Shown in pieces: positions 1 to 64,000 of a stretch of DNA of 64,000 nucleotides. Position 1 is the first letter of the stretch, and each line of letters opens with the position of its first letter. The translations under genes were made by a program, and so were the position numbers. The stretch is from Treponema sp. (GTDB lineage: Bacteria; Spirochaetota; Spirochaetia; Treponematales; Breznakiellaceae), in contig JAIRRJ010000069.1 of the NCBI GenBank assembly GCA_031256035.1, positions 1 through 64,000 on the forward strand, given 5' to 3'. Below the pieces are notes generated by a model. It was not told the origin of the DNA, ran no database searches, and saw only the letters and a program-made list of their open reading frames with translations.

Positions 1-1083
1 AAAACAATGTCAAAACGTTACTCGCCTGTAATTGCGCATCACAATGCGCGGGGAACTTCGTTGCATTATGCTGCAGGCAAAGGGCCGGGGCGGGAGAAAG
101 CGCCCTTTCCGCAGATACAGTTGATCAACAAGCAGGAAGAACCGGCAACTTGCAACGAAGTTTCCCGCGCAAGGAAACATTCAAAAAAAGGCGGTGATTT
201 CCCCGAAGGTTTATATGTTGCGGTTTCCCGCCCCGAAGATTTTTTTATTGTGCAGTCTTCCCGCCCCGAAAGGGTGATGCTTGCCTTAACCGGCAAGAAC
301 GCAAAGTATCTGTTAGCGGATAACAAACCATCGCTGCCTTTCAAGCCAGCCGAAATTATTCTGACACTTGACCCGTATTTTCCGCAATTTGCAACGAAGT
401 TTCCCGCGCAGAGTAAAAACGGAACTGACAATGTTGCACAAGACATCAAGCGGTTGGCTGAGAAAGGCTATTTGCAGTACATACTGAACAATCCGGGGCA
501 TTTTTCACTGTTCAGGGACATTCGTGATAAAGTAAAGCTGATTGGCGGCCCGTGGCTGTATATGTTCAACTCATGGTCGCTCTCATTTATCGCGTCTCTT
601 GGGGTGGATGGATTTGTATCGCCACTTGAAAACAACAGGCAAAATCTGGAACGAACGCTTGGCATAAAAAGCCGCGGCAGCGAAACGCATGGCAGGAAAC
701 GCCATGGATTTAGCCCGCTTCATTCAAAGTTTTTCATAACGGTTTTCGCGTGGCCGCCGCTTTTTAATATCAGAGCAAACATTTCCCCGGGACTTGCTTC
801 ATTTGCAGATAACAAAGATGAGATTTTTTCTCTTGTTACGGGTCATGAAGGCTGCCGTGTGTACCCGCAAAAACCTTTTTCAATAATTGACAAAATTCCG
901 TTTTTGAAAGAGGCAGGGTTCGGGCGTTTCATAATCGATCTGTCCGGTCAGTTGCTGAAAAAATCAGACTACCGCGACTTGATGCGTTCGGTTAAAGAAA
1001 GCGCCCCCCTGCCCCATTCGAGCCGTTTTAACTGGAAAGACGGCTTTTATCAAAATCAAAACACTACGGCAGGCTCAAGCTGA
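1..1083 (+). CDS. Peptidase U32 family protein, C-terminal part (5' end outside window)
   Basis: Residues from about 150 to 340 (counting from the ATG at position 7) match the C-terminal half of U32 collagenase-like peptidases: NNPGHFSLFR, then GGPWLYMFNSW, then a conserved FVSPLENNRQNLERT block, and finally PFSIIDKIPFLKEAGF. U32 proteins act in peptide degradation or in tRNA/ubiquinone hydroxylation. The frame is open to the window edge and complete members are roughly twice this length, so the true start is probably upstream; the ATG at 7 has no visible ribosome binding site. Three copies of a dispersed short repeat (45-65, 150-171, 388-410) are translated within the poorly conserved first 140 residues, giving segments such as FATKFPAQ. 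The last 28 bases overlap the convergent ssb gene. Family call is good; the catalytic role is not shown here. Confidence 0.72.
   Translation, partial: KTMSKRYSPVIAHHNARGTSLHYAAGKGPGREKAPFPQIQLINKQEEPATCNEVSRARKHSKKGGDFPEGLYVAVSRPEDFFIVQSSRPERVMLALTGKNAKYLLADNKPSLPFKPAEIILTLDPYFPQFATKFPAQSKNGTDNVAQDIKRLAEKGYLQYILNNPGHFSLFRDIRDKVKLIGGPWLYMFNSWSLSFIASLGVDGFVSPLENNRQNLERTLGIKSRGSETHGRKRHGFSPLHSKFFITVFAWPPLFNIRANISPGLASFADNKDEIFSLVTGHEGCRVYPQKPFSIIDKIPFLKEAGFGRFIIDLSGQLLKKSDYRDLMRSVKESAPLPHSSRFNWKDGFYQNQNTTAGSS
45..65 (-). repeat. Dispersed in-gene repeat, copy 1 (inverted)
   Basis: Reverse-strand copy of the repeat whose core reads TGCAACGAAGTT and ends in CCCGCGCA. It lies inside the U32 peptidase reading frame and is translated as NARGTSLH in the opposite orientation to the other two copies in the same gene. 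Confidence 0.75.
150..171 (+). repeat. Dispersed in-gene repeat, copy 2
   Basis: Direct copy, core TTGCAACGAAGTTTCCCG followed by CGCA. It is read through in the U32 peptidase frame as CNEVSRA, a different frame from copy 3. Confidence 0.85.
388..410 (+). repeat. Dispersed in-gene repeat, copy 3
   Basis: Direct copy, core TTTGCAACGAAGTTTCCC then GCGCA. It is read through in the U32 peptidase frame as FATKFPAQ, the same peptide as the copy at the start of folC. Confidence 0.85.
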
Positions 1084-1529
1084 TTATCAACCATTGCCAA
1101 CACCGGTTCGCCGTTTTCAGTATCGGGATAATCATCCTCGTAGGGTGAATCCGAATCTACAATAGTCCCTGCCGCGGCGGATTTTGAGCTGCCGTCCTTT
1201 TTAAATTCGGGACGGAACTCCACATGTTCCGCCACAATGGTGATTCTGGAGTGTGGTTTGCCGTCGGTGCCGTTCCAACGATCCTGTTTCAAACGTCCCA
1301 CTACGCGGATACCGCGACCTTTGCGCCCCTTGTTGTAGCACGCATCAGCAAGCCGCGACCAGGTTTCCACCTCGAAAAAGGAAACTTCCTTTTCAAAGCC
1401 AGTATCCTGTTTGTAGAAGCGATTCGAAGCAAGGCACATTGTGCAAACAGGCGTTCCTTTGGGTGTGGATCGAAGCAGAGGGTCTCTCACCAGATTGCCT
1501 TCGATTAGAATAGAATTGAGGTTGTTCAT
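1056..1529 (-). CDS. ssb: Single-stranded DNA-binding protein
   Basis: The 157-residue product starts MNNLNSILIEGNLVRDP and shows the OB-fold pattern of bacterial SSB: FYKQ/FFEVETW, GRGIRVVGRLKQDRW and ITIVAEHVEF. SSB coats single-stranded DNA in replication and repair. The start at 1529 is chosen because AGAGGAGG lies six bases upstream; an upstream ATG ten codons earlier has no such site. The flexible acidic tail is present (SDSPYEDDYPDTENGE), but the protein ends in LEPAVVF rather than the usual DDDIPF-like tip that binds partner proteins. Its 3' end overlaps the convergent U32 peptidase gene by 28 bases. Confidence 0.9.
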   Translation of the reverse strand: MNNLNSILIEGNLVRDPLLRSTPKGTPVCTMCLASNRFYKQDTGFEKEVSFFEVETWSRLADACYNKGRKGRGIRVVGRLKQDRWNGTDGKPHSRITIVAEHVEFRPEFKKDGSSKSAAAGTIVDSDSPYEDDYPDTENGEPVLAMVDNQLEPAVVF

Positions 1530-1571
1530 ATATTCCTCCTCTGATAGTTCCGACAGCATAGACCGCCGGCC

Positions 1572-1596
1572 ATGAATTTTCCAAATGAAAATTCAT
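1572..1596. promoter_or_regulatory. Perfect inverted repeat upstream of ssb
   Basis: Two perfect 10-base arms, ATGAATTTTC and GAAAATTCAT, are separated by CAAAT. The element lies 43 bases upstream of the ssb start, so it could be an operator or a hairpin in the ssb leader. No T-run follows on either strand, which argues against a terminator. Confidence 0.5.
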
Positions 1597-1720
1597 AGAT
1601 ACCATATATATGCGCGCAGATGGTCTAGCGCTTTAGTGAGGAAGAAAAAAACTGTAAAATGTCCTCATTCCTAAATCCTTTCTTTTATGGTATTATCATA
1701 AAATGTATAACGGCTCATAA

Positions 1721-2698
1721 ATGGAGTTAGTATTTTTGATACACTTTTTTTTGGGTTTTATTTGTTCTATAGGGTTTTACGCTTTTTTTTACCGGCAAAA
1801 CCGGCCGGCACAGAAATGGCGGTCTATTGTCCTGCTGATTGCATCTACTCTGGGTTACCCGCTTTGCGAAATATGGATGAGCGGCAATCCGCAGCAATTT
1901 AACAGCGTTCACGCTTCCATCAGTTATGCTCTTTATTTGATATGGCTCACGGTCTGTATTCTTGCGGGAACAAACCGCAGTCGGACACTTGTTGGCACGG
2001 CCTTCATCCTTTGCTTCGGTTATTCAGTACAGATGCCGATTGGTTTCTTTATCGGTCATGTTTCCTTTTCATTGGACACTACGCTCTTTTTGGAAACGCT
2101 TCACCAAACTCAAAAACTCCGTTATGTCCTGGCCTTCTTCGGCAACTGTAGTGTAACAGGCAGTTGTTTCCTGGCTGTTCATTGGCTGCGCAAAATTCAG
2201 TCAAAACCGCCTTTCAAACTGTGCGCAGTTTTCACTGTGGTGTTTATCAGCATCCTCGTAATCAATCAGGTTTGGTGGAAATACACAATAAATTCGATGA
2301 ATAATATACCCTGGGTGATTCTTGCTTTTCTGGGGCTGCTTCTGACGGCGACACCGGTAATCATTCTATACCTGTTTACGCGGCTTGCCGTCCATGCGGA
2401 AAACATATCCGGCGGCGTCCAAACAACAGCCGATTCGCCGCCAACCATAGCGGTTTCCGATGTCGAGCCGCTCTGGACACAAGAGCATGGGCTGTCGCCG
2501 AAATTCTGCGAGCGCTACACTCTGACGGATCGGGAAAAGAACATTGTCGAAGTAATGATGAAAGGCAAGAGCAACAAGGAAATCGCTGAAGCCCTGTTCA
2601 TCTCACAGAGAACTGTGGAAAAATACCTGCAAAACGTCTACCAGAAAACCGATGTATCGAACCGTTTTGCCCTGTATTCGATGATAAAAGGGGAATGA
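1721..2698 (+). CDS. Membrane-anchored LuxR-type transcriptional regulator
   Basis: The 325-residue protein has about seven hydrophobic segments over residues 1-225, then a short linker and a C-terminal LuxR helix-turn-helix (residues about 260-320; YTLTDREKNIVEVMMKG, SNKEIAEALFISQRTVEKY). This matches a family of integral-membrane sensors with a GerE-type DNA-binding domain. The signal is unknown. It is followed by a 21-bp direct-repeat element and the LRR lipoprotein gene, so it may control its neighbours, but LuxR sites are normally palindromic and the repeats here are direct. Start ATG at 1721; AT-rich -10-like sequences lie just upstream (TATTAT near 1690). Confidence 0.8.
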   Translation: MELVFLIHFFLGFICSIGFYAFFYRQNRPAQKWRSIVLLIASTLGYPLCEIWMSGNPQQFNSVHASISYALYLIWLTVCILAGTNRSRTLVGTAFILCFGYSVQMPIGFFIGHVSFSLDTTLFLETLHQTQKLRYVLAFFGNCSVTGSCFLAVHWLRKIQSKPPFKLCAVFTVVFISILVINQVWWKYTINSMNNIPWVILAFLGLLLTATPVIILYLFTRLAVHAENISGGVQTTADSPPTIAVSDVEPLWTQEHGLSPKFCERYTLTDREKNIVEVMMKGKSNKEIAEALFISQRTVEKYLQNVYQKTDVSNRFALYSMIKGE

Positions 2699-2711
2699 AC
2701 CTCCAAACAGC

Positions 2712-2750
2712 CGAATTCGTACAAACCGCATCCGAAATAGTACAAACCGT
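2712..2750. promoter_or_regulatory. Paired 21-bp-spaced direct repeats upstream of the LRR lipoprotein gene
   Basis: The motif CGAAWNNGTACAAACCG occurs twice with a 21-base period (from 2712 and 2733). The reverse complement reads CGGTTTGTAC, resembling the GTTNRK core of LytTR sites, which are also direct repeats 21 bases apart. A -10-like TAACAT follows at 2775, about 26 bases after the second repeat. The same arrangement recurs at 7099-7140 and partly at 4975. Confidence 0.5.
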
Positions 2751-2793
2751 AATATAACCTCCTCAAAAAACCGGTAACATATCCTCAATACGA

Positions 2794-4014
2794 ATGAAGT
2801 ATTCTAATTATTTCACACAAAGACACAAAAAGTTTAAGAGGTTTTTCCTCCATCTTCCCTTAGTAGCTTTGTGCCTTTGCATGAACCTCTTCCTTTTGTC
2901 GTGCGAAAATCCCTTCATGCTCAAAATACTCGAACCCAAAACAATCTATTTTAACTCTAACGGCGGCAGTAAAGTAGCAAATCAAAATCTATGGAAAGGC
3001 AACAAAGTAAAAAAACCAGCAGACCCTGCCAAAGCAAGTCATACCTTCGCCGGCTGGTTTGAGGACAACAACAAGTTTACCAAAGCATGGATTTTCGACA
3101 CCGTACCCACTGCAGACGTAACGCTCCATGCAAAATGGAACGCCGATAAAACAGATCCGCCCGACACCGGCTGCGAACACCAATGGGGTGTTTGGACAGT
3201 AACCACACCCGCCTACTGCACTGCCGCAGGAGAGGAAACAAGAATCTGCACCATTGACCCAATACACAAAGAAATACGCCCCATGGCTCCGCTTGGACAC
3301 GACATGAAATGGGTAGAAACAAAAGTCCCAACCTACACAGAAGAAGGCATAGAAACATATACTTGCCAACGCATCGGCTGCACCCACACCGCAGGAACAC
3401 GCACAATTCCACAACTGGTAATCACCCCGGACAGCGACCTCAGCTCCATCCTTGCCTCCCTCCCCGGCAATACCGCCGCCACTCCCTATGTCCTTGTCGT
3501 AAACATTGGCGATCTCAGCAGTATTGGAGACACCCTCAACGCTAACCCTGACAAATATGTTATCCTTGATATGTCCGGCAGTACATTTAACAGCATTGGA
3601 GATTATGCTTTTGCGGCTTGTCAAAGCCTTATCACCGTTACAATACCGGACGGTGTTGAAAGCATTGGGGCTTATGCTTTTCGGGACTGCACCGGCCTTA
3701 AAAACATTGTTACAGGGGACAGCGTTAAAAGTATTAGTATCGGTACTTTTTTCGGCTGCGCCAGCCTTGAAAGCATCACCATACCAAGCGCCGTTACCTG
3801 TATTGAGGTTTATGCTTTTTACGGTTGCGTCAGCCTTAAGAGCGTTACCTTTGAAGGCACGATTCAAGAGGCTGATTTTAGCGACGGATCCAGATTCCCC
3901 GGCGATTTGCGGGATGTATATTTATACCATTACTCCGGTGAAGGCGGAATTGGAACATATACCACCACAAGAAGCCCGAACGATGATTATACCGCAAAGT
4001 GGACGAAGCAATAG
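2794..4014 (+). CDS. Lipoprotein with InlB-type repeat and BspA-like leucine-rich repeats
   Basis: The N-terminus has a long hydrophobic segment ending in LFLLSC, a lipobox, so the mature protein is predicted to be a surface or periplasmic lipoprotein. Residues about 48-110 match the Listeria-Bacteroides (InlB B) repeat (TIYFNSNGGSKV ... HTFAGWFEDN ... VTLHAKW). Residues about 260-360 contain several BspA-type LRR_5 units (SIGDYAFAACQSL, SIGAYAFRDCTGL, CIEVYAFYGCVSL). These modules mediate adhesion or binding in other bacteria; the ligand here is unknown. The first ~30 codons are read from sequence resembling the non-coding stretch near 17.1 kb (CACAAAG and CTTTGTGCCTTTG segments), so the start may have been recruited from a repeat. 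The 21-bp direct repeats lie 44 bases upstream. Confidence 0.8.
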   Translation: MKYSNYFTQRHKKFKRFFLHLPLVALCLCMNLFLLSCENPFMLKILEPKTIYFNSNGGSKVANQNLWKGNKVKKPADPAKASHTFAGWFEDNNKFTKAWIFDTVPTADVTLHAKWNADKTDPPDTGCEHQWGVWTVTTPAYCTAAGEETRICTIDPIHKEIRPMAPLGHDMKWVETKVPTYTEEGIETYTCQRIGCTHTAGTRTIPQLVITPDSDLSSILASLPGNTAATPYVLVVNIGDLSSIGDTLNANPDKYVILDMSGSTFNSIGDYAFAACQSLITVTIPDGVESIGAYAFRDCTGLKNIVTGDSVKSISIGTFFGCASLESITIPSAVTCIEVYAFYGCVSLKSVTFEGTIQEADFSDGSRFPGDLRDVYLYHYSGEGGIGTYTTTRSPNDDYTAKWTKQ

Positions 4015-4050
4015 AGGTCTAAAAATCAGCAGAATGAATACAAATCACTT

Positions 4051-4914
4051 CTAACTGTTATATATTTTCAGCATAAACGGCGCAAAAAACAGTAACAGCG
4101 CTCCGGCAGCCAGAAAAATATAGAAACCAACGTTGGATAAGCTGTCTTCCCCAACATAGTAGTCTTCGGGTTTATTGGGGTCGTAATGCACTGTTACTTT
4201 CTGCCCTTCGGTAAAACGGGACTTTGGCGTACCGAATACAGAACAATCCCTGTACGGGCGTCCGTTAGCTGTATAGGAGAACTCAGGGTAATAGGAATAG
4301 GAAGATTTTGATCCTCCGCTTCTGCGGCGATGTACCTCTATAACTATTCCTGTTGTTTGAGATGTGCAGACCACTTTAAGCCGCCGGTTTCTCTTTATAC
4401 CAAAAAGACTTATTGATGTACATAAAGCGCCAAAAATCAGGAAAATAACCATCGCTCTGGTTCCCTGTGATGTGGCGGACTTCTTTGTAAGAGGTTTACC
4501 GGTTATCAATTCATACAGAAAACTCATCTCGTTTGAATCGATACCTTCATTTTGATTAACTGCAACTAACAACAATTTGCCGTTTGGGATGGTAATCCAT
4601 GAATCTTTATTTGAACGTACATAACCGGCATAATCCTGCGCGGCGGCTCCGTCAAGAAACTCCATAATAATTACAGACGTAGAGGAAGATATTGACCCGC
4701 CGTCATTTTTGACGTGAAACGAAAAACCTCCGGTCGTTTTTTCCTCCAAAGGAAAATCATGGTCAGACGGTATATAATGCTCGAATATTTTATACTCCCC
4801 CGCGCCCTCTAATTTGCCTCTGACACTTTCCAGTGTAATTGAGCTGTTTTTACTGCAAGCGGCGAAAACGATGACTATGATTAGTACTGTTACGAAAACG
4901 ATTAATTTCACCAT
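4051..4914 (-). CDS. DUF3592 lipoprotein, membrane-associated
   Basis: The 287-residue product has a signal segment ending in VFAAC (lipobox), an extracytoplasmic region of about 130 residues, a hydrophobic segment near residues 155-175 and a second one near 260-283. Residues about 180-260 fit DUF3592, including TGIVIEVHRRRSGG, YYPEFSYTANG and VHYDPNKPEDYY. The function of DUF3592 is unknown. The gene is convergent with the LRR lipoprotein gene and is not obviously in an operon. No ribosome binding site oddity was noted; AGGAGAAAT precedes the ATG. Confidence 0.75.
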   Translation of the reverse strand: MVKLIVFVTVLIIVIVFAACSKNSSITLESVRGKLEGAGEYKIFEHYIPSDHDFPLEEKTTGGFSFHVKNDGGSISSSTSVIIMEFLDGAAAQDYAGYVRSNKDSWITIPNGKLLLVAVNQNEGIDSNEMSFLYELITGKPLTKKSATSQGTRAMVIFLIFGALCTSISLFGIKRNRRLKVVCTSQTTGIVIEVHRRRSGGSKSSYSYYPEFSYTANGRPYRDCSVFGTPKSRFTEGQKVTVHYDPNKPEDYYVGEDSLSNVGFYIFLAAGALLLFFAPFMLKIYNS

Positions 4915-4974
4915 ATCATTTCTCCTAATGACATCAGAATACCATATTTTTCACAGAGTTAGCGAAAAAACAGA

Positions 4975-5004
4975 CGAATAAGTACAAACCGCAAGCGAAT
5001 TAGT
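4975..5004. promoter_or_regulatory. Direct-repeat regulatory element, second copy degenerate
   Basis: CGAATAAGTACAAACCGCAA (4975-4994) is a full match to the motif at 2712 and 7099. The next unit begins in phase 21 bases later (CGAATTAGTGAG from 4996) but loses the TACAAACC core. It lies 136 bases upstream of the LRR/SH3 lipoprotein gene. Confidence 0.42.
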
Positions 5005-5130
5005 GAGGGGCACACCTTGCGGGGATGCGAATGAACCTCTCTGCGGCAAGAAGGAAAAGAGCGACATACTAATGAAGCCAAAGCATCGCTCTGGTTCCCA
5101 ATATTAATAAAATGTAATATAAACAGTGAT

Positions 5131-7002
5131 ATGAAGAAGATTTATATAAATCTGCTCATTATTCTCATGACATTCTACGGGTTTGTTGCGTGTGTTCGTT
5201 CACAAGACGGCATTCCGTCAAATGAATTTACATCAAATGAATTTGAATTTACTTCACATGATGATTTTGTGGGACTGCTTTTGGAAAATGGCGGAACATA
5301 TCATCGTGAAAGATATGTAGGTAAGATCTATGAAGATAAATATGGCAATAGCTTTAGCTTAAAACTAATGGAAAATGGCTGGAAAAAAAATGCTTTAGAA
5401 TACGAATTATTCAGCGTTCCTGATTTGGATTTATTATTGCCGTTAAGAAATTATATCGAGTCTGTGTGGATTCTTCATGACAGTACAACATCAGATATTT
5501 CTTTTATGGAAAACCTTCCACAATTAAAAGATGTAGCTATAGACAATCAGTATGTCGTAAACTTTGAACCATTGGGAAAATTAATTAATCTTGAACAATT
5601 AAGAATAAGAAATAATCTTGCGGTAATTGACTGTTCAATATTTTCCAATCTGAATAATTTAAAACTTTTGACATTATCTGGCAGCATTATAAATTTAGAA
5701 ACAATATTTGATAAGTCGAAAGAAGTGTTTAGGTTACCTAATCTCGCTTATATAACTATTGGCGAATATGTTTTTGATAAATGGAAGGATGGATATTTTT
5801 TAAGAATCATACAAGGATTAACCCCACGTGATAGAAATATCAGGGAAAAATACGGCAATAGATATGGAGAACATTACATAGACCAATACGGAAACACATT
5901 TAGTGGTGTGTATGGGGGGACGGTAACAGCCGAACTCTTACATACTCCCGATTATGAAGTATTATCAAGCCTGTCGGGAAATATCGGTTCTTTGACCATT
6001 GAAGATACCAGCCCGATAACCGCCATTGAATTTCTGGACAGCTTCACGCCATTGGCAAGCTTAACGGTAAAAAATTCAGCTATAGAAACCTTTGAGCCGT
6101 TAAAAAATTTATCAGGATTGCACTCTTTAGTAATAAGAAACCCAAACATTAAAGCCGTTGAATCGCTTAAGCGCCTGTCCCATCTTTCATCACTAAAAAT
6201 CGATCTCTCTACAACTACCGATTTTTTAACCATGAACGGATATGGGAATGTTTTGGATTTTTTACATTCAATGAAGGATATTGCAAACCTTGCCAAACTC
6301 ACTCTCAGTGATAGTGCCGTTCAAAATGACGATATAGAAGAAACCGATGAAATGTATTCATTGGCGCAGGAAATGTTTAAAATATCAAATCTGGAGGATA
6401 TACAGCTTGACGGAAACTATTTTTCCAGAGGATGTCATAAAAGTTATGAGTTCCGGCAAGGTAAATACCATATTTTACAATACAGGGCGGATGTAAGAAC
6501 CGAACCGGGCAGAAACGGCGATGTTGCTACAATACTAAAATTGCATGATGAAGTTGAAATTATCGAAAATACATTCATAGAGGAAAAAATTAATGATATA
6601 TGGGGATTCTGGTATAAAATAAAATACGGTAATGTTATAGGATATACATTTGGCGGAAATATTGCACGCGATGCATATGTGACAGATATTGGTAAGAACG
6701 GTATAAATGATTATTTTTATTTTCGCTTTTCTGCAAATTTAGGCAGACATTATATTGAACCTTATAAAGATGTAATAATATATATTAATGGTCAGAGAAT
6801 TAATACAAATGTTTTGTCAAAATCAGAACGTTCTTTAGACGGGCATTTTGAATGGTGTAGATTTGAGGAACATGACGATTATGTACTTGTTGGTTTAAGT
6901 CAATATGGAAGGCATCAGTATGAATATATGCATATTTTCAAAGTACAATCAGATGGTAGCATAGAATATATAACTGATTGGAATGAAATAGACTATTGGT
7001 AA
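5131..7002 (+). CDS. Lipoprotein with LRR-like region and SH3-type domain
   Basis: The 623-residue protein has a signal peptide ending in FVACV (lipobox cysteine near residue 21). Residues about 100-450 contain degenerate leucine-rich segments (FEPLGKLINLEQLRIRN, FEPLKNLSGLHSLVIRN, VESLKRLSHLSSLKI). Residues about 455-520 read as a bacterial SH3 domain (YRADVRTEPGRNGDVATIL ... WYKIKYGNVIGYTFGG). The C-terminal 100 residues are not recognised. SH3-type domains often bind peptidoglycan, so a cell-wall-facing role is plausible. The gene stands alone, preceded by a partial 21-bp direct-repeat element. Confidence 0.7.
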   Translation: MKKIYINLLIILMTFYGFVACVRSQDGIPSNEFTSNEFEFTSHDDFVGLLLENGGTYHRERYVGKIYEDKYGNSFSLKLMENGWKKNALEYELFSVPDLDLLLPLRNYIESVWILHDSTTSDISFMENLPQLKDVAIDNQYVVNFEPLGKLINLEQLRIRNNLAVIDCSIFSNLNNLKLLTLSGSIINLETIFDKSKEVFRLPNLAYITIGEYVFDKWKDGYFLRIIQGLTPRDRNIREKYGNRYGEHYIDQYGNTFSGVYGGTVTAELLHTPDYEVLSSLSGNIGSLTIEDTSPITAIEFLDSFTPLASLTVKNSAIETFEPLKNLSGLHSLVIRNPNIKAVESLKRLSHLSSLKIDLSTTTDFLTMNGYGNVLDFLHSMKDIANLAKLTLSDSAVQNDDIEETDEMYSLAQEMFKISNLEDIQLDGNYFSRGCHKSYEFRQGKYHILQYRADVRTEPGRNGDVATILKLHDEVEIIENTFIEEKINDIWGFWYKIKYGNVIGYTFGGNIARDAYVTDIGKNGINDYFYFRFSANLGRHYIEPYKDVIIYINGQRINTNVLSKSERSLDGHFEWCRFEEHDDYVLVGLSQYGRHQYEYMHIFKVQSDGSIEYITDWNEIDYW

Positions 7003-7098
7003 AAAGCAACGCTGCCTAACAGGATGGTATATGCGCAGCCCGCTTTGCGATCTGACGGCGCATTAGCGGCTAGAAAGACCGATCCCGGCAAAAACACC

Positions 7099-7140
7099 CG
7101 AAATGGTACAAACCGCAAGCGAATTGGTACAAACCGCAGA
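7099..7140. promoter_or_regulatory. Paired 21-bp-spaced direct repeats upstream of the hybrid kinase gene
   Basis: CGAAATGGTACAAACCGCAA (from 7099) and CGAATTGGTACAAACCGCAG (from 7120) are nearly identical and exactly 21 bases apart. An AT-rich -10-like stretch (TATTATAC, from 7163) follows at about the same distance as at 2775. This is the best conserved of the three copies. Confidence 0.55.
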
Positions 7141-7221
7141 ATAAAAGCTCCCTAAAAAACGATATTATACCAAAAAAAAAGCAAATTAAGGCGATAATGA
7201 TGATAAGGATGAGATAAGGAT

Positions 7222-9633
7222 ATGGATAAGAATCGGACATCTCTGGAATATGAATATGACCTGATGAAATACCGGCTTACCAGCGACGCGCTGGGCATAG
7301 CGCACTGGGATATGGACGTGGTGGACGGCGATCCCATCAACCCGAACAACCAGTTCACCTGGTCGCAGGAATTCCGCGATATGCTTAGGTTTAATGATGA
7401 ACACGATTTCCCCAATATCCTGTCAAGCTGGAGTGATCGCCTCCATCCTGAAGATAAAGAGCGGACACTGAATGCGTTTGAAGCGCACATTATCGACCGT
7501 ACCGGAAAGACGCCGTACGATTTGGAATACCGCCTTTTGCTGAAGAACGGTGAGTACCGCTGGTTCCGCGCTTTCGGAACCACATTGCGGAACGAAACGG
7601 GCATACCTATTAGGGTTGCGGGCGCGTTGATGGACATAGAGGAAGAAAAACAGACAAAAAACCAACTGCTTATTATGTCAAGCATAGTCCATAACTCTCC
7701 CCACTCAATAACCTACAAAAAAATAAGCGGCGAATGTCTGTATATCAACCCTGCCGCTTCCACGATGTCAGGACATACGCGGGAAGAACTTATGAAGGAT
7801 TACGTTGGGTTACTGTTCAGCGAAACAGAGCCAAACGCGTCAAAAATGATAGCAGAGGGGCTGCGCAAAGACGGATATATGCAATACGAGCTTACGGCAA
7901 AGTTAAAAAACGATGAAAAAAGAATCTTGGCGGGAACGTCATTCATGGTAGATTCAGGCTCGTTCGCGACCATCGTATCTGACGTAACCGAAATGCGAAA
8001 ACATGAGCGGGAAAAAATAGAGGCGATGAATGAATTGGAATCGGCGCTTAAACAGGCAAAAGCCGCAAGCAAAGCAAAAGGCGATTTCCTTTCCAATATG
8101 AGCCATGAAATGCGCACCCCCATGAACGCGATTATCGGCATGACGGCAATAGGTAAAAACGCCAAAGACATTGAGCAAAAAAACCATGCTCTGAACAAAA
8201 TCGGAGACGCTTCATCGCATCTCTTGGGCGTTATAAACGATGTGCTTGATATGGCGAAAATCGAAGCGGACAAATTGGAACTGTCGCCCATTGAGTATTG
8301 TTTTGAAAGAATGCTGCAAAAGGTAGTAACGGTCATCAGTTTCCGCGTGGATGAAAAACGCCAGCGCCTTTCCGTAAACATAGACAAAAATATACCGCGT
8401 TTTGTTGTGGGTGATGACCAGCGTTTGGCGCAGGTTATAACAAATCTTTTGGCTAACGCGGTGAAATTCACACCCGAAGAAGGCAGTGTCCACCTTGAGG
8501 CATCTTTTATCGGAGAGACTTCAGACCTGCGGTCTGTAGACCATGGGTCTGGCGGGGTTTGCGAACTGCGTATCGAAGTAACCGACTCAGGAATCGGCAT
8601 AGCTCCCGAACAGCACGATAAAGTTTTTAAACCGTTTGAACAGGCTGAAAGCGGAATAAGCCGCAAGTTCGGCGGCACCGGACTGGGGCTGGTTATTTCC
8701 AAACGGATCATTGAGCTTATGGACGGCAATATTCACCTTGAATCGGAACTAGGCAAAGGAACGAAATTTATTTTCACCATAAAAGTCGGACGCGGAAAAA
8801 AGAGTCCGGGGTCTTTGCTTGCCCCCAATGTCAACTGGAAAAACATACGGATTCTGGTTGTCGATGACATGATCGAAACGTGCAATCAATTTAAGGATAT
8901 ATTCGGCAACCTTGGCATACAGTGCGATGTTGCATCAGACGGACAGGAAGCATGGAACATTATTGAAAAACGCGGCGAATATGATATTTATTTTATTGAC
9001 TGGCGTATGCCCGTCATGGACGGAATTGAACTGACAAGGCTGATCAAATCGCGCAAAGGAAGCCGCCCGTCTGTCGTTACCATGATTACGGCGGCGGACT
9101 GGGAGCAAATTAAAGATGAAGCAATTGAAGCCGGTGTTGACAAATGTTTATTGAAGCCGTTATTTTCATCCATGCTTATTGACTGCGTAAACGAATGTCT
9201 GGGCGTGGATCAAAATAAAGATGAAGACATAGCAATCGGGGAAGGCGAGTTTGCAGGCAAAAGGTTACTCGTTGCAGAGGACATTGAAATCAACCGCGAA
9301 ATACTCATAGCGCTTTTGGAAAACACCGGGCTGGTTATCGACTGCGCCGAAAACGGTAAAGAAGCGCTAATAATGATAACAACTGATCCCGAAAAATACG
9401 ATGTGGTATTCATGGATGTGCAAATGCCGGAAATGGACGGGCTGGAAGCCACACGGTGTATTCGCGCCTTGCCCGGACACAGAAGAGAAAAACTGCCGAT
9501 TATAGCGATGACCGCCAATGTTTTTAAGTCAGACATTGACGATTGCCTTACGGCTGGCATGGACGCTCATCTTGGCAAGCCGCTTGATATTGACGATGTG
9601 CTTGAAAAACTGCGTAAGTATTTAAGACGGTAA
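7222..9633 (+). CDS. Soluble hybrid histidine kinase with two receiver domains
   Basis: The 803-residue protein has no membrane segment. Domain order: a PAS domain (about 20-140, with the PAS_3-like YRWFRAFGTTLRNETG), a second PAS domain (about 150-260), HisKA with the phospho-accepting His295 in NMSHEMRTPMNAI, HATPase (DSGIGIAPE, FGGTGLGLVISKRI), receiver 1 (phosphorylatable Asp593 in FIDWRMPVMDG) and receiver 2 (Asp732 in FMDVQMPEMDGLEA). No Hpt or output domain is present, so signal must leave to another protein. A palindromic insertion lies in the HATPase coding region at 8521-8552. The paired direct repeats at 7099-7140 suggest regulation in common with the two lipoprotein genes upstream. 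Confidence 0.9.
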   Translation: MDKNRTSLEYEYDLMKYRLTSDALGIAHWDMDVVDGDPINPNNQFTWSQEFRDMLRFNDEHDFPNILSSWSDRLHPEDKERTLNAFEAHIIDRTGKTPYDLEYRLLLKNGEYRWFRAFGTTLRNETGIPIRVAGALMDIEEEKQTKNQLLIMSSIVHNSPHSITYKKISGECLYINPAASTMSGHTREELMKDYVGLLFSETEPNASKMIAEGLRKDGYMQYELTAKLKNDEKRILAGTSFMVDSGSFATIVSDVTEMRKHEREKIEAMNELESALKQAKAASKAKGDFLSNMSHEMRTPMNAIIGMTAIGKNAKDIEQKNHALNKIGDASSHLLGVINDVLDMAKIEADKLELSPIEYCFERMLQKVVTVISFRVDEKRQRLSVNIDKNIPRFVVGDDQRLAQVITNLLANAVKFTPEEGSVHLEASFIGETSDLRSVDHGSGGVCELRIEVTDSGIGIAPEQHDKVFKPFEQAESGISRKFGGTGLGLVISKRIIELMDGNIHLESELGKGTKFIFTIKVGRGKKSPGSLLAPNVNWKNIRILVVDDMIETCNQFKDIFGNLGIQCDVASDGQEAWNIIEKRGEYDIYFIDWRMPVMDGIELTRLIKSRKGSRPSVVTMITAADWEQIKDEAIEAGVDKCLLKPLFSSMLIDCVNECLGVDQNKDEDIAIGEGEFAGKRLLVAEDIEINREILIALLENTGLVIDCAENGKEALIMITTDPEKYDVVFMDVQMPEMDGLEATRCIRALPGHRREKLPIIAMTANVFKSDIDDCLTAGMDAHLGKPLDIDDVLEKLRKYLRR
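8521..8552. repeat. Palindromic insertion within the kinase ATPase domain
   Basis: CAGACC-TGC-GGTCTG (8522-8536) is followed directly by TAGACC-AT-GGGTCTG. It is translated as SDLRSVDHGSGG between the strands of the HATPase domain, where such loops vary between relatives, so it looks like a tolerated in-frame insertion. Confidence 0.45.
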
Positions 9634-9689
9634 ACCGTTATACGAACAGTTGTAAAAAGAGGTATTTTGAAAACTAAAAAAGTGTCTGT

Positions 9690-10157
9690 TCATGAGTCAC
9701 CAGAAAAAAGTTTCCCCGGCAAATCATCAGCTTTGTATTCAGCTTCCAGCAAAAGCCGCTTTTCTCCGGTCTGTTGTGCCGAGGTTTCGTCCGTGTAGCG
9801 GATAACAAGCTGAGGCGGGGTGTAACTGAATATTTTTTTCCACAGATTTGTCCCTTTTATCAATTCAGCCGAGATGATTTTTTCCTTCGGGATGAAAATA
9901 GTTTTTTCTTTCGGCTGTTCCTGCGCGGCAAAGCGGGTAAAAGCGTCTATCCATGTCATTTGCGGGAAATGATGAAAACGGAAGCCGCCCGATGTTGCGA
10001 TAATGAGTCCCCAAATACCGCCCCATTTTTTATTGTCGAATTCATCCCAGCCGGAAACATACTTCCCCAGACCCCGCGCCAGAACTTTTTCACCCAGTTT
10101 TTCTTCGTATTCCTGCCAAAAAGCATCCGCCGCTTTTTCAGTTTTTCTGAACAGCAT
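9690..10157 (-). CDS. Conserved hypothetical protein, Trp/aromatic-rich
   Basis: The product of about 155 residues is not recognised. It is soluble, with an aromatic middle section (SGWDEFDNKKWGGIWGL, GFRFHHFPQMTW) and a charged C-terminal half. ATG at 10157 is preferred because AAGGA lies nine bases upstream; a TTG two codons earlier is also in frame. The start overlaps the end of the DUF1667 gene by 20 bases, so it is probably the last gene of the oxidoreductase operon. It is convergent with the kinase gene. No function is proposed. Confidence 0.65.
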   Translation of the reverse strand: MLFRKTEKAADAFWQEYEEKLGEKVLARGLGKYVSGWDEFDNKKWGGIWGLIIATSGGFRFHHFPQMTWIDAFTRFAAQEQPKEKTIFIPKEKIISAELIKGTNLWKKIFSYTPPQLVIRYTDETSAQQTGEKRLLLEAEYKADDLPGKLFSGDS

Positions 10158-10548
10158 AACCAAATGTCCTTGTGGCGATTACGTTGATCCCGGCATCCTT
10201 ACAGCCGGCATCATTCCAATCGGCGATTACGACATCACCCGCTTTTACGGGAAGGGCAACGGTTGTTTTGTAAATGTCCGCTAACAATGCCGGAATCTTT
10301 TCCCGCGGGCAGGGAGAAACAGTCTTTACAGGAACACGCTGTACTAAGCTTTCTGCGCCTTCAACACGGCAAGTCGCGGTTACAACACGCTTAGGAGCGC
10401 GGATTTCTTCCCGCGCATAAACTGCGCCGCGGGGACAGCGGTTGCCTGTTACGGAAAGTCCGTCCACGGACAAGTTGTCTGCGGACGACATATCCGCAAC
10501 TTCCAGAGAACAGCCGATGGGGCATACAATACAGGTCAAGCTTCGCAT
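10138..10548 (-). CDS. DUF1667 protein, partner of GlpA-like oxidoreductase
   Basis: The 136-residue product begins with a cysteine motif, CIVCPIGC, and continues with NRCPRGAVYAREEI and RVPVKTVSPCP, the pattern of DUF1667 proteins. These small proteins are usually encoded with a two-part FAD oxidoreductase of the glycerol-3-phosphate dehydrogenase type, as here, and the cysteines may bind an iron-sulfur centre. It lies eight bases after the flavoprotein gene. Residues about 18-35 (MSSADNLSVDGLS) come from a palindromic insertion at 10462-10486 that separates the cysteine motif from the conserved NRCPRG. Confidence 0.85.
   Translation of the reverse strand: MRSLTCIVCPIGCSLEVADMSSADNLSVDGLSVTGNRCPRGAVYAREEIRAPKRVVTATCRVEGAESLVQRVPVKTVSPCPREKIPALLADIYKTTVALPVKAGDVVIADWNDAGCKDAGINVIATRTFGYAVQKN
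10462..10486. repeat. Palindromic insertion in the DUF1667 gene
   Basis: Two 12-base arms, GTCCACGGACAA and TTGTCTGCGGAC, are imperfect reverse complements around one base. A related palindrome with the same ACAA-N-TTGTCTG core lies inside ppk at 20223-20242. Confidence 0.5.
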
Positions 10549-10556
10549 AACACTTC

Positions 10557-11819
10557 CTAATTAATAATGAATTCCAAAATGGAATCTGAATTTACCTCAT
10601 GCCCTTCAAAATCCTTCGGGCCGATTTTCAGACTGATCATTTCCGAAGGCTGAACATGGCGTTGTTTTATGCTGCGGACTACTCGGTTATCAAGGCGGAG
10701 TTCAAGCACAGCATCGCTTTTAACAATCATTGAACGGAGATAAATCTGATTTTCACGTTCAGGCGCAATCCGCGCGGGGTTCACATAACGCACATGGGAA
10801 CCCGCTCTGGTTCGTATCTGCAAAGCGGGGCGCTCTCCGCGAAGCCACTGCGCGGCAAAACGTCCGGCGCGTCTGCTTTCTTCGCAGACCCAGTCAACAA
10901 GATCGTGAACATGCAGTACATTGCCGCAGGCGAAAACTCCGTCAACATTGGTCATGAGGCTAGAATCAACCGAAGGACCGTTTGTAACATTGTTCATCTC
11001 CACTCCGGCGGCTCTGGACAATTCGTTCTCAGGGACCAGCCCAACCGACAGCAGCACCGTGTCGCAGTCTATGCGGAAACTTTTGTCCGGCGCAAGGACG
11101 CCGTTTTGCATCGGTGTAACTTCGATCCCCTCCACGCGGTCATTGCCGAAAATGCCTGTGGTCTGAGACGAAAGGTAAAGAGGAATATCAAAATCCCGCA
11201 GGCACTGAACAATGTTACGCGTAAGACCGGCGGGATAGGGCATAATTTCCACCACGGCTTTTACCTTGCAGCCCACCCAGCTCATGCGCCGCGCCATGAT
11301 CAGCCCGATGTCGCCCGAACCGATAACAACAACTTCCTTGCCGGGAATGTAGCCTTCAATATTCACCAAACGCTGGGCAAGCCCCGCTGTGAAAATTCCC
11401 GCAGGGCGTGAGCCGGGTATCCGCACATTGCCGCGATTGCGTTCGCGGCAGCCCATCGCAAGCAGCACGGCGCGGCTTTGTATCCGCATTGCGCCGGACG
11501 GAGAGACGCAGTGCAGGGAATGGACAGCAACCGGAGAATGAGGGGCGGTAAATTGGGTTACAGTGGTATCAGTGTAGACCGCGATTTTTGATTTTGTTAC
11601 GCGCTCAATAAAACGTTCCGCAAATTCGGGACCGGTGAGTTCTTCGGAGAATTCGTGCAGACCGAAACCATTGTGGATGCACTGCATGAGAATCCCGCCG
11701 AGGTGATTCTCCCTCTCAATGATTGCGCATGTGAAACCATCTGCCTCCAGTTCAAGAGCCGCCGCCATTCCCGCAGCTCCTCCGCCGATCACAACCGCGT
11801 CGTATTGCAGTTCTTTCAT
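10557..11819 (-). CDS. FAD-dependent pyridine nucleotide-disulfide oxidoreductase (GlpB/BfmB-like partner)
   Basis: The 420-residue protein has an N-terminal FAD-binding Rossmann motif (AVVIGGGAAGMAAALELE), a second NAD(P)-binding motif (VVIGSGDIGLIMARRM) and the late FAD motif (NVDGVFACGNVLHVHD). It is the middle gene of a three-gene set (GlpA-like flavoprotein, this protein, DUF1667) known in many anaerobes and annotated as anaerobic glycerol-3-phosphate dehydrogenase-like. Its start overlaps the stop of the upstream gene (ATGA), indicating translational coupling. The electron acceptor is not clear from sequence. Confidence 0.85.
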   Translation of the reverse strand: MKELQYDAVVIGGGAAGMAAALELEADGFTCAIIERENHLGGILMQCIHNGFGLHEFSEELTGPEFAERFIERVTKSKIAVYTDTTVTQFTAPHSPVAVHSLHCVSPSGAMRIQSRAVLLAMGCRERNRGNVRIPGSRPAGIFTAGLAQRLVNIEGYIPGKEVVVIGSGDIGLIMARRMSWVGCKVKAVVEIMPYPAGLTRNIVQCLRDFDIPLYLSSQTTGIFGNDRVEGIEVTPMQNGVLAPDKSFRIDCDTVLLSVGLVPENELSRAAGVEMNNVTNGPSVDSSLMTNVDGVFACGNVLHVHDLVDWVCEESRRAGRFAAQWLRGERPALQIRTRAGSHVRYVNPARIAPERENQIYLRSMIVKSDAVLELRLDNRVVRSIKQRHVQPSEMISLKIGPKDFEGHEVNSDSILEFIIN

Positions 11820-13240
11820 AACGCGGCCTCCAGCAGGCGGCTTTTTCCGCCATGTTTTGTAACTTCACTCCATGAAAGACCAGTTTCCCTCATTATGATT
11901 TTGATGATCTTGTAGGTGCAAAATCCTCCCTGGCATCGCCCCATTTGTGCGCGGGTAAAATATTTTATTCCGTCAAGAGTAGTGTGTCCAAGTTTTACCG
12001 CCTGCACAATTTCAGCTTCACTGACATTCTCGCAGCGGCAGACAAGGTTGCCCCATGCCGGGTCTTTGTTGATAAAGTTGTCCAGTTCGTTGAAATTAAG
12101 TTCCCTTGCGCGAGGGTGATCTTCGACTAAAGGATTCCAGCCCGGCTTTTCAGTCAGTACGAGTCCCATCTCCAACAGAATATTTTTTACATACTCGCCG
12201 ATTGCGGGTGATGCTGTAAGCCCCGGACTTTGAATACCCGCCACCTGCACAAATGCGGGCGCTTTTTTTGACGCTTCGATATAAAAATCTTCTCCCAAGC
12301 ACGGGCGCAGTCCCGCAAAAGAAGTGATAACATCATTTTGACTAAGAGACGGTATCATGGTCTTTCCTGAAACAAGAATCTGATCCAGCCTGTTTGCGGT
12401 AGTTGAAAAATCGCCCTTGTCATCGACAGCATCGGCGGTAGGGCCTACAAGCGCGGTTCCTTCCACAGTGGGGATAACAAGCATCCCCTTTGAAACTGAA
12501 GTCGGAACAGGAAAGACCACTCTGGAAGGGTATGCTTTGGTCAGTTTGTCCAGAAGAAAGTACTCGCCCTTTCTCGCGCTGATTTTAAATTCCTCGCCGC
12601 CTAATATTTTTGACACTTCATCCGCAAAAAGACCGGCGGCATTTATCGCATAACGGGTTTTTATCTCCCTGCCGTCTTCGGCGCGGATTGTCCATAAATC
12701 TTTATCCCGATGTGCCTCGTTCACGCCAAAATTGGTAAGCAGCGTAACACCGTTTTTCAGCGCCGACTCGACCAGCGCGAAAACAAAACGGTAAGGTTCG
12801 ATAATTCCGCCGCCGGGAGCGTAAAGCCCGCCCACAACATCCGCCGACAGCTTCGGTTCAAGTTCAAGTATCCTGTGGCGCGAACAAAGTTCAATCCCGA
12901 TAACTTCGTTCTCGACCCCCTGCATGTAAAGATGTTCGACCGCCTTCATCTCTTCATCATGAAGCGCCGCGACAATTACACCGCACCTGCGGAACGGGAA
13001 ATTGAGTTCCTGCCTGAGCCGGTCAAACATCAGGTTGCCCTGAATCTCCAGCCGCGCCTTGAGGTATTTTTTGTTATGATGAAATCCGCCGTGAATTATT
13101 CCGGAATTGGCCTTGGAAGTTCCGAATGACACATCCGCGGCTTTTTCAAGCACAACGGTTTTGATATTGTAAGCCGAAAGACGGCGGGCTATGTTTGCGC
13201 CGCAGACTCCGCAACCCAAAATCGCGACATCAAAGTCCAT
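11816..13240 (-). CDS. GlpA-like FAD-dependent dehydrogenase with C-terminal [2Fe-2S] domain
   Basis: The 474-residue protein starts with an FAD motif (VAILGCGVCGANIARRLS) followed by a DAO-type oxidoreductase body (GTSKANSGIIHGG). Its C-terminal ~90 residues form a BFD-like [2Fe-2S] domain with cysteines in VCRCENVSEAEI and GRCQGGFC. This architecture fits GlpA or 2-hydroxyglutarate-type dehydrogenases. It heads an operon with the second flavoprotein and DUF1667 protein. Glycerol 3-phosphate is the likely substrate by family, but other 2-hydroxy acids cannot be excluded. Confidence 0.88.
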   Translation of the reverse strand: MDFDVAILGCGVCGANIARRLSAYNIKTVVLEKAADVSFGTSKANSGIIHGGFHHNKKYLKARLEIQGNLMFDRLRQELNFPFRRCGVIVAALHDEEMKAVEHLYMQGVENEVIGIELCSRHRILELEPKLSADVVGGLYAPGGGIIEPYRFVFALVESALKNGVTLLTNFGVNEAHRDKDLWTIRAEDGREIKTRYAINAAGLFADEVSKILGGEEFKISARKGEYFLLDKLTKAYPSRVVFPVPTSVSKGMLVIPTVEGTALVGPTADAVDDKGDFSTTANRLDQILVSGKTMIPSLSQNDVITSFAGLRPCLGEDFYIEASKKAPAFVQVAGIQSPGLTASPAIGEYVKNILLEMGLVLTEKPGWNPLVEDHPRARELNFNELDNFINKDPAWGNLVCRCENVSEAEIVQAVKLGHTTLDGIKYFTRAQMGRCQGGFCTYKIIKIIMRETGLSWSEVTKHGGKSRLLEAAL

Positions 13241-13299
13241 AGTTAATTGTACAGGCTGGCGCGCATTTTTGCTACATGTGATATAATTCCCGTAATATT

Positions 13300-14262
13300 A
13301 TGCTGATTGATATTGCATTGATAATTCTGGGGATGGCGTTGCTGATAAAGGGCGGCAGCCTGTTGGTTGACGGCGCGTCATCATTGGCGCGGCGTTATAA
13401 AATATCCGAATTGACAATCGGGCTGACGATTGTCGCTTTCGGAACGTCAGCACCGGAATTTGTAATAAGTTTTACAGCAAACATCAATTCACATCCTGAA
13501 ATCGCCCTGGGAAATATAATTGGCAGTATTAATCTCAATCTGCTTTTAATTCTGGGAATTACGGGATTGATAGCGCCTGTTGCGGTTCAAAGAAACACCG
13601 TCCGTTATGAGATACCGTTTTCTTTGTTTGCGGCAGTTGTTCTGTTCCTGCTGGCAAATTACGGTTTTATCTCAGGAGGGAGAAATTTACTCACCCGCAT
13701 TGACGGCTTGATCCTGCTTGTGCTGTTCGGAGCATTTCTTTTTTATGTTTTCAAAAGCATGAAGACTGGCGAAACAAACGATGCTCAACCCGCGGCAAAA
13801 ATAATTTCTTTGGGAAAATCATTGTTATTTGTCATTCTGGGATTGGCTTTTCTTGTCTTTGGAGGAAGGGTTGTCGTTTACTCTGCGGTAAATTTGGCAC
13901 ATGCGCTGAATATCAGTGAAAAAGTTATCGGACTCACTATTATAGCGTTTGGGACTTCACTGCCTGAACTGGTAACATCAGTTACCGCTATCATTAAAAA
14001 GAGCGATGACATTGCTGTCGGAAACATAATCGGCTCGAATATTTTTAACATACTGTTGATATTAGGTGCAAGCGCGTTGGCGCGTCCCATGGAATACTCG
14101 CCTGTTTTTAATAAGGATATTTGTATTTATTTTTTAGGCTCTTTGCTTTTGTTTTTGGCAATGTTTACAGGCAAGAAAAGAAAAATTGATCGCTGGGAAG
14201 CCGCGATTTTTGTTCTGCTTTATGCGGGATATGTGGTTTATATGATAATGAAAAATGAGTAA
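13300..14262 (+). CDS. Calcium/sodium antiporter, YrbG-type (CaCA family)
   Basis: The 320-residue protein has about ten membrane segments and the two inverted alpha-repeat signatures of the family: LTIVAFGTSAPEFVISF near residue 45 and LTIIAFGTSLPELVTSV near residue 210, each followed by a GNIIGS motif. These exchange Na+ (and sometimes K+) for Ca2+ across the inner membrane. It is divergent from the oxidoreductase operon and is followed after 11 bases by the DUF4838-like gene. Confidence 0.92.
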   Translation: MLIDIALIILGMALLIKGGSLLVDGASSLARRYKISELTIGLTIVAFGTSAPEFVISFTANINSHPEIALGNIIGSINLNLLLILGITGLIAPVAVQRNTVRYEIPFSLFAAVVLFLLANYGFISGGRNLLTRIDGLILLVLFGAFLFYVFKSMKTGETNDAQPAAKIISLGKSLLFVILGLAFLVFGGRVVVYSAVNLAHALNISEKVIGLTIIAFGTSLPELVTSVTAIIKKSDDIAVGNIIGSNIFNILLILGASALARPMEYSPVFNKDICIYFLGSLLLFLAMFTGKKRKIDRWEAAIFVLLYAGYVVYMIMKNE

Positions 14263-14273
14263 GGAGAAAAGAC

Positions 14274-14999
14274 ATGACGAAGCCTGACCTTTCCGATAAT
14301 CAAACCATTCCGGCTTTTGCAACGAAGTTTCCAGCGCCGGAACGAAAGCGGCTGTTCATCAGTGTAAAAACAGGCGCGAAAGAACGGCTGGAACTTGTAA
14401 AATGGGCTGCCGAAAATAAATACGACGCTTTGGTTTTTTCATTAGGTGACAAATGTTTCAGCGCCGGCGGATTTGGCGGCGGAAGCGAATATGCGAAACT
14501 TGCAAAACAACACAACTTTATAATTGAAGCGGGAGGGCGCGACTTTTCCCTGCTGCTGCCGAAACGGCTGTTTCTGTTTCACCGCGATCTGTTCCGCATG
14601 GAGCATGGCAAACGGAAATCAAATCATCACTTCTGCCCGACCAATCCTGAAACAACATCCCGCATAAAAAAACGCGCGCGTCATTTGTTCAGCCGGGTCA
14701 TGGCGGGCGTAACCGTTCCGCGGGTCTTTCACCTTCTGCCCGATGAGGGGCATGAAAACACATGGTGCGCCTGCCCCGCCTGCCGCGCCTTCAATTACTC
14801 CGAACAGAACCTCATCACCGTCAATTCCGCCGCGGACGCGCTTGCAAGCATCGATCCGAATGCGCGGCTTTCGTTTTTTGATTATGAGATGGAACCGGAG
14901 GCAGAAACTGGCGCCGAGCCCGAAGGGCGATGGTTCCCGCCCGCGGGGATTGAGGCAAGGGAAAATATGTTCCGGCTAGCAGTGAGCAGTGAACAGTGA
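14274..14999 (+). CDS. DUF4838-like protein, possibly C-terminally truncated
   Basis: The 241-residue protein contains LPDEGHENTWCACPACRAF followed by NLITVNSAADALASIDPNAR, resembling DUF4838 proteins, which are often much longer and linked to glycan degradation. It lacks a signal peptide. Residues about 14-22 (AFATKFPAP) are encoded by a dispersed-repeat copy, and the last residues (AVSSEQ) together with the stop codon come from a 7-bp tandem repeat. Both ends thus look reshaped by repeats and the gene may be a shortened descendant. It has AAGGAG upstream and follows the antiporter closely. Confidence 0.55.
   Translation: MTKPDLSDNQTIPAFATKFPAPERKRLFISVKTGAKERLELVKWAAENKYDALVFSLGDKCFSAGGFGGGSEYAKLAKQHNFIIEAGGRDFSLLLPKRLFLFHRDLFRMEHGKRKSNHHFCPTNPETTSRIKKRARHLFSRVMAGVTVPRVFHLLPDEGHENTWCACPACRAFNYSEQNLITVNSAADALASIDPNARLSFFDYEMEPEAETGAEPEGRWFPPAGIEARENMFRLAVSSEQ
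14315..14338 (+). repeat. Dispersed in-gene repeat, copy 4
   Basis: Core TTTTGCAACGAAGTTTCC followed by AGCGCC. It is translated as FATKFPAP near the N-terminus of the DUF4838-like protein. Confidence 0.8.
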
Positions 15000-15010
15000 A
15001 CAGTGAACAG
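14980..15010 (+). repeat. Tandem 7-bp repeat (CAGTGAA) at a gene end
   Basis: Four units of CAGTGAG/CAGTGAA run from 14980 to 15007 and supply the last codons and stop of the DUF4838-like gene. A related string (CAGTGAACAGTTATCAGTGA and following bases) is repeated at 15359-15389, so this is a dispersed family. Confidence 0.75.
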
Positions 15011-15038
15011 TTATCAGTGAGTAGTGAAATCAGCCTTT

Positions 15039-15155
15039 TTATATTGCGTTGGTTTTTTTTATATCCGGTTGATGTTTTTCATATTTGCGGGCTACAAAGA
15101 AAATGAACAGACCAAGTATTGTAATAATTATTGAAATTATTAACTGAAAAACCAT
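15039..15155 (-). CDS. Possible small membrane protein (38 residues)
   Basis: A short frame begins at ATG 15155, with GAGAGG and AGGTTAAT just upstream forming a good ribosome binding site. The product begins MVFQLIISIIITILGLF and has one membrane segment (residues 3-21), then a basic and polar tail (ARKYEKHQPDIKK). It is on the same strand as the LRR lipoprotein gene at 15.8-17 kb. It is not recognised; the strong ribosome binding site plus membrane segment make it a reasonable small gene, but it is short. Confidence 0.45.
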   Translation of the reverse strand: MVFQLIISIIITILGLFIFFVARKYEKHQPDIKKTNAI

Positions 15156-15253
15156 ATTAACCTCTCATAATCCATTGTCTGATTAACTCGACAATGCTTA
15201 AAAAGCCAAGTGCGCTTACTCCTGGTCCGGCATATTTTAACACGATCATCAAT

Positions 15254-15349
15254 TTATTTTCTGGTGTTCATAAAATTCCCTGTATGCCTTCCAGAGTTTT
15301 GTTTATTTCGTCCAGTTTTCGACAACGATTTTTCCGTCTTTTTTGCCAT
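15254..15349 (-). CDS. Possible small basic protein (31 residues)
   Basis: The frame from ATG 15349 gives a lysine-rich product starting MAKKTEKSLSKTGRNKQ. It shares its MAKK start with the 15-codon frame at 15406-15453. No clear ribosome binding site is seen. It may be a decayed remnant rather than an expressed gene. Confidence 0.22.
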   Translation of the reverse strand: MAKKTEKSLSKTGRNKQNSGRHTGNFMNTRK

Positions 15350-15358
15350 GGATTAGGT

Positions 15359-15389
15359 CAGTGAACAGTTATCAGTGAATAGTGAGCAG
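15359..15389 (+). repeat. Second copy of the CAGTGAA-type repeat
   Basis: CAGTGAACAGTTATCAGTGA followed by ATAGTGAGCAG closely repeats the string at 14994-15028. It lies between two small minus-strand frames. Confidence 0.65.
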
Positions 15390-15405
15390 TTGTTTTTCAT
15401 CACTT

Positions 15406-15453
15406 TTATTTATATTCTTGTGCATATGGGTATTTCTTGTTTTTCTTTGCCAT
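15406..15453 (-). CDS. Very short frame with strong ribosome binding site (15 residues)
   Basis: ATG at 15453 is preceded by GAAGGAG at eight bases, a strong site, and the product reads MAKKNKKYPYAQEYK. It sits immediately downstream, on the minus strand, of the 21-bp tandem array. It could be a peptide gene, a leader peptide or a remnant of a gene whose body has been lost. Confidence 0.25.
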   Translation of the reverse strand: MAKKNKKYPYAQEYK

Positions 15454-15483
15454 GATTTTTCTCCTTCATCTCAATTAATTTTT

Positions 15484-15672
15484 AACCAAGCTCGCTCTGT
15501 TTTTAACGGAGCGCCGTTATTTTTTAAGATCGGTCTGTAAAAATTTAAGGTTCGTCTGTAAAATTTTAAGGTTGCTCTGTTAAATTTCACGGTCGCTCCG
15601 TTAATTTTTAAGGTTCGCCTGTTAATTTTTAACAGACGGCGCTTGATTTTTAATCAAGCGTTGCTGTTTTTT
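15484..15672 (-). repeat. Nine-unit 21-bp tandem array, minus strand reads as heptads
   Basis: Nine consecutive 21-base units start at 15484, 15505, 15526, 15547, 15568, 15589, 15610, 15631 and 15652, each ending in a T-run on the plus strand. On the minus strand one frame reads as seven-residue units (LKINRRT, LKINGAT, VKFNRAT, LKFYRRT, LNFYRPI) and ends at a stop just after the array. A TGA precedes the array in that frame and there is no ATG, GTG or TTG start. Neighbouring units are also partly complementary; CGCTTGATT-TTT-AATCAAGCG in the last two is a perfect 9-bp hairpin. Both a peptide-repeat and an RNA-structure reading are possible. Confidence 0.7.
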
Positions 15673-15759
15673 ATGCTCAATTTAGCCGAATTTACCTTCA
15701 ATCCGGCTAAAAACCTCCTCTTTAGGGCAAGAGCGAACCTTCGGTTCGTTGCGAATTAC

Positions 15760-16965
15760 CTACTGCCTCGTCCGTGTTACAACACTTTCCCCTGGCCTTG
15801 GGATTCCACCATGACTACTATATTCGCCATGTCTGATATACGTTCCGGGCGTTCCGTTGCTTGGATTGTCCGCATAAAATGCTGCACGCAGGGCATCACT
15901 ACCAGATACTGCCGGAGAAAATACATGGGCATTAAAAGTGTTTGCCGGAATCGTGCCTTGAAAAGTAACGCTCGTCAGATTTCTGCAAGCCTCAAACGCA
16001 CCTTGCCCTATCGAAGTTACCGATAAAGGAATAGTAACGCTTGTAATTCCGGTATTTCCAAAAGCATAGGTCTCTATAGTCTTCACCGATGAACCGATGG
16101 TAACGCTCGTTAAGCTTTCGCAACTTATAAACGCACCGTTCCCTATCGTAGTAACCGATGAAGGTATGGTAATGCTTGTCAGGCTGGTGCCTTGAAACGC
16201 ATTTCTTCCTATTGTTGTAACCGATGAAGGGAGCGTAATGCTTGTCAGGTTTTTGCAATTTTGAAACGCAGCTCTATCTATCGTTTTTAACGATGAAGGC
16301 GAAGCAAAAGTAACGCTTGTCAGTTGCTCGCAATCACCAAATGCACCTTCTCCGATAGTAGTTATTGATGAAGGAAAGGTAACGCCTTTCAGACTATTTT
16401 TTTGATAAAACGCACGCCCTCCTATAGCGGTTACTCCTTGAGGGATGATAATGTTGCTTAGGTCTTGTCCTACATTCGAAAACTCTGTTAATGTCGTTCC
16501 GCTAAATTTCATTCCTTCCGTTGGCGGTATTTGTGTTGTTGTTGTTTGTGTTGTTGTCCCGCCAGTGCTGGTCGATGTTGTTGTCCCTCCAGTTGTCGTC
16601 CCTGTTGTGGTCGTTCCACCTGTTGATGTACTACCTGTGCTGGTAGTACCACCTGTACCGGACGTGGTGGTTGTCTCTGTTGGTGGCGGCAGTGTTACAA
16701 CTACCGGCGTTTCGGTTTCGGTTTTCTCTCTGCGTCCGCCACGGCGTTCACGCGCGGTTTCCAGTTCGGCTTGCAGTTCGGCAACTTCTTCCGCTGTACC
16801 CGTTTTGCTGAGAGCCTCCATCCTGGCCTGTAAATCGGCTATCTGCGCTTCCAGTGCCTTTTCAGCATCGCTTTTTTTGGGTGTGCAGGCTGTTGCCACA
16901 AGGGCGACTGCGACAATGGCGCATACCATTAGCACGGACTTTAGTCCAAATCCTCTTTTGTTCAT
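15760..16965 (-). CDS. BspA-like leucine-rich repeat lipoprotein with coiled-coil and Thr/Gly linker
   Basis: The 401-residue protein has a signal peptide ending in LVATAC (lipobox). Residues about 32-75 form a predicted coiled coil (EAQIADLQARMEALSK, AELQAELETARER). Residues about 85-150 are a low-complexity Thr/Gly/Ser linker. Residues about 155-355 hold eight BspA-type LRR_5 units of 22-24 residues (SSITTIGEGAFGDCEQLTS, SSVTTIGRNAFQGTSLTS). The layout suggests a lipid-anchored stalk presenting an LRR head. AAGGAGGAATTGT precedes the ATG, a strong ribosome binding site. Near-identical repeat units make slippage or recombination possible. Confidence 0.88.
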   Translation of the reverse strand: MNKRGFGLKSVLMVCAIVAVALVATACTPKKSDAEKALEAQIADLQARMEALSKTGTAEEVAELQAELETARERRGGRREKTETETPVVVTLPPPTETTTTSGTGGTTSTGSTSTGGTTTTGTTTGGTTTSTSTGGTTTQTTTTQIPPTEGMKFSGTTLTEFSNVGQDLSNIIIPQGVTAIGGRAFYQKNSLKGVTFPSSITTIGEGAFGDCEQLTSVTFASPSSLKTIDRAAFQNCKNLTSITLPSSVTTIGRNAFQGTSLTSITIPSSVTTIGNGAFISCESLTSVTIGSSVKTIETYAFGNTGITSVTIPLSVTSIGQGAFEACRNLTSVTFQGTIPANTFNAHVFSPAVSGSDALRAAFYADNPSNGTPGTYIRHGEYSSHGGIPRPGESVVTRTRQ

Positions 16966-17196
16966 ACAATTCCTCCTTATAATTTTTATTGTTAAAATAT
17001 TTCTCGATTTATCGCACGCAAAGGCACGAAGATCACAGAGAACGCCAAGGAAGAAAGAAAATAGGGAATTCTTAATCCCTCTTCTTTCTTTGCGTTCGCG
17101 TACCGAAGGTACGACGTAGCTTTGCGCCTTTGTGTGAAATCTTCTTGGAAATAATACTTTTTTCAGAAAAAATGCTTTGTTAAGTAGTTTGTATAG
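16966..17196. other. Intergenic stretch with repeat-like sequence
   Basis: No gene is seen. The stretch includes GCAAAGGCACGAAGATCACA, a hairpin CGTACC-GAA-GGTACG near 17100 and CTTTGCGCCTTTGTGTG. The last resembles, in part, the first 90 bases of the LRR lipoprotein gene at 2794, suggesting a dispersed degenerate repeat. Confidence 0.4.
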
Positions 17197-17229
17197 TTGA
17201 CACGATCTTAGTGGTATTCTAATTATAAT
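17197..17229 (+). promoter_or_regulatory. Sigma-70-type promoter upstream of hicBA
   Basis: TTGACA (17197-17202) is followed at 17 bases by TAATTA (17220) and at 21 bases by TATAAT (17224-17229). The 7-bp repeat array begins about 11 bases after TATAAT, that is close to the expected transcript start. Confidence 0.55.
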
Positions 17230-17237
17230 TGGGGATT

Positions 17238-17296
<59 letters not shown>

Positions 17297-17416
17297 AATG
17301 GGGAAATTTGTTTTTTGTTCAAAGGCTTGCATAGTTAGTGAAGTTTATCACGGGGTGAGCGGGGTTGGCAAGAGCCAGCTTGTTTTTTCTCAACAGACAG
17401 AATATTATTTTATAAA

Positions 17417-17620
17417 ATGCAGTTGTCATATACTTATTGGGAAGTAAAAGAAGGCGGATATATAGGTTTTCTCAACCAATATCCTGATTATTGGACACAA
17501 GGGGACAGCATAGACGAACTCGAAAAAATGCTTGTTTCACTCTATGGCGACATTATGGAGTTTGACGATATTCAATCTGCTGTTCCTGAACATACAGGTT
17601 TAGTCGCCGTTCCGGTATGA
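17417..17620 (+). CDS. hicB: HicB-type antitoxin
   Basis: The 67-residue protein has the HicB partial RNase-H-like fold signature: YWEVKEGGYIGFLNQYPDYW followed by GDSIDELEKMLVSLYGDI. HicB binds and neutralises HicA and represses its own promoter. The short form here has no obvious C-terminal DNA-binding domain. Its stop overlaps the start of the next gene (ATGA at 17617), which encodes the toxin. Gene order is antitoxin first. Confidence 0.82.
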   Translation: MQLSYTYWEVKEGGYIGFLNQYPDYWTQGDSIDELEKMLVSLYGDIMEFDDIQSAVPEHTGLVAVPV

Positions 17621-17790
17621 AACGCCTTGATTTAGTCAGGACAATTGAAAAAAATGGGGCTGTTCTTATCAGGCATGGAAGCGACCATGACTGGTATAAA
17701 AACCTGAACACCGGAATTGCAGAATCCGTTCCCCGCCACAGAGAAATCAAAGAACCCTTGGCAAAGAAAATAATTAAACGGCTTTCTTGA
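17617..17790 (+). CDS. hicA: HicA-type mRNA interferase toxin
   Basis: A 57-residue frame starts at ATG 17617, overlapping the hicB stop. It begins MKRLDLVRTIEKNGAVLIRH and has the HicA pattern: GSDHDWYKN (with the conserved His equivalent) and VPRHREIKEPLAKKIIKRL. HicA toxins cleave mRNA and bind double-stranded RNA. It is shorter than common gene-calling cut-offs and is easily missed. Its end is 10 bases from the convergent protease gene. Confidence 0.85.
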   Translation: MKRLDLVRTIEKNGAVLIRHGSDHDWYKNLNTGIAESVPRHREIKEPLAKKIIKRLS

Positions 17791-17800
17791 GGCAGCCGCG

Positions 17801-18481
17801 CTATCTCCGCCGGCGCGACAATAAAATCAGCCGCAAAAGGCTCATAATCGCGGTAAGGGCGGAAGCGACATAGGTCAACGCCGCAGCGGTTAAAACTTTT
17901 TTAACTCCCTTAAGTTCCTCTTCGCTGAGAACGCGGTTGTCCCGCAGAATGGCAATGGCGCGGTTTGAGGCGTTAAACTCTACCGGCAGTGTAACCACAT
18001 AAAAAAACACAGCCGCGGCGAAAAGAATGATTCCGATATTGATCAAGAGCGGAAAGGAAAAGAAAAATCCCGCAATGGCAACCCACGGGCCGAATGACGA
18101 GCCGACATTCGCAACCGGCACAAGTGTACTGCGCATAACAAGCGGCCCCCAGGAAACGGCGTGTTGAATGGCGTGTCCCGCTTCATGCGCGGCAACGCCG
18201 ACTGCCGCAATGGAAGAAGCGCCGTACACCGGCTGGGAAAGACGCAGCGTTTTTGATGCAGGAGCGTAATGATCGGTAAGGGAACCATCTACCGGTTCAA
18301 TTTTTACATCATTGATGTTATTCGCTCTCATTAAAAGGGCAGCCGCATCCTGCCCCGTAATTTTACGCGAACAGGGAACTTTTGAATACTTTTCAAATGT
18401 GGACTTGACCATCATTTGCGCCCACAATGAAAGAATGATGGTTGGAACAACCAAAATCAGATAGTACGTATCAAAAACCAT
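17801..18481 (-). CDS. YugP-like neutral zinc metallopeptidase, membrane-bound
   Basis: The 226-residue protein has an N-terminal membrane segment (YYLILVVPTIILSLWAQ), the zinc-binding motif VAAHEAGHAIQH near residue 115, further membrane segments (residues about 120-165) and a C-terminal hydrophobic stretch (AALTYVASALTAIMSLL). This is the standard layout of the Zn_peptidase_2 (YugP) family. The substrate is unknown. It follows ppk on the same strand with about 50 bases between them. Confidence 0.9.
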   Translation of the reverse strand: MVFDTYYLILVVPTIILSLWAQMMVKSTFEKYSKVPCSRKITGQDAAALLMRANNINDVKIEPVDGSLTDHYAPASKTLRLSQPVYGASSIAAVGVAAHEAGHAIQHAVSWGPLVMRSTLVPVANVGSSFGPWVAIAGFFFSFPLLINIGIILFAAAVFFYVVTLPVEFNASNRAIAILRDNRVLSEEELKGVKKVLTAAALTYVASALTAIMSLLRLILLSRRRR

Positions 18482-18533
18482 TTTATTCTCCTTAATTTAT
18501 TTTTTCTGCGCCCAGCGACCATATGATCAACAA

Positions 18534-20783
18534 TTATGTGGCAGGCGGACTGCGGCGGACTACATATTCCTGTTTTGCAGGACCGGGATTTTCGCTGGCT
18601 CTCGCCGCGCGGGAAAGCATTTCTTTTTGAACCCTGAACGGCTTTTCTTTTTCCGCGGGATTTAACCGCGTCCATTTTCCGGCATTATCAAGCGCCGAAG
18701 CATGGCAGTTATCACTGAAATAATCATTCAGGATTTCCCTCAGTTCAACGCGGAGCTTTTCATCCTGAACAGGGAACATCAGCTCCACGCGGCGATCAAG
18801 GTTACGCGACATCCAGTCGGCGCTGGAAAGATAGAGTTCTTCCGCTCCTCCGTTGGCAAAGTAGAAAATCCGCGAATGTTCAAGATAATGATCGATAACG
18901 CTGATCACTTTTATGTTTTCCGAAATTTCAGGGATGCCCGGAATCAGGGTGCAGATACCGCGCACGCAAAGAGAGATTTTCACTCCGGCTTTTGAAGCAG
19001 CGTACAATGCCTTGATAACATCAACATCGGTAAGGGAATTAATTTTTGCAATGATCCTTCCCGGATATTTATGCCTTGCCCTGTTTGCCTCCCGTTCAAT
19101 CAATTCCAGAAGACGGCGTTTGAGGCCTGAAGGGGCAGCCGCCAGCCTTACCATCGGCTGAACAGCCGAATAACCTGTCAGCATATTAAAAAGAAGGCCG
19201 GCATCGTACGCGATGTCCTCGCGGCTGGTAAAAAGGCAGACATCTTCGTAATACTTCGCGGTTCTGTCATTGTAGTTTCCGGTAGAAAGATGCACATAAC
19301 GTTTGATGCGGTCGTTCTCACGGCGCAAAACCATCGAGATTTTGGAATGTACCTTCAGGTGGGAAAGGCCGTAAACCACAATCACTCCGGCTTTTTCCAG
19401 CCGTTTTGCCCATGAAATATTGCGCTCTTCGTCAAAACGCGCTTTAAGTTCCACAAGCGCCGTTACGTGCTTTCCGTTCAGCGCCGCCTGTTCCAGCGCC
19501 CTGACCACGGGAGAATAAGCCGATGAACCTGACTGCCTTGTTCCCGGAATTGCGCCTCCCGTTCTGTAAAGCGCGGTTTTAATTGCTATGACCTCTGGGT
19601 CTGCCGCGGCTTCCTGAAAAAAACGGACAACCGGCTCAAAAGACTGATACGGCAAATGCAGCATAACATCGCCCTGACTGATGCGATCCCAGACCGGAGT
19701 TTCTTCGTTAAATTCTGCGGACTGCTGAATTTTCCAGGGTTTCTCATTCAATTCTTCCAATCCCGCGACATCTATCAATCCGACAAAATCAACCGTGTTA
19801 ATGGGACCTGCAACTTCATAAAGGTCTTCACCCACAAGAGAAAAACGCCGCGCAAATTCGTCCGTCAATTTGACGCTTCCCGGAGAGTAAACCATCCGCA
19901 CCACATCGGATTTATCTCTGCTTTCCAGAACTTCAACCATAGCTTCGATAAAATCTTCATCCCGCTGTTCATCAACGGAAAAATCCGCGTCCCGGTTTAC
20001 CTTGAACAACATATTTTCCCTGACTCTGTAACCGGGAAAGAGGTAAGAACCCCAGGTTAAAATTACGTCTTCCAGCAGAATAAGCTGAAGTTTAACTTTT
20101 TTCTGTTCGTTAGCTGTCATGTTACCGGATTCCGGAAGCCAGATTATTCTGCTCAGGCTTGAAGGCAGCGGTATGATGACCTTACATTCTTCAGATACGG
20201 ATGCATCGGCGGCGGACGGAATGTCCGCAGACAATTTGTCTGATGATTCCGGTTCAAGCAGAAAGGCGGCGTGTATCAGTTTGCTTTCAATCACCGGCAA
20301 AGGTTTGTCATTTTCCAGACGCAGGGGAGTCAGAACCGGATAAACCTGCGTCATAAAATACGATTCAAGAAAATCCAACTGAGGAACAGAACATGAATCG
20401 GGATGCAATATTTCAAGCCCGTGCTGGGCGAGGCCGGGAAGGATTTCGCCTAACAGACAGTCATACTGCCTTTTCATGATTAAATGAACTTTTTCTGAAA
20501 TCGCTTTAAGCTGCTGCGCCGGAGTCATACCGCAGGGATCGGCTGCAAGCCCCGGCGAGTCCGAAAGCCGCATCCGTTTAAGCGCCGCGACCCTGACCAT
20601 AAAAAACTCATCAAAGTTTGAAGACACAATCGACAAAAAACGGAACCGCTCAAGCAGGGGCAGATCTCTGCGCAGCCCTTCACCCAACACGCGCTCATTA
20701 AAGTCAACCCAGGAAAGATCGCGGCTCAGGCAGGGGAAGGATGATGATTCTGTTTCCGGTGTTTTATCCATTACATTTACCAT
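18534..20783 (-). CDS. ppk: Polyphosphate kinase 1
   Basis: The protein of about 749 residues starts its conserved part with LSRDLSWVDFNERVL and has the PPK1 signatures VSSNFDEFFMVRVAALKR, IKTALYRTGG and the phospho-histidine loop LKVHSKISMVLRRE (His479 from ATG 20783), then HLSTGNYNDRTAKYYED. It makes polyphosphate from ATP and pairs with the exopolyphosphatase-like gene 33 bases upstream. Two starts are possible, ATG 20783 and ATG 20771 (MDKTPETES); neither has a clear ribosome binding site. A palindromic insertion (20223-20242) encodes the SSDKLSADIPS loop between conserved blocks. Confidence 0.95.
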   Translation of the reverse strand: MVNVMDKTPETESSSFPCLSRDLSWVDFNERVLGEGLRRDLPLLERFRFLSIVSSNFDEFFMVRVAALKRMRLSDSPGLAADPCGMTPAQQLKAISEKVHLIMKRQYDCLLGEILPGLAQHGLEILHPDSCSVPQLDFLESYFMTQVYPVLTPLRLENDKPLPVIESKLIHAAFLLEPESSDKLSADIPSAADASVSEECKVIIPLPSSLSRIIWLPESGNMTANEQKKVKLQLILLEDVILTWGSYLFPGYRVRENMLFKVNRDADFSVDEQRDEDFIEAMVEVLESRDKSDVVRMVYSPGSVKLTDEFARRFSLVGEDLYEVAGPINTVDFVGLIDVAGLEELNEKPWKIQQSAEFNEETPVWDRISQGDVMLHLPYQSFEPVVRFFQEAAADPEVIAIKTALYRTGGAIPGTRQSGSSAYSPVVRALEQAALNGKHVTALVELKARFDEERNISWAKRLEKAGVIVVYGLSHLKVHSKISMVLRRENDRIKRYVHLSTGNYNDRTAKYYEDVCLFTSREDIAYDAGLLFNMLTGYSAVQPMVRLAAAPSGLKRRLLELIEREANRARHKYPGRIIAKINSLTDVDVIKALYAASKAGVKISLCVRGICTLIPGIPEISENIKVISVIDHYLEHSRIFYFANGGAEELYLSSADWMSRNLDRRVELMFPVQDEKLRVELREILNDYFSDNCHASALDNAGKWTRLNPAEKEKPFRVQKEMLSRAARASENPGPAKQEYVVRRSPPAT
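20223..20242. repeat. Palindromic insertion in ppk
   Basis: CAGACAA-T-TTGTCTG forms a perfect 7-bp palindrome around one base and shares its core with the palindrome in the DUF1667 gene at 10462-10486. It is translated within a non-conserved, Ser/Asp/Ala-rich loop of Ppk. Confidence 0.5.
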
Positions 20784-20789
20784 TATAAC

Positions 20790-20807
20790 ACATAGTTTAT
20801 GCTATGT
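20790..20807. promoter_or_regulatory. Inverted repeat in the ppx-ppk gap, next to TATAAT
   Basis: ACATAG and CTATGT flank a six-base loop in the 33-base gap. On the minus strand, TATAAT (20787-20782) follows directly and overlaps the upstream ATG of ppk; the ATG at 20771 is ten bases beyond it. This could be an internal promoter giving a nearly leaderless ppk message, or a hairpin in a joint transcript. Confidence 0.3.
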
Positions 20808-20816
20808 CTGTTAAAC

Positions 20817-22346
20817 CTAACTTAAAATCACCTTGTAGCCGAATACATCCTGAAACATCCCGCCTTTTTCATCAAGGCTCATGGACTCCAGCGAAAGATC
20901 ATAAACCTTATCCACATGGATCACAAAAGTTTCCGAACGGCGCTCAACAGTGATTTCTTTGATTCGCTGGGAATGACCGCGATCAAGGGCATCGGCGACT
21001 CTGAGGATCGAAGCCATTTTCAGCACCAGTGTCCGCTCCTCACGCTGAAGCGTAATGTATTCAATATCCGACTGGGAAGGAGCATCCCCCCGGTGATAGC
21101 GGATAACGTTCGCGATAATATTCAATTCGTCATGGTGCACGCCGAAAATTTCCGAATTAATAACAATGTATTGACTGTGTTTCTGATGCCCCGACGCTTT
21201 GACATACGTTCCTATGTCATGGAGGATCGCGGCAGTTTCCAGCATGAGGCGATGGCGGCGGTTCATGCCGTGTTCTTCGGCAAGGGCGTCAAAAATGATC
21301 ATGCACTGTTTCGCGACATGCAGGGAGTGAGACTCGTCAAAATGAAACTTGCGCCCAAGGCTTACCGCTGAGGCTATTATTTGAGTAAAAAACTCTTCCT
21401 GAAAGCCGGAATCAACCTCCGATGCCAAATCAATAAGATAGCCGTCCCGTATGGTTACGAGTGGAACAGCCATGTTGGCGGCGCCGGTATTTTCAAGAAA
21501 AAGTTTTAGTACCAGAATACCGGGAATCAGCCACTCGGCATCCGCGTAAGAAATCCCGAATTTTTGAACGCAGTCTTCGATGCTGTAGTTGCGAATTTTT
21601 TCAGCAAATTCAATGAAGCGCGCGCGTTCGATAATGCGGCAATTTTGGTTTAACTCTCTCCCTGCCTGCTCGGCGGCAAGACGGGCGTCTGAACCGGCAG
21701 CCACCAGCGTGCGTACATGCGCCAGATCCATCTCAGCGTTTAACAGACCGGATGTGTTTTTAATATTTTCAATCAAGTACCGTTCATAATAAGCGCCGGC
21801 GCCAATCCCGTACCGCGAATGTTGATCGATAATTATTGTCCCTATTTTGAGACTGTGAGCTGCAACCATCTGTCCGCGGCGCAGCAGCATAATTTCCGTT
21901 GAGCCGCCGCCGATTTCAATGATCATCGAATTGGCGCGCCAGAACAGGGGAAGGTCGTGCTGCAGGGCAAAACGCACAGCCATGTACATCAGCCGGTTTT
22001 CTTCGATACCTTCGATTATTGAAAGATTAAACCCCGTTACCTGCCGGACACGGTCAATAAAAACATCTCTGTTACGCGCAACACGAAGCGCGCTGGTAGC
22101 GATTACATGAATGTTGCCGGGATCGATATTCCAGCCCGCCAAAAGTTCACGGTAATTTTGCAGCACGGTAAGACATTCCTGAATGGATTCCCGTGAAAGT
22201 TCGCCGGATGTAAAAACATCGCGTCCAAGCGTAACAGGCTGCGCCGCGCGGTCCAGTACCTGCCACCTGCCGCCGGAAAGAATCTCCGCGACATTCAGCC
22301 TGATACCTGTGGAACCTATCTCAAGAACAGCGGCAAGTGTGGCCAT
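20817..22346 (-). CDS. ppx: Exopolyphosphatase / pppGpp phosphatase family protein with HD domain
   Basis: The 509-residue protein has the Ppx/GppA ASKHA ATPase-like domain (LEIGSTGIRLNVAEI, IIEIGGGSTEIMLLRRG; residues 1-300) and a C-terminal HD-type domain (AAILHDIGTYVKASGHQKHS; residues about 330-480), as in full-length Ppx. It hydrolyses polyphosphate or pppGpp and lies directly before ppk, so synthesis and breakdown are co-encoded. The start lies four bases from the stop of the upstream glycoside hydrolase gene and has no clear ribosome binding site, suggesting translational coupling. Confidence 0.92.
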   Translation of the reverse strand: MATLAAVLEIGSTGIRLNVAEILSGGRWQVLDRAAQPVTLGRDVFTSGELSRESIQECLTVLQNYRELLAGWNIDPGNIHVIATSALRVARNRDVFIDRVRQVTGFNLSIIEGIEENRLMYMAVRFALQHDLPLFWRANSMIIEIGGGSTEIMLLRRGQMVAAHSLKIGTIIIDQHSRYGIGAGAYYERYLIENIKNTSGLLNAEMDLAHVRTLVAAGSDARLAAEQAGRELNQNCRIIERARFIEFAEKIRNYSIEDCVQKFGISYADAEWLIPGILVLKLFLENTGAANMAVPLVTIRDGYLIDLASEVDSGFQEEFFTQIIASAVSLGRKFHFDESHSLHVAKQCMIIFDALAEEHGMNRRHRLMLETAAILHDIGTYVKASGHQKHSQYIVINSEIFGVHHDELNIIANVIRYHRGDAPSQSDIEYITLQREERTLVLKMASILRVADALDRGHSQRIKEITVERRSETFVIHVDKVYDLSLESMSLDEKGGMFQDVFGYKVILS

Positions 22347-22350
22347 GGCA

Positions 22351-23775
22351 TCACAGCTTATCTATCAGCATTGAACATTTCCCCGAAGGGATTGGCAGGG
22401 TTTTTTTCTTTTTCCCAAGAATGTTAATCGTAAAGTAATAGAGCTTTTCACTTTCCATGTGAATCTCCCAGCCCCTGCCGCTCTTGTTGGAAAGAATTGT
22501 GATCATATTATTTTTCAGAGACAGATTCTCCACACCCATAATTTCCAGATTGGGAATAATCCAGTCCACGGTTTTATGCGGCAGGGAAATAAAAAGCCCC
22601 ACAATATTTTCGATGGTAAGGCAAATTGTAGAAAGCGCGTCATAAGCCAGATACTGGGGACGCGGAAACGCCGCCTTGCCCGGCCATTTAGCAGGCCCCT
22701 CTTTTGAAGGCATATACGCTTCCCAGAGATTACCTTTGTGATGATTGCCTTCCGGGTTCATGGAATCCAGCATAAAATACACATGCCTGATTGCACACTC
22801 TCTTGCCAAATCCCAGAACTGATACCGTTCCAGTCCCTTGATCACCATGAATGTCAAATGAGGAAAGACCGAACCGCGGTAGCCGCGTCCGTGTTCGTCA
22901 AAATCTTTTTCAGACACCGCAAGCGTGGGAAATGGATGAGGCGTGCCGAAATAATCAGGATCGGAAAGTTTTTTTATGATCCGATCCGCTTTTTCACCGT
23001 TTGGGATTTCAGCTAACAGCGGCCAGTAACCGGCGATGGTTTTAACCGGTATCTGCTTTTCGTTTTTGCCGATGTCATAGTAAAAACCGTCTTCCTGATT
23101 CCACATAAGGGAGTTGATTCTGGTTTTTAATGTAAAATACTGGCGCTTATACTGAAAACTCGTTTCCTTGTCATTCAGTATGCCCGCAAGAGCAGATATG
23201 TAGAGCATATTGATCGCCATCATTGTGTTAAAGTCCATCGCGTAATACGCGCCGCCTCTGGGAGAATTGCTCATTCCGGTTACGGACAAAGGCGTTTTAT
23301 ACAAACCGTTCGGTTTTTTGAACACCGAATCGATCCAATCGGAATACCTGCACAATATTGACAACACATCCTTAACCCGCTTTTTATTGGCGGATTTATG
23401 GTAAATATTATACTCAGCCCAGGCAAAAAGCGGGATTCCAAGCCCTTCGGGATTGTCCCGGTCTACAACCGGCGCGCCTGTGGTGATATTGTAGGCACAG
23501 CGAATAGCCCCATCAGGCTCCTGGCGGTCATAAAACAGGTCCAATGTGGGATGAGCCTGGTAAATTCTGTTGGAATAAACGAGAAAAAAAGAAGAAAATA
23601 TCGCATCGGTCTGATTAACCGTAGGTTCATCGGGGTATGAGAAGAATTTGCCTTCTATTCCGCTTTTTGCGCCCCCGCTATTCCAGCAATCCTGTATCCA
23701 CGCCCATGTTTTATCATAAATATCGACAAAATCCTGATCGTAAAAGTGAATTTTTGGGAAATCTTGTTTTGTCAC
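22351..23775 (-). CDS. Glycoside hydrolase of the GH63/GH37-like (alpha,alpha)6 family
   Basis: The product of 474 residues has features of trehalase/glucosidase-like (alpha/alpha)6-barrel enzymes: NQTDAIFSSFFLVYSN, PEGLGIPLFAWAEYNIY, SPRGGAYYAMDFNTMMA and a late GNHHKGNLWEAYMP. The exact sugar is not clear. GTG at 23775 is chosen as start because GAAGGAG lies just upstream; the open frame runs 36 codons further but that segment looks like untranslated leader. It is divergent from the sugar ABC transporter genes and likely acts on sugars imported by them. Confidence 0.72.
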   Translation of the reverse strand: MTKQDFPKIHFYDQDFVDIYDKTWAWIQDCWNSGGAKSGIEGKFFSYPDEPTVNQTDAIFSSFFLVYSNRIYQAHPTLDLFYDRQEPDGAIRCAYNITTGAPVVDRDNPEGLGIPLFAWAEYNIYHKSANKKRVKDVLSILCRYSDWIDSVFKKPNGLYKTPLSVTGMSNSPRGGAYYAMDFNTMMAINMLYISALAGILNDKETSFQYKRQYFTLKTRINSLMWNQEDGFYYDIGKNEKQIPVKTIAGYWPLLAEIPNGEKADRIIKKLSDPDYFGTPHPFPTLAVSEKDFDEHGRGYRGSVFPHLTFMVIKGLERYQFWDLARECAIRHVYFMLDSMNPEGNHHKGNLWEAYMPSKEGPAKWPGKAAFPRPQYLAYDALSTICLTIENIVGLFISLPHKTVDWIIPNLEIMGVENLSLKNNMITILSNKSGRGWEIHMESEKLYYFTINILGKKKKTLPIPSGKCSMLIDKL

Positions 23776-24028
23776 CAGTTCTCCTTCAGAACAAATAAGT
23801 ATATCAGTACATCCTATCAAATATACAATAAAAACAGGAAATTTGCCATGATTTTTTGAAAAAGGCTGATGCAAAATGTTCAACTTTATCAGCTGCCTTG
23901 AACATAACTATATTTAACTTTGATACTAAATACTATAAAAAATCAATATTTATAGAAATATAATGCCACTTTAAGGTAAAAATTAAACATAATAAAATAA
24001 ATAAATCATTTGATTTTTTTCAACATTA

Positions 24029-25000
24029 ATGGTATGTTTAACTATGCAAAAGCGGTCTCTTTCCAAATCATTGACAAGTTTAACTGTACAAACACGATCT
24101 CTTCCCAAGACATTGTTTGACCAGCGGTATCTTCTGTTGCTCTCGGTCCCTTTTGTTGCTTGGCTTATTGTATTCAGCTATGTCCCTCTTTACGGGTGGC
24201 TCATGGCGTTTCAGGATTACAAGCCGCACCTGGGGATTTTAGGCTCAGGCTGGGTCGGTATAAAGCATTTCCAGGTTTTGTTTAAACAGCCTTCGTTTTA
24301 TACGGCCCTGCAAAACACTTTGGGCATGAGCCTTCTTGGGCTGGTATTCGGTTTTGTTACTTCGATTGGTTTTGCAATTCTTCTTAACGAACTGCGGTTT
24401 CTCCCGTTTAAACGTTTTACACAGACAGCATCCTATCTGCCGCACTTTGTTTCATGGGTTGTAACCGCAAACATTGTTACTTCAATGCTGGCGTTAACTG
24501 GGCCTGTAAATGAAATACTCATGTATTTTGGGCTAATATCCGAACCGATCAATTTTATGGCTAAAACGCAATGGTTCTGGGGGCTTGTAGTAATTGCGGA
24601 CATTTGGAAGGAAATGGGCTGGGGCGCCATTATCTACCTTGCGGCAATGACCGGAATTGACTCCCAGATATACGAAGCCGCTGAAATTGACGGGGTCAAC
24701 CGCGCCCAGAAAATATGGTACATTACTTTGCCGGGTATTGCGCCAACAATCGTAATGCTGCTTATTCTGTCTGTCGGCAATATTCTGAATACAGGCTTTG
24801 AGAGGCAGTTCCTGTTAGGCAACGCGGTAACGCAGCCCAAGGCCATGGTTCTGGACTGGTTCTCTCTTGTTCAGGGCATTGATCAATTCAGATATTCTTA
24901 CGGAACTGCCATAGGTATTTTTAAATCCGGTGTCAGCATCATCCTGCTTTTCATTGCCAACTATGCGGCAAGAAGAGCAGGCTACGGAAGGCTTATTTAA
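24029..25000 (+). CDS. Sugar ABC transporter permease, LplB-type
   Basis: The 323-residue protein has six predicted membrane segments beginning LLLLSVPFVAWLIVFSYVP and the inner-membrane binding-protein-dependent transport motif EAAEIDGVNRAQKIWYITLP, which contacts the ATPase. It is the first gene of a permease-permease-binding-protein set. No ATPase gene is adjacent, which is usual for this family because a shared MsmX-like ATPase is used. The first ~30 residues (with two similar SLTSLTVQ / LTMQKRSLSK segments) are poorly conserved, so a later start cannot be excluded. Confidence 0.88.
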   Translation: MVCLTMQKRSLSKSLTSLTVQTRSLPKTLFDQRYLLLLSVPFVAWLIVFSYVPLYGWLMAFQDYKPHLGILGSGWVGIKHFQVLFKQPSFYTALQNTLGMSLLGLVFGFVTSIGFAILLNELRFLPFKRFTQTASYLPHFVSWVVTANIVTSMLALTGPVNEILMYFGLISEPINFMAKTQWFWGLVVIADIWKEMGWGAIIYLAAMTGIDSQIYEAAEIDGVNRAQKIWYITLPGIAPTIVMLLILSVGNILNTGFERQFLLGNAVTQPKAMVLDWFSLVQGIDQFRYSYGTAIGIFKSGVSIILLFIANYAARRAGYGRLI

Positions 25001-25019
25001 GGAATTTGGAGGAAAAACA

Positions 25020-25907
25020 GTGTTAAAAAATCAGGCAAAGACTACCGTAGACATGATCATTCTGCTTTTTATGATTTATGTAGTTACTGTTACCATTTAC
25101 CCCTTCCTTAATGTAGTCGCAAAATCATTTAATGACCCGATTGATACCGTTAAGGGCGGTATTCACATTGTACCCAGGGTATTTACAATTACAAACTATA
25201 CCGGCCTTTTTGAGGCGGGAAGCAATCTGCCTCAGGCAACTGTCATATCGGTACTCAGAACAGTTATCGGCACAGTTACAGCCGTTCTCAGCTGCTCCAT
25301 GTTTGCCTTTACTCTGAGCCGCAGGGATTTTATATTCCGCTCATTCTTTACCGCCATCCTTGTAATTACAATGTATGTAGGCGGCGGCTTAATCCCCTAC
25401 TATATGCTCATAAGGAATCTCAAGCTGATTAACAATTTTTGGGTTTACATCATCCCCAGCCTGATCCATGCCTTTAACGTCATCGTTATCCGGTCTTACA
25501 TGGATACTGTTCCGATTTCTTTGCAGGAATCGGCAAGAATAGACGGGGCGAATGACCTTGTGATATTCTTCAGGATCATCTTCCCCCTATGTAAACCCGT
25601 TCTTGCGACAATCGCCTTGTTTGTCGCGGTGGGGCAATGGAATTCCTGGTTTGATACCTACCTGTACGCCCGCGCGGTCAAAGCGCTTTCCACTCTTCAG
25701 TTCGAACTCAGGAAAGTTCTGGACAGCGCCCAAAGCGTAGGCAACGTGGTTGATATTTATTCGGAAAGCCTCCGTTCGGCAAGGAAGAGTCCGGAGGCTA
25801 TAAAAATGGCTATAACGGTTATAGCGACAGTACCCATTCTGATGGTATATCCGTTCTTGCAAAAATATTTCGTTTCAGGTATAACACTTGGAGCGGTAAA
25901 AGAGTAA
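25020..25907 (+). CDS. Sugar ABC transporter permease, LplC/YtcP-type
   Basis: The 295-residue protein has six membrane segments and the motif ESARIDGANDLVIFFRIIFPL. GTG at 25020 is preferred as start because GGAGG lies seven bases upstream; an in-frame ATG at 24930 would overlap the first permease by 70 bases. The segment KYFVSGITLGAVKE at the end is the typical C-terminus of this family. It forms the transport channel with the LplB-type partner. Confidence 0.9.
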   Translation: MLKNQAKTTVDMIILLFMIYVVTVTIYPFLNVVAKSFNDPIDTVKGGIHIVPRVFTITNYTGLFEAGSNLPQATVISVLRTVIGTVTAVLSCSMFAFTLSRRDFIFRSFFTAILVITMYVGGGLIPYYMLIRNLKLINNFWVYIIPSLIHAFNVIVIRSYMDTVPISLQESARIDGANDLVIFFRIIFPLCKPVLATIALFVAVGQWNSWFDTYLYARAVKALSTLQFELRKVLDSAQSVGNVVDIYSESLRSARKSPEAIKMAITVIATVPILMVYPFLQKYFVSGITLGAVKE

Positions 25908-25931
25908 CAATATTTTTTTAAGGAGAGAAGC

Positions 25932-27578
25932 ATGAAAAAGACTATTATTCTGCTTACGGCTGCGGTAGTAACAATCTTACTACTAGCAGGATGCCCAGGG
26001 AGAGGCAGGTCTGGAGCAACAACAGCTGGGACAAAGACGCCTATCACTTTCACTTTCTTCAACCAGGACGCGGTGGAGGACATGGAGTTCGATGATCCGG
26101 TCGCAAAGAAGATCACCGAAGCTACGGGAGTCACCCTGAAGGTAGACCATCCCGTTGGCGGCGACTTGACGGCAATTCCTTTGATGATCGCCAGCGGCGA
26201 ATTTCCTGACATGATCTTTGCAAAGGGAAATTTAAACATTCTCATCGAAGCGGATGCTGTCCTTCGTCTTGATGACCTGATTGCAAAAAGAGGAAAGAAC
26301 ATGAGGGATCTGTATGGGGATCAGTTAGGAAGGCTGAAGGCTTCCCTTGATGACCCGTACATTTACCACGTAGGAACCTTTGGAGTGAAACAAGCTGTAT
26401 GGAACACTGAAGGAAATATGCAGATCCAGCACGCGGTATTGAAAGATCAGGGTTACCCCAAAATGCAGACACTGGATGATTATGAAAAAGCCATAAAAGC
26501 TTACATGGCAAAATATCCGACCATCAACGGGCTGAGGACCATCGGTCTTTCGCTGTTGAGCGACACCTGGCAGTGGTATATTGACGTATCCAACCCATCA
26601 GGTATGCTTATCGGCTACCCGGATGACGGTCAGTGGATTGTGGATCAGAACACTTTGCAGGCTCAGTACAAATTCCTCCATCCCGATGCCAAGCTGTGGT
26701 ACAAATGGCTCAACCGCATGAACGCGGAAGGCGTCCTTGACCCCGAATCGTTTACCCAGAAAGAAGATCAATGGCAGGCGAAGATCGCATCAGGCCGGGT
26801 ATTGGGTCTTTCCTATCCTCTTTGGGGCTGGGGAAATGCCAGGACATCTTTGATTAATGAAGGCAGGCCGGAAAGGACTATGGCCTATCTTCCCATTCAG
26901 GCTGATGAGCGCTTCAAGAGTCCGATGCTGAAAGATTACGGTTTCGGCGGCGGCTGGGGTATCGCTATTACCAAAGCCTGCAAAGACCCGGAACGCCTCT
27001 TTGAATTCCTGGATTGGTGGTGTACTGAAGAAGCTCAGGTTCTCGTGAACTGGGGTATTCAGGGCACTAACTACGAAGTCAGGAACGGCAAGAGAATATT
27101 CCTTGACCAGGAAAAAATCATGGTCAACCCCAACTACAGTCAGCAAACCGGCGTTGGCCGCTGGATTCACCCATTCCCGCAGCGCGGCACGGGTTACATT
27201 GACTCCACAGGAAACTGGATAACCAGAGACAGCCCTGAAACCATCAAAGAAAATTATCTTCCTATCGAGAAAGAAACTTTGGCGGCTTACGGTGTGGAAA
27301 TGTGGATGGACCTGTTCCCGACAACCGCGTCATTGGGCGTATCAAAGCACGGTCAGGCGTGGCAGTACACTCTGACCCCGGAACTGAACGCAATCACCAG
27401 CGAAGCGGATAACTATATCAAAACCGCTCTGGCGAACATTGTTTTGGGAAGGCCGGAAAACTTTGAGGCAACCTGGACAAGGATTCTGCAGGACCTGAGA
27501 GCGATGGGTATTGATGATGCCAACAAAGCATTGACCCAAATGATCCAGGACAAGATGAAACTCTGGGGCACAAAATAA
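25932..27578 (+). CDS. Extracellular solute-binding lipoprotein of the sugar ABC transporter
   Basis: The 548-residue product has a signal peptide ending in LLLAGC (lipobox) and the pattern of family-1 binding proteins of the LplA type (VAKKITEATGVTLKVDHPVGG, ASGEFPDMIFAKGN, WGNARTSLINEGRP). It captures an oligosaccharide for the two upstream permeases. AAGGAGAGAAGC precedes the ATG. A strong terminator follows at 27612. A GH42 enzyme is encoded next, so a galactoside is a plausible ligand. Confidence 0.92.
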   Translation: MKKTIILLTAAVVTILLLAGCPGRGRSGATTAGTKTPITFTFFNQDAVEDMEFDDPVAKKITEATGVTLKVDHPVGGDLTAIPLMIASGEFPDMIFAKGNLNILIEADAVLRLDDLIAKRGKNMRDLYGDQLGRLKASLDDPYIYHVGTFGVKQAVWNTEGNMQIQHAVLKDQGYPKMQTLDDYEKAIKAYMAKYPTINGLRTIGLSLLSDTWQWYIDVSNPSGMLIGYPDDGQWIVDQNTLQAQYKFLHPDAKLWYKWLNRMNAEGVLDPESFTQKEDQWQAKIASGRVLGLSYPLWGWGNARTSLINEGRPERTMAYLPIQADERFKSPMLKDYGFGGGWGIAITKACKDPERLFEFLDWWCTEEAQVLVNWGIQGTNYEVRNGKRIFLDQEKIMVNPNYSQQTGVGRWIHPFPQRGTGYIDSTGNWITRDSPETIKENYLPIEKETLAAYGVEMWMDLFPTTASLGVSKHGQAWQYTLTPELNAITSEADNYIKTALANIVLGRPENFEATWTRILQDLRAMGIDDANKALTQMIQDKMKLWGTK

Positions 27579-27611
27579 GCTTCAGCTTTTTCGTCTTTTG
27601 ATGTAAGATCA

Positions 27612-27647
27612 AATAACCCCGTCCCTGTGGGCGGGGTTATTTTTTTG
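27612..27647 (+). terminator. Rho-independent terminator after the ABC transporter operon
   Basis: ATAACCCCGTCCC-TGT-GGGCGGGGTTAT forms a long GC stem followed by seven Ts. It separates the binding-protein gene from the GH42 gene, although read-through is possible because the next ribosome binding site (AAGGAG) starts at once. Confidence 0.85.
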
Positions 27648-27661
27648 GGTAAGGAGTATTT

Positions 27662-29689
27662 ATGAATTTAGCAGGCAAAGTAAATAAAGTTCTTTACGGC
27701 GGAGATTATAATCCCGAACAATGGCCCAGAGAAACATGGGCGGAAGATATGCGGCTGTTGAAACTGGCGGGTGTTGATGTTGTTACGATAAATGTATTTA
27801 GCTGGGCGGCGCTGCAGCCTTCCGAAAATGAGTACAATTTTTCAACTCTGGACGCAATTATTGAGACAGTAACTGCCGCGGGAATGAAAATATGCCTTGC
27901 CACCGGAACGGCGACTCATCCTGCATGGATGGCGCGTAAATATCCCGAAGTCCTCCGCGTCAACACAGACGGCTCAAAACGCAAATTCGGCGATCGGCAG
28001 AATTCATGCCCGAACAGCCCCGTATACCGGAAATATTCCGCATCGCTGGCGCGGAAGCTGGCGGAACGTTACGGTAAACTGGAAAACATTGTTGCCTGGC
28101 ATATTTCCAATGAATACGGCGGATACTGTTACTGCAATAATTGCGAAAATGCTTTCCGCAAGTGGACGGAGAAAAGATACAAAACTATCGCGGCTTTGAA
28201 CGAAGCCTGGAACACTTCCTTTTGGGGGCATACCTATTATGACTGGAATGATATTGTCGCGCCCAGCCACCTTGGAGGGGAATGGCAGCACAATCGTACT
28301 TCCTGCCAGATACAGTCCATTGATTACCGCCGCTTTTATTCAGACAGCCTGCTGGACTGCTATCTTGCCGAAGCGGATGTACTTAGGGAGGTAACCCCCA
28401 ATATCCCGGTAACAACAAACTTGATGGGATTCTTTTGGGAGCTGGATTATCAAAAATGGGGAAAGCACATGGATTTTATTTCATGGGACAGCTATCCCTG
28501 GCCGGGTTCTACCTACGCGCGCACAGCCATGGCTCATGCGCTCATGCGGGGCTGCGGGGAAGGCAAACCATTTTGCCTGATGGAACAAACGCCCAGCGTT
28601 ACCAACTGGCAGCCATACAACGCCCTTAAACGCCCCGGCATCATGCGGCTGTGGAGCTATCAGGCAGTAGCCCACGGATCTGACACGGTGATGTTTTTCC
28701 AGATGCGCCGTTCACGCGGCTGCTGCGAAAAATTCCACGGCGCAATCATCGATCACTGCGGACATGAAAACACCCGCGTATTCCGTGAAACCGCCGCCAT
28801 GGGAAATGAACTGAAAAAACTGGGAGACGCTTTCTTGGACAGCCGCCTTGAATCAGAAACAGCAATTCTTTTTGACTGGGACAACTGGTGGGCGACACAT
28901 CTGTCAGCCGGCCCTACAATCGACATGAATTATCCCGAAGAAACATTCCGTTTTTACGACGCACTTGCGCGCCGGAACATTTCCGCGGACGTAATCGGCG
29001 TTGATACCCCGCTTGATTCCTACAAAATACTCTTTGCCCCAGTCCTCTATATGGTAAAACCCGGCTACAGGGAAAAACTGGAAACATTTGTCCGTAACGG
29101 CGGAACACTGGTTACCGGCTTTTTTTCCGGCATGACGGATGAGCGTGATCTTGTATCCCTTGCCTACCCCGGCGAACTGCGTTCCCTTTGCGGCATCTGG
29201 GTTGAAGAAACAGACGCCCTGCCGCCCGGCAAAATAAACGGCTTTGTAATAAAAGACAGCCCCTTGGCCGGAACATGGAAGGCTGAACTCCTCTGCGACA
29301 TCATCCATCCTGAAGGCGCCCAGACAGTCGCCGCCTATGAAAGTGATTTTTATGCAGGAACTCCCGCCCTCTGCCGGAACAACTTCGGAAAGGGGCAGGT
29401 CTGGTATTTCGGCGCAAGAGTGGAATCATCCCTGATAGACAAGTTCTGCGCTATGCTCTGTGATGAACGCGGAATAAAACCGGTTTTCCCCCCGCAGGAC
29501 GGAATTGAAGGCGTCAGACGCGTCAAGGGAGAGCAGGAATTCATCTTTGTGTTAAATCACAACACAGTTGACACCGGTGTAACCGTTCCGTTTGCCTGCC
29601 GCGATCTGCTTACAGACAGGGACTACAAAGCGGGTGAACATTACACACTGCCGGTGGCAGGGGTGCTGATACTGCAAAAAGCGCGTTAG
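27662..29689 (+). CDS. Beta-galactosidase, glycoside hydrolase family 42
   Basis: The 675-residue protein begins with YGGDYNPEQWP, the hallmark of GH42. The acid/base glutamate is Glu151 in WHISNEYGG and the nucleophile is Glu308 in LMEQTPS; a zinc-type cysteine cluster (CYCNNC) follows the first. A trimerisation domain and a C-terminal beta domain are present, so the protein is full length. It lacks a signal peptide and acts in the cytoplasm, presumably on galactosides taken up by the upstream ABC system. AAGGAG lies at a good distance from the ATG. Confidence 0.95.
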   Translation: MNLAGKVNKVLYGGDYNPEQWPRETWAEDMRLLKLAGVDVVTINVFSWAALQPSENEYNFSTLDAIIETVTAAGMKICLATGTATHPAWMARKYPEVLRVNTDGSKRKFGDRQNSCPNSPVYRKYSASLARKLAERYGKLENIVAWHISNEYGGYCYCNNCENAFRKWTEKRYKTIAALNEAWNTSFWGHTYYDWNDIVAPSHLGGEWQHNRTSCQIQSIDYRRFYSDSLLDCYLAEADVLREVTPNIPVTTNLMGFFWELDYQKWGKHMDFISWDSYPWPGSTYARTAMAHALMRGCGEGKPFCLMEQTPSVTNWQPYNALKRPGIMRLWSYQAVAHGSDTVMFFQMRRSRGCCEKFHGAIIDHCGHENTRVFRETAAMGNELKKLGDAFLDSRLESETAILFDWDNWWATHLSAGPTIDMNYPEETFRFYDALARRNISADVIGVDTPLDSYKILFAPVLYMVKPGYREKLETFVRNGGTLVTGFFSGMTDERDLVSLAYPGELRSLCGIWVEETDALPPGKINGFVIKDSPLAGTWKAELLCDIIHPEGAQTVAAYESDFYAGTPALCRNNFGKGQVWYFGARVESSLIDKFCAMLCDERGIKPVFPPQDGIEGVRRVKGEQEFIFVLNHNTVDTGVTVPFACRDLLTDRDYKAGEHYTLPVAGVLILQKAR

Positions 29690-29699
29690 GGAATGGGTG

Positions 29700-31079
29700 T
29701 TACAATTTACCCAGCATCTCCTGCATGATGCCCGCAAGACCGGGCTGGTTTTTAGCGTCATACAGGAATTGCAGGGCGCGGCGGCTTTCGGCAATGACCG
29801 TCTGGTCTTGCGCATTTGCGGGTGAAAAGGCGGCAAAACCTGTTGTGTCAGCCGCGCCGCTGTGCGCAGTTTCGCCTGTTACCGTGTCGAATAACGTAAA
29901 ACGGCACGAGGCGGTAACAAGCGGCGGCACCTTGTATTCGGGAATCCCTGCGGACAGGCGGGTTTCGGCGTAACAGATCACCAGAAAACGCGCCGGAAAC
30001 GCCGCAAAATTGCGGTTGATGTAGGAGATGATCCCGTCTTCATCAACAAAACCGTCCGTGTACGATGCAGGCAGGTTGAAATTCACCGCCGCCAAACCGA
30101 AGTCGCGGGACGCGATTGCCTTGAACTGGTTAATGATAATATTTCCCGCATTGTTTACCTGCCCGTTTTCGGTTTGAATCGTTTCGATTCCGGTGATGAA
30201 AAACCGGGATGAATCCTTGAGCGCGGATACCGCAGCCCTGAAATCCGCAAGCGGCTTTTGCGGGGAAAGCGACAGCCGTGAATCTTGTTTTGTAATTCTG
30301 AATAGACCGGTATTTTGCAGGGCGCGGCTGATGCCATCGTAGTATTTTGCGGTATCGTAAACAATACGGACGCCGCTTCCGTCAACAGTTTCAGCAAAGA
30401 TTGCCGCATTTTTGTAAAGTTTTTTAACAAACAGTTCCAACTGTTCAAGATATTGACCCTCATTGCCGGTGTTATCTGCAAATGACAAGATAACGCAGGA
30501 ATTCCGTAACCAGGAATAATAGTCATCGTAACCGGCAGGTTTACCGCTGCGATCAAGCGCGGCGATTCCGCCGGTGGCAGAACTGCCGCCGACCCGTCTG
30601 GCAAAGAAACGGTACGCAAGCGCCGCGGCTTCTTCATTTTCAGCATACCGCCGAGCCGCCGCGTAATCCTCCGCGCTCATTGCCACAAGGACACGTGCAA
30701 CATATCTGTTGTTTTCACGCGCAATTTTACGGGCAGCCTCCCTCGCACCGGAAAGTTTTACCTTTGTTGAAAAAGAAGACGTTGAAACAACAACGGTGAA
30801 TTCATCTTCGACACCGCTTGAAAAACCCGCTGATTCCGAACGTATATCAGTCCGCCCCGAAAAGTTAGTTGCAATGGACTCGGCAAACTGCTGCAAGGCA
30901 TTCTGCCATGCGCCCTTGAAAGCATCCTGCTCAGTCGCGCCCGGGCTTGAGATGCCAACGGCGTACTTTACTGCCGCAGTATCGCGCGGCGGATTTGTAT
31001 CCCAGTCGGGAGGGATTTGGGCGGAAAGCAAGGCAGCCGTTACCGCGAATAAACCGATTATCATTACTGTCTTTTTCAT
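29700..31079 (-). CDS. Secreted LPP20/CsgG-like envelope protein
   Basis: The 459-residue product has a cleavable signal peptide (ending LLSAQ). Residues about 20-150 resemble the LPP20 fold (IPPDWDTNPPRD ... KYAVGISSPGATEQDAFKGA), and residues about 260-340 look CsgG/LpoB-like. It is not a lipoprotein. It is the third of three related genes transcribed from the divergent region at 33.3 kb, each beginning with a near-identical signal (MKKTVMIIGLFAVTAALL, MKKAIMLIGLCAVTAALF). Spirochaetes carry many such proteins; the function is unknown. Confidence 0.65.
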   Translation of the reverse strand: MKKTVMIIGLFAVTAALLSAQIPPDWDTNPPRDTAAVKYAVGISSPGATEQDAFKGAWQNALQQFAESIATNFSGRTDIRSESAGFSSGVEDEFTVVVSTSSFSTKVKLSGAREAARKIARENNRYVARVLVAMSAEDYAAARRYAENEEAAALAYRFFARRVGGSSATGGIAALDRSGKPAGYDDYYSWLRNSCVILSFADNTGNEGQYLEQLELFVKKLYKNAAIFAETVDGSGVRIVYDTAKYYDGISRALQNTGLFRITKQDSRLSLSPQKPLADFRAAVSALKDSSRFFITGIETIQTENGQVNNAGNIIINQFKAIASRDFGLAAVNFNLPASYTDGFVDEDGIISYINRNFAAFPARFLVICYAETRLSAGIPEYKVPPLVTASCRFTLFDTVTGETAHSGAADTTGFAAFSPANAQDQTVIAESRRALQFLYDAKNQPGLAGIMQEMLGKL

Positions 31080-31144
31080 TTTTCACTCCTCATTGCCATG
31101 ATGGTGTTAATTGCCACTTTTACAGCCAAATCCCCAAAAATTTT

Positions 31145-31165
31145 TTCGCCGCCTACGGCGGCGAA
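31145..31165. terminator. Perfect 9-bp palindrome between two envelope-protein genes
   Basis: TTCGCCGCC-TAC-GGCGGCGAA has a perfect stem. On the minus strand it is followed by an A-run and then TTTTT, so it may be an imperfect terminator of the CsgG/DUF1566 gene; it could also be a dispersed palindrome. Confidence 0.45.
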
Positions 31166-31184
31166 TAGTTAAAGTGTTAAAGGG

Positions 31185-32192
31185 TTAAAAAGCCCGGATG
31201 GCACGAACCGAGTACGTATCGTCCTTGTAGTGGAGGTTCTGAACACCATTGCTGAAAAGCTGATACCACGCGCTATTACTATTGTTCTGAGACGAAGACC
31301 AGTAATAACCGCCGCCGAAGCCGCCCAACCCCTTCTGTTTCAAATTTTTGTACATCAGATCCAGTTCGTCCTTGCTTGGCAGAAACCAGTCGTCAAAACC
31401 ATCGAAATTCATGCTCGCGCACAACTGCGCCGCGCGTCCCGATTCTCCCAAACCTTTAAGCCGATCCACTATAAGCTGGGTATTTCGTTTGCCTGAACCT
31501 ACTCCTGTTCCGGTTCCTGCTACGTCTTTTTCATACGCGCCCCATTGGGCGGTAAATTCGGTTTCAGCGGGAGCCGCTTCAAGATAACGCCAGCCGCCTG
31601 AAAAAACTCCCTTGTCGTAAAAAATATGTCCTCCGGCAGGACCAAAGTCCCCTACCTTGTAATTACCGCTTGCCCCGCTCCGTGAGCCTGCTCCCTGCAC
31701 AATCGCTCCGCCTTCGCCCGCGGACATCCCTGAGTTAAACTTGACCATCAACGCTGTTATGCCGTTGTACAGTTCCCGCGACCCGCCTCCCATAAAATCA
31801 TTGGCGCTGTGGGAAAATTGCCCGGTTGATACGTCAAGCACCCTTATGGTTATCGCGTAATCACTGCCCATAGCGTCAAGAGCGCCGGTTACAATATATT
31901 TGATATTTGCCAATTGCAGTTTTTGCAGGTTCTCTGAACTGGAAATTGCGCTGACCTGTATCCGCTGATTTTCAAGCAGCTTGTCAATGTCGTCCCTCGT
32001 AACAATCTGATACTTTCCTGTCGCTACCATCTGGCTTTCAACAATGTTGCGCACAGTTATAGCGTCCCTTCTGATTTGATCAGTAACGTCATTGGTGTTA
32101 AACGAAACCACCGCAAGGCGGGGCAGGGTATTCTGCGCGAAAAGCGCGGCAGTTACCGCACACAACCCAATCAGCATAATTGCTTTTTTCAT
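31185..32192 (-). CDS. CsgG/LpoB-like protein with C-terminal DUF1566 (Lcl) domain
   Basis: The 335-residue product has a cleavable signal peptide (MKKAIMLIGLCAVTAALFAQ). Residues about 25-155 resemble the CsgG/LpoB fold (LPRLAVVSFNTNDVTDQ, DIDKLLENQRIQ, KYIVTGALDAMG). Residues about 180-335 are a DUF1566/Lcl domain (GDFGPAGGHIFYDKG, WFLPSKDELDLMYKNL, YYWSSSQ, SVRAIRAF). This fusion is typical of treponeme secreted proteins. The DUF1566 domain may bind glycans. It belongs to a three-gene set, with 13 bases to the gene before it. Confidence 0.82.
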   Translation of the reverse strand: MKKAIMLIGLCAVTAALFAQNTLPRLAVVSFNTNDVTDQIRRDAITVRNIVESQMVATGKYQIVTRDDIDKLLENQRIQVSAISSSENLQKLQLANIKYIVTGALDAMGSDYAITIRVLDVSTGQFSHSANDFMGGGSRELYNGITALMVKFNSGMSAGEGGAIVQGAGSRSGASGNYKVGDFGPAGGHIFYDKGVFSGGWRYLEAAPAETEFTAQWGAYEKDVAGTGTGVGSGKRNTQLIVDRLKGLGESGRAAQLCASMNFDGFDDWFLPSKDELDLMYKNLKQKGLGGFGGGYYWSSSQNNSNSAWYQLFSNGVQNLHYKDDTYSVRAIRAF

Positions 32193-32205
32193 TACTTACT
32201 CCTCA

Positions 32206-33243
32206 TCAGTCGCTGTAATTCGTCAAACATCCCGTCTTCGCCCCGGTAAGAATCTCCACAAACTCAGTCCGCGTTGTTACCGTAGCGGTAGTGATCCTCG
32301 CCTGCCGCAGCACAGTGTCAGCGACCCGTTCAGGTTCCAGGCTGTTGACCGCGCCGAAAATGTCCTTCCGCTGAAAGCGCACCAGCACATAGACAATGAA
32401 ATACTCCTTTCCGCCGGCATCCTTGCCCTTCTCCACATACCATTCAAGCGGCTCGCTGGCGGGAACCCTTGTCTGTACCGAATTCCTCACCGCGGTTTGG
32501 ATCAGCCGCAGCGGGTCTTCAACCTGCGAATCGTAAAAAAGGGAAATATCGTCAACATTGATATGCGCAGTAATATTGGACGCGATATTCTCCGCTGTCA
32601 TCTGCTGGATGTTCTGCCGCGCCCTTGTCCGCGCCAACTGTTCGCTCGCCGCCTTGTTGGAAACGCCCACATCGTAATACCATCCGGCAGACCCGTGTTT
32701 CGCGGCTCCTGCCTGCGGATTATCAACCCAGTCCGGCCTTCCACGCGGAGGCTGGGTATTTGCCAAAAGCGCGTCAAGCGTAGGGCTGGACTGGAACGCC
32801 ACATTCCATTGACCTTCCAGTTTCCCGCTTTTGATGCCGGTCAATTTTACTACCATGCGGTAATTGTCCCCGCTGCCGCTTATTCTCCCGGTGATTACAT
32901 ACTGCGCGCCGGTTTTGTGTCCGATAGACTGAATGGAATCGTCGCTCACTTCGCCGGAAAGCTGGTAGCCGGTTTCCGCGTTCAGCGCAGCCATAACATC
33001 CGCGCTCCGCTCCACGACAACAATCCGTTTGCCGGCGACAAGACGGGCTGACAGTTCGTCCGCCGCATAATCCGCCGCCTGTTTTGCGGGCGCGTTAAAC
33101 ACGATTAAAACATGCGAACCCGCGGGCAGGATGCTTTCGATGGAGGACTTGACCGCCCCGATGGACGAGTCAATTGTTCCGGTTTGACCGAAGCAGAAAA
33201 CGGCGGTTGCCAGGAAAAATACCGGCAAAATTAATCTTTTCAT
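32206..33243 (-). CDS. Secreted CsgG/LPP20-like protein
   Basis: The 345-residue product has a signal peptide ending VFCFGQ. Residues about 25-145 are CsgG/LpoB-like (IVVVERSADVMAALNAE, GAQYVITGRISG), and residues about 165-290 LPP20-like (RPDWVDNPQAG ... WYYDVGVSNKAASEQLARTR). It is the promoter-proximal gene of the set, with AAGGAG upstream of ATG, and it diverges from the XRE regulator gene across a region with two GTAATTAC sites. The role is unknown; related proteins act in outer-membrane assembly. Confidence 0.72.
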   Translation of the reverse strand: MKRLILPVFFLATAVFCFGQTGTIDSSIGAVKSSIESILPAGSHVLIVFNAPAKQAADYAADELSARLVAGKRIVVVERSADVMAALNAETGYQLSGEVSDDSIQSIGHKTGAQYVITGRISGSGDNYRMVVKLTGIKSGKLEGQWNVAFQSSPTLDALLANTQPPRGRPDWVDNPQAGAAKHGSAGWYYDVGVSNKAASEQLARTRARQNIQQMTAENIASNITAHINVDDISLFYDSQVEDPLRLIQTAVRNSVQTRVPASEPLEWYVEKGKDAGGKEYFIVYVLVRFQRKDIFGAVNSLEPERVADTVLRQARITTATVTTRTEFVEILTGAKTGCLTNYSD

Positions 33244-33292
33244 AAAAAACTCCTTGTTTGTAGTAATCTTTGTCTCATATGGGAAATATACA

Positions 33293-33331
33293 GTAATTAC
33301 TATATTTTGTCCATTATAATGCAGTAATTAC
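33293..33331. promoter_or_regulatory. Paired palindromic operators between XRE gene and CsgG-like operon
   Basis: GTAATTAC, in the context CAGTAATTAC, occurs at 33293-33300 and 33324-33331, 31 bases apart, i.e. three helical turns. A TATAAT lies between at 33315. The sites lie between divergent genes, consistent with an XRE dimer repressing one or both promoters. Confidence 0.6.
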
Positions 33332-33347
33332 CATACTATCGTTTTTT

Positions 33348-33698
33348 ATGGGAAAGATTTTCCGTGAAATACTGCGGGATGAGCTTAATTATCAGGGCTT
33401 AAGCGTAAAGCAACTGGCTGCAAAATCCGCCGTAGCCAAGGGCGCCCTTAACACTTATCTTGGGAAACAGGCTTCCATGCCCCCGGCGGATTCGGCTGTC
33501 CGAATAGCCGCCGCTCTGGGCGTAACGGTGGAATATCTGATAAACGGTCAGGACAACGACCGGGAAAAGACCGCGCCCTTTTTCTCCAATCCAAGGAAAC
33601 GTTCAGTGTTGCGTGTTTTTGACGAACTGCTACCGGAAGATCAAAAACTTACCCTTGATTTTGTAAGGCTGTTAAAAAAGAACAGAGATGAAAGTTGA
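33348..33698 (+). CDS. XRE-family transcriptional regulator
   Basis: The 116-residue protein has an N-terminal helix-turn-helix (LSVKQLAAKSAVAKGALNTYL, residues about 18-38; ALGVTVEYLINGQ follows). The C-terminal ~45 residues are not recognised. No ribosome binding site precedes the ATG. A -10-like TACTAT ends eight bases before it, so the message could be leaderless or nearly so. It likely binds the paired GTAATTAC sites just upstream and may regulate the divergent CsgG-like operon. It is convergent with a toxin-antitoxin pair. Confidence 0.82.
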   Translation: MGKIFREILRDELNYQGLSVKQLAAKSAVAKGALNTYLGKQASMPPADSAVRIAAALGVTVEYLINGQDNDREKTAPFFSNPRKRSVLRVFDELLPEDQKLTLDFVRLLKKNRDES

Positions 33699-33708
33699 GT
33701 TTATCGAT

Positions 33709-34026
33709 TCATCTCTCCTTTTCGCCTAGTATTCTTGATATGTCCCTGTGCGAATAAATAACCCGGTGGATTTCAATTTTCTCTTTTTCCACCACATAAA
33801 AAAGAGAATAATTGTCGATATGCAAAATTCTATATTCGTGTTTCAGTTTTTCAGGCGATGTGTATAAGTGGCAACGATACGGATTTGATGTTATTTTGAG
33901 TACTTCTTTGTCTATCTTTGCAAGAAAATTTTCCGCTGACCTGGGAGCTTCCAGAGTATAGGTTATGTATCGCACAATATCCCTTAAATCATCCAGCGCC
34001 AGAGGTAGATAGCGAACTTTATACAT
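33709..34026 (-). CDS. RelE/ParE-family toxin
   Basis: The 105-residue protein fits the ParE/RelE fold: VRYLPLALDDLRDIVRYI, AENFLAKIDKEVLKI, then YRILHIDNYSLFYVVEKE and IHRVIYSHRDISRIL. Such toxins inhibit gyrase or cleave mRNA on ribosomes. Its start overlaps the end of the antitoxin gene by eight bases, giving translational coupling. Confidence 0.87.
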   Translation of the reverse strand: MYKVRYLPLALDDLRDIVRYITYTLEAPRSAENFLAKIDKEVLKITSNPYRCHLYTSPEKLKHEYRILHIDNYSLFYVVEKEKIEIHRVIYSHRDISRILGEKER

Positions 34027-34366
34027 TTAAACCTTTCCGGAGGGGAACTTTCGCCGCATCGCGGCTAGGCGGGTTGTTCCGTCGGGTTTCCTTTCCTGAG
34101 ACTACTTTTCGCAATTCGGACATTACTTCATCATGCGTAAACCGCTTTTTTACCGAGGTTGCCTGATATTCCGCTTCTTTCAATTTTAGATAAATTTCAG
34201 ATTCAAAAAGATTCTGCTCGTAGGTTTCCAGACTCATCACAACCATATCGCCCCGGCCATTTTTGGTCAAATAAACCGGAGCGTTGGATTCATGTACTTC
34301 ACCGGAAATATCTCTGAATTTATTTCTTAGATCAGAAACAGGGCGAATTTTTGGTACTATGGGCAT
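34019..34366 (-). CDS. Phd/YefM-family antitoxin
   Basis: The 115-residue protein has the Phd/YefM signature (KIRPVSDLRNKFRDISGEV ... APVYLTKNGRGDMVVMSLETYE) at the N-terminus, which binds DNA. The C-terminal ~50 residues would wrap the toxin. The last 20 residues (RRNNPPSRDAAKVPLRKG) look unusually basic and overlap the toxin start. AGGAGG is present close to the ATG. The pair is probably an autoregulated operon. Confidence 0.87.
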   Translation of the reverse strand: MPIVPKIRPVSDLRNKFRDISGEVHESNAPVYLTKNGRGDMVVMSLETYEQNLFESEIYLKLKEAEYQATSVKKRFTHDEVMSELRKVVSGKETRRNNPPSRDAAKVPLRKGLNV

Positions 34367-34432
34367 CAGTTTCCTCCTGAGTATCTATCATTATGATGGC
34401 ATATATTATGATAGATGACAAGCGAAAACAAG

Positions 34433-34468
34433 CTGACACTTCCCCAATTCCATGCTATAATATTCACC
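34433..34468 (+). promoter_or_regulatory. Promoter placing the transcript start at the ATG (leaderless)
   Basis: CTGACA (34433-34438), a 17-base spacer and TATAAT (34456-34461) form a near-consensus sigma-70 promoter. The initiation codon at 34469 is seven bases after TATAAT, where transcription should begin. No ribosome binding site is present. Confidence 0.6.
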
Positions 34469-35881
34469 ATGAATATCGAATTTTATTCCCTCGGCGCTGC
34501 CGAAGAAGTTACAGGCTCCAAACATGTGTTTGAGATTGACGGGAAAAGCTATCTGGTTGATTGCGGCGCTTTTCAGGGTTCCAGGGCTGAGGCGGAGAAA
34601 AAAAACCGTGATTTTGGCATTCCGGTTGATCGTATCGACAGCGTTGTTTTAACGCATGGCCATCTCGACCACTGCGGTCTTTTGCCTCTGCTGGTAAAAC
34701 ACGGTTACAAGGGGAACATTTACGCCACCCCGGCAACACGGGATATTGCAAGCCTTATCATGATGGACTCCGCCAACATACAGGCGCGTGACGCAAAGTA
34801 CCTGAAAAGCCAGGCTCAGAAAAAAGGGGAAAAGTTCGACTGGACTCCGCTCTACACCGAACAGGACGCGATTGCGGCGGTCAGCCAGACAATCGGAGTT
34901 TCTTATAACAGACCCATGTACATTGGAGACGGCGTAAATCTGGAATTTCACGATGCGGGGCATATTCTAGGTTCGGCGATGGCTTCCATCACGATCAAAA
35001 AAGGCGGCGAAGAGGTAAACATCCTTGCAACGGGCGACCTTGGGCGCAAGGGGAAACCCATTATCCGCAATCCGGCTGTTCCCGCCGTCCCACCTGATTA
35101 CATTATCCTTGAGAGTACTTACGGCGACCGCCGCCATGATTCCACCGATGACGCAATTCAAAAACTCGCCGACATGGCAAAGCGGACGGTAAAAACAAAA
35201 GGAAAGATTCTGATCCCGTCATTCGCCATAGAGCGTACTCAGGAACTGGTCTTTTATTTCCACCTGCTGGTCGATAAAGGTATAATTCCCGAAATACCAA
35301 TTTTTGTAGATTCGCCCATGGCGACTAACGCAACCACCATTTTCCAGGTGCATCCCGAATGTTACGGTGAGGAAATAAAAGAGGCGTTCATCAAACACCA
35401 CAAAAATCCGTTTGGTTTTAACAGCCTGCACTTTACCACCAGCGTTCAGGAATCAAAGGCACTGAATGATCATGACGGACCGCTCATTATAATTTCCGCA
35501 GATGGAATGTGCGAAGCGGGGCGCATACAGCATCACCTTATTCACAATATCCGCGACCCAAACACCACCATTATGACGGTCGGCTACATGGCGGAAAACA
35601 CTCTGGGGCGCCGCATCCGTAACCGCGAAAGCGAAGTGAAAATCCACGGCGAATGGTTCAAGGTAAAAGCGCAGGTAGAAGAAATCAACGCTTTCAGCGC
35701 CCATGCCGATTATCATGAAATGCTGGAATGGCTCAAGGCGCTGGACACTTCGCGCCTAAAGGGGATTTTCCTGGTACACGGCGAGAAAAAATCTCAAGGC
35801 TTCCTTAAAAAATACTTTGAAGAGAACGGATTCCCGAATGTCCAGATTGTTAAGTACGGGAAAACATACGAACTGAATTGA
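34469..35881 (+). CDS. Metallo-beta-lactamase fold RNase (beta-CASP family)
   Basis: The 470-residue protein begins MNIEFYSLGAAEEVTGSKH and has the metal-binding motif LTHGHLDHCG near residue 60, a second His (HDAGHILGSA), the beta-CASP region (DSPMATNATTIF) and late motifs (EINAFSAHADYHEMLEW, LVHGEKKS). This group includes YSH1/RNase J-like RNA-processing nucleases. The frame is open 18 codons further upstream, but conservation starts at this ATG, which fits with the promoter that ends seven bases before it. It is followed directly by folC. Confidence 0.9.
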   Translation: MNIEFYSLGAAEEVTGSKHVFEIDGKSYLVDCGAFQGSRAEAEKKNRDFGIPVDRIDSVVLTHGHLDHCGLLPLLVKHGYKGNIYATPATRDIASLIMMDSANIQARDAKYLKSQAQKKGEKFDWTPLYTEQDAIAAVSQTIGVSYNRPMYIGDGVNLEFHDAGHILGSAMASITIKKGGEEVNILATGDLGRKGKPIIRNPAVPAVPPDYIILESTYGDRRHDSTDDAIQKLADMAKRTVKTKGKILIPSFAIERTQELVFYFHLLVDKGIIPEIPIFVDSPMATNATTIFQVHPECYGEEIKEAFIKHHKNPFGFNSLHFTTSVQESKALNDHDGPLIIISADGMCEAGRIQHHLIHNIRDPNTTIMTVGYMAENTLGRRIRNRESEVKIHGEWFKVKAQVEEINAFSAHADYHEMLEWLKALDTSRLKGIFLVHGEKKSQGFLKKYFEENGFPNVQIVKYGKTYELN

Positions 35882-35891
35882 GGACTTTTCT

Positions 35892-37310
35892 CTGAGTAAC
35901 AAAAATTCATTTTCTTCTTCCGCCGGTGTATTTTCGTGGCTGTCTAAATTTATCAACCTTGAGCGCGGGCATTTTGCAACGAAGTTTCCCGCGCAGAAAG
36001 TAAAAAGCTTCCGCCTTGACCGGATGGAATTCCTGACGGAACTTGCCGGTCATCCTGAGCAATGCGCGCCTTGCATCCACATAGCCGGTTCCAAGGGGAA
36101 AGGATCAGTTACGGGAATGATAACCGCAATGCTTGAAGCAGACGGACGGCGCGTTGGTCGCTACATGTCGCCCCATGTCGCGGATATTCGGGAAAGGCTT
36201 TGCCTGGGAAATTCATTTTTCGATGAAGAAATGTACCGCGCCGCGGGCGATGAACTGCTGGAAATCACAGAGGTGCGGCTTCCGGCAGCAAAGAACGTTC
36301 TGTTTGATCCCGCAAATGAAGATGGTGAAGCGCCCACTTATTTTGAACTATTGACGCTCTATTTTTTTCTTTGCGCAAGATATGCAAACTGCGATGCAAT
36401 GGTTGTGGAAACCGGCATGGGTGGGCGGCTGGATTGTACCAATGTGGTCGAGCCTCTGGTCAGTGTAATAACCATAATCGAATTGGAGCACACTGCTTTT
36501 TTAGGGAATACCATCGTGGCTGTGGCGGGGGAAAAAGCGGGAATTATCAAGCAAGGCAAGCCGCTGATTTTGGCAAAGCAGAGCGAAGAAGCGCTTGAAG
36601 TTTTCAGGAAAAAGGCGGAAGAAAAACAAAGCCCGCTTTTTTATTTTCCGGAGATCGCGGAACTTTCCAATCTAAAAATCAACCCCTGCGGAACGGATTT
36701 TACTCTCTCTTTCAGAGAACCGAACCTGCAAACTCTCTCAGCGCCGCTTAGTCTTTCAATCCCGATACCCGGCAAGGTTCAAGCTGAAAATGCCGCTCTT
36801 GCCATTGCCGCCATTAAAACCGCGTTTCCCGGCATTGGAGAAGCGGCTATCCGCCGGGGATTGGAAGGGACGAGTCTTCCCGCCCGCTTTGAAAGAATCG
36901 TCGAATCGCCGCCGTTCATCATTGACGGCGCACACACACCGGAAAGCCTCGCCTTGTGTGTTGAAACCTTCTGCTCGCTTTTCGGCGAAGGAGGTATCCT
37001 CATCTTCGGCTGCGCCGCGGACAAGGACGCTGCGACAATGGCGCAAATCGCGCTTACCCATTTTTCAAAAATAATCATCACCACTCCGGGAACTTTCAAA
37101 ATAAGCGATCCCGATCATGTTTACGAAACATTTGCCACGATAGACAGGGAAAAGACGCTGCTGGTAAAAGACACGCAGGAAGCAGTCCGGCAAGCGTGGG
37201 AGTTGTCGCGCATTTTGCAACGAAGTTACCCGCGCAGGGAGAATCTTCCTGTTTTGGGAACGGGGTCATTTTATCTTGCGGCTGAAATCAGAAAAGTCTT
37301 TAAGACTTAA
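35892..37310 (+). CDS. folC: Folylpolyglutamate synthase / dihydrofolate synthase, with two repeat insertions and probable CTG start
   Basis: The protein has the ATP-binding motif HIAGSKGKGSV, then VVETGMGGRLDCTNVV and FIIDGAHTPES, and ends with PVLGTGSFYLAAEI, all typical of FolC, which adds glutamates to folates. The first ATG (36024) lies after the conserved N-terminal block: upstream codons read FINLERG and, after an insertion, FRLDRM, matching other FolC proteins. The only suitable in-frame start is CTG 35892, with GAGG eight bases upstream; the frame closes at 35874. Two dispersed repeats are translated, HFATKFPAQ near the N-terminus and ILQRSYPRR near the C-terminus. The gene follows the nuclease gene closely and overlaps convergent ricT by 11 bases. 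Confidence 0.85.
   Translation: MSNKNSFSSSAGVFSWLSKFINLERGHFATKFPAQKVKSFRLDRMEFLTELAGHPEQCAPCIHIAGSKGKGSVTGMITAMLEADGRRVGRYMSPHVADIRERLCLGNSFFDEEMYRAAGDELLEITEVRLPAAKNVLFDPANEDGEAPTYFELLTLYFFLCARYANCDAMVVETGMGGRLDCTNVVEPLVSVITIIELEHTAFLGNTIVAVAGEKAGIIKQGKPLILAKQSEEALEVFRKKAEEKQSPLFYFPEIAELSNLKINPCGTDFTLSFREPNLQTLSAPLSLSIPIPGKVQAENAALAIAAIKTAFPGIGEAAIRRGLEGTSLPARFERIVESPPFIIDGAHTPESLALCVETFCSLFGEGGILIFGCAADKDAATMAQIALTHFSKIIITTPGTFKISDPDHVYETFATIDREKTLLVKDTQEAVRQAWELSRILQRSYPRRENLPVLGTGSFYLAAEIRKVFKT
35963..35995 (+). repeat. Dispersed in-gene repeat, copy 5 (with terminal inverted repeats)
   Basis: This copy shows the extended form: GCGCGGG (35963-35969), a core ATTTTGCAACGAAGTTT and CCCGCGC (35988-35994), so the ends are 7-bp inverted repeats. 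It interrupts the conserved FolC N-terminal motif between ERG and the segment FRLDRM. Confidence 0.85.
37212..37236 (+). repeat. Dispersed in-gene repeat, copy 6
   Basis: ATTTTGCAACGAAGTTACCC followed by GCGCA, preceded by CGCG. It is read in another frame than copy 5 and yields ILQRSYPRR close to the FolC C-terminus. Confidence 0.8.
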
Positions 37311-38235
37311 TGCGCCAATGATTATCTGTGCGTTCTAACTGCGAAGACGCAACGGTCATCTGGCGGCCATCGTCCGTAGAGAGTTTAACCTGCCCCACAA
37401 CCAAATTGACCTCGGCAACCTTCCATGATTCGTTATCATGGTGTATTCGCGTGCCTTCCTGTGGAACAAGGCGCTGCTGCTCGCTGTAAAAACCGTATTC
37501 GTAATAGAGGCAGCATAGCAGCCGTCCGCAGGGACCGGAAATTTTCATTGAATTGAGTGAAAGTTTTTGATCCTTTGCCATTTTGATTGAAACCGGCTTG
37601 AGTTTATCAGAGATACAATGGCAGCAATAACCGCGTCCGCATACTCCAAGGCCGCCTGTAACCCTGGCTTCATCGCGCACGCCAATCTGGCGAAGTTCAA
37701 TCCGCATTTTAAAAACACTCACTAAGTCTTTTACCAGTTCCCGGAAATCGACTCTGTTATCAGCGGTAAAAAAAAAGAGTATCTTTGGCTCTTCCAAAAG
37801 GTAATGTACAAGTACCAGCTTCATTTCCAGTTTATGATTTTCAATCTTTTGCTTGCAAATATTGAACGCTTCTTTCTCAAGTCCCCGGTTGTTACACGAT
37901 TTTTCCATGTCTTCCGGTGTCGCTGCGCGTACAATCCAGGCAATTTCGGAAACCGGCGGAGTTTTGCCCCGGACAGAGCCGATCACCTGCGCCAGATCTC
38001 TGCCATAACGCGTAGGCACGATAACCATTGTGCCAGGGCTGAGGTTGTCTTCCCGGTATACAGCAAGGAATGTTTCGTGGGAATAAAAAAGACGCAGCCT
38101 GTAAATGGGCGTATCGGGAGCAATGGACTCAATTCCCGCATCCGCACCGGTAATAATATTCCGCTCTTTAGGTTCGTCTTCAAGACCGGATATATCATCA
38201 TCTTCTATATTTTCATAATCGTTAAAATCGTTCAT
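37300..38235 (-). CDS. ricT: PSP1-domain protein, RicT/YaaT family
   Basis: The 311-residue protein carries the PSP1 domain (SPGTMVIVPTRYGRDLAQVIG ... PKILFFFTADNRVDFRELVKD) and the cysteine cluster of RicT: GVCGRGYCCHC and SGPCGRLLCCLYYE, which in the Bacillus Ric complex binds an iron-sulfur cluster. An acidic N-terminal 30 residues and a C-terminal ~45-residue segment flank the domain. RicT works with YlbF/YmcA in RNase Y control; those partners are not in view, but a YaaR-like gene is adjacent as in Bacillus. Confidence 0.88.
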   Translation of the reverse strand: MNDFNDYENIEDDDISGLEDEPKERNIITGADAGIESIAPDTPIYRLRLFYSHETFLAVYREDNLSPGTMVIVPTRYGRDLAQVIGSVRGKTPPVSEIAWIVRAATPEDMEKSCNNRGLEKEAFNICKQKIENHKLEMKLVLVHYLLEEPKILFFFTADNRVDFRELVKDLVSVFKMRIELRQIGVRDEARVTGGLGVCGRGYCCHCISDKLKPVSIKMAKDQKLSLNSMKISGPCGRLLCCLYYEYGFYSEQQRLVPQEGTRIHHDNESWKVAEVNLVVGQVKLSTDDGRQMTVASSQLERTDNHWRIKS

Positions 38236-38241
38236 ATTTAC

Positions 38242-38781
38242 CTACTGTAACAAGTCTATCAAAAGACCGCGGATTTCCTCAAGACGGGAAGTCAGTTCAA
38301 GCTGACGCGCCTGGCTGGAAAGAAGCATAGCCGCCAAATCTTCCAGTTTTTTATCAATTACCTGAATTTTTGTATACTGTTTTTGTGACATCGCATCGGG
38401 TGTTCCACGGTGGCCGGAAAATCCCGGCCTTAAAAATTTAGGTATTCCTTTTTCATGTTCAAGATCATAACTGTTCTGCACTACATAATGAATAAAATTC
38501 CGCACCGCCTGCTTGTAAAGTATTATCTCTTCAGGAAAAGGCCGATTTTGCAATGTATCACCGGCGCTGCGAACTTCATCCATCAATAAATCAAGTGTCT
38601 CGTTTGATACGGGAAATTCCCGCAAAGGACCAAGATCATCCGCTGTCTTGCTGCGGACATCGTCCAGGAGCCGGGAAAATTCCGTTTTTCGGACGCCTTT
38701 TGTTTTTTTCTCATCCTTCACCTGGGAATAGGCGGAAGGATTCATGTATACGGAAGGATCGATATGTTCAACTTTAGCCAT
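38242..38781 (-). CDS. YaaR-family (DUF327) protein
   Basis: The 179-residue product fits DUF327/YaaR: KTEFSRLLDDVRSK ... LDLLMDEVRSAGD ... FPEEIILYKQAVRNFIHYVV. ATG 38781 (MAKVEHIDPSVYMN) is chosen because it overlaps the bactofilin stop by eight bases and starts the conserved part; the open frame upstream is the bactofilin gene in another phase. YaaR homologues are encoded next to RicT (YaaT) in Bacillus. The function is unknown. The protein is helical with a C-terminal coiled coil. Confidence 0.8.
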   Translation of the reverse strand: MAKVEHIDPSVYMNPSAYSQVKDEKKTKGVRKTEFSRLLDDVRSKTADDLGPLREFPVSNETLDLLMDEVRSAGDTLQNRPFPEEIILYKQAVRNFIHYVVQNSYDLEHEKGIPKFLRPGFSGHRGTPDAMSQKQYTKIQVIDKKLEDLAAMLLSSQARQLELTSRLEEIRGLLIDLLQ

Positions 38782-39205
38782 GGGTTTTTGAAAAAACGGG
38801 CAGAGCTGATTTGATGCCTTGCGCATCACGGTACTCGGACATTGTCTTTGCCCAGCTTTCATCGCAGGGACAGACCTTGATTTTTCCGTGGATAAGGCAG
38901 CCATCATCCGCCTGAATGCGGCGGGTAATTATGTCGCCGATTACAAGGCCGGAAGAAAGAATAACCAAATGACCGTCCGCGACAACATTGCCGTAGACAA
39001 CGCCGCCAATGGTAATATTGGTGCCGGAAATGTTGCTTTTCATCCGCGCCCGCTCCCCAATCACTACCCTGCCCTTTGCCCTCACATCACCCCGGATACT
39101 GCCGTCAATGCGGGTAAAACCTCCGGATTCAATATCCCCTGTGAGGCTGGTGTTTGGTCCTATTATAGTGTTTATAGAAAAATCACCGCGTCTGTCTTGA
39201 GCCAT
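38774..39205 (-). CDS. Bactofilin
   Basis: The 143-residue protein has the bactofilin beta-helical repeats: NTIIGPNTSLTGDIESGG, RIDGSIRGDVRAKGRVVIGE, GVVYGNVVADGHLVILSSG. Bactofilins polymerise into cytoskeletal filaments that shape cells or localise wall enzymes. A C-terminal extension of ~35 residues (KVCPCDESWAKTMSEYRDA) is not conserved. The M23 peptidase gene lies eight bases upstream, the usual partner of bactofilins. Confidence 0.9.
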   Translation of the reverse strand: MAQDRRGDFSINTIIGPNTSLTGDIESGGFTRIDGSIRGDVRAKGRVVIGERARMKSNISGTNITIGGVVYGNVVADGHLVILSSGLVIGDIITRRIQADDGCLIHGKIKVCPCDESWAKTMSEYRDAQGIKSALPVFSKTHG

Positions 39206-39213
39206 ACGCCGGG

Positions 39214-40245
39214 CTAACGTCCCTGTTTGGCAATGCTGGAACGAATATTGATATATTTATAAGGATCGACAACATCAGAACCTACATGAACTTCATAATG
39301 CAGATGAGGACCGGTAGAAAGACCGGTACTTCCGATATAGCCGATAACCTCATTCTGCTGAACACGCTGTCCGACCTTTGCCCTGAAAGACTGTAAATGC
39401 GCATAACGGGTATAATAGCCATGTTTATGTTTGATGATTATATAATTGCCGAAATCACGGTCGTATTCGGCGGTTACAACCTGCCCGTCAGCGGTCGCCA
39501 CTATGGGATCGCCTGAACGGTAAGTGGCAATGTCGATTCCTTTGTGAATATAATATTGACCGGTAAAGGGATTTACGTTCTGTCCGAAGAACATGGTAAT
39601 GACACCCTGTCCGTTTTTTACAGGCCAGACACTGGGAATCTCGGTAAGAAGAACACTGTGGGAGTTCAGAAGGCCGCCTATCTCTTTTACAGAACCTACG
39701 GCCTGTGAAAGATAAGCCGTAAGCCGGCGCACATCATCGACTTCACGTAAGAGACCATCCGGCGTTTCTCTGATATTTAGAAAAGAATTTAAATCCCCGG
39801 AGACATTTGGAGTTCTGCTGCTTTTATTATCAGCGTCCAGAGCGGAAAGTGATCCTGAAAGAGCGCTCTCAAAATTCCGGGCTGCCATGAGAAGCAAGGC
39901 TGTCTCATCCCGCAGTTGATCAAGCGACGCCTGCGCATCTTTTAAACGCCCGTCTTTACTGACAAGTTCAGAATTGATACCGCTGTAAGAAGTGCCATAC
40001 ATGAAAAACACACCGCAAATACCAGCCACTACCAACAGAGAACAAAAAAGTGAAATCACATTTACATGGAGATTGTAGACTCTTTTCTCTGAATGAGGAA
40101 CAAAAACAATTGTATAACGCCGGGTAAGGAACCTTCCTAAACCTTTAAAGATGTCAATGATAAAAAAAACCGCGATTATGGCGGCGTTTTTCACCTTTTG
40201 CACAAGTTTATTTTCCAAGCGCTTATATTCATGTACCGAGGCCAT
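39214..40245 (-). CDS. M23 (LytM-type) metallopeptidase, membrane-anchored
   Basis: The 343-residue protein has a short cytoplasmic N-terminus, a membrane segment (residues about 63-85, VNVISLFCSLLVVAGICGVFF), a coiled-coil region (about 90-200) and a C-terminal LytM domain with the zinc ligands in YIHKGIDIA and GPHLHYEVHVG. It should cut peptidoglycan peptide bridges in the periplasm. A bactofilin partner is encoded directly downstream, so the pair probably localises wall hydrolysis in building cell shape. Confidence 0.92.
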   Translation of the reverse strand: MASVHEYKRLENKLVQKVKNAAIIAVFFIIDIFKGLGRFLTRRYTIVFVPHSEKRVYNLHVNVISLFCSLLVVAGICGVFFMYGTSYSGINSELVSKDGRLKDAQASLDQLRDETALLLMAARNFESALSGSLSALDADNKSSRTPNVSGDLNSFLNIRETPDGLLREVDDVRRLTAYLSQAVGSVKEIGGLLNSHSVLLTEIPSVWPVKNGQGVITMFFGQNVNPFTGQYYIHKGIDIATYRSGDPIVATADGQVVTAEYDRDFGNYIIIKHKHGYYTRYAHLQSFRAKVGQRVQQNEVIGYIGSTGLSTGPHLHYEVHVGSDVVDPYKYINIRSSIAKQGR

Positions 40246-40322
40246 TCCAACTCCTGTGAATATCTATATATAATACGAAGATCGGCTGGATTTGTCAAGT
40301 AAAAAAGGTATTTTTTCCCTTT

Positions 40323-40856
40323 TTACACCCCTTTATATCCAAATTGTATAGCTTGCACATTCATCGGAACAAACTGATGTTTGTCAGCCGGGAAAAATTG
40401 CTTCAAAATATCTTCAATTTGCCCAAGTGAAAGCGCGCCGGTTAGCTTTGCCATTGCCCCAAGCGCAACCATGTTGGCAAAACGGACATTGCCAATTCGT
40501 TCCGCGATGCCGTTTGCCTCGATTTTAACGATCTTTATGTCACTCCGTCTTGGGTTTTCCTTAACCAAGCTTGCATTTATCAGTAAAAGCCCGTTTTCTT
40601 TGACCATTTCCTCGCAAAGGGGCAGAGAATCTCTGTTCATTACCAACGCCGAGTCGGGTTTGGTAACCAAAGGACTGGCAATTTCATCATCAGAGATAAT
40701 TACGCTGGCGCGGGTGATGCCGCCGCGCTTTTCAGCCCCGTAAAAGGGATAAAACGTGACATTTTTGCCCTCATGCATGGCAAAATAGACCCAAATTTGC
40801 CCCATTGAGACAATGCCCTGCCCGCCGAATCCGGCAAATAGTGTTTTTTCGGTCAT
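40323..40856 (-). CDS. 2-oxoacid:ferredoxin oxidoreductase, gamma subunit
   Basis: The 177-residue protein starts TLFAGFGGQGIVSMGQI, the glycine-rich signature of the gamma domain, and contains YGAEKRGGITRASVIIS. It is the last gene of a four-gene operon encoding delta, alpha, beta and gamma subunits in that order. Its start overlaps the beta-subunit stop (ATGA). Such enzymes reversibly decarboxylate 2-oxoacids with CoA and ferredoxin, and are sensitive to oxygen. Confidence 0.92.
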   Translation of the reverse strand: MTEKTLFAGFGGQGIVSMGQIWVYFAMHEGKNVTFYPFYGAEKRGGITRASVIISDDEIASPLVTKPDSALVMNRDSLPLCEEMVKENGLLLINASLVKENPRRSDIKIVKIEANGIAERIGNVRFANMVALGAMAKLTGALSLGQIEDILKQFFPADKHQFVPMNVQAIQFGYKGV

Positions 40857-41617
40857 TTTGCGCCCCCTGCTGTATCGAGCGTATTTTTAATTTCCCCAAG
40901 CGGGTACACGGGGATCATGTTCTTTTCCAGCCATTCAACCGAAGGAACAGGTTCCATACCCCAATTGGTCGGGCAGGGAGAAAGAACCTCTACCATTGTA
41001 AAACCTTTGCCGGAAAGCTGCGCTTCAAATGCCTTTTTTATGTACTGCCGGGTTTTGCGGACATTTGCCGCATTGTTGACCGCACCGCGGGCAATATAAC
41101 GGGTTCCGTCTAGCGAGGCAAGCAGTTCGCAAACGCGGATGGGATAGCCCATGCCGGCGGCATCGGGATCGCGGCCGTTGGGGGCGGTTGTCGCCTTTTG
41201 CCCAACGAGAGTGGTGGGCGCCATCTGACCGCTGGTCATGCCGTAAATTGCGTTATTAACAAAAATTGTGGTAAATTTTTCACCGCGGTTTGCCGCATGG
41301 ATTATTTCGGCAGTACCGATTGCCGCCAAGTCGCCGTCCCCCTGATAACATATCACAAGATGATCGGGCAATACTCGCTTAACGCCGGTGGCTGCGGCGG
41401 GAGTTCTGCCATGAGGGGGCTGCACCGAGTCTAAATCAAAATACCGGTCTGCGAAAATAGCGCAGCCCACCGGATTGATAAGTACCGTTTTTTCCCGTAT
41501 CCCCAATTCATCAATAACTTCAGCGACAAGCCTGTGAATAACCCCATGACCGCAGCCTTCACAATACTTGGTGGGGTTTTTGCATAAACTGTCAGGGTAA
41601 TGGTTTAACTGTTTCAT
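40853..41617 (-). CDS. 2-oxoacid:ferredoxin oxidoreductase, beta subunit (thiamine diphosphate binding)
   Basis: The 254-residue protein has the family pattern CEGCGHGVIHRLVAEVI, the thiamine diphosphate motif GDGDLAAIGTAEIIHAANRG and NNAIYGMTSGQMAPTT. The closest type is the 2-oxoglutarate or 3-methyl-2-oxobutanoate enzyme; sequence alone does not settle the substrate. It follows the alpha gene after two bases. Confidence 0.92.
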   Translation of the reverse strand: MKQLNHYPDSLCKNPTKYCEGCGHGVIHRLVAEVIDELGIREKTVLINPVGCAIFADRYFDLDSVQPPHGRTPAAATGVKRVLPDHLVICYQGDGDLAAIGTAEIIHAANRGEKFTTIFVNNAIYGMTSGQMAPTTLVGQKATTAPNGRDPDAAGMGYPIRVCELLASLDGTRYIARGAVNNAANVRKTRQYIKKAFEAQLSGKGFTMVEVLSPCPTNWGMEPVPSVEWLEKNMIPVYPLGEIKNTLDTAGGAK

Positions 41618-41619
41618 AA

Positions 41620-42729
41620 TTATTTCCCCAAAATCCTTTTTGCTTCGGCAAGCACTTCTTCTTCCGTGGGAATTATCCCGCCGGAATGTCCCAGTAGATG
41701 AACCTTGGGGAGCGGACAGTATGAACTAAAAAAAACAGCTTCATATACCGAAAGCTTTACATCTTCCACTAACTGTCCAAGGCTCATTTCGATGGTGAGA
41801 ATGGACTTCCCCTGTATAGCAATGCGTCCAAGCGCCTGATACGGGAACGGCCACAGGGTGATTGGCCTGAAAATGCCGAGTTTAATCCCCTGTTTTTCGG
41901 CAAGTTTTCTCGCTTCCATGCAGACTCGGGCGGAAATACCGTATGCGACCAGAACCACGTCGGCATCGGCACAACTAATATCCTCATAGCGTGTTTCGGC
42001 AGCTTTTACTGTCTCATAGCGGGTAAAACGGGCTTTGGTAACTTCTTCCAACTCGTCCGGCTTTATGTGAATTGAGGTAACGTGACGGGCGGCTTTGCGC
42101 CCTTCAACAGCCGCCCTCGTGTACATTTTACCTGATGTCCAGTCCCGCTGAGGCAATTCTGACAGGGGCTTTTCAGGCGGAAACACAATACCGCTTTCCA
42201 TCATCTGACCAATCATGCCGTCAATCTGCACAATCACCGGCATGCGGTACTTGTCCGCCAGATCAAAAGCAAGGCAGGTTAAATCAACGCTTTCCTGCAC
42301 ACCTTTGGGCGCCAGCACGATACAATGGTAGTCACCGTGGCCTCCTCCCCGTGTAGACTGAAAATAATCGCTCTGTGCGGGGGAAATAGAACCCAACCCG
42401 GGACCGCCCCGGACTACGTTTACCACCACCATAGGAACATCGGCGCCCGCGGCATAGGAAATCCCTTCCTGTTTCAAACTCATGCCGGGGCTTGAAGAAC
42501 TGGTCATCGCCCGCGCCCCCGCACAGGAAGCGCCGTAAACCATGTTTATCGCCCCAATTTCGCTTTCCGCCTGAATAAACACCCTGCCCTTTTCCAGCAT
42601 GTGTTTTGCCATATAGGCAATCAATTCGTTCTGCGGGGTTATGGGGTAGCCAAAATAGGCGGTACAGCCGGCACGGATAGCCGCCTCGGCAATTGCTTCA
42701 TTTCCATTTATTAAAATCTTTTCGTTCAT
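41620..42729 (-). CDS. 2-oxoacid:ferredoxin oxidoreductase, alpha subunit
   Basis: The 369-residue protein has GNEAIAEAAIRAGCTAYFGYPITPQNEL at its start and GARAMTSSSSPGMSLKQEG, both typical of the VorB/KorA-type alpha chain. It binds the substrate side of the thiamine cofactor. Start overlaps the delta stop (ATGA). With the separate ferredoxin-type subunit, the gene order and sizes fit a four-subunit VOR/KOR complex. The segment includes FDLADKYRMPVIVQIDGMIG. Confidence 0.92.
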   Translation of the reverse strand: MNEKILINGNEAIAEAAIRAGCTAYFGYPITPQNELIAYMAKHMLEKGRVFIQAESEIGAINMVYGASCAGARAMTSSSSPGMSLKQEGISYAAGADVPMVVVNVVRGGPGLGSISPAQSDYFQSTRGGGHGDYHCIVLAPKGVQESVDLTCLAFDLADKYRMPVIVQIDGMIGQMMESGIVFPPEKPLSELPQRDWTSGKMYTRAAVEGRKAARHVTSIHIKPDELEEVTKARFTRYETVKAAETRYEDISCADADVVLVAYGISARVCMEARKLAEKQGIKLGIFRPITLWPFPYQALGRIAIQGKSILTIEMSLGQLVEDVKLSVYEAVFFSSYCPLPKVHLLGHSGGIIPTEEEVLAEAKRILGK

Positions 42730-42956
42730 GACTTAGTATCCTCTAGTTCATAGACCCTGATACACATATCAGGACAAACCTCGTAACAATTCCCGCAGGC
42801 AATGCACTTATCAAGGTTTACTGGCTTTGAAGGGCAATAACCGGACGCATTAGGCTTCGCATCAGCCTCCAATACCTTCACGGGACAAGCGCGGATGCAC
42901 AACAAGCACCCTTTGCACAATTCACGATCAATTTCTATCTTGCCTTTTTTTGCCAT
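42726..42956 (-). CDS. 2-oxoacid:ferredoxin oxidoreductase, delta (2[4Fe-4S] ferredoxin) subunit
   Basis: The 76-residue product carries two 4Fe-4S motifs, CKGCLLCIRACPV and CIACGNCYEVCPD. ATG at 42956 (MAKKGKIEIDREL) is chosen because AGAGGAAA lies just upstream; 20 extra upstream codons in frame are not conserved. It is the first gene of the four-gene operon and passes electrons from the active site to ferredoxin. Confidence 0.93.
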   Translation of the reverse strand: MAKKGKIEIDRELCKGCLLCIRACPVKVLEADAKPNASGYCPSKPVNLDKCIACGNCYEVCPDMCIRVYELEDTKS

Positions 42957-43071
42957 CAAGTTTCCTCTTTGTTCAAGATGTTTTCCCATTATAAAAAAAT
43001 AACGGAAATGAGCCAAGTCTTTTCCGGCGATTTTTCTTGACGTTTACGGTCTATTCGTATTTTCTTAATAT

Positions 43072-43830
43072 ATGGGGAATGTTACAAATATTGTCGTTGT
43101 TTCCGGCTATGAAGAGGATCGTAAACGCATCCTTGCCGCCCTATCAGAGCAGAATGATTTTTTTATTGCCGGCACGGAGAAGGACGAAATCGGTGCGATA
43201 ATTAAGTCGGCGCAGTTGAAACCGGACGCGCTTATTCTTGATTTAAAGCAGCCGGAAATTAAAGCGCCGGAGCTTGCGCCCATGATACACAGAAGGTCTC
43301 CCGCTACAGCTATTGTTTTATTATCTAACAATGATGAACATAATCATGCATGCAGAGCGTTCCTTGCCGGAATTTCAGGCTATCTCCTGAAAGATAAAGA
43401 TATGGATAAATTGATTCCCGTCTTAAAAATTGTTATAAGCGGTGGTTATTTTATTAACGATTCAGTTGCCATTAGAATTTTTAACGCCGTTTCGTTCTAC
43501 GGCAAATTTCCCGGTCAACTGAGGGATTACTCAAATTCATGGATTGAGCAAAAAGAAGATTACTTTTCTCCTTTGGAACGCGGAATCGTTACGCTTGTGG
43601 CCAAGGGGTTTTCGGACAGGGAAATTGCCGAATATTTGAATGTCTCAAGCGGGACAATACGAAATTACTTTACCGCGATAAAACACAGAACAAAACTGAA
43701 AAACCGCATCCAGATTGTCATTTTTTCGCTGGTTTACGGACATATTAACCTCGACCACCTTAATATCATCGAAGATGAGGTATTTTCAAAGACCAGTTCA
43801 ATGATAGACATATTTAAAATGATCAAATAA
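43072..43830 (+). CDS. NarL-type regulator with atypical receiver domain
   Basis: The 252-residue protein has a receiver-like domain (residues 5-120) and a LuxR-type helix-turn-helix near residues 165-215 (FSPLERGIVTLVAKGFSDRE, NVSSGTIRNYFTAIKHRTK). The phosphorylatable Asp57 is present (LILDLKQPE) and so is the conserved lysine (YLLKDKD), but the acidic pair after strand one is replaced (VVVSGYEED, Ser11-Gly12), so Mg2+-dependent phosphorylation may be impaired. No ribosome binding site precedes the ATG; TTGACG at 43037 and TATTTT at 43058 would start transcription close to it. It is 23 bases before xylB and may regulate xylose use. Confidence 0.78.
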   Translation: MGNVTNIVVVSGYEEDRKRILAALSEQNDFFIAGTEKDEIGAIIKSAQLKPDALILDLKQPEIKAPELAPMIHRRSPATAIVLLSNNDEHNHACRAFLAGISGYLLKDKDMDKLIPVLKIVISGGYFINDSVAIRIFNAVSFYGKFPGQLRDYSNSWIEQKEDYFSPLERGIVTLVAKGFSDREIAEYLNVSSGTIRNYFTAIKHRTKLKNRIQIVIFSLVYGHINLDHLNIIEDEVFSKTSSMIDIFKMIK

Positions 43831-43853
43831 AATGAATTAATTATGGAGGTTTT

Positions 43854-45356
43854 ATGAAAACCGTATGCGGAATCGACCTTGGGACGCAAAGCTGTAAAAT
43901 AGTTGTTTACGATTATGAAAAAAAGAGTATTGCCGCCCAATCACAGTCGCCTTTGGATTTAATTACCGAAAATGACGGAACAAGAGAACAAAAAACCGAA
44001 TGGTACGATACGGCCATAAAAACCTGTTTTGATAAAATCGATAAAAATATAAAAAGCACAATTTCCGCCATCGGCGTTTCAGGGCAGCAGCATGGGTTTG
44101 TGCCGCTTGATGGAAACGGAAAGCCGGTTTACAACATCAAACTCTGGTGCGATACTTCAACCGCTGCCGAATGTAAAGAGTTAACCAAAGCGGCGGGCGG
44201 TGAAAAAAAACTTATAGCAAAAACCGGTCTTCCTATGAGGCCGGGTTACACTGCCCCAAAGGTACTGTGGCTTAAAAAACATAAACCAAAAGCTTTTGCC
44301 CAACTGCGGCACATACTCCTTCCGCACAACTACATTAATTTTCTGTTGACCGGCGAATACCATGCGGAATACGGAGACGCTTCCGGTACCGCGCTTTTTG
44401 ATGTCAGACAGCGGAAATGGTCTTCCGCCGTCTGCAAATGCATTTCTCCCAATCTTGAAAAATTTCTTCCGCCGCTTTCCTCCTCGAAGAAACCGGCGGG
44501 AGCTGTAAGCAGAGTTGCAGCCGATCTTTACGGCATCAACGAAGGAACGCTGGTTGCTTCAGGCGGCGGCGACAACATGATGAGCGCAATCGGCACTGGC
44601 GCTGTGCGGGACGGCTTCCTTACAATGAGTCTTGGTACATCCGGCACCCTTTTTGGTTTTTCAAAAGAACCGGTGATTGATCCGACAGGAAACCTCGCCG
44701 CCTTTTGTTCTTCGACCGGCGGCTGGCTGCCGCTTCTCTGCACCATGAACTGTACCGTAGCAAGCGAAGAATTTCGCAGCCTGTTCAATCTGGATGTAAA
44801 AGATTTTGACGCGGAAGCCGCAAAAGCGCCAATCGGTGCGGACGGAATCGTAGTACTGCCATTCTTCAACGGCGAGAGGACTCCCAATTTGCCCAACGGC
44901 AGGGCAAGCGTCAACGGCATCACCGCCGCCAACTTCAAAAGAGAAAACCTTGCACGCGCTGCCCTTGAATCGGCAATTTTCGGGATGAGGATAGGGCTTG
45001 AAGGATTTAAGGTGCTGGGATTTAAACCTAAGGAGATACGCCTGACAGGCGGCGGAGCAAAAAGTCCCATCTGGCAGAGCATTGCAGCTAACGTGATGAA
45101 CCTGCCGGTGCGGATTCCCATTGGGACAGAAGCCGCAGCCCTGGGAGGGGCGATACAGGCTCTCTGGTGTCTTCAAACCCAAAAGGGTTTGGAAAATCAA
45201 GAGGATAAGAAAAAAATCAAGATTGAAGATTTAGCGGAAGAGCACGTAACGCTGGGCGCTGCGGTGAAGCCGGAAAAGAAGGACGTCAAAAAATATGATG
45301 ACGCTTATGCGGCGTATTCACGGTATCTTGGGGCTTTAAGCCCTATGTATAAATAA
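43854..45356 (+). CDS. xylB: Xylulokinase
   Basis: The 500-residue protein is a FGGY carbohydrate kinase: GIDLGTQSCKIVVYD at the start, SGQQHGFVPLD, LWCDTSTAAE, LTGEYHAEYGDASGT and the nucleotide-binding LTGGGAKSPIWQSIAAN. It phosphorylates D-xylulose. ATGGAGG lies upstream of the start. Xylose isomerase follows after 21 bases, so the pair forms the xylose catabolic operon. A predicted insertion of about 20 residues (KKIKIEDLAEEHVTL region) is ordinary. Confidence 0.95.
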   Translation: MKTVCGIDLGTQSCKIVVYDYEKKSIAAQSQSPLDLITENDGTREQKTEWYDTAIKTCFDKIDKNIKSTISAIGVSGQQHGFVPLDGNGKPVYNIKLWCDTSTAAECKELTKAAGGEKKLIAKTGLPMRPGYTAPKVLWLKKHKPKAFAQLRHILLPHNYINFLLTGEYHAEYGDASGTALFDVRQRKWSSAVCKCISPNLEKFLPPLSSSKKPAGAVSRVAADLYGINEGTLVASGGGDNMMSAIGTGAVRDGFLTMSLGTSGTLFGFSKEPVIDPTGNLAAFCSSTGGWLPLLCTMNCTVASEEFRSLFNLDVKDFDAEAAKAPIGADGIVVLPFFNGERTPNLPNGRASVNGITAANFKRENLARAALESAIFGMRIGLEGFKVLGFKPKEIRLTGGGAKSPIWQSIAANVMNLPVRIPIGTEAAALGGAIQALWCLQTQKGLENQEDKKKIKIEDLAEEHVTLGAAVKPEKKDVKKYDDAYAAYSRYLGALSPMYK

Positions 45357-45377
45357 TAACTAACGGAGGATGATGTT

Positions 45378-46727
45378 ATGGCGGATTTTTACACCGGGAA
45401 AAAAGAGTATTTCCCCAAAATCAAAAAAATAAAATACGAGGGGCCGAAGAGCGACAATCCTCTTGCGTTCAAGTATTATGATCCGGAGAAAAAAGTCGGC
45501 AAAAAAAAGATGAAGGATCATCTGCGTTTTGCGATTGCCTACTGGCACAGTTTCTGCGGAGACGGCACTGATCCGTTTGGCTCTGCCACCCACAAGCACC
45601 CATGGCTTGCAGACGCGAAAACACCCATGGAAGCGGCTGAAAATAAAATGGACGCCGCGTTTGAATTTATCTCCAAACTGGGCGCGGAATTTTACTGCTT
45701 CCACGACCGCGATATGGCTCCCGAAGGCTCAAGCCCTGCTGAAAGTGAAAAAAATCTCTTCACGCTGACAGCAAAAGCCAAGAAGTTGCAGAAAGCTGCG
45801 GGAGTAAAACTCCTGTGGGGAACGGCGAACCTTTTCAGTCATCCGCGCTTTATGAACGGAGCGGCGACTAACCCCGAATTCGGCATAGTGGCTCTTGCCG
45901 GCGCACAGGTAAAAGCCGCGATTGACGCAACCATTGAACTCGGCGGTCAGGGTTACACCTTCTGGGGCGGGCGCGAAGGCTACATGAGCCTGTTGAACAC
46001 AGACCTGAAAAAAGAAAAAGACCATCTGGCGCGTTTCCTGATCATGGCAAGGGATTATGCCCGTAAACATGGTTTCAAGGGCGCGTTCTACATTGAACCC
46101 AAACCGATGGAGCCGTCAAAACATCAATATGACTTTGACACGGAAACCGTTATCGGCTTTTTGCGCCACTACGATCTTGACAAGGATTTCCGCATGAACA
46201 TTGAGGCAAACCACGCCGAGCTTGCAGGCCACGATTTTGTACATGAGCTTGAGACGGCGGCAGCCGCCGGTCTTTTCGGCTCGGTAGACGCAAACCGCGG
46301 CGATGCACGTAACGGCTGGGACACAGATCAATTCCCAACCAGCTACTACGAAACCGCTCTGGCAATGTATACGATTCTCAAAGCCGGCGGCTTTACCACA
46401 GGCGGCCTTAACTTTGACGCAAAGATACGCCGCAATTCTGTAGACCCGGCTGATTTATTCATCGCCCACATCGGCGGCATGGACGCATTCGCGGTCGGTC
46501 TTGAAGTTGCGCAGCGAATTATAAACGACGGCGTTATTCCAAACTTTGTGAAAAAACGCTATGCGTCATTCAGCACCGGAGACGGTGCAAAATTCGCCAA
46601 GGGCGAGTTAAGCCTGGATCAGCTTGCCAAAATCGGGACAGCGGCAGGATACGGGAAAACCGGCATCACGAGCGGCAAACAAGAGTACCTGGAGAATGTT
46701 CTGAACGGGTACATGCTGGGTCTTTAG
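45378..46727 (+). CDS. xylA: Xylose isomerase
   Basis: The 449-residue protein fits class II xylose isomerase: [13 protein letters not shown] (catalytic His and Asp), [47 protein letters not shown] and [14 protein letters not shown] metal-binding residues. It converts D-xylose to D-xylulose in the cytoplasm. CGGAGGATGATG precedes the ATG. A terminator lies 30 bases after the stop. Confidence 0.97.
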
Positions 46728-46757
46728 GCGGGATCGTCAGACGACTGGAAAACGGGA

Positions 46758-46787
46758 GCCTCTAATTTTTTAGAGGCTTCTTTTTTA
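46758..46787 (+). terminator. Rho-independent terminator after xylA
   Basis: GCCTCTAA-TTTT-TTAGAGGC forms a perfect 8-bp stem (46758-46777), followed by TTCTTTTTT. Confidence 0.9.
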
Positions 46788-46792
46788 GTAAT

Positions 46793-46876
46793 GAAGGGTA
46801 TCAATACCGCAGGGCAAGCCCTGCACCCGTCGCCTGCGGCGACTTCCGCGGCAAGCCGCGGGGTATTAAACCCTTC
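46793..46876. repeat. Three-armed palindromic element (cloverleaf-like)
   Basis: An outer stem pairs GAAGGG (46793-46798) with CCCTTC (46871-46876) and AATACC (46803-46808) with GGTATT (46862-46867). Inside it are three perfect hairpins: GCAGGGC-AA-GCCCTGC, GTCGCC-TGC-GGCGAC and CCGCGGC-AA-GCCGCGG. It lies just after the xylA terminator, outside any gene. It is not a tRNA: there is no anticodon loop or TPsiC sequence. It may be a REP-like or non-autonomous mobile element, or a structured RNA or bidirectional stop signal. Confidence 0.65.
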
Positions 46877-46898
46877 GTTTCCTCACTCGCTCGGTCAT

Positions 46899-46916
46899 GG
46901 CTGTGCAAGCACAGCC
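46899..46916. repeat. Additional perfect hairpin of the same style
   Basis: GGCTGTGC-AA-GCACAGCC has a perfect 8-bp stem with the same AA loop as two arms of the neighbouring cloverleaf-like element. It lies 20 bases from the end of the outer-membrane protein gene. Confidence 0.6.
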
Positions 46917-46935
46917 GCGACTCTCGCTTCGTTCG

Positions 46936-48201
46936 TCAATAATAACCGGCTTTGATACTGCCCTTCAGCGTAACAAGCAGCATCATACTGAAGGGGCGGT
47001 TTTTAGGGTCTTCGTTATGTTTATAATAATAGCCTTCTTTATTGCCCAATGCCATGGGTACGGCAAAGTAAATATCAATATGCTCCCATGGATTCAACTT
47101 GAATCCGGGAATCAATTGCGCCGAATCCTGCATTGGCGCATAAAGCACCTGGGTAAATAAACGCGGTTTACCCTTCCCGCCGAATCTATAAATCAGATTT
47201 AATGCCATATTGAAACCCTCAACAAAGGGAGAAATTCCCTCCTCACGTATATCGGTTTCGGAATGATACAGGGATGATTTCCCTTCTCCATTGAAAAAGA
47301 ACTCCCAGTTTATGTCCAATTTTTCGTTGAAAAAATCTTTCCCAAAACCAAGATTTACGGCAAAACTTGTTTCATTGTCATTATTAAGGTCAACGGCAAC
47401 AAGCCATTCATTGTATAACTCAAAATTCCATAAGGTGGTCTTTGTGGAAAAAAAACTCCGCAGGGGCATTCTGTCCAGATAAAAAATTCCCAAATCAAAA
47501 TCTGCCCAGCGGAACGCCAGATTGTATTTACCGCCAAGACCTATATCGTTCCGTGCGGGAGTTTCGCCTTTCAAAAAATCAACTCTGGTTAAAGCCAATG
47601 CCTGTACACCGCCGACACCTATGGGAACATCGGCTTTCATGATATAAGAAGGGCCTTTGGGACCGTCTTCCGGAACCCGCGCCAGAAGATTAGTAAACTC
47701 ATAGTTAGGTGAAATTCCCCATGACTGCGAATACTTTCCCGCCCGGAAAAAAACAGCGTTATACATATTATAATCAAAAAAGAAATCTCCAAGAGAGAAT
47801 TCAAAAACTGAATTTTTTTTGGATGGAATACAAAAATCCATAACGCTTTTAACGCGGAAAATCTCTGAAATTTGGGCGTCCATGCTCAAACTGGCGGCCA
47901 TTTTTACGTATGGTCCCCAAGTAAAAACCCTTTCTTCGTCATCATCCCATGGAGTAATATTCCATCCCGGAGCAAAGCCGCCCTGAAATCTGTAAGAAGC
48001 GTCAAAAACTATCCCCTTTCGCTTTACGCTTCCCATCACAGAAGCCATGGCGTCATCATCCGCATTTTCTTCAGGGGAAAATTCCGGCCAGGGTTCATCA
48101 AAAACGGAATCTATATCCCAATCAATTATATCTCCTTCCTGAGCGGCAAGGCACAGAAACGAAAAAAAAAGAAGCGCTAAAAAAACAGAAAGCCCTTTCA
48201 C
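46936..48201 (-). CDS. Predicted outer-membrane beta-barrel protein
   Basis: The 421-residue protein has a signal peptide (ending FLCLAAQ), then an acidic linker (about 22-50, WDIDSVFDEPWPEF) and many short alternating hydrophobic strands, ending in an aromatic residue (IKAGYY), all signs of a beta-barrel. It is the last gene of the Wzz-ABC-FtsX-LolA-like operon and overlaps the LolA-like gene by four bases. It resembles the treponeme protein set in which a LolA-like protein and ABC permeases precede a barrel; the exact role is unknown. Confidence 0.68.
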   Translation of the reverse strand: MKGLSVFLALLFFSFLCLAAQEGDIIDWDIDSVFDEPWPEFSPEENADDDAMASVMGSVKRKGIVFDASYRFQGGFAPGWNITPWDDDEERVFTWGPYVKMAASLSMDAQISEIFRVKSVMDFCIPSKKNSVFEFSLGDFFFDYNMYNAVFFRAGKYSQSWGISPNYEFTNLLARVPEDGPKGPSYIMKADVPIGVGGVQALALTRVDFLKGETPARNDIGLGGKYNLAFRWADFDLGIFYLDRMPLRSFFSTKTTLWNFELYNEWLVAVDLNNDNETSFAVNLGFGKDFFNEKLDINWEFFFNGEGKSSLYHSETDIREEGISPFVEGFNMALNLIYRFGGKGKPRLFTQVLYAPMQDSAQLIPGFKLNPWEHIDIYFAVPMALGNKEGYYYKHNEDPKNRPFSMMLLVTLKGSIKAGYY

Positions 48202-48962
48202 CTGTTAACAGTCTCCAGGAATGTTTTAGAAAAAACAGAATCCGCCACTTTGCTAAAAGAAGGTTTGGTTATTGTCATCTGCGTTTTTTCATTGACAAAA
48301 GTTCCGTTAATTACCGCGCCCCTGAGGGTTTCTACAAACAGAATCTGCTTTGGAACATAGCGTCCGCCGATATCATAATAGTCAGGGATTGCGGATGTCC
48401 GCAGAAGCTGTCCTGAAAGGCTGTAATCCTCGGTTTTGCGCAGCAGATAATCATCGCTGACCCAAACCTTCATTTTAGGATATGTTACATCGTTTGTTAT
48501 CGCTTCAAGAGTCAGGAGCCGGCACTTAAAACGTCCCAATACTGCATCTTCACCGGCAACCACTTTGTAGTCTTCAGCCAGAGTAGAACGGGTAAAATCC
48601 GAATTCCGGGCGTTGGTATTCTGAAAACGGTCGGCGCTGCTGGTTGTATTGAAACGGCGGCTTTGGGGATCATAAAACCAGAGGGTTTTCCCCTCTTTCA
48701 GATAACCCTGCCCCTTGCTGATTAACGGCTGCATGATCACAATCACATACTGTTCTTTTGAGTCCCGGCGGAAAATTCCCGCTGTTGTGGTCGTGCGCGA
48801 TTGTCCGGGCTTGTCCTGCACAATGGTATACTCCGCTGAAAAATCAGTATCAAAATAACTCACAAGAGAGTCAACTTTTGCCAGCAGCTCCTGATCAGAA
48901 ACAGCCCAAAGCCCGGTCCCGGTAATAAAAAATAAAAACAAAAATAATCTTCTACAAGTCAT
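48198..48962 (-). CDS. Outer membrane lipoprotein-sorting (LolA-like, TP0789-type) protein
   Basis: The 254-residue protein has a cleavable signal sequence (LFLFLFFITGTGLWA) and a LolA-like fold: FSAEYTIVQDKPGQSRT, KEQYVIVIMQPLISKGQGYLK, GKTLWFYDPQSRRF, then LRKTEDYSLSGQLLRTS. It would carry hydrophobic molecules or lipoproteins through the periplasm. It starts on the stop codon region of the second permease gene and is followed by the outer-membrane protein gene. A complete Lol system (LolB) is not seen, as usual in spirochaetes. Confidence 0.8.
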   Translation of the reverse strand: MTCRRLFLFLFFITGTGLWAVSDQELLAKVDSLVSYFDTDFSAEYTIVQDKPGQSRTTTTAGIFRRDSKEQYVIVIMQPLISKGQGYLKEGKTLWFYDPQSRRFNTTSSADRFQNTNARNSDFTRSTLAEDYKVVAGEDAVLGRFKCRLLTLEAITNDVTYPKMKVWVSDDYLLRKTEDYSLSGQLLRTSAIPDYYDIGGRYVPKQILFVETLRGAVINGTFVNEKTQMTITKPSFSKVADSVFSKTFLETVNR

Positions 48963-50272
48963 TACAGTGGTTCTCCTGATAATAAGGCGGGCAAATGTTT
49001 TCTTGAAGCGCGGAAAGAAGGAAAGAATACCGCTGCGGTAAGCGCAAGAAAAATCAACATTACATTAGTAAGTATTGTTTTAGGCAGATAAAGAGCCGAC
49101 AGTTTTCCTTTTTTCATAAATATCTCAAAACTGGGGAACCAAGAAAACGAGACAGACGAAACAGCCCAGCTCAAAAACCAGGCGAGGAAAAATCCGGCAA
49201 GCAGGGACATTAATCCCATTGCAACAACCTCTGTCCAGAGAACCAGCCGCAGATCGCCGCCGTAAAAACCAATGGCGCGCATAACGCCCATTTCCTTTGC
49301 CCGCTCATGAAGTATCAGGCGGTAAGTTACTGCGGCGCTGACAAAAATAATCAGAAGCATCATTCCGTAAAGAAAATAGGTAACAATGTTCATCGCGCCC
49401 AGCAATTCCGAAATTTCCGATAAGAATACCGGCATGGTATACAAAAAGACTCTGATCCCTCTCCATGGTTTTGCGGTTTCCAGAGACATTTCATCTCTGT
49501 CGTAAACCAGCGGACCAGTTTCCATTTTTTCCGATAAGATTTTATGAAAGGCAATGCGTTTTTGCCCGGCGGCGGCCGGATTATCAAGGAAAAAACCAAC
49601 AGTTGAACAATCATCATCTCTAAAAACAAGCAGACGGTTCAGGGTTACTCTGGAAACATAAACTTTGTAATAACCGAATATCGAAGAATCGCGCACAATT
49701 CCCCTGACAATGAAAACGCCGGTATTTTTCTGCCTGCGCCTGGTTTCAACTTCCAGAATGACACTGTCTCCAATAACAGCGCCCAATTTATGGGCAACAG
49801 GCTCAGAAAGAACAATGCTGTCATCTTCAAACGGCTGTTCGGGCGGCGCGGAAAAATCCATCATGGAAAACAGATGAGCTTCTTCATCCCAATCGCAGCC
49901 CACAACATATTTTTGCATAACAGCGTTTCCGTTAAAATATACGACGCCTCTTTCTCCAAAGATAGTCCGAAATACCGTTTTTACGGGGTTAACACCCGCC
50001 TCTTCCGCTGCCTCCAATACAGCGGATATTTCTTTTACTCCCAAATGATTTATTTTGTTAGTTGCAGAATCATGGCCAACCGCGACAATGTCCCCCGCAT
50101 AATGCGATTGCGCTGAATAATAAACACTGTCATACATGCCGTCTTTCAGCGAAGTAATGAAAGTAACTACCGCAAAACCAAAGACCAGCGCCGCCATTAA
50201 AAAACCATAACGCCGCCTGTAACGGTGCAGGTACTTAATGCCAAGCCTGAAAAGAGCTGTTAATTTTTCCAA
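48962..50272 (-). CDS. ABC transporter permease, FtsX/LolC-type (second)
   Basis: The 436-residue protein has one N-terminal membrane segment (YGFLMAALVFGFAVVTFITSL), a periplasmic domain of about 230 residues, then three membrane segments (about 285-425) in the FtsX/MacB pattern; HERAKEMGVMRAIGFYG is the usual loop contacting the ATPase. It pairs with the permease upstream and the ATPase at 51.8-52.5 kb. The gap before it is filled by two dispersed-repeat copies. Confidence 0.87.
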   Translation of the reverse strand: MEKLTALFRLGIKYLHRYRRRYGFLMAALVFGFAVVTFITSLKDGMYDSVYYSAQSHYAGDIVAVGHDSATNKINHLGVKEISAVLEAAEEAGVNPVKTVFRTIFGERGVVYFNGNAVMQKYVVGCDWDEEAHLFSMMDFSAPPEQPFEDDSIVLSEPVAHKLGAVIGDSVILEVETRRRQKNTGVFIVRGIVRDSSIFGYYKVYVSRVTLNRLLVFRDDDCSTVGFFLDNPAAAGQKRIAFHKILSEKMETGPLVYDRDEMSLETAKPWRGIRVFLYTMPVFLSEISELLGAMNIVTYFLYGMMLLIIFVSAAVTYRLILHERAKEMGVMRAIGFYGGDLRLVLWTEVVAMGLMSLLAGFFLAWFLSWAVSSVSFSWFPSFEIFMKKGKLSALYLPKTILTNVMLIFLALTAAVFFPSFRASRKHLPALLSGEPL

Positions 50273-50286
50273 GATTTACCCTGCCT

Positions 50287-50311
50287 TTTTTGCAGCGAAG
50301 CTACCCGCGCA
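50287..50311 (+). repeat. Dispersed repeat, copy 7 (variant)
   Basis: TTTTTGCAGCGAAGCTACCC followed by GCGCA, differing from the main form by A to G and T to C changes. It lies in the short gap between the two permease genes and is tandem with copy 8. Confidence 0.8.
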
Positions 50312-50335
50312 TCTTGCAGCGAAGCTACCCTCGCA
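50312..50335 (+). repeat. Dispersed repeat, copy 8 (variant), provides the stop of a permease gene
   Basis: TCTTGCAGCGAAGCTACCCT followed by CGCA. On the minus strand it provides the terminal TAG and last codons (ALRG) of the first permease gene, so the gene's end is formed by the repeat. Confidence 0.78.
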
Positions 50336-51785
50336 ATGCCGCCATTGGCTCAATTCTGACAGTTGTTTCCATTGGGTATATTGACGCGGCAAATCCCAAA
50401 ACCACCGCCAGAAGAAATGATAAAAACGCAATGCGCGGCATAAATTCCATTGTTAGAATCTTTCCGCCGAGCAGTGAAGCAAGCAATTCATTCGGAATTT
50501 GCAGTCCAAGTGAATTAACCCATTGAAAAAACAAAAAACCTCCTGTTATTCCGGCAAAACCGGCGATTACAGCTATTATAAAATTTTCCTGGAGTATGAG
50601 CGTCCGTATGTATGAATCGGAAGCTCCGATTGCCCGCAGTGTGCCGATCTCACGCGTTCTGCGAAAAACAGAAATCAGCATAATATTAATTGCGGCGATC
50701 ACACCGGCAACGCAAACCAAAAATACTCCGGCGTTGAACAGGGCTTGAATCAACAGTAATAAAATAGCGGAAGTTCCGGCGGCTGTCCGCCAATCTACCG
50801 CGGTAATGCCGTAAGGCTCAATTTTTTTGTTTAGTGACGCAATGAGCCTGGAAGATGATATTCCATCTTCCAGACGCAGGATTATGAAATTCCAGTCGCC
50901 CCCTGTTAAGTTGTCATCTTCTTCCGTTCTGGTTTCCGATAAATATGAGTGAAGCATACTCGCCGAGAATTCAGCGGCCGAAAATTCATCATCATCCGTT
51001 TCTTCGGTTACGGAAAAAGCGCTGCCAAAAATATCATCCCAATCAGCAGATAACAGACGCAAAGCATCATCCTCCAATTCTTCATCAGGAGCGCCTGCCA
51101 CCTGAATGGAGTTAAGCACCCTGACAGTCTGCGGATCGATAATGACAATCTCATTCATAAATTGACCAGGGTTTTTATAACTGAAAATTCCCACCAGCGG
51201 AACTTCCCGAATCTTAAATCCCAAAGAACCGCCTGACGTTAAAAGCAACGGCGCACCGGCAGCCGGATATTGCCCACTCTGTTTTTCGATTCTCTGCGCC
51301 CGCTCTGCGGTAATCATTGCGCCATATTCTCCGGCACGCAAAAAACGGCCTTCTTCAAGAATAATACCTGTGAAAAGTGAAAAATATGTTGCCGCGTCTA
51401 CACCGCAGAGCAAAACGGGTTCCCGGACATCCAAGAAATCAAGATACGCTTTACCCGACACCTGGCTGGTTATACCTGACACTCCCTTTTCGGCGCGGAT
51501 AATTTCCATAATTGCATCATAAGCCGGAAGAACAGGAATTGTAAAAAATGAATCAATTATGGGAGTATTTGCGCCAAAAAGATTCATTGTAACATCGGTT
51601 TTCATTTCCAGCACCACATCGCCTGTGAGACTTTGAATAAAAGCCTGACGAATACCCCGGTCAGAGCTTCCGATAACACTGTTTCCGATAAAAAACAAAA
51701 AAGTAATAACAGAGACAAGAGCGGCGATAATAGCGTTATTTTTTTTATTTCTCGCAACATTGCGAAGAGCCAGTGGAAAAACCAT
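50325..51785 (-). CDS. ABC transporter permease, FtsX/LolE-type (first)
   Basis: The 486-residue protein has an N-terminal membrane segment (NNAIIAALVSVITFLFFIGNS), a large periplasmic domain (about 45-340) and three C-terminal segments, with the ATPase-contact loop FRRTREIGTLRAIGASDSYIR. ATG 51785 is preferred: it overlaps the ATPase stop (TGATG) and starts the conserved LALRNVARNKKNN. The C-terminus is short, ending MAALRG, because a repeat supplies the stop. It forms a transporter with the second permease and the ATPase. Confidence 0.87.
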   Translation of the reverse strand: MVFPLALRNVARNKKNNAIIAALVSVITFLFFIGNSVIGSSDRGIRQAFIQSLTGDVVLEMKTDVTMNLFGANTPIIDSFFTIPVLPAYDAIMEIIRAEKGVSGITSQVSGKAYLDFLDVREPVLLCGVDAATYFSLFTGIILEEGRFLRAGEYGAMITAERAQRIEKQSGQYPAAGAPLLLTSGGSLGFKIREVPLVGIFSYKNPGQFMNEIVIIDPQTVRVLNSIQVAGAPDEELEDDALRLLSADWDDIFGSAFSVTEETDDDEFSAAEFSASMLHSYLSETRTEEDDNLTGGDWNFIILRLEDGISSSRLIASLNKKIEPYGITAVDWRTAAGTSAILLLLIQALFNAGVFLVCVAGVIAAINIMLISVFRRTREIGTLRAIGASDSYIRTLILQENFIIAVIAGFAGITGGFLFFQWVNSLGLQIPNELLASLLGGKILTMEFMPRIAFLSFLLAVVLGFAASIYPMETTVRIEPMAALRG

Positions 51786-52471
51786 CAATGCCTTTGTTCT
51801 GATTTTATAAGTCCATCCTGGAGAAAAACAACATGATCCGCCATTTGCCATATTTCCGGATCATGTGTAGAAAAAATAAAAGTTGTCTTTTCTTCGCGGT
51901 TAATTTTTTTCATTAAACTTAATACTTTTTCTCCGGTTTGGGAGTCAAGATTGGCGGTCGGCTCATCGGCAATAACGATTCTTGGCTTGGTTACAAGGGC
52001 ACGTGCAATCGCGACACGCTGCTGCTGGCCGCCGGATAACTCGGCGGGAATATGAGTCCGCCTGTCCGCAAGCCCCACCTCTTCCAGTAAATAATTAACC
52101 CTGTCCCGTCTTTCAGCTTTTGAACCGCCCTTGCCGGAAATAATTAAAGGAAGCTCCACATTTTCGAAAACATTGAGTACCGGCAAAAGATTGAAAGATT
52201 GAAAGATAAACCCCAGGAGTTCCCGCCTTAGCCTGGCAAGTTCCCTCCGGTTTTTATTTACAATTTCCTGATTCGTAATTATCAAAGTGCCCCGGCTGAA
52301 ACTATCGATCAAACCAATAATGTTCATAAGAGTGGTCTTGCCCGAACCGGAAGGGCCGGCAACAGAAACAAATTCTCCCTCGGCAATCTCCAGACTCACG
52401 CCTTTTAACGCCTGAACCTCAACAGCGCCCATGGGATAGATTTTCCAAAGGTCTTGAATTTTAATTATCAC
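51785..52471 (-). CDS. ABC transporter ATP-binding protein, LolD/MacB-type
   Basis: The 228-residue protein has Walker A (GPSGSGKTTLMN), Q-loop (FQSFNLLP), signature (LSGGQQQRVAIARALV) and Walker B (RIVIADEPTANLDS). It drives the two downstream FtsX-type permeases. Its start overlaps the Wzz-like gene stop (ATGA). LolD-like ATPases extract lipoproteins or export small molecules; which one applies here is not shown by sequence. Confidence 0.93.
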   Translation of the reverse strand: MIIKIQDLWKIYPMGAVEVQALKGVSLEIAEGEFVSVAGPSGSGKTTLMNIIGLIDSFSRGTLIITNQEIVNKNRRELARLRRELLGFIFQSFNLLPVLNVFENVELPLIISGKGGSKAERRDRVNYLLEEVGLADRRTHIPAELSGGQQQRVAIARALVTKPRIVIADEPTANLDSQTGEKVLSLMKKINREEKTTFIFSTHDPEIWQMADHVVFLQDGLIKSEQRH

Positions 52472-53343
52472 TGATTTTCCGTACCATGTTTTGCATCTAC
52501 CTTTCCCAAGGCTGCGCGGAGTTTTCCCATTATTTGCTGATCGTTTTTGATATTTTCCAGCGCATTTAGAAAAAATGCCAGAAAAATTGAAAAGAGAATG
52601 GCTACAGAAAGAATTGCCAGAGCAACAATTCGATACCTTGTTTTTTTCGTTGTTTCTTCCACCTCCAGCACATAAGGTTCAAAGAGCTGTACCACTCCCG
52701 GCATTTTACCGTTAACCAGCGCTTTTACCAATACATAATTATTGTTGTCAGCAGGCGGTAAAGAAGCGGCTTCATAAGTATCAATAAAGGATATCGCAAG
52801 AGGTTTTATAAAGTTTTCCAGAGCCACACTGCCATGCAGAAAAAAACTCTTCAAAAAGATAATGCCGCTTTGGGAATCATTTCCCTTGCAGGTAATTTCA
52901 AGAACATTACTCCTAACATTTTCTTTCATAACCAGCATTTTATTGCTGCTTTCAAATATTCTCTCATCTCCGGACACAGGCAGCTTTAACACCGGAAGCC
53001 ACCGTAAAATTTCTTTGGATTGGACCGGACCTTGTTTTGTATCTTCAAGAGCGGCCTGTATTACCTGAGGATAATAAAAATAAGGGACAAAACTTTGGTT
53101 GGCCTGATTGGAAAAAATGTAACGCGCACCCGGAGTCAGGCTTATCGAAACACTAGTTTCATATATTTTTGTAACCCTTGCATTGTTTTTTCTCCAAGAA
53201 GGATAAAAAAAATAACCTGCTATCACCACAATGAATGCACAGATGGTTATACCGACAATCAGTTTCCTGTAACGGAGCAATATGGCAAAAAGATCAATTA
53301 AGCTGATTTCGCCATTGTCATTAGTATCAGGATTGTTGTTCAT
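52468..53343 (-). CDS. Wzz/chain-length-determinant-like inner membrane protein
   Basis: The 291-residue protein has two membrane segments, one at residues about 33-50 (VGITICAFIVVIAGYFFYP) and one at about 240-262 (IVALAILSVAILFSIFLAFF), flanking a periplasmic domain. This is the Wzz architecture controlling polysaccharide chain length. A short proline-free N-terminus (EISLIDLFAILLRYRKL) matches Wzz proteins. It is the first gene of the ABC/LolA-like operon and lies next to the surface-glycan locus. The start overlaps the stop of the decayed gene fragment upstream. Confidence 0.7.
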   Translation of the reverse strand: MNNNPDTNDNGEISLIDLFAILLRYRKLIVGITICAFIVVIAGYFFYPSWRKNNARVTKIYETSVSISLTPGARYIFSNQANQSFVPYFYYPQVIQAALEDTKQGPVQSKEILRWLPVLKLPVSGDERIFESSNKMLVMKENVRSNVLEITCKGNDSQSGIIFLKSFFLHGSVALENFIKPLAISFIDTYEAASLPPADNNNYVLVKALVNGKMPGVVQLFEPYVLEVEETTKKTRYRIVALAILSVAILFSIFLAFFLNALENIKNDQQIMGKLRAALGKVDAKHGTENQ

Positions 53344-53717
53344 AGATTCTCCTTTAATCTTGTCTTTTGCTTTATTCCTTTTGGTGTTAAATAATAACGT
53401 TGTTTAGGATGATTTGGATTCTGGGGAAATTTCATAGCCACAAAACCTTGTTCTATTGCAGGCTGTAAATACGTTTGCCTAAAATTTACCCTATCTGCCA
53501 GATTCAACGATTTTTGTATTTCTTGTCGAGTCATTTCACCATTCATAATTAACAACAGTTGTAAAATAGTAGATGGGTGCTTGATGGGTACTTGATGGGT
53601 ACTTGTCCCGCTTCCCGTTCTGCAAATTGTTCATTTCTCCACAAAATCACACTGAAATTTTCTCTCATTGGCAAATTCAGACTGAACACTGCTTATAAAA
53701 ATATTTTTACGTTGCAT
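53340..53717 (-). pseudogene. Collapsed copy of a DUF4062/AAA_4 ATP-binding gene
   Basis: One frame from ATG 53717 reads NIFISSVQSEFANERK, closely matching the N-terminus of the intact gene at 55280-56770 (KIFISSVQKEFSSERR). It meets a TGA at 53631-53633, then continues in the same frame with a linker (GTSTHQVPIKHPS) and a winged-helix C-terminus (MTRQEIQKSLNLADRVNF ... YYLTPKGIKQK) of the type found at the end of AAA_4 proteins. The ATPase centre of ~350 residues is missing. The C-terminal 71 residues could be translated alone from TTG 53555. An 11-bp unit, GTACCCATCAA, is repeated in the linker. Confidence 0.7.
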
Positions 53718-53724
53718 ATATTTA

Positions 53725-53805
53725 TTTTTATTAAAGCCAACTCTTTACCGGAAGACAGTTCTACATACAAACGTGAAGGTTTTCAAGTTTTTCTTTTATT
53801 GGCAT
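53725..53805 (-). pseudogene. Fic gene fragment, N-terminal, frameshifted
   Basis: ATG 53805 reads MPIKEKLENL and, after a one-base frame change, continues LYVELSSGKELAL, matching MPIKEKIENL and LYIELSFGKEPVL of the intact fic gene at 56795-57700. The rest of the gene is gone. Its position immediately before the DUF4062 remnant repeats the gene order of the intact pair. Confidence 0.68.
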
Positions 53806-53811
53806 AGGCGA

Positions 53812-54930
53812 CTACAATATTTCTATTCTACCAGCTTGCTTTATCTGCTCCACTATTTCCTTTACCCGCTGGGTTTCACCCTTCTTGACAATAAGCGCCG
53901 CAGGATGTGAGCCATCTTTGCCTGAACGGATCACTACGATAAGATCATCTGTACCGGCAAGGGCAACGGGAATGTCAGAATCAACAAAACAGCCTGTACC
54001 GGCTCCGGCAATATACACTTCCGAGTTATTGGACAACAGCCGGGCATATTCATCCCAATTACCCACATCAATCCAGTCAAAAGCAGCTTGAATCATCACG
54101 ACCCGGGGGCACTTTTCGGCAACAGCATAATCAAAGGAAACTGCTGTTGTTTGATGATATGCCTTATCCAGACCAGCCCAATTACTCAACACCCGCAGTC
54201 CTTTTGTCCTGGTATATGCTTCTTCATCAGGAGCATGAAGCTGTTCAAAGGGACGAATCACCTTACTTGCGTGGCGATGGAACTCGCTTGCGAGAAAATC
54301 AACGTTAAAAGCAAACATTCCCGAATTCCAGAAGAACTGCCCGGAAGCTACAAATTTTTTTGCTGTTTTCTGATCAGGTTTTTCCTGAAATGCATCAACA
54401 GCACAAACATTTTTTACAAGTTTTTTTCCGGCTTTGACATAGCCGTATCCTGTTTCCGGTCTTGAGGGAGTAATACCAAACACCACAAGCCGATCCTGCA
54501 CGGCAAAATCCGCAGCTATTTTAACATCTTTTATGAAGACCTTAACCGGCTTAATAAGATGATCGCTTGTGAGCACCAGCATACGGTTGTTTTGATCGCC
54601 GGCTTTGCGTGAATACGCAACAGCACAGGCAATTGCAGGCGCGGTGTTTTTTGCCTCAGGTTCAGGAATCAGCACCAGACGCTTTTTTTCAGCAAAACTC
54701 AATGCGGAACAAGCAGTAATAACAAATGGCAAATGAGATTTCCCCGCAATGATGATCACCCGACCCGAATCTTTTTCAATAACCTGCAATGCCCGCTCAA
54801 GGCTGAGAGAGAAAAATGTTTCGGTCTTGCCTCTGGCTACCGGCAAAAACTGTTTTGGCTTTTTGGAATTGCTTGCCGGCCATAGGCGTGTACCGGAACC
54901 TCCGGCCATTATAAGACAGTCATTAAACAT
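53812..54930 (-). CDS. manC: Mannose-1-phosphate guanylyltransferase
   Basis: The 372-residue protein has the nucleotidyltransferase motif MAGGSGTRLWPASNSKKPKQF, then IIAGKSHLPFVI, PEPEAKNTAPAIACA and the mannose-binding GYGYVKAG, FQEKPDQKTA, FWNSGMF. It makes GDP-mannose for glycan synthesis. It is the short form without the isomerase domain. It lies downstream of other surface-glycan genes, separated from them by the fic/DUF4062 region. Confidence 0.93.
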   Translation of the reverse strand: MFNDCLIMAGGSGTRLWPASNSKKPKQFLPVARGKTETFFSLSLERALQVIEKDSGRVIIIAGKSHLPFVITACSALSFAEKKRLVLIPEPEAKNTAPAIACAVAYSRKAGDQNNRMLVLTSDHLIKPVKVFIKDVKIAADFAVQDRLVVFGITPSRPETGYGYVKAGKKLVKNVCAVDAFQEKPDQKTAKKFVASGQFFWNSGMFAFNVDFLASEFHRHASKVIRPFEQLHAPDEEAYTRTKGLRVLSNWAGLDKAYHQTTAVSFDYAVAEKCPRVVMIQAAFDWIDVGNWDEYARLLSNNSEVYIAGAGTGCFVDSDIPVALAGTDDLIVVIRSGKDGSHPAALIVKKGETQRVKEIVEQIKQAGRIEIL

Positions 54931-54936
54931 AGCGTT

Positions 54937-55143
54937 TCACATATCACTCATGGAAAAACCACGATATTCAATTGTATAGTCTGAGAGCTGCCTCGCAAGA
55001 TTAACGGCTTTTTTTTGCAGGACATTCAGATTAATGTTTTTACTGTTACGTTTTACTTCGGCAATGATAGCTGTTTTCCGTGACTTTTGTTCAATGCTTT
55101 CCAGCAGGGCAACTTCTTTTTCTCTATTATAAAATTTCAGCAT
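54937..55143 (-). pseudogene. Internally deleted ATPase gene (DUF234-type), N- and C-termini joined
   Basis: The 68-residue frame starts MLKFYNREKEVALLESIEQKS, the usual beginning of AAA ATPases of the DUF234 family, and then jumps to AIIAEVKRNSKNINLNVLQ ... DYTIEYRGFSMSDM, which resembles the C-terminal nuclease-like end of the same family. The P-loop and ~350 intervening residues are absent. The frame is kept, so a short protein may still be made, but ATPase function must be lost. Confidence 0.6.
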
Positions 55144-55230
55144 AATGACCTATTGTCCTGTATTGTAACGGCGGTTACAGTAATGGCGGTTGCGATACGC
55201 TTTTTTTTGATAAATTATACCATCTGGCTG

Positions 55231-55288
55231 CCGTGAAAAAATGCAAAAGCGTCCATGTGAGTACGGTAGTTTTCGGCTATCATCCATT
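55231..55288. repeat. 58-bp direct repeat, copy A: stray fic 3' end
   Basis: This 58-base segment is identical to 56802-56859 except for one base. On the minus strand it reads WMIAENYRTHMDAFAFFHG, the end of the Fic protein, then runs on to a stop. It overlaps the last codons of the DUF4062/AAA_4 gene, so that gene is flanked by two copies of the fic tail. Confidence 0.85.
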
Positions 55289-56770
55289 GTGAACTTCCCA
55301 ATATCCGCCTTTATCGGGACCAATACGTCTGATAAGACCTTTGATTTTGAGTTTGGAGAGGTTTTCTTTTATTTTACTTGCAGCAATACCAACGATAGAT
55401 GTTAGTTCTTCTATTGTGATATGCGGATTTTGTGCAATACTATTTAATATCAATTGTTGATTTTTAGTTGTCTTTTCTGTCCCCTTTTCTGTCCCCTTTT
55501 CTGTCCCCTTTTCTGTCCCCTTTTCTGTCCCCTTTTCATCATTTACCTTCTCAAAGGCCAGTCCTTTTTTACGATAAATGATTGTTACAAAGCCATCCCG
55601 CATTGTAAATTCCGGCTCCGGTAATCCATGTTCCACACAACGTGCCGTCATATCCTGAATACCGGTACCCATTCTTTCGATGTAACGGGTAAAATAAAAG
55701 GCGTCAGCAATAAGCGGATTTTTTGGATAAGAAGAATGGTCTCTTTTTAGGTCTTCGATAGACAGCTGCGAAGGCAGTTGACCAGGATTACGAATTTCCA
55801 ATCTATCATTAAAAAGCATTATTTGTACGCTTGCAGTACTATCATAATCCCTATGGGCAACAGCGTTTACAATTGCTTCTTCTATTGCCTCGGGCGGTAT
55901 TTCATATGCTGTGGGAACTATCGGACCGTTTGCGCGTGTGCCAATGGCTAAATCTATTTTCGACAGTACAAAATTAACGGCTTGATCAACCAACTCAAAT
56001 AAATTACCTTTGTAAACCTGATAAAACGGAATAGGTTTTTCAACTCTTGTTCCGTGAAAATGGGCGCATTTCACTTCCGATGCTAAGAAAAAACGCTGAG
56101 GCTCCTTTCCAAAAAGAAGTACCGCCGCATTAGTTGGAAATTTTTTATTCAGCAAGTTCAAATGCGTTAGGATTTTTTCTTTGCTATCGTTGACTGTCAG
56201 AGGGAAATTCCGTTCTGTCCCTGCCCGGTTAACAAACCACTCAATTTTTTCGTTGGATAGACTTGCCAATGTTGCATCCCGGTTAGCGCTTTTGTCGAAA
56301 GGCTCAACCCGCAGCTCGCCTTTATCAATCAAAAACGAAATCAAGCTTGAATAAACATTGCTCAAAAGTTCATAGCTGGTGGAAAAGTTGTTGTATATGA
56401 CTTTTCCCGAAACACGCTTGATAAAAGCATCCATTTTGGGGTGCCGTTCGGAGTTTTTTATGTTTAACAAAAACGCCAAACGATATTTGTTGTTTTCTGT
56501 AGCAGCCTCATATTCTTTTTGTGTAGGCGAAACACCGTCTGCCAATTCATAACCATACTCCTTTCCAAGCAAGAGAAGAAAGATATCAGCTTTTATAACT
56601 TCTTCAATGTAAACCTTTTCAGGAATATTGTCTTTCGCCGGAAGATCTTCAAAAACTAACACATCAAAGAATCTTCCAAAAAGAGCATCTTTTCGCAAAT
56701 AATCAGACAACATCCTCCGTTCGCTGGAGAATTCTTTTTGTACACTGCTTATGAAGATTTTATACCGCAT
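55280..56770 (-). CDS. DUF4062 / AAA_4 (Schlafen-like) ATP-binding protein with winged-helix C-terminus
   Basis: The 496-residue protein has a DUF4062 domain (about 1-110; KIFISSVQKEFSSERRML, LLLLGKEYG), an AAA_4/AlbA-type domain (about 190-340; AAVLLFGKEP, HRDYDSTASVQIMLFNDRLEI, RNPGQLPSQLSIEDL), then a C-terminal winged helix (LILNSIAQNPHITIEEL). Between them is a KGTE tetrapeptide repeated five times, encoded by a perfect 12-bp array. Such proteins often accompany defence or toxin systems. The start is 24 bases after the fic stop; the gene is flanked by the two fic-tail repeats. Confidence 0.8.
   Translation of the reverse strand: MRYKIFISSVQKEFSSERRMLSDYLRKDALFGRFFDVLVFEDLPAKDNIPEKVYIEEVIKADIFLLLLGKEYGYELADGVSPTQKEYEAATENNKYRLAFLLNIKNSERHPKMDAFIKRVSGKVIYNNFSTSYELLSNVYSSLISFLIDKGELRVEPFDKSANRDATLASLSNEKIEWFVNRAGTERNFPLTVNDSKEKILTHLNLLNKKFPTNAAVLLFGKEPQRFFLASEVKCAHFHGTRVEKPIPFYQVYKGNLFELVDQAVNFVLSKIDLAIGTRANGPIVPTAYEIPPEAIEEAIVNAVAHRDYDSTASVQIMLFNDRLEIRNPGQLPSQLSIEDLKRDHSSYPKNPLIADAFYFTRYIERMGTGIQDMTARCVEHGLPEPEFTMRDGFVTIIYRKKGLAFEKVNDEKGTEKGTEKGTEKGTEKGTEKTTKNQQLILNSIAQNPHITIEELTSIVGIAASKIKENLSKLKIKGLIRRIGPDKGGYWEVHNG
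55471..55530 (-). repeat. Perfect 12-bp tandem repeat (5 units) inside the DUF4062 gene
   Basis: CTTTTCTGTCCC occurs five times in a row without mismatch. It encodes KGTE units in the linker before the winged helix. As the unit is a multiple of three, changes in copy number alter linker length without shifting the frame. Confidence 0.95.
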
Positions 56771-56794
56771 TATTCTAAAATCAATTCCTTAAAA

Positions 56795-57700
56795 TCAATT
56801 ACCGTGAAAAAATGCAAAAGCGTCCATGTGAGTACGATAGTTTTCGGCTATCATCCATTTTTCCCGCAGGCGAAAAGCTGGGATGCTTTGCCGTTTTGCT
56901 TTGTTTGCGGCAATATTTCCTTTGACGGCATTTTTTACCGCCCACATTGCAAGCGGAACAATTTTTGGACAGGCAAGTATGGTGAGTCTTTTGTGCAACG
57001 ATTCCTGTAACAACAAGGCAAACAAGGCGGTAAATCCGTCATAGTTCATTGTGGTGGGATATGAAACAAAAAGCGGATAGTATTCCCTGAATTTTCCCTT
57101 GTTTTGGACAATTATTGGAGGATAACCAAATTTCATTAGCTGCTGGTTAATAAGAACCCGGCCTATACGTCCATTGCCATCGCAAAAAGGGTGAATAGAT
57201 TCAAATTCAGCGTGGAAGAACGCAATTTTTTCGAGAAAAAATATGCCGTCATCGGTATTGTATTTAGTTAGAAGTTCACTCATCAAATCATTCACAAACA
57301 AAGGATTTGCACCCAAATGATTTCCAACTCGCACCCACTCCTTGCCTGTCCGATACCTGCCGGCGATATTATCATCAATATTTGTAAGCAGCATTTTGTG
57401 CAAATCCAAAATTAATGATGTGCTTAATTCAACAGTGGTGTTTTGCAGCAAATATTCTGTTATCCTTGCCAGGTTTTTTGCTTCGTACACCTCCCGTGTA
57501 TTCGCTTGTTTGGGAACAATATTCTCCAGCAGGATTTTTTCGGTGTCTTCAAGCGTCAGTGTAGAATTTTCTATTGCATTGGAGTTATAAACCATTTCCG
57601 GTATTTCCGCCATTGCTATTTCGTGTAAGACTGGCTCTTTACCAAAAGACAGCTCTATATATAATCGGTAAAGGTTTTCGATTTTTTCTTTTATCGGCAT
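56795..57700 (-). CDS. fic: Fic family protein with N-terminal inhibitory motif
   Basis: The 301-residue protein has the Fic active site HPFCDGNGRIGR (His170) and an upstream SNAIEN motif (Ser40 to Asn45) fitting the (S/T)xxxE(G/N) inhibitory helix, with the inhibitory Glu44. Class II Fic enzymes AMPylate target proteins when not inhibited. The C-terminus (WMIAENYRTHMDAFAFFHG) is duplicated at 55231-55288. It lies 24 bases before the DUF4062/AAA_4 gene, likely in the same transcript, and is bounded upstream by the WecG-type gene. An N-terminal fragment of a close paralogue lies at 53725-53805. Confidence 0.92.
   Translation of the reverse strand: MPIKEKIENLYRLYIELSFGKEPVLHEIAMAEIPEMVYNSNAIENSTLTLEDTEKILLENIVPKQANTREVYEAKNLARITEYLLQNTTVELSTSLILDLHKMLLTNIDDNIAGRYRTGKEWVRVGNHLGANPLFVNDLMSELLTKYNTDDGIFFLEKIAFFHAEFESIHPFCDGNGRIGRVLINQQLMKFGYPPIIVQNKGKFREYYPLFVSYPTTMNYDGFTALFALLLQESLHKRLTILACPKIVPLAMWAVKNAVKGNIAANKAKRQSIPAFRLREKWMIAENYRTHMDAFAFFHGN
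56802..56859. repeat. 58-bp direct repeat, copy B: fic 3' end in place
   Basis: This is the matching segment of the fic gene itself, one mismatch from 55231-55288. The two copies lie 1571 bases apart in direct orientation, so recombination between them would delete the DUF4062/AAA_4 gene. Confidence 0.85.
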
Positions 57701-57729
57701 ATGTAGTTATTTTATCGGCAAATGTCTTT

Positions 57730-58488
57730 TCATAGGGTTACATTTCTGTTTTCAAATTCAGGCTTATGCCAAATATACTTAAAAAACCTGCATGAATCAA
57801 TTAAACGATTCCAGCGCATCTTGCTTGGCTCCTGATATAACCGGTACAAACCTTCTAGTCCAATTTTCTGAAAAAAAACCGGCGCACGTTTTATTTTTTG
57901 AGAAACAAAATCGAACGTACCTCCGCAGCCAATGGCATACTTTACACCGTTTTCAGAAAGAAACTCTATATTATCGTCTATCCAATATTCTTGTTTGGGA
58001 GCGCCAAATCCGACAAAAAGAATATCAGGTTTAAAAATATTTATTTTTTCCAAACATATAATGTTAAATTTTTCAGAAAAAGGATAATCTTCAAAATCGG
58101 GACTATAACCTTCAATTGAAATATTATACTTTTCTTTAATCACATTAACCGCAGTTTGGTTGCTTTCTTTTTTCCCGCCAAGGAAAAACATTTTATAGTG
58201 TTTCTTTGCAGCGAATTCAGAAAAATCATACACGATATCTGATCCGGCTAATTTTATATATTTTTGATACTTTCCATTAAATAAGCATGCAACAAAGTAT
58301 GGAATTTGACCATCGAATGTAACATAATTGTTATTTAGTATGTCAAAAAATCTTTCCCGAAAATTTGCTCCTACAATGAGTGCTGCATTTACAGGTATTA
58401 TGACTTTAGTTTTTTCATTCTCGCAGTATCCAAGGAGATCAGATTTATTCTTTTGATTGAAATTGATATTACAAAAAAGCATGGACAT
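57730..58488 (-). CDS. WecG/TagA/CpsF-family glycosyltransferase
   Basis: The 252-residue protein fits the WecG/TagA family: VNAALIVGANFRERFFDIL, GQIPYFVACLFNG, MFFLGGKKESNQTAVNVI, LFVGFGAPKQEYWI and AIGCGGTFDFVS. These transfer N-acetylmannosaminuronic acid or ManNAc to a lipid-linked sugar at the membrane. The family's conserved (V/I)D(G/S) aspartate appears in TFDGQIP. It begins the AT-rich part of the surface-glycan locus. The gene after it on this strand is fic, not glycan-related. Confidence 0.88.
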   Translation of the reverse strand: MSMLFCNINFNQKNKSDLLGYCENEKTKVIIPVNAALIVGANFRERFFDILNNNYVTFDGQIPYFVACLFNGKYQKYIKLAGSDIVYDFSEFAAKKHYKMFFLGGKKESNQTAVNVIKEKYNISIEGYSPDFEDYPFSEKFNIICLEKINIFKPDILFVGFGAPKQEYWIDDNIEFLSENGVKYAIGCGGTFDFVSQKIKRAPVFFQKIGLEGLYRLYQEPSKMRWNRLIDSCRFFKYIWHKPEFENRNVTL

Positions 58489-58569
58489 GAACCATTTTCT
58501 AATTAAATATTAATATTGTTATGTAAAAATCTGAAAATATTGGATATTAAAAACATTTGTCTCTGTCTT

Positions 58570-59373
58570 CTATCCTTTATGCACATTTCTCAAAAATTGG
58601 GAATATGATGCCGGAACCTGCTCTCCCCATTTTTGGCATTTTATTTTCTTTTCAATATAATCATTTATTGTTTTATTTTGCCTGTAGCTATACTCTCTTA
58701 AGCTGCGTTCTAACTGATTACTTATGCGAAAATTTTGACTTGTTAAAGAGGAGAGTTTTACTGCCAGCGCTAATGCCCTTATAGGCTGCAAATAGGGATA
58801 AGGTGAGTGGGTATAATTAATTTCGATATTTTGATATTCTAACAATGAAAGCCATTTTTCTTTATTGATTATTATTCTTTTTTCAGGATAAGCATAAAGA
58901 ACTGTATTAGCATTAAAATCAATATAACGCAGATATTTTTTCCATGTATCAATATTCTTGTTTCTGTTCAAACAGGCAGCTTTAGAAACTGCGCCTACAC
59001 GCTTCACGGATTTCGATGCATTCTTCGATTTCGAAATATAATGATATTTTCCGTTTATATGGCTTTTCAAAGTCCACAAATCAATTTCACCTAATGTGGA
59101 AGAAATGATTTTTAAACTACCAAAAGTGTTTTTTTGCATTGCGCTTATATACTCATTCATTTTGTATTCAGGATAGCGGCCCATCAATGCTATATCTACA
59201 TCGGGACTTGGAACTTCGACTTTATAATATACGGATATGATGAGATCACGTACGAACCCGCCGACAATAGCCCACTGTCTTTCTTTCAAATCCAATACTT
59301 GGTTAATTTGAAAGGAAACCTTCGATAGTTTGTCTTCAACGCTTTCTATTGCTGTCTGTAATTCTTTTTTCAT
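58570..59373 (-). CDS. Nucleotidyltransferase of the poly(A) polymerase / CCA-adding type
   Basis: The 267-residue protein carries a class II nucleotidyltransferase head: RQWAIVGGFVRDLIISVYY and PSPDVDIALMGRYP, with the two aspartates expected to bind metal. The C-terminal half (INKEKWLSLLEYQNIEI, PYLQPIRALALAVKLSS) only loosely resembles the RNA-binding part of CCA enzymes. A housekeeping CCA enzyme is longer, so this may act on another substrate. Its start overlaps the end of the DHODH-like gene by four bases (ATGA), so the two form a coupled pair within the glycan locus. Confidence 0.6.
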   Translation of the reverse strand: MKKELQTAIESVEDKLSKVSFQINQVLDLKERQWAIVGGFVRDLIISVYYKVEVPSPDVDIALMGRYPEYKMNEYISAMQKNTFGSLKIISSTLGEIDLWTLKSHINGKYHYISKSKNASKSVKRVGAVSKAACLNRNKNIDTWKKYLRYIDFNANTVLYAYPEKRIIINKEKWLSLLEYQNIEINYTHSPYPYLQPIRALALAVKLSSLTSQNFRISNQLERSLREYSYRQNKTINDYIEKKIKCQKWGEQVPASYSQFLRNVHKG

Positions 59374-61163
59374 ACCGAGGCGTCTCTATACAAAAAATTT
59401 GCCAAATACCTATCAAATCCATGATTTAGAAGATTCTTTACCACTACCTCAGGCTTGCTGCGAATATTTATTATTAAATTCTTAATGTCAGCACTTACCG
59501 CTTCATTTACCTCTTTCTTTGCTATCAGCCATATAGGTGAACCGCAATTATACAAAGAATGCCACTTCTTTGATAAATTGTCCGGCATAAGAATAGAATA
59601 AAGATCAGTTAATGGCTTTTTAGCTAATATACCCATATCGTCTTTCCAGCTTATTAACAGTGATGCCAATTCTAATGGCTTTATATAAGTAAATTCATAT
59701 TCCCCCATTTTTTGTATCTCAATTTTCATTTTATCTGAACTTAAACTTTCAAAAAGAAATATTCGTTTAATATCATTCATGTCCTCTGCGACACTCATTA
59801 AAGAATAACATGCATTTCCAATTTTAGAACTTACCCAATCATGATGGATTTTGCAAAAATCATCTTTATAAGCATCAGAAATAATAACACTGTCATATCC
59901 ACCCTTGCTGATTTCTTTTGATGATACTAACTCCGTACAATAATTACCACTTGCCAAACAAAAAGTAAGCGCGTATGAGAGTACAGTTCCATCTGTACCC
60001 GCTAATTTAACAGCACTCTGATTTTTAGTTTCAGGGTAATCATTTTTTAGCAAATCACCATCTTTTGATTCCATTAAGAATGTATCAATTAATTTCTGTG
60101 CTTGGCTGTTTATTGCTTCCACTATTTTTGTCTTATTGATAAAAATATTATTCAACTCTTTAACTTTTTCAGGATTCGAAGTAATAAATTCTCTGAATTC
60201 GGTAAAGTCTCTGCACTTAAAATATTCCAAGCATGCAGAAAGCTGGCACCTTAGCATTTCTATAGAAAATTTTCCCCGCTGTTGGATTAATGAACAAATT
60301 TGAAACGAATTAACCCCAAGAGCAATACAATCAATAATCTCACCTATGCTGGAAATTCCGCCGCTTGCAGATATCCGGCCATTCTTTTCACCGTCAAAGA
60401 TATTATTCAAACTATAGATGAAGTTATAAGTATCAAGAAAAAGGTAATCACCTACAATAACACCATTAAGCAGTGGATTTGGATGCTGAAACGATGAATA
60501 TGACGGCGGCGCTATACATTTTTTTGAATTTGCTACAATAACAACCACGTTATTCTTTTCAATTGTATTGAAAAAAGGTGAGCGGGCTAATTCATCAAGG
60601 AATACTTCCATTTCCCTGCTAAACTTAATAAATTTTGGACGATCGTGAAATACTTTACAAAAATTTTCACAATCATCATTAATCTCACCGATGATTCGAG
60701 CAATATCCTTTTTTCCATCTTCATCCAGACGCAAAGAATACTTTAAATTCAATTCAACAAAATCATATTCGCATCCCCTGGCAAGTGAGACTTTGATATC
60801 TTCATATTCTTCACCCTGCAATACACTTATACCTATCTTTGATGTGGGGAGGATTCTCTTTGCAGCTTTTATCATATCATGAGCTAAACCCGGACCGAAA
60901 AGTTCGGTTTTCTTAGGTCCATCGGCGTACAAGCCAATGTAATTTCCATTCCAATTTTTTACTGCTTTTAATGTACGGCTTTCCTTTTTTTCGCTGTTTT
61001 CCCCTCCGAATTTTTTTGAAATAGTTTTTATTGTTATTGCAGAAGGACTAATGGCTGACAGATGTTCAAAATTATTTGTTCCGGCAGTCAAATGTGAAGA
61101 AGCAACCATGAAAGGATCAGCGAGTTCTAATCCATTTTTTAGCCGTACTTTCAAACTGGACAT
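59370..61163 (-). CDS. DHODH-like FMN domain fused to an unrecognised C-terminal domain
   Basis: The 597-residue protein starts like dihydroorotate dehydrogenase/PreA proteins (LADPFMVASSHLTAG, PSAITIKTISKKFGG, NYIGLYADGPKK, EYDFVELNLKYS) and carries a phosphate/FMN-binding end (ISASGGISSIGEIIDCIALG, then SFQICSLIQQRG). Residues about 390-597 form a second domain (AVKLAGTDGTVLSYALTFCLA, YDSVIISDAYKDDF, LASLLISWKDDMG) not recognised, possibly binding-protein-like. The catalytic Cys/Ser loop is uncertain (LKYSLRL in place of LSCP). It is coupled to the nucleotidyltransferase gene. Pyrimidine synthesis is unlikely given the context; the role is unknown. Confidence 0.62.
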   Translation of the reverse strand: MSSLKVRLKNGLELADPFMVASSHLTAGTNNFEHLSAISPSAITIKTISKKFGGENSEKKESRTLKAVKNWNGNYIGLYADGPKKTELFGPGLAHDMIKAAKRILPTSKIGISVLQGEEYEDIKVSLARGCEYDFVELNLKYSLRLDEDGKKDIARIIGEINDDCENFCKVFHDRPKFIKFSREMEVFLDELARSPFFNTIEKNNVVVIVANSKKCIAPPSYSSFQHPNPLLNGVIVGDYLFLDTYNFIYSLNNIFDGEKNGRISASGGISSIGEIIDCIALGVNSFQICSLIQQRGKFSIEMLRCQLSACLEYFKCRDFTEFREFITSNPEKVKELNNIFINKTKIVEAINSQAQKLIDTFLMESKDGDLLKNDYPETKNQSAVKLAGTDGTVLSYALTFCLASGNYCTELVSSKEISKGGYDSVIISDAYKDDFCKIHHDWVSSKIGNACYSLMSVAEDMNDIKRIFLFESLSSDKMKIEIQKMGEYEFTYIKPLELASLLISWKDDMGILAKKPLTDLYSILMPDNLSKKWHSLYNCGSPIWLIAKKEVNEAVSADIKNLIINIRSKPEVVVKNLLNHGFDRYLANFLYRDASV

Positions 61164-61263
61164 GACATTCCTCTAATTCTGACTGTTAATTTATGCAGTA
61201 TACATTTTATTTTTGCGCTCTGCAAGTCTTTTTACTGACGAAAATTCCAATTGAAACGCTGCA

Positions 61264-62421
61264 TTATGACCCCAAAACATACTCGCAAAACTGCTCACAA
61301 GCATTTCCTGTTTCATAAGAACCCAAATCAGCATGATGTTTTTGTACCGCCTGTTTATATTTCTCCTCATCAAATTGAAGTATATTTTCCATAAGCTGTT
61401 CATTGGTTTCTGCAAGCGGAAACGGCCATTCCTCAATAGGTGTATAAAATCCTTGCTCTTCCTGATATTTTTTTACATCAGGCGCATAAAGAAAACATGG
61501 CTTTTTCATTAATGAAAAATCCCACATTGAAGCTGAATAATCGGTAATTAAAATATCCGTCGCAGAAAGCAATTCCTGCATATCCGGGTATTTTGAAGCA
61601 TTAATTACCCCATCAGGAACGTAATCAAAACTAAAAAAAAGGTGCCCTCTATAAAACAAGATATATTCCCCTCCAAATCTTATCTTTGTATTCTTTATTA
61701 AGTCCTCAACATTAAAAGTGAAATCAAAAGATTCCGGATTAAATGTTGCACCACGATATGTTGGAGCATATAAAATAATTTTTTGTTTTTGATTTAATTT
61801 ATAGTGTTCTGCTATTTTTTTTTTGAACGAACAATCAGTAAACAATATATCATTTCTTGGCATTCCTATTGGCAAAAATTTTTCTGCCGGTGTTATCCAA
61901 TCTTTTGAAAAACATTCTGTAAATTTCCTACATGAGGAAATAACAAAACTGGTTTGTTTTTCTCTAATAACCAATAATGCCATCATATATTGCCTACGTG
62001 CCTTAATGTAAAAAGGAAGCATCAATACATTTGAAAATTTATAAGCTCCACCGCCATGCCATGTATTAATAACCATCTGACCTTTCCTGCCAGGAAAAAT
62101 CGGCTCAATCTCAATATTGCTTACGTAATATTTGGATGTCATAGTGTACCAAACATATCTTAATGATAAAAATCTGACAATTTTTACATTCTTAAACTCA
62201 TCAGGAAATATTTTTTTATCATTTAAACACCAAATATATTGATATGTACTTCCATATTCATTGTAAATGTGTTCAAATAAATATTTAGGATTGCAAGAAT
62301 ATTGTATTCCCCGTTGGCTCACAAAAATGATACGATTCTTATGTATTGGGAAAATATACAATATTACTTTTATTGCCCGTAACATGTATATTATCCCAAG
62401 CCTTAAATATTGCATCAGCAA
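61264..62421 (-). CDS. CDP-glycerol glycerophosphotransferase family protein (TagB/TagF-like)
   Basis: The 385-residue protein has the family signatures NRIIFVSQRGIQYSCNPKYL, VINTWHGGGAYK, FLPIGMPRNDIL, KIILYAPTYRG and DILITDYSASMWDFSLMKKP. These transfer glycerol- or ribitol-phosphate units onto glycans. With the TarI/IspD-type cytidylyltransferase upstream, a phosphopolyol-substituted surface glycan is likely. Start overlaps the epimerase gene stop by seven bases. The last ~25 residues (YETGNACEQFCEYVL) fit the family end. Confidence 0.88.
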   Translation of the reverse strand: MLMQYLRLGIIYMLRAIKVILYIFPIHKNRIIFVSQRGIQYSCNPKYLFEHIYNEYGSTYQYIWCLNDKKIFPDEFKNVKIVRFLSLRYVWYTMTSKYYVSNIEIEPIFPGRKGQMVINTWHGGGAYKFSNVLMLPFYIKARRQYMMALLVIREKQTSFVISSCRKFTECFSKDWITPAEKFLPIGMPRNDILFTDCSFKKKIAEHYKLNQKQKIILYAPTYRGATFNPESFDFTFNVEDLIKNTKIRFGGEYILFYRGHLFFSFDYVPDGVINASKYPDMQELLSATDILITDYSASMWDFSLMKKPCFLYAPDVKKYQEEQGFYTPIEEWPFPLAETNEQLMENILQFDEEKYKQAVQKHHADLGSYETGNACEQFCEYVLGS

Positions 62422-63479
62422 CCAGCCTCTTTAGCTTGACGTAATATCTCTACAGTCTTAATAATTCCATCTCTCATTGAATACTTTGCCCCCCACCCAA
62501 ACTCACTTATTTTTGAGTTGTCCAGCAACGCTTTAGTTACCTTTGAATAACCGGCTGCCTCTGTCACTGATGGCATATCAAAAACAATTTCCTTGCCTGA
62601 GTATTCAGATAAGACAGTTGCTATCTCCAACAACGACAGGCTGCAACTGGAATCAGAAATATTATATGCTTCACCATTTTTCCCGTTCAGCAATAAAACA
62701 AGTAATGCAGAGCATACATCGGCAACATAACAGTATGAATATTGCTGTTCTCCTTTACTCTTCAGAATGATATCCTCACCATTTACCCCTTTTTTTATAA
62801 ACTGGGCGATTGCTTTACTGTCATCAGTCCCCATTGTAGGGCCATAAACACGACAGCAGCGCGCTATTACAACATCAATATTTTTTTCCTTGATGTATGC
62901 CTGGCACAACGCTTCCGCAGCACGTTTGCCTTCGGGATAACCTGCGCGCAATGTATTACAGTCTATATACCCGCAATAATCTTCCCTGAAATTTTCAGTA
63001 TCGCCCCTGTTTTCTCCGTAAATCTCAACTGTAGAAAGAAACAATGTTCGTTTTACATTATGCAATGTAGCGAAATCAAGAATTGATCTTGTCCCAAGCA
63101 TAGAAAGTAAAATTGTGTTTATTGGTTCAGTTGCATATGCAATCGGATGAGTATTGCTTGCCCCATGGATGATATAATCAATATGAAAATCCGCTTCTAT
63201 AGGATTTTGCACATCATGTTGGATAAAAACAAAAAACGGCGTATTAAAATGCTCCTTAAACCGTCCAAAGGCTTTCTCCCCGCTCCTGCCCACTGCATAT
63301 ATGATAATACCATCATTATATTTGGTGTTTCGGTACATCAACAAATCAATTAATAAAGTACCAATTAAGCCTGTTGCACCGGTTATCATTATTTTTTTAT
63401 TTTTCAGCTTACCCCAATCAATATCAATGGAGGCCATTGTGTCAAGGTCTTTTTTATATAACTTATTTGCAGTAAACAA
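62415..63479 (-). CDS. NAD-dependent epimerase/dehydratase
   Basis: The 354-residue protein has an extended SDR fold: NAD-binding GATGLIGTLLIDLL, DYIIHGASNTHPI, the catalytic YPEGKRAAEALCQ (YxxxK) and RCCRVYGPTMG. It changes a nucleotide sugar needed for the glycan. The N-terminus has ~25 residues before the conserved fold, and a later start (MASIDIDWGKL) is possible. It sits 14 bases after the cytidylyltransferase gene and overlaps the transferase gene, all likely in a single transcript. Confidence 0.87.
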   Translation of the reverse strand: MFTANKLYKKDLDTMASIDIDWGKLKNKKIMITGATGLIGTLLIDLLMYRNTKYNDGIIIYAVGRSGEKAFGRFKEHFNTPFFVFIQHDVQNPIEADFHIDYIIHGASNTHPIAYATEPINTILLSMLGTRSILDFATLHNVKRTLFLSTVEIYGENRGDTENFREDYCGYIDCNTLRAGYPEGKRAAEALCQAYIKEKNIDVVIARCCRVYGPTMGTDDSKAIAQFIKKGVNGEDIILKSKGEQQYSYCYVADVCSALLVLLLNGKNGEAYNISDSSCSLSLLEIATVLSEYSGKEIVFDMPSVTEAAGYSKVTKALLDNSKISEFGWGAKYSMRDGIIKTVEILRQAKEAGC

Positions 63480-63492
63480 TCTTATTTGCCTC

Positions 63493-64000
63493 TTATCTTT
63501 TTAACGCTGTATTATCTGAAAGCTTTAACAAGGCTCGAATAATGTCAATATCTTCTACTGTTGTTATTCTTACATTCTTTTCAGAACCAAAAGAAAAATG
63601 CATGGATTCTCCTAATAGTTTTAACAAGGAACAGGATGTTACCGGATTAATTATTTTTCTTTTTTCAGCTTCTTCATGAGCCCACCATAATTTTCCAAGG
63701 CTGAATATTTGCGGAGTTTGCGCTCGCCTGAGCAATTCACGGGGAATTTCCTCGTCAAGAATATTTCCGTCCACGCTTTTGAACACAACTTCGGTACATG
63801 GAATGGCAGCAATAGCTGATCCATATTTTGAATAAACAGAAAGACCATCGGATATTATATCCTGAGATACCATAGGCCGATTCGCATCATGAACCAGAAT
63901 GACATCATCATCGGCACAGTGTTTTTTGAGTTCTGCAAGTCCATTGTGGATAGAATCATGACCGGTTACACCGCCGGAAACCACCCACTTTAACTTACTA
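63493..64000 (-). CDS. TarI/IspD-type cytidylyltransferase, 3' part (5' end outside window)
   Basis: The reading frame is open to the window edge; the visible 169 residues cover the C-terminal two thirds. They show VVSGGVTGHDSIHNGLAEL, DDVILVHDANRPMVS, AIPCTEVVF, RAQTPQIFSLGKL and NVRITTVEDIDIIRALL, typical of IspD/TarI proteins. The context (glycan genes, TagF-like transferase) favours TarI-type synthesis of a CDP-polyol over IspD in isoprenoid synthesis, but both remain possible. Confidence 0.83.
   Translation of the reverse strand, partial: SKLKWVVSGGVTGHDSIHNGLAELKKHCADDDVILVHDANRPMVSQDIISDGLSVYSKYGSAIAAIPCTEVVFKSVDGNILDEEIPRELLRRAQTPQIFSLGKLWWAHEEAEKRKIINPVTSCSLLKLLGESMHFSFGSEKNVRITTVEDIDIIRALLKLSDNTALKR

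Follow-up and report, generated by a model that had tools for sequence, protein, structure and literature searches.

The gene pair described here is best compared with enzymes of several separate families: the PRK07565/NF005741 'dihydroorotate dehydrogenase-like' family together with PyrD and PreA, the prephenate dehydratases (PDTs; PF00800), the PolyA_pol/CCA tRNA nucleotidyltransferases (PF01743, phrog_1614) and, within the same nucleotidyltransferase superfamily, the LicD/FKTN/FKRP-type enzymes and the toxins of the AbiEii/MenT type. Base-reducing flavin barrels are represented by the dihydrouridine synthases and PreA. PDTs normally carry an ACT domain, and the PDT fold is also found in enzymes that no longer aromatise their substrate, one example being BacA, the prephenate decarboxylase of bacilysin synthesis. 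The nucleotidyltransferase superfamily is recognized by the signature hG[GS]...Dx[DE]...h[DE]h. Members of the LicD type occur together with PF04464 enzymes in capsule loci, where they use CDP conjugates (PMC11666461).

The pair, P0001 and P0002, lies near the end of a 64,000-nucleotide stretch (here called the window) at the start of a Treponema sp. contig (JAIRRJ010000069.1). The original prediction, made from the letters of the window, had placed two overlapping genes between a TagF-like and a WecG-type transferase in AT-rich DNA, and each part of this description was borne out by the following features and their composition.

57730 to 58488, minus strand: WecG/TagA-family glycosyltransferase (WecG/TagA/CpsF, PF03808, 2.4e-39)
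58570 to 59373, minus strand: P0002, 267 aa, PolyA_pol-type nucleotidyltransferase with head and neck only
59370 to 59373, minus strand: 4-bp overlap, ATGA, of the P0001 stop codon and the P0002 start codon
59370 to 61163, minus strand: P0001, 597 aa, DHODH-like domain fused to a probable degenerate PDT-like domain
61170 to 61174, minus strand: ribosome-binding site of P0001, AGAGG
61264 to 62421, minus strand: TagF/TarF-like CDP-polyol phosphotransferase (Glyphos_transf, PF04464, 1.5e-68; TarF model, 8.2e-43)
62415 to 63479, minus strand: extended SDR (NAD-dependent epimerase/dehydratase)
63493 to 64000, minus strand: IspD/TarI-like cytidylyltransferase, extending to contig position 64206

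P0001 begins with an ATG codon preceded by AGAGG, and translation of the two genes is likely coupled through the ATGA overlap. The TagF-like gene is located ∼100 bp upstream of P0001 and the WecG-family gene 81 bp downstream of P0002. The GC content of P0001 is 34.3% and that of P0002 33.8%, compared with 46.9% for positions 1-48000 of the window. Beyond the window, the contig encodes a GT2 enzyme, an EpsG-like polymerase, a pyruvyl transferase, a GDSL protein, a radical SAM protein and a flippase (Wzx). The genes from WecG through to the flippase share one orientation and have 26-39% GC, against 47% for positions 1-48000. This low-GC glycan block spans roughly 13 kb and has its composition in common with the pair (GC fractions of 0.34 for P0001 and P0002, 0.32 for TagF, 0.32 for WecG, 0.31 for GT2 and 0.35 for Wzx).

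Parts of the arrangement recur in related genomes. In one relative (G557, L152:5847-8779), an IspD-SDR-TagF trio is encoded whose members are 61%, 57% and 35% identical to those of the window, respectively, on a contig that ends just past TagF, suggesting that the CDP-polyol supply pair (IspD-SDR) is conserved and that the transferases are exchangeable. In another (G465, L154:2081-4074), there is a 4-bp overlap between a LicD-family gene and a TagF-like gene. Given this overlap and the capsule-locus precedent for LicD (PMC11666461), a nucleotidyltransferase gene beside TagF is unsurprising. P0002 belongs to the same superfamily as the LicD/FKTN/FKRP-type enzymes and occupies the same genetic spot, beside TagF and an IspD-like cytidylyltransferase, and a LicD-like role for it is plausible, if unproved. 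The likeness is one of analogy, however, as P0002 has no similarity to a LicD profile (-0.6 bits against a local profile built from just 6 sequences), and identity with LicD was rejected.

P0001 can be divided into two domains and a short tail:

60129 to 61163, minus strand: residues 1-345, DHODH/PRK07565-like TIM-barrel (profile score and alignment to 48 homologues)
59514 to 60002, minus strand: residues 388-550, probable prephenate-dehydratase-like domain (14.8 bits; alignment A1)
59373 to 59513, minus strand: residues 551-597, tail of 47 residues (alignment A1)

A DHODH profile built locally from 48 DHODH-superfamily proteins of related genomes scores 49.8 bits against P0001, where the maximum of 2000 shuffles is 4.7, and the protein matches the NCBIfam models for PreA (1.2e-6), archaeal PyrD (1.3e-6) and PRK07565 (7e-6), in agreement with the DHODH/PreA-like domain originally predicted. 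P0001 nevertheless falls far under the curated cut-offs of DHODH families, with 25-28 bits for the best three models against 303-335, and a Pfam DHODH (PF01180) score of 11.5 against a cut-off of 27. It has the barrel motifs VASSHLTA...KTIS, ELN, IKF, SASGGI and VNSFQIC and the FMN-type lysines K46 and K180 in common with the PRK07565/NF005741 family and PyrD/PreA, but differs from them in its extra insertions, in its fusion to a PDT-like domain, in the loss of the catalytic Cys/Ser and in the absence of an adjoining PyrK-type partner. Alignment with the 48 homologues shows that P17, S22, K46, E137, N139, P176, K180, N212, G269 and G283 are kept, a set that presumably includes the FMN-holding positions of the superfamily; the FMN-type positions K46, N139, K180, N212, G269 and G283 are all retained. 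No catalytic Cys or Ser was found in that alignment at the ELNxSCPN region, which reads ELNLKYSL in P0001. Because the FMN positions are kept and the catalytic residue is gone, P0001 likely binds FMN and is not likely to perform dihydroorotate chemistry.

The C-terminal ∼200 residues of P0001, which the original prediction had called an unrecognised domain, can instead be placed as PDT-like. The resemblance was first read by eye and then tested with profiles: a locally built profile of 30 PDT domains from the same phylum scores 14.8 bits on the domain (maxima of 6.6 and 6.1 in two runs of 2000 shuffles), and splitting the set at random into halves gave profiles that score 17.5 and 11.0. The profile match spans ∼90 residues, and alignment A1 is collinear across the whole domain, with two deletions of ∼7 residues relative to the PDTs. 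Scores of the DHODH, CCA and LicD profiles on the domain do not rise above noise. A MqnA/periplasmic-binding-protein identity was also considered, and the ABC-type PBP2 profile used for it likewise stays at noise level (4.3 vs 5.8). Pfam, NCBIfam and PDB sequence searches with the domain returned nothing credible, PF00800 itself gives no match to P0001 at E ≤ 10 and matches 20 of 20 reference rows, and AlphaFold run without an alignment returned a mean pLDDT of 31.7 for the whole of P0001 and 38.7 for residues 376-597, neither being a reliable model. Resting on locally built profiles only, the assignment of the domain as PDT-like is held with good confidence. The PDT active-site motifs GPxGTF, ENS, SHPQ and TRF are absent from P0001 in alignment A1, which has SPI, SDA and LFES-type residues at the TRF, ENS and SHPQ positions, and the domain probably has the PDT (type-2 binding-protein) fold with PDT chemistry lost. 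It further differs from PDTs in having no ACT domain, the usual place of which appears to be occupied by the tail, and in its fusion to the DHODH-like barrel. No annotation or paper was found for a DHODH-PDT domain combination, which makes the fusion notable even without a mechanism.

The precedent of BacA for a PDT fold that does not aromatise, and the good sense of fusing a flavin reductase to such a domain, could suggest that the two proteins are diverged biosynthetic enzymes making a free small molecule, such as a reduced acid of the chorismate/prephenate type or an antimetabolite, that is exported or used apart from the glycan. With the recognisable PDT active-site motifs lost, no true PDT in the genome and no dedicated ligase or exporter accompanying the pair, this is improbable. 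PF00800 has no match in this genome (G000) or in three relatives from the order, and is matched in 50 of the 60 phylum genomes sampled.

Two short motifs in P0002 define its probable active site:

59194 to 59262, minus strand: residues 38-60, catalytic signature GGFVRD-x14-DVD (D58, D60)
59077 to 59088, minus strand: residues 96-99, EIDL (sequence and family knowledge of the nucleotidyltransferase fold)

The superfamily signature is present as VGG, DVD (D58/D60) and EIDL, in which we take D98 to be the probable third catalytic carboxylate. A local CCA profile scores 11.1 bits against P0002 (best shuffle, 7.2), phrog_1614 is matched at 3.6e-4, and Pfam PolyA_pol reaches 0.037, under its cut-off. 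In alignment with 23 CCA-type proteins, P0002 retains GG, RD, D58-x-D60 and DFxxN, and the part that follows its head can be aligned with the neck of the CCA enzymes. The protein has neither the RRD arginines nor the EDxxR motif for base recognition, and no body/tail domains. P0002 thus has the GGxVRD...DxD head, DFxxN and neck-like helices in common with the PolyA_pol/CCA enzymes, but is only 267 aa long and has 6 extra residues between GG-RD and DxD. The CCA/poly(A)-type nucleotidyltransferase first proposed is thus confirmed, with the refinement that only head and neck are present. HicB/Arc-like matches at residues 212-247 are better explained as a CCA-type neck helix.

The superfamily resemblance to PreA on one side and to PolyA_pol/CCA heads on the other could be taken to mean that the pair modifies nucleotides or RNA and is unrelated to the glycan, the flavin barrel reducing a base and P0002 transferring or trimming nucleotides. 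Such a role is quite improbable, as P0002 is without the body/tail domains, RRD arginines and EDxxR, P0001 is missing the catalytic Cys of DHODH/PreA, and both the PDT-like domain and the location would be left unexplained. A PyrK-PyrD pair (L092) and two PolyA_pol-family genes of ordinary type (contig C110) lie elsewhere in the genome, and because it has its own enzymes of both kinds, neither P0001 nor P0002 is a housekeeping enzyme. These separate genes, together with the motifs and domains missing from P0002, agree with the earlier view that the location accords with neither pyrimidine synthesis nor tRNA maturation.

Searches with P0001 covered 60 relatives, 200 genomes of the family, 394 of the order and 393 of the phylum, searches with P0002 covered 60 relatives and 393 genomes of the phylum, and both proteins were searched for in plasmid and phage records; no homologue was found in any of these. 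Weak matches to P0001 elsewhere were rejected as relatives (at most 98 residues, E ≥ 6e-4), the best of them covering the DHODH part only, in a 337-codon frame. Peptide-pattern scans of viral contigs returned no relative of P0001 or P0002, and GTDB scans returned none for the P0001 pattern and only unrelated chance matches for the P0002 motif, with both kinds of scan detecting close relatives or the exact motif only and being no proof of absence. The lack of homologues and the many altered active-site positions would accord with decaying genes that have no present function, but the two full-length, uninterrupted, overlapping reading frames with a good ribosome-binding site, and the selective retention of fold-critical and cofactor residues, make decay very improbable.

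At 55280-57700, directly after WecG, a Fic-domain gene and a gene for a DUF4062/RecG-C-like ATPase/winged-helix protein lie 25 bp apart, possibly as an accessory or defence pair in the glycan locus; the Fic gene matches the PADLOC candidate PDC-S04 and SoFic models. A defence module was also an option of the original prediction for P0001 and P0002. The pair would then be of a defence or toxin-antitoxin-like kind and sit in a variable glycan locus, with P0002 as nucleotidyltransferase toxin or signal synthase and P0001 as sensor, partner or effector; the proximity of the Fic and DUF4062 genes would fit this, as would the orphan, patchily distributed and AT-rich character of the pair. Superfamily and two-gene layout are also common to the nucleotidyltransferase toxins of the AbiEii/MenT type, but the partner of P0002 is enzyme-like and belongs to no antitoxin family. 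The option is unlikely: no PADLOC model is matched by P0001 or P0002, P0001 is built like a metabolic enzyme, no relatives were found in the viral, plasmid and phage searches, and the composition of the pair equals that of the glycan block.

The explanation that we prefer, while holding it tentatively, builds on the established gene anatomy, DHODH homology, nucleotidyltransferase signature, and operon and compositional context: P0001 and P0002 may form an accessory cassette that came in with the low-GC surface-glycan block and whose products synthesise a non-sugar substituent and add it to a surface polymer of the CDP-polyol/teichoic type. The 4-bp overlap and the single co-directional run with IspD, SDR, TagF and WecG argue for it, and the likely coupled genes, on one strand and at the low GC of the WecG-to-Wzx block, favour the glycan-locus role that had been among the first proposals. 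Counting against it are the failure to find homologues in the genomes searched, the low LicD score of P0002 and the fact that the genes of an independent mobile cassette could be just as close together and AT-rich. Because the PDT fold is probably kept and PDT chemistry lost, the PDT-like domain of P0001 would bind a small carboxylic acid or position a substrate for the flavin domain, and the DHODH-like barrel would bind FMN and run a redox step on that small molecule. The translationally coupled P0002 would then activate or attach the small molecule by transferring a nucleotidyl or phospho-X group, using an NTP or a CDP donor from the IspD-like/SDR pair, a step modelled by analogy on the LicD/FKRP-type nucleotidyltransferases that use CDP donors beside TagF-type enzymes. 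The flavin-barrel step and the PDT-held acid draw on fold and residue conservation, and the remaining mechanism on genetic context.

A more specific form of the preferred explanation, and a rather unlikely one, is that the locus encodes an undescribed flavin-dependent decoration pathway for CDP-polyol-type polymers, in which a reduced carboxylic substituent would be produced or presented by the DHODH-PDT fusion and transferred to the glycan by a minimal PolyA_pol-type nucleotidyltransferase playing a part like that of LicD. If true, cell-surface polymer synthesis would have recruited together an enzyme of the flavin reductase type and a nucleotidyltransferase of the PolyA_pol type, which would widen the known chemistry of teichoic-type glycans and place a second nucleotidyltransferase lineage there beside LicD/FKRP.

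Two further observations concern the glycan block and its neighbourhood. The genes for the polysaccharide pyruvyl transferase, the GDSL-like protein and the radical SAM protein (L011:6425-9293) suggest further unusual decorations. A DUF3990 gene and a gene for a fused NTase_sub_bind and Polbeta nucleotidyltransferase (L011:12869-14258) are located between the glycan genes and a DegT aminotransferase gene.
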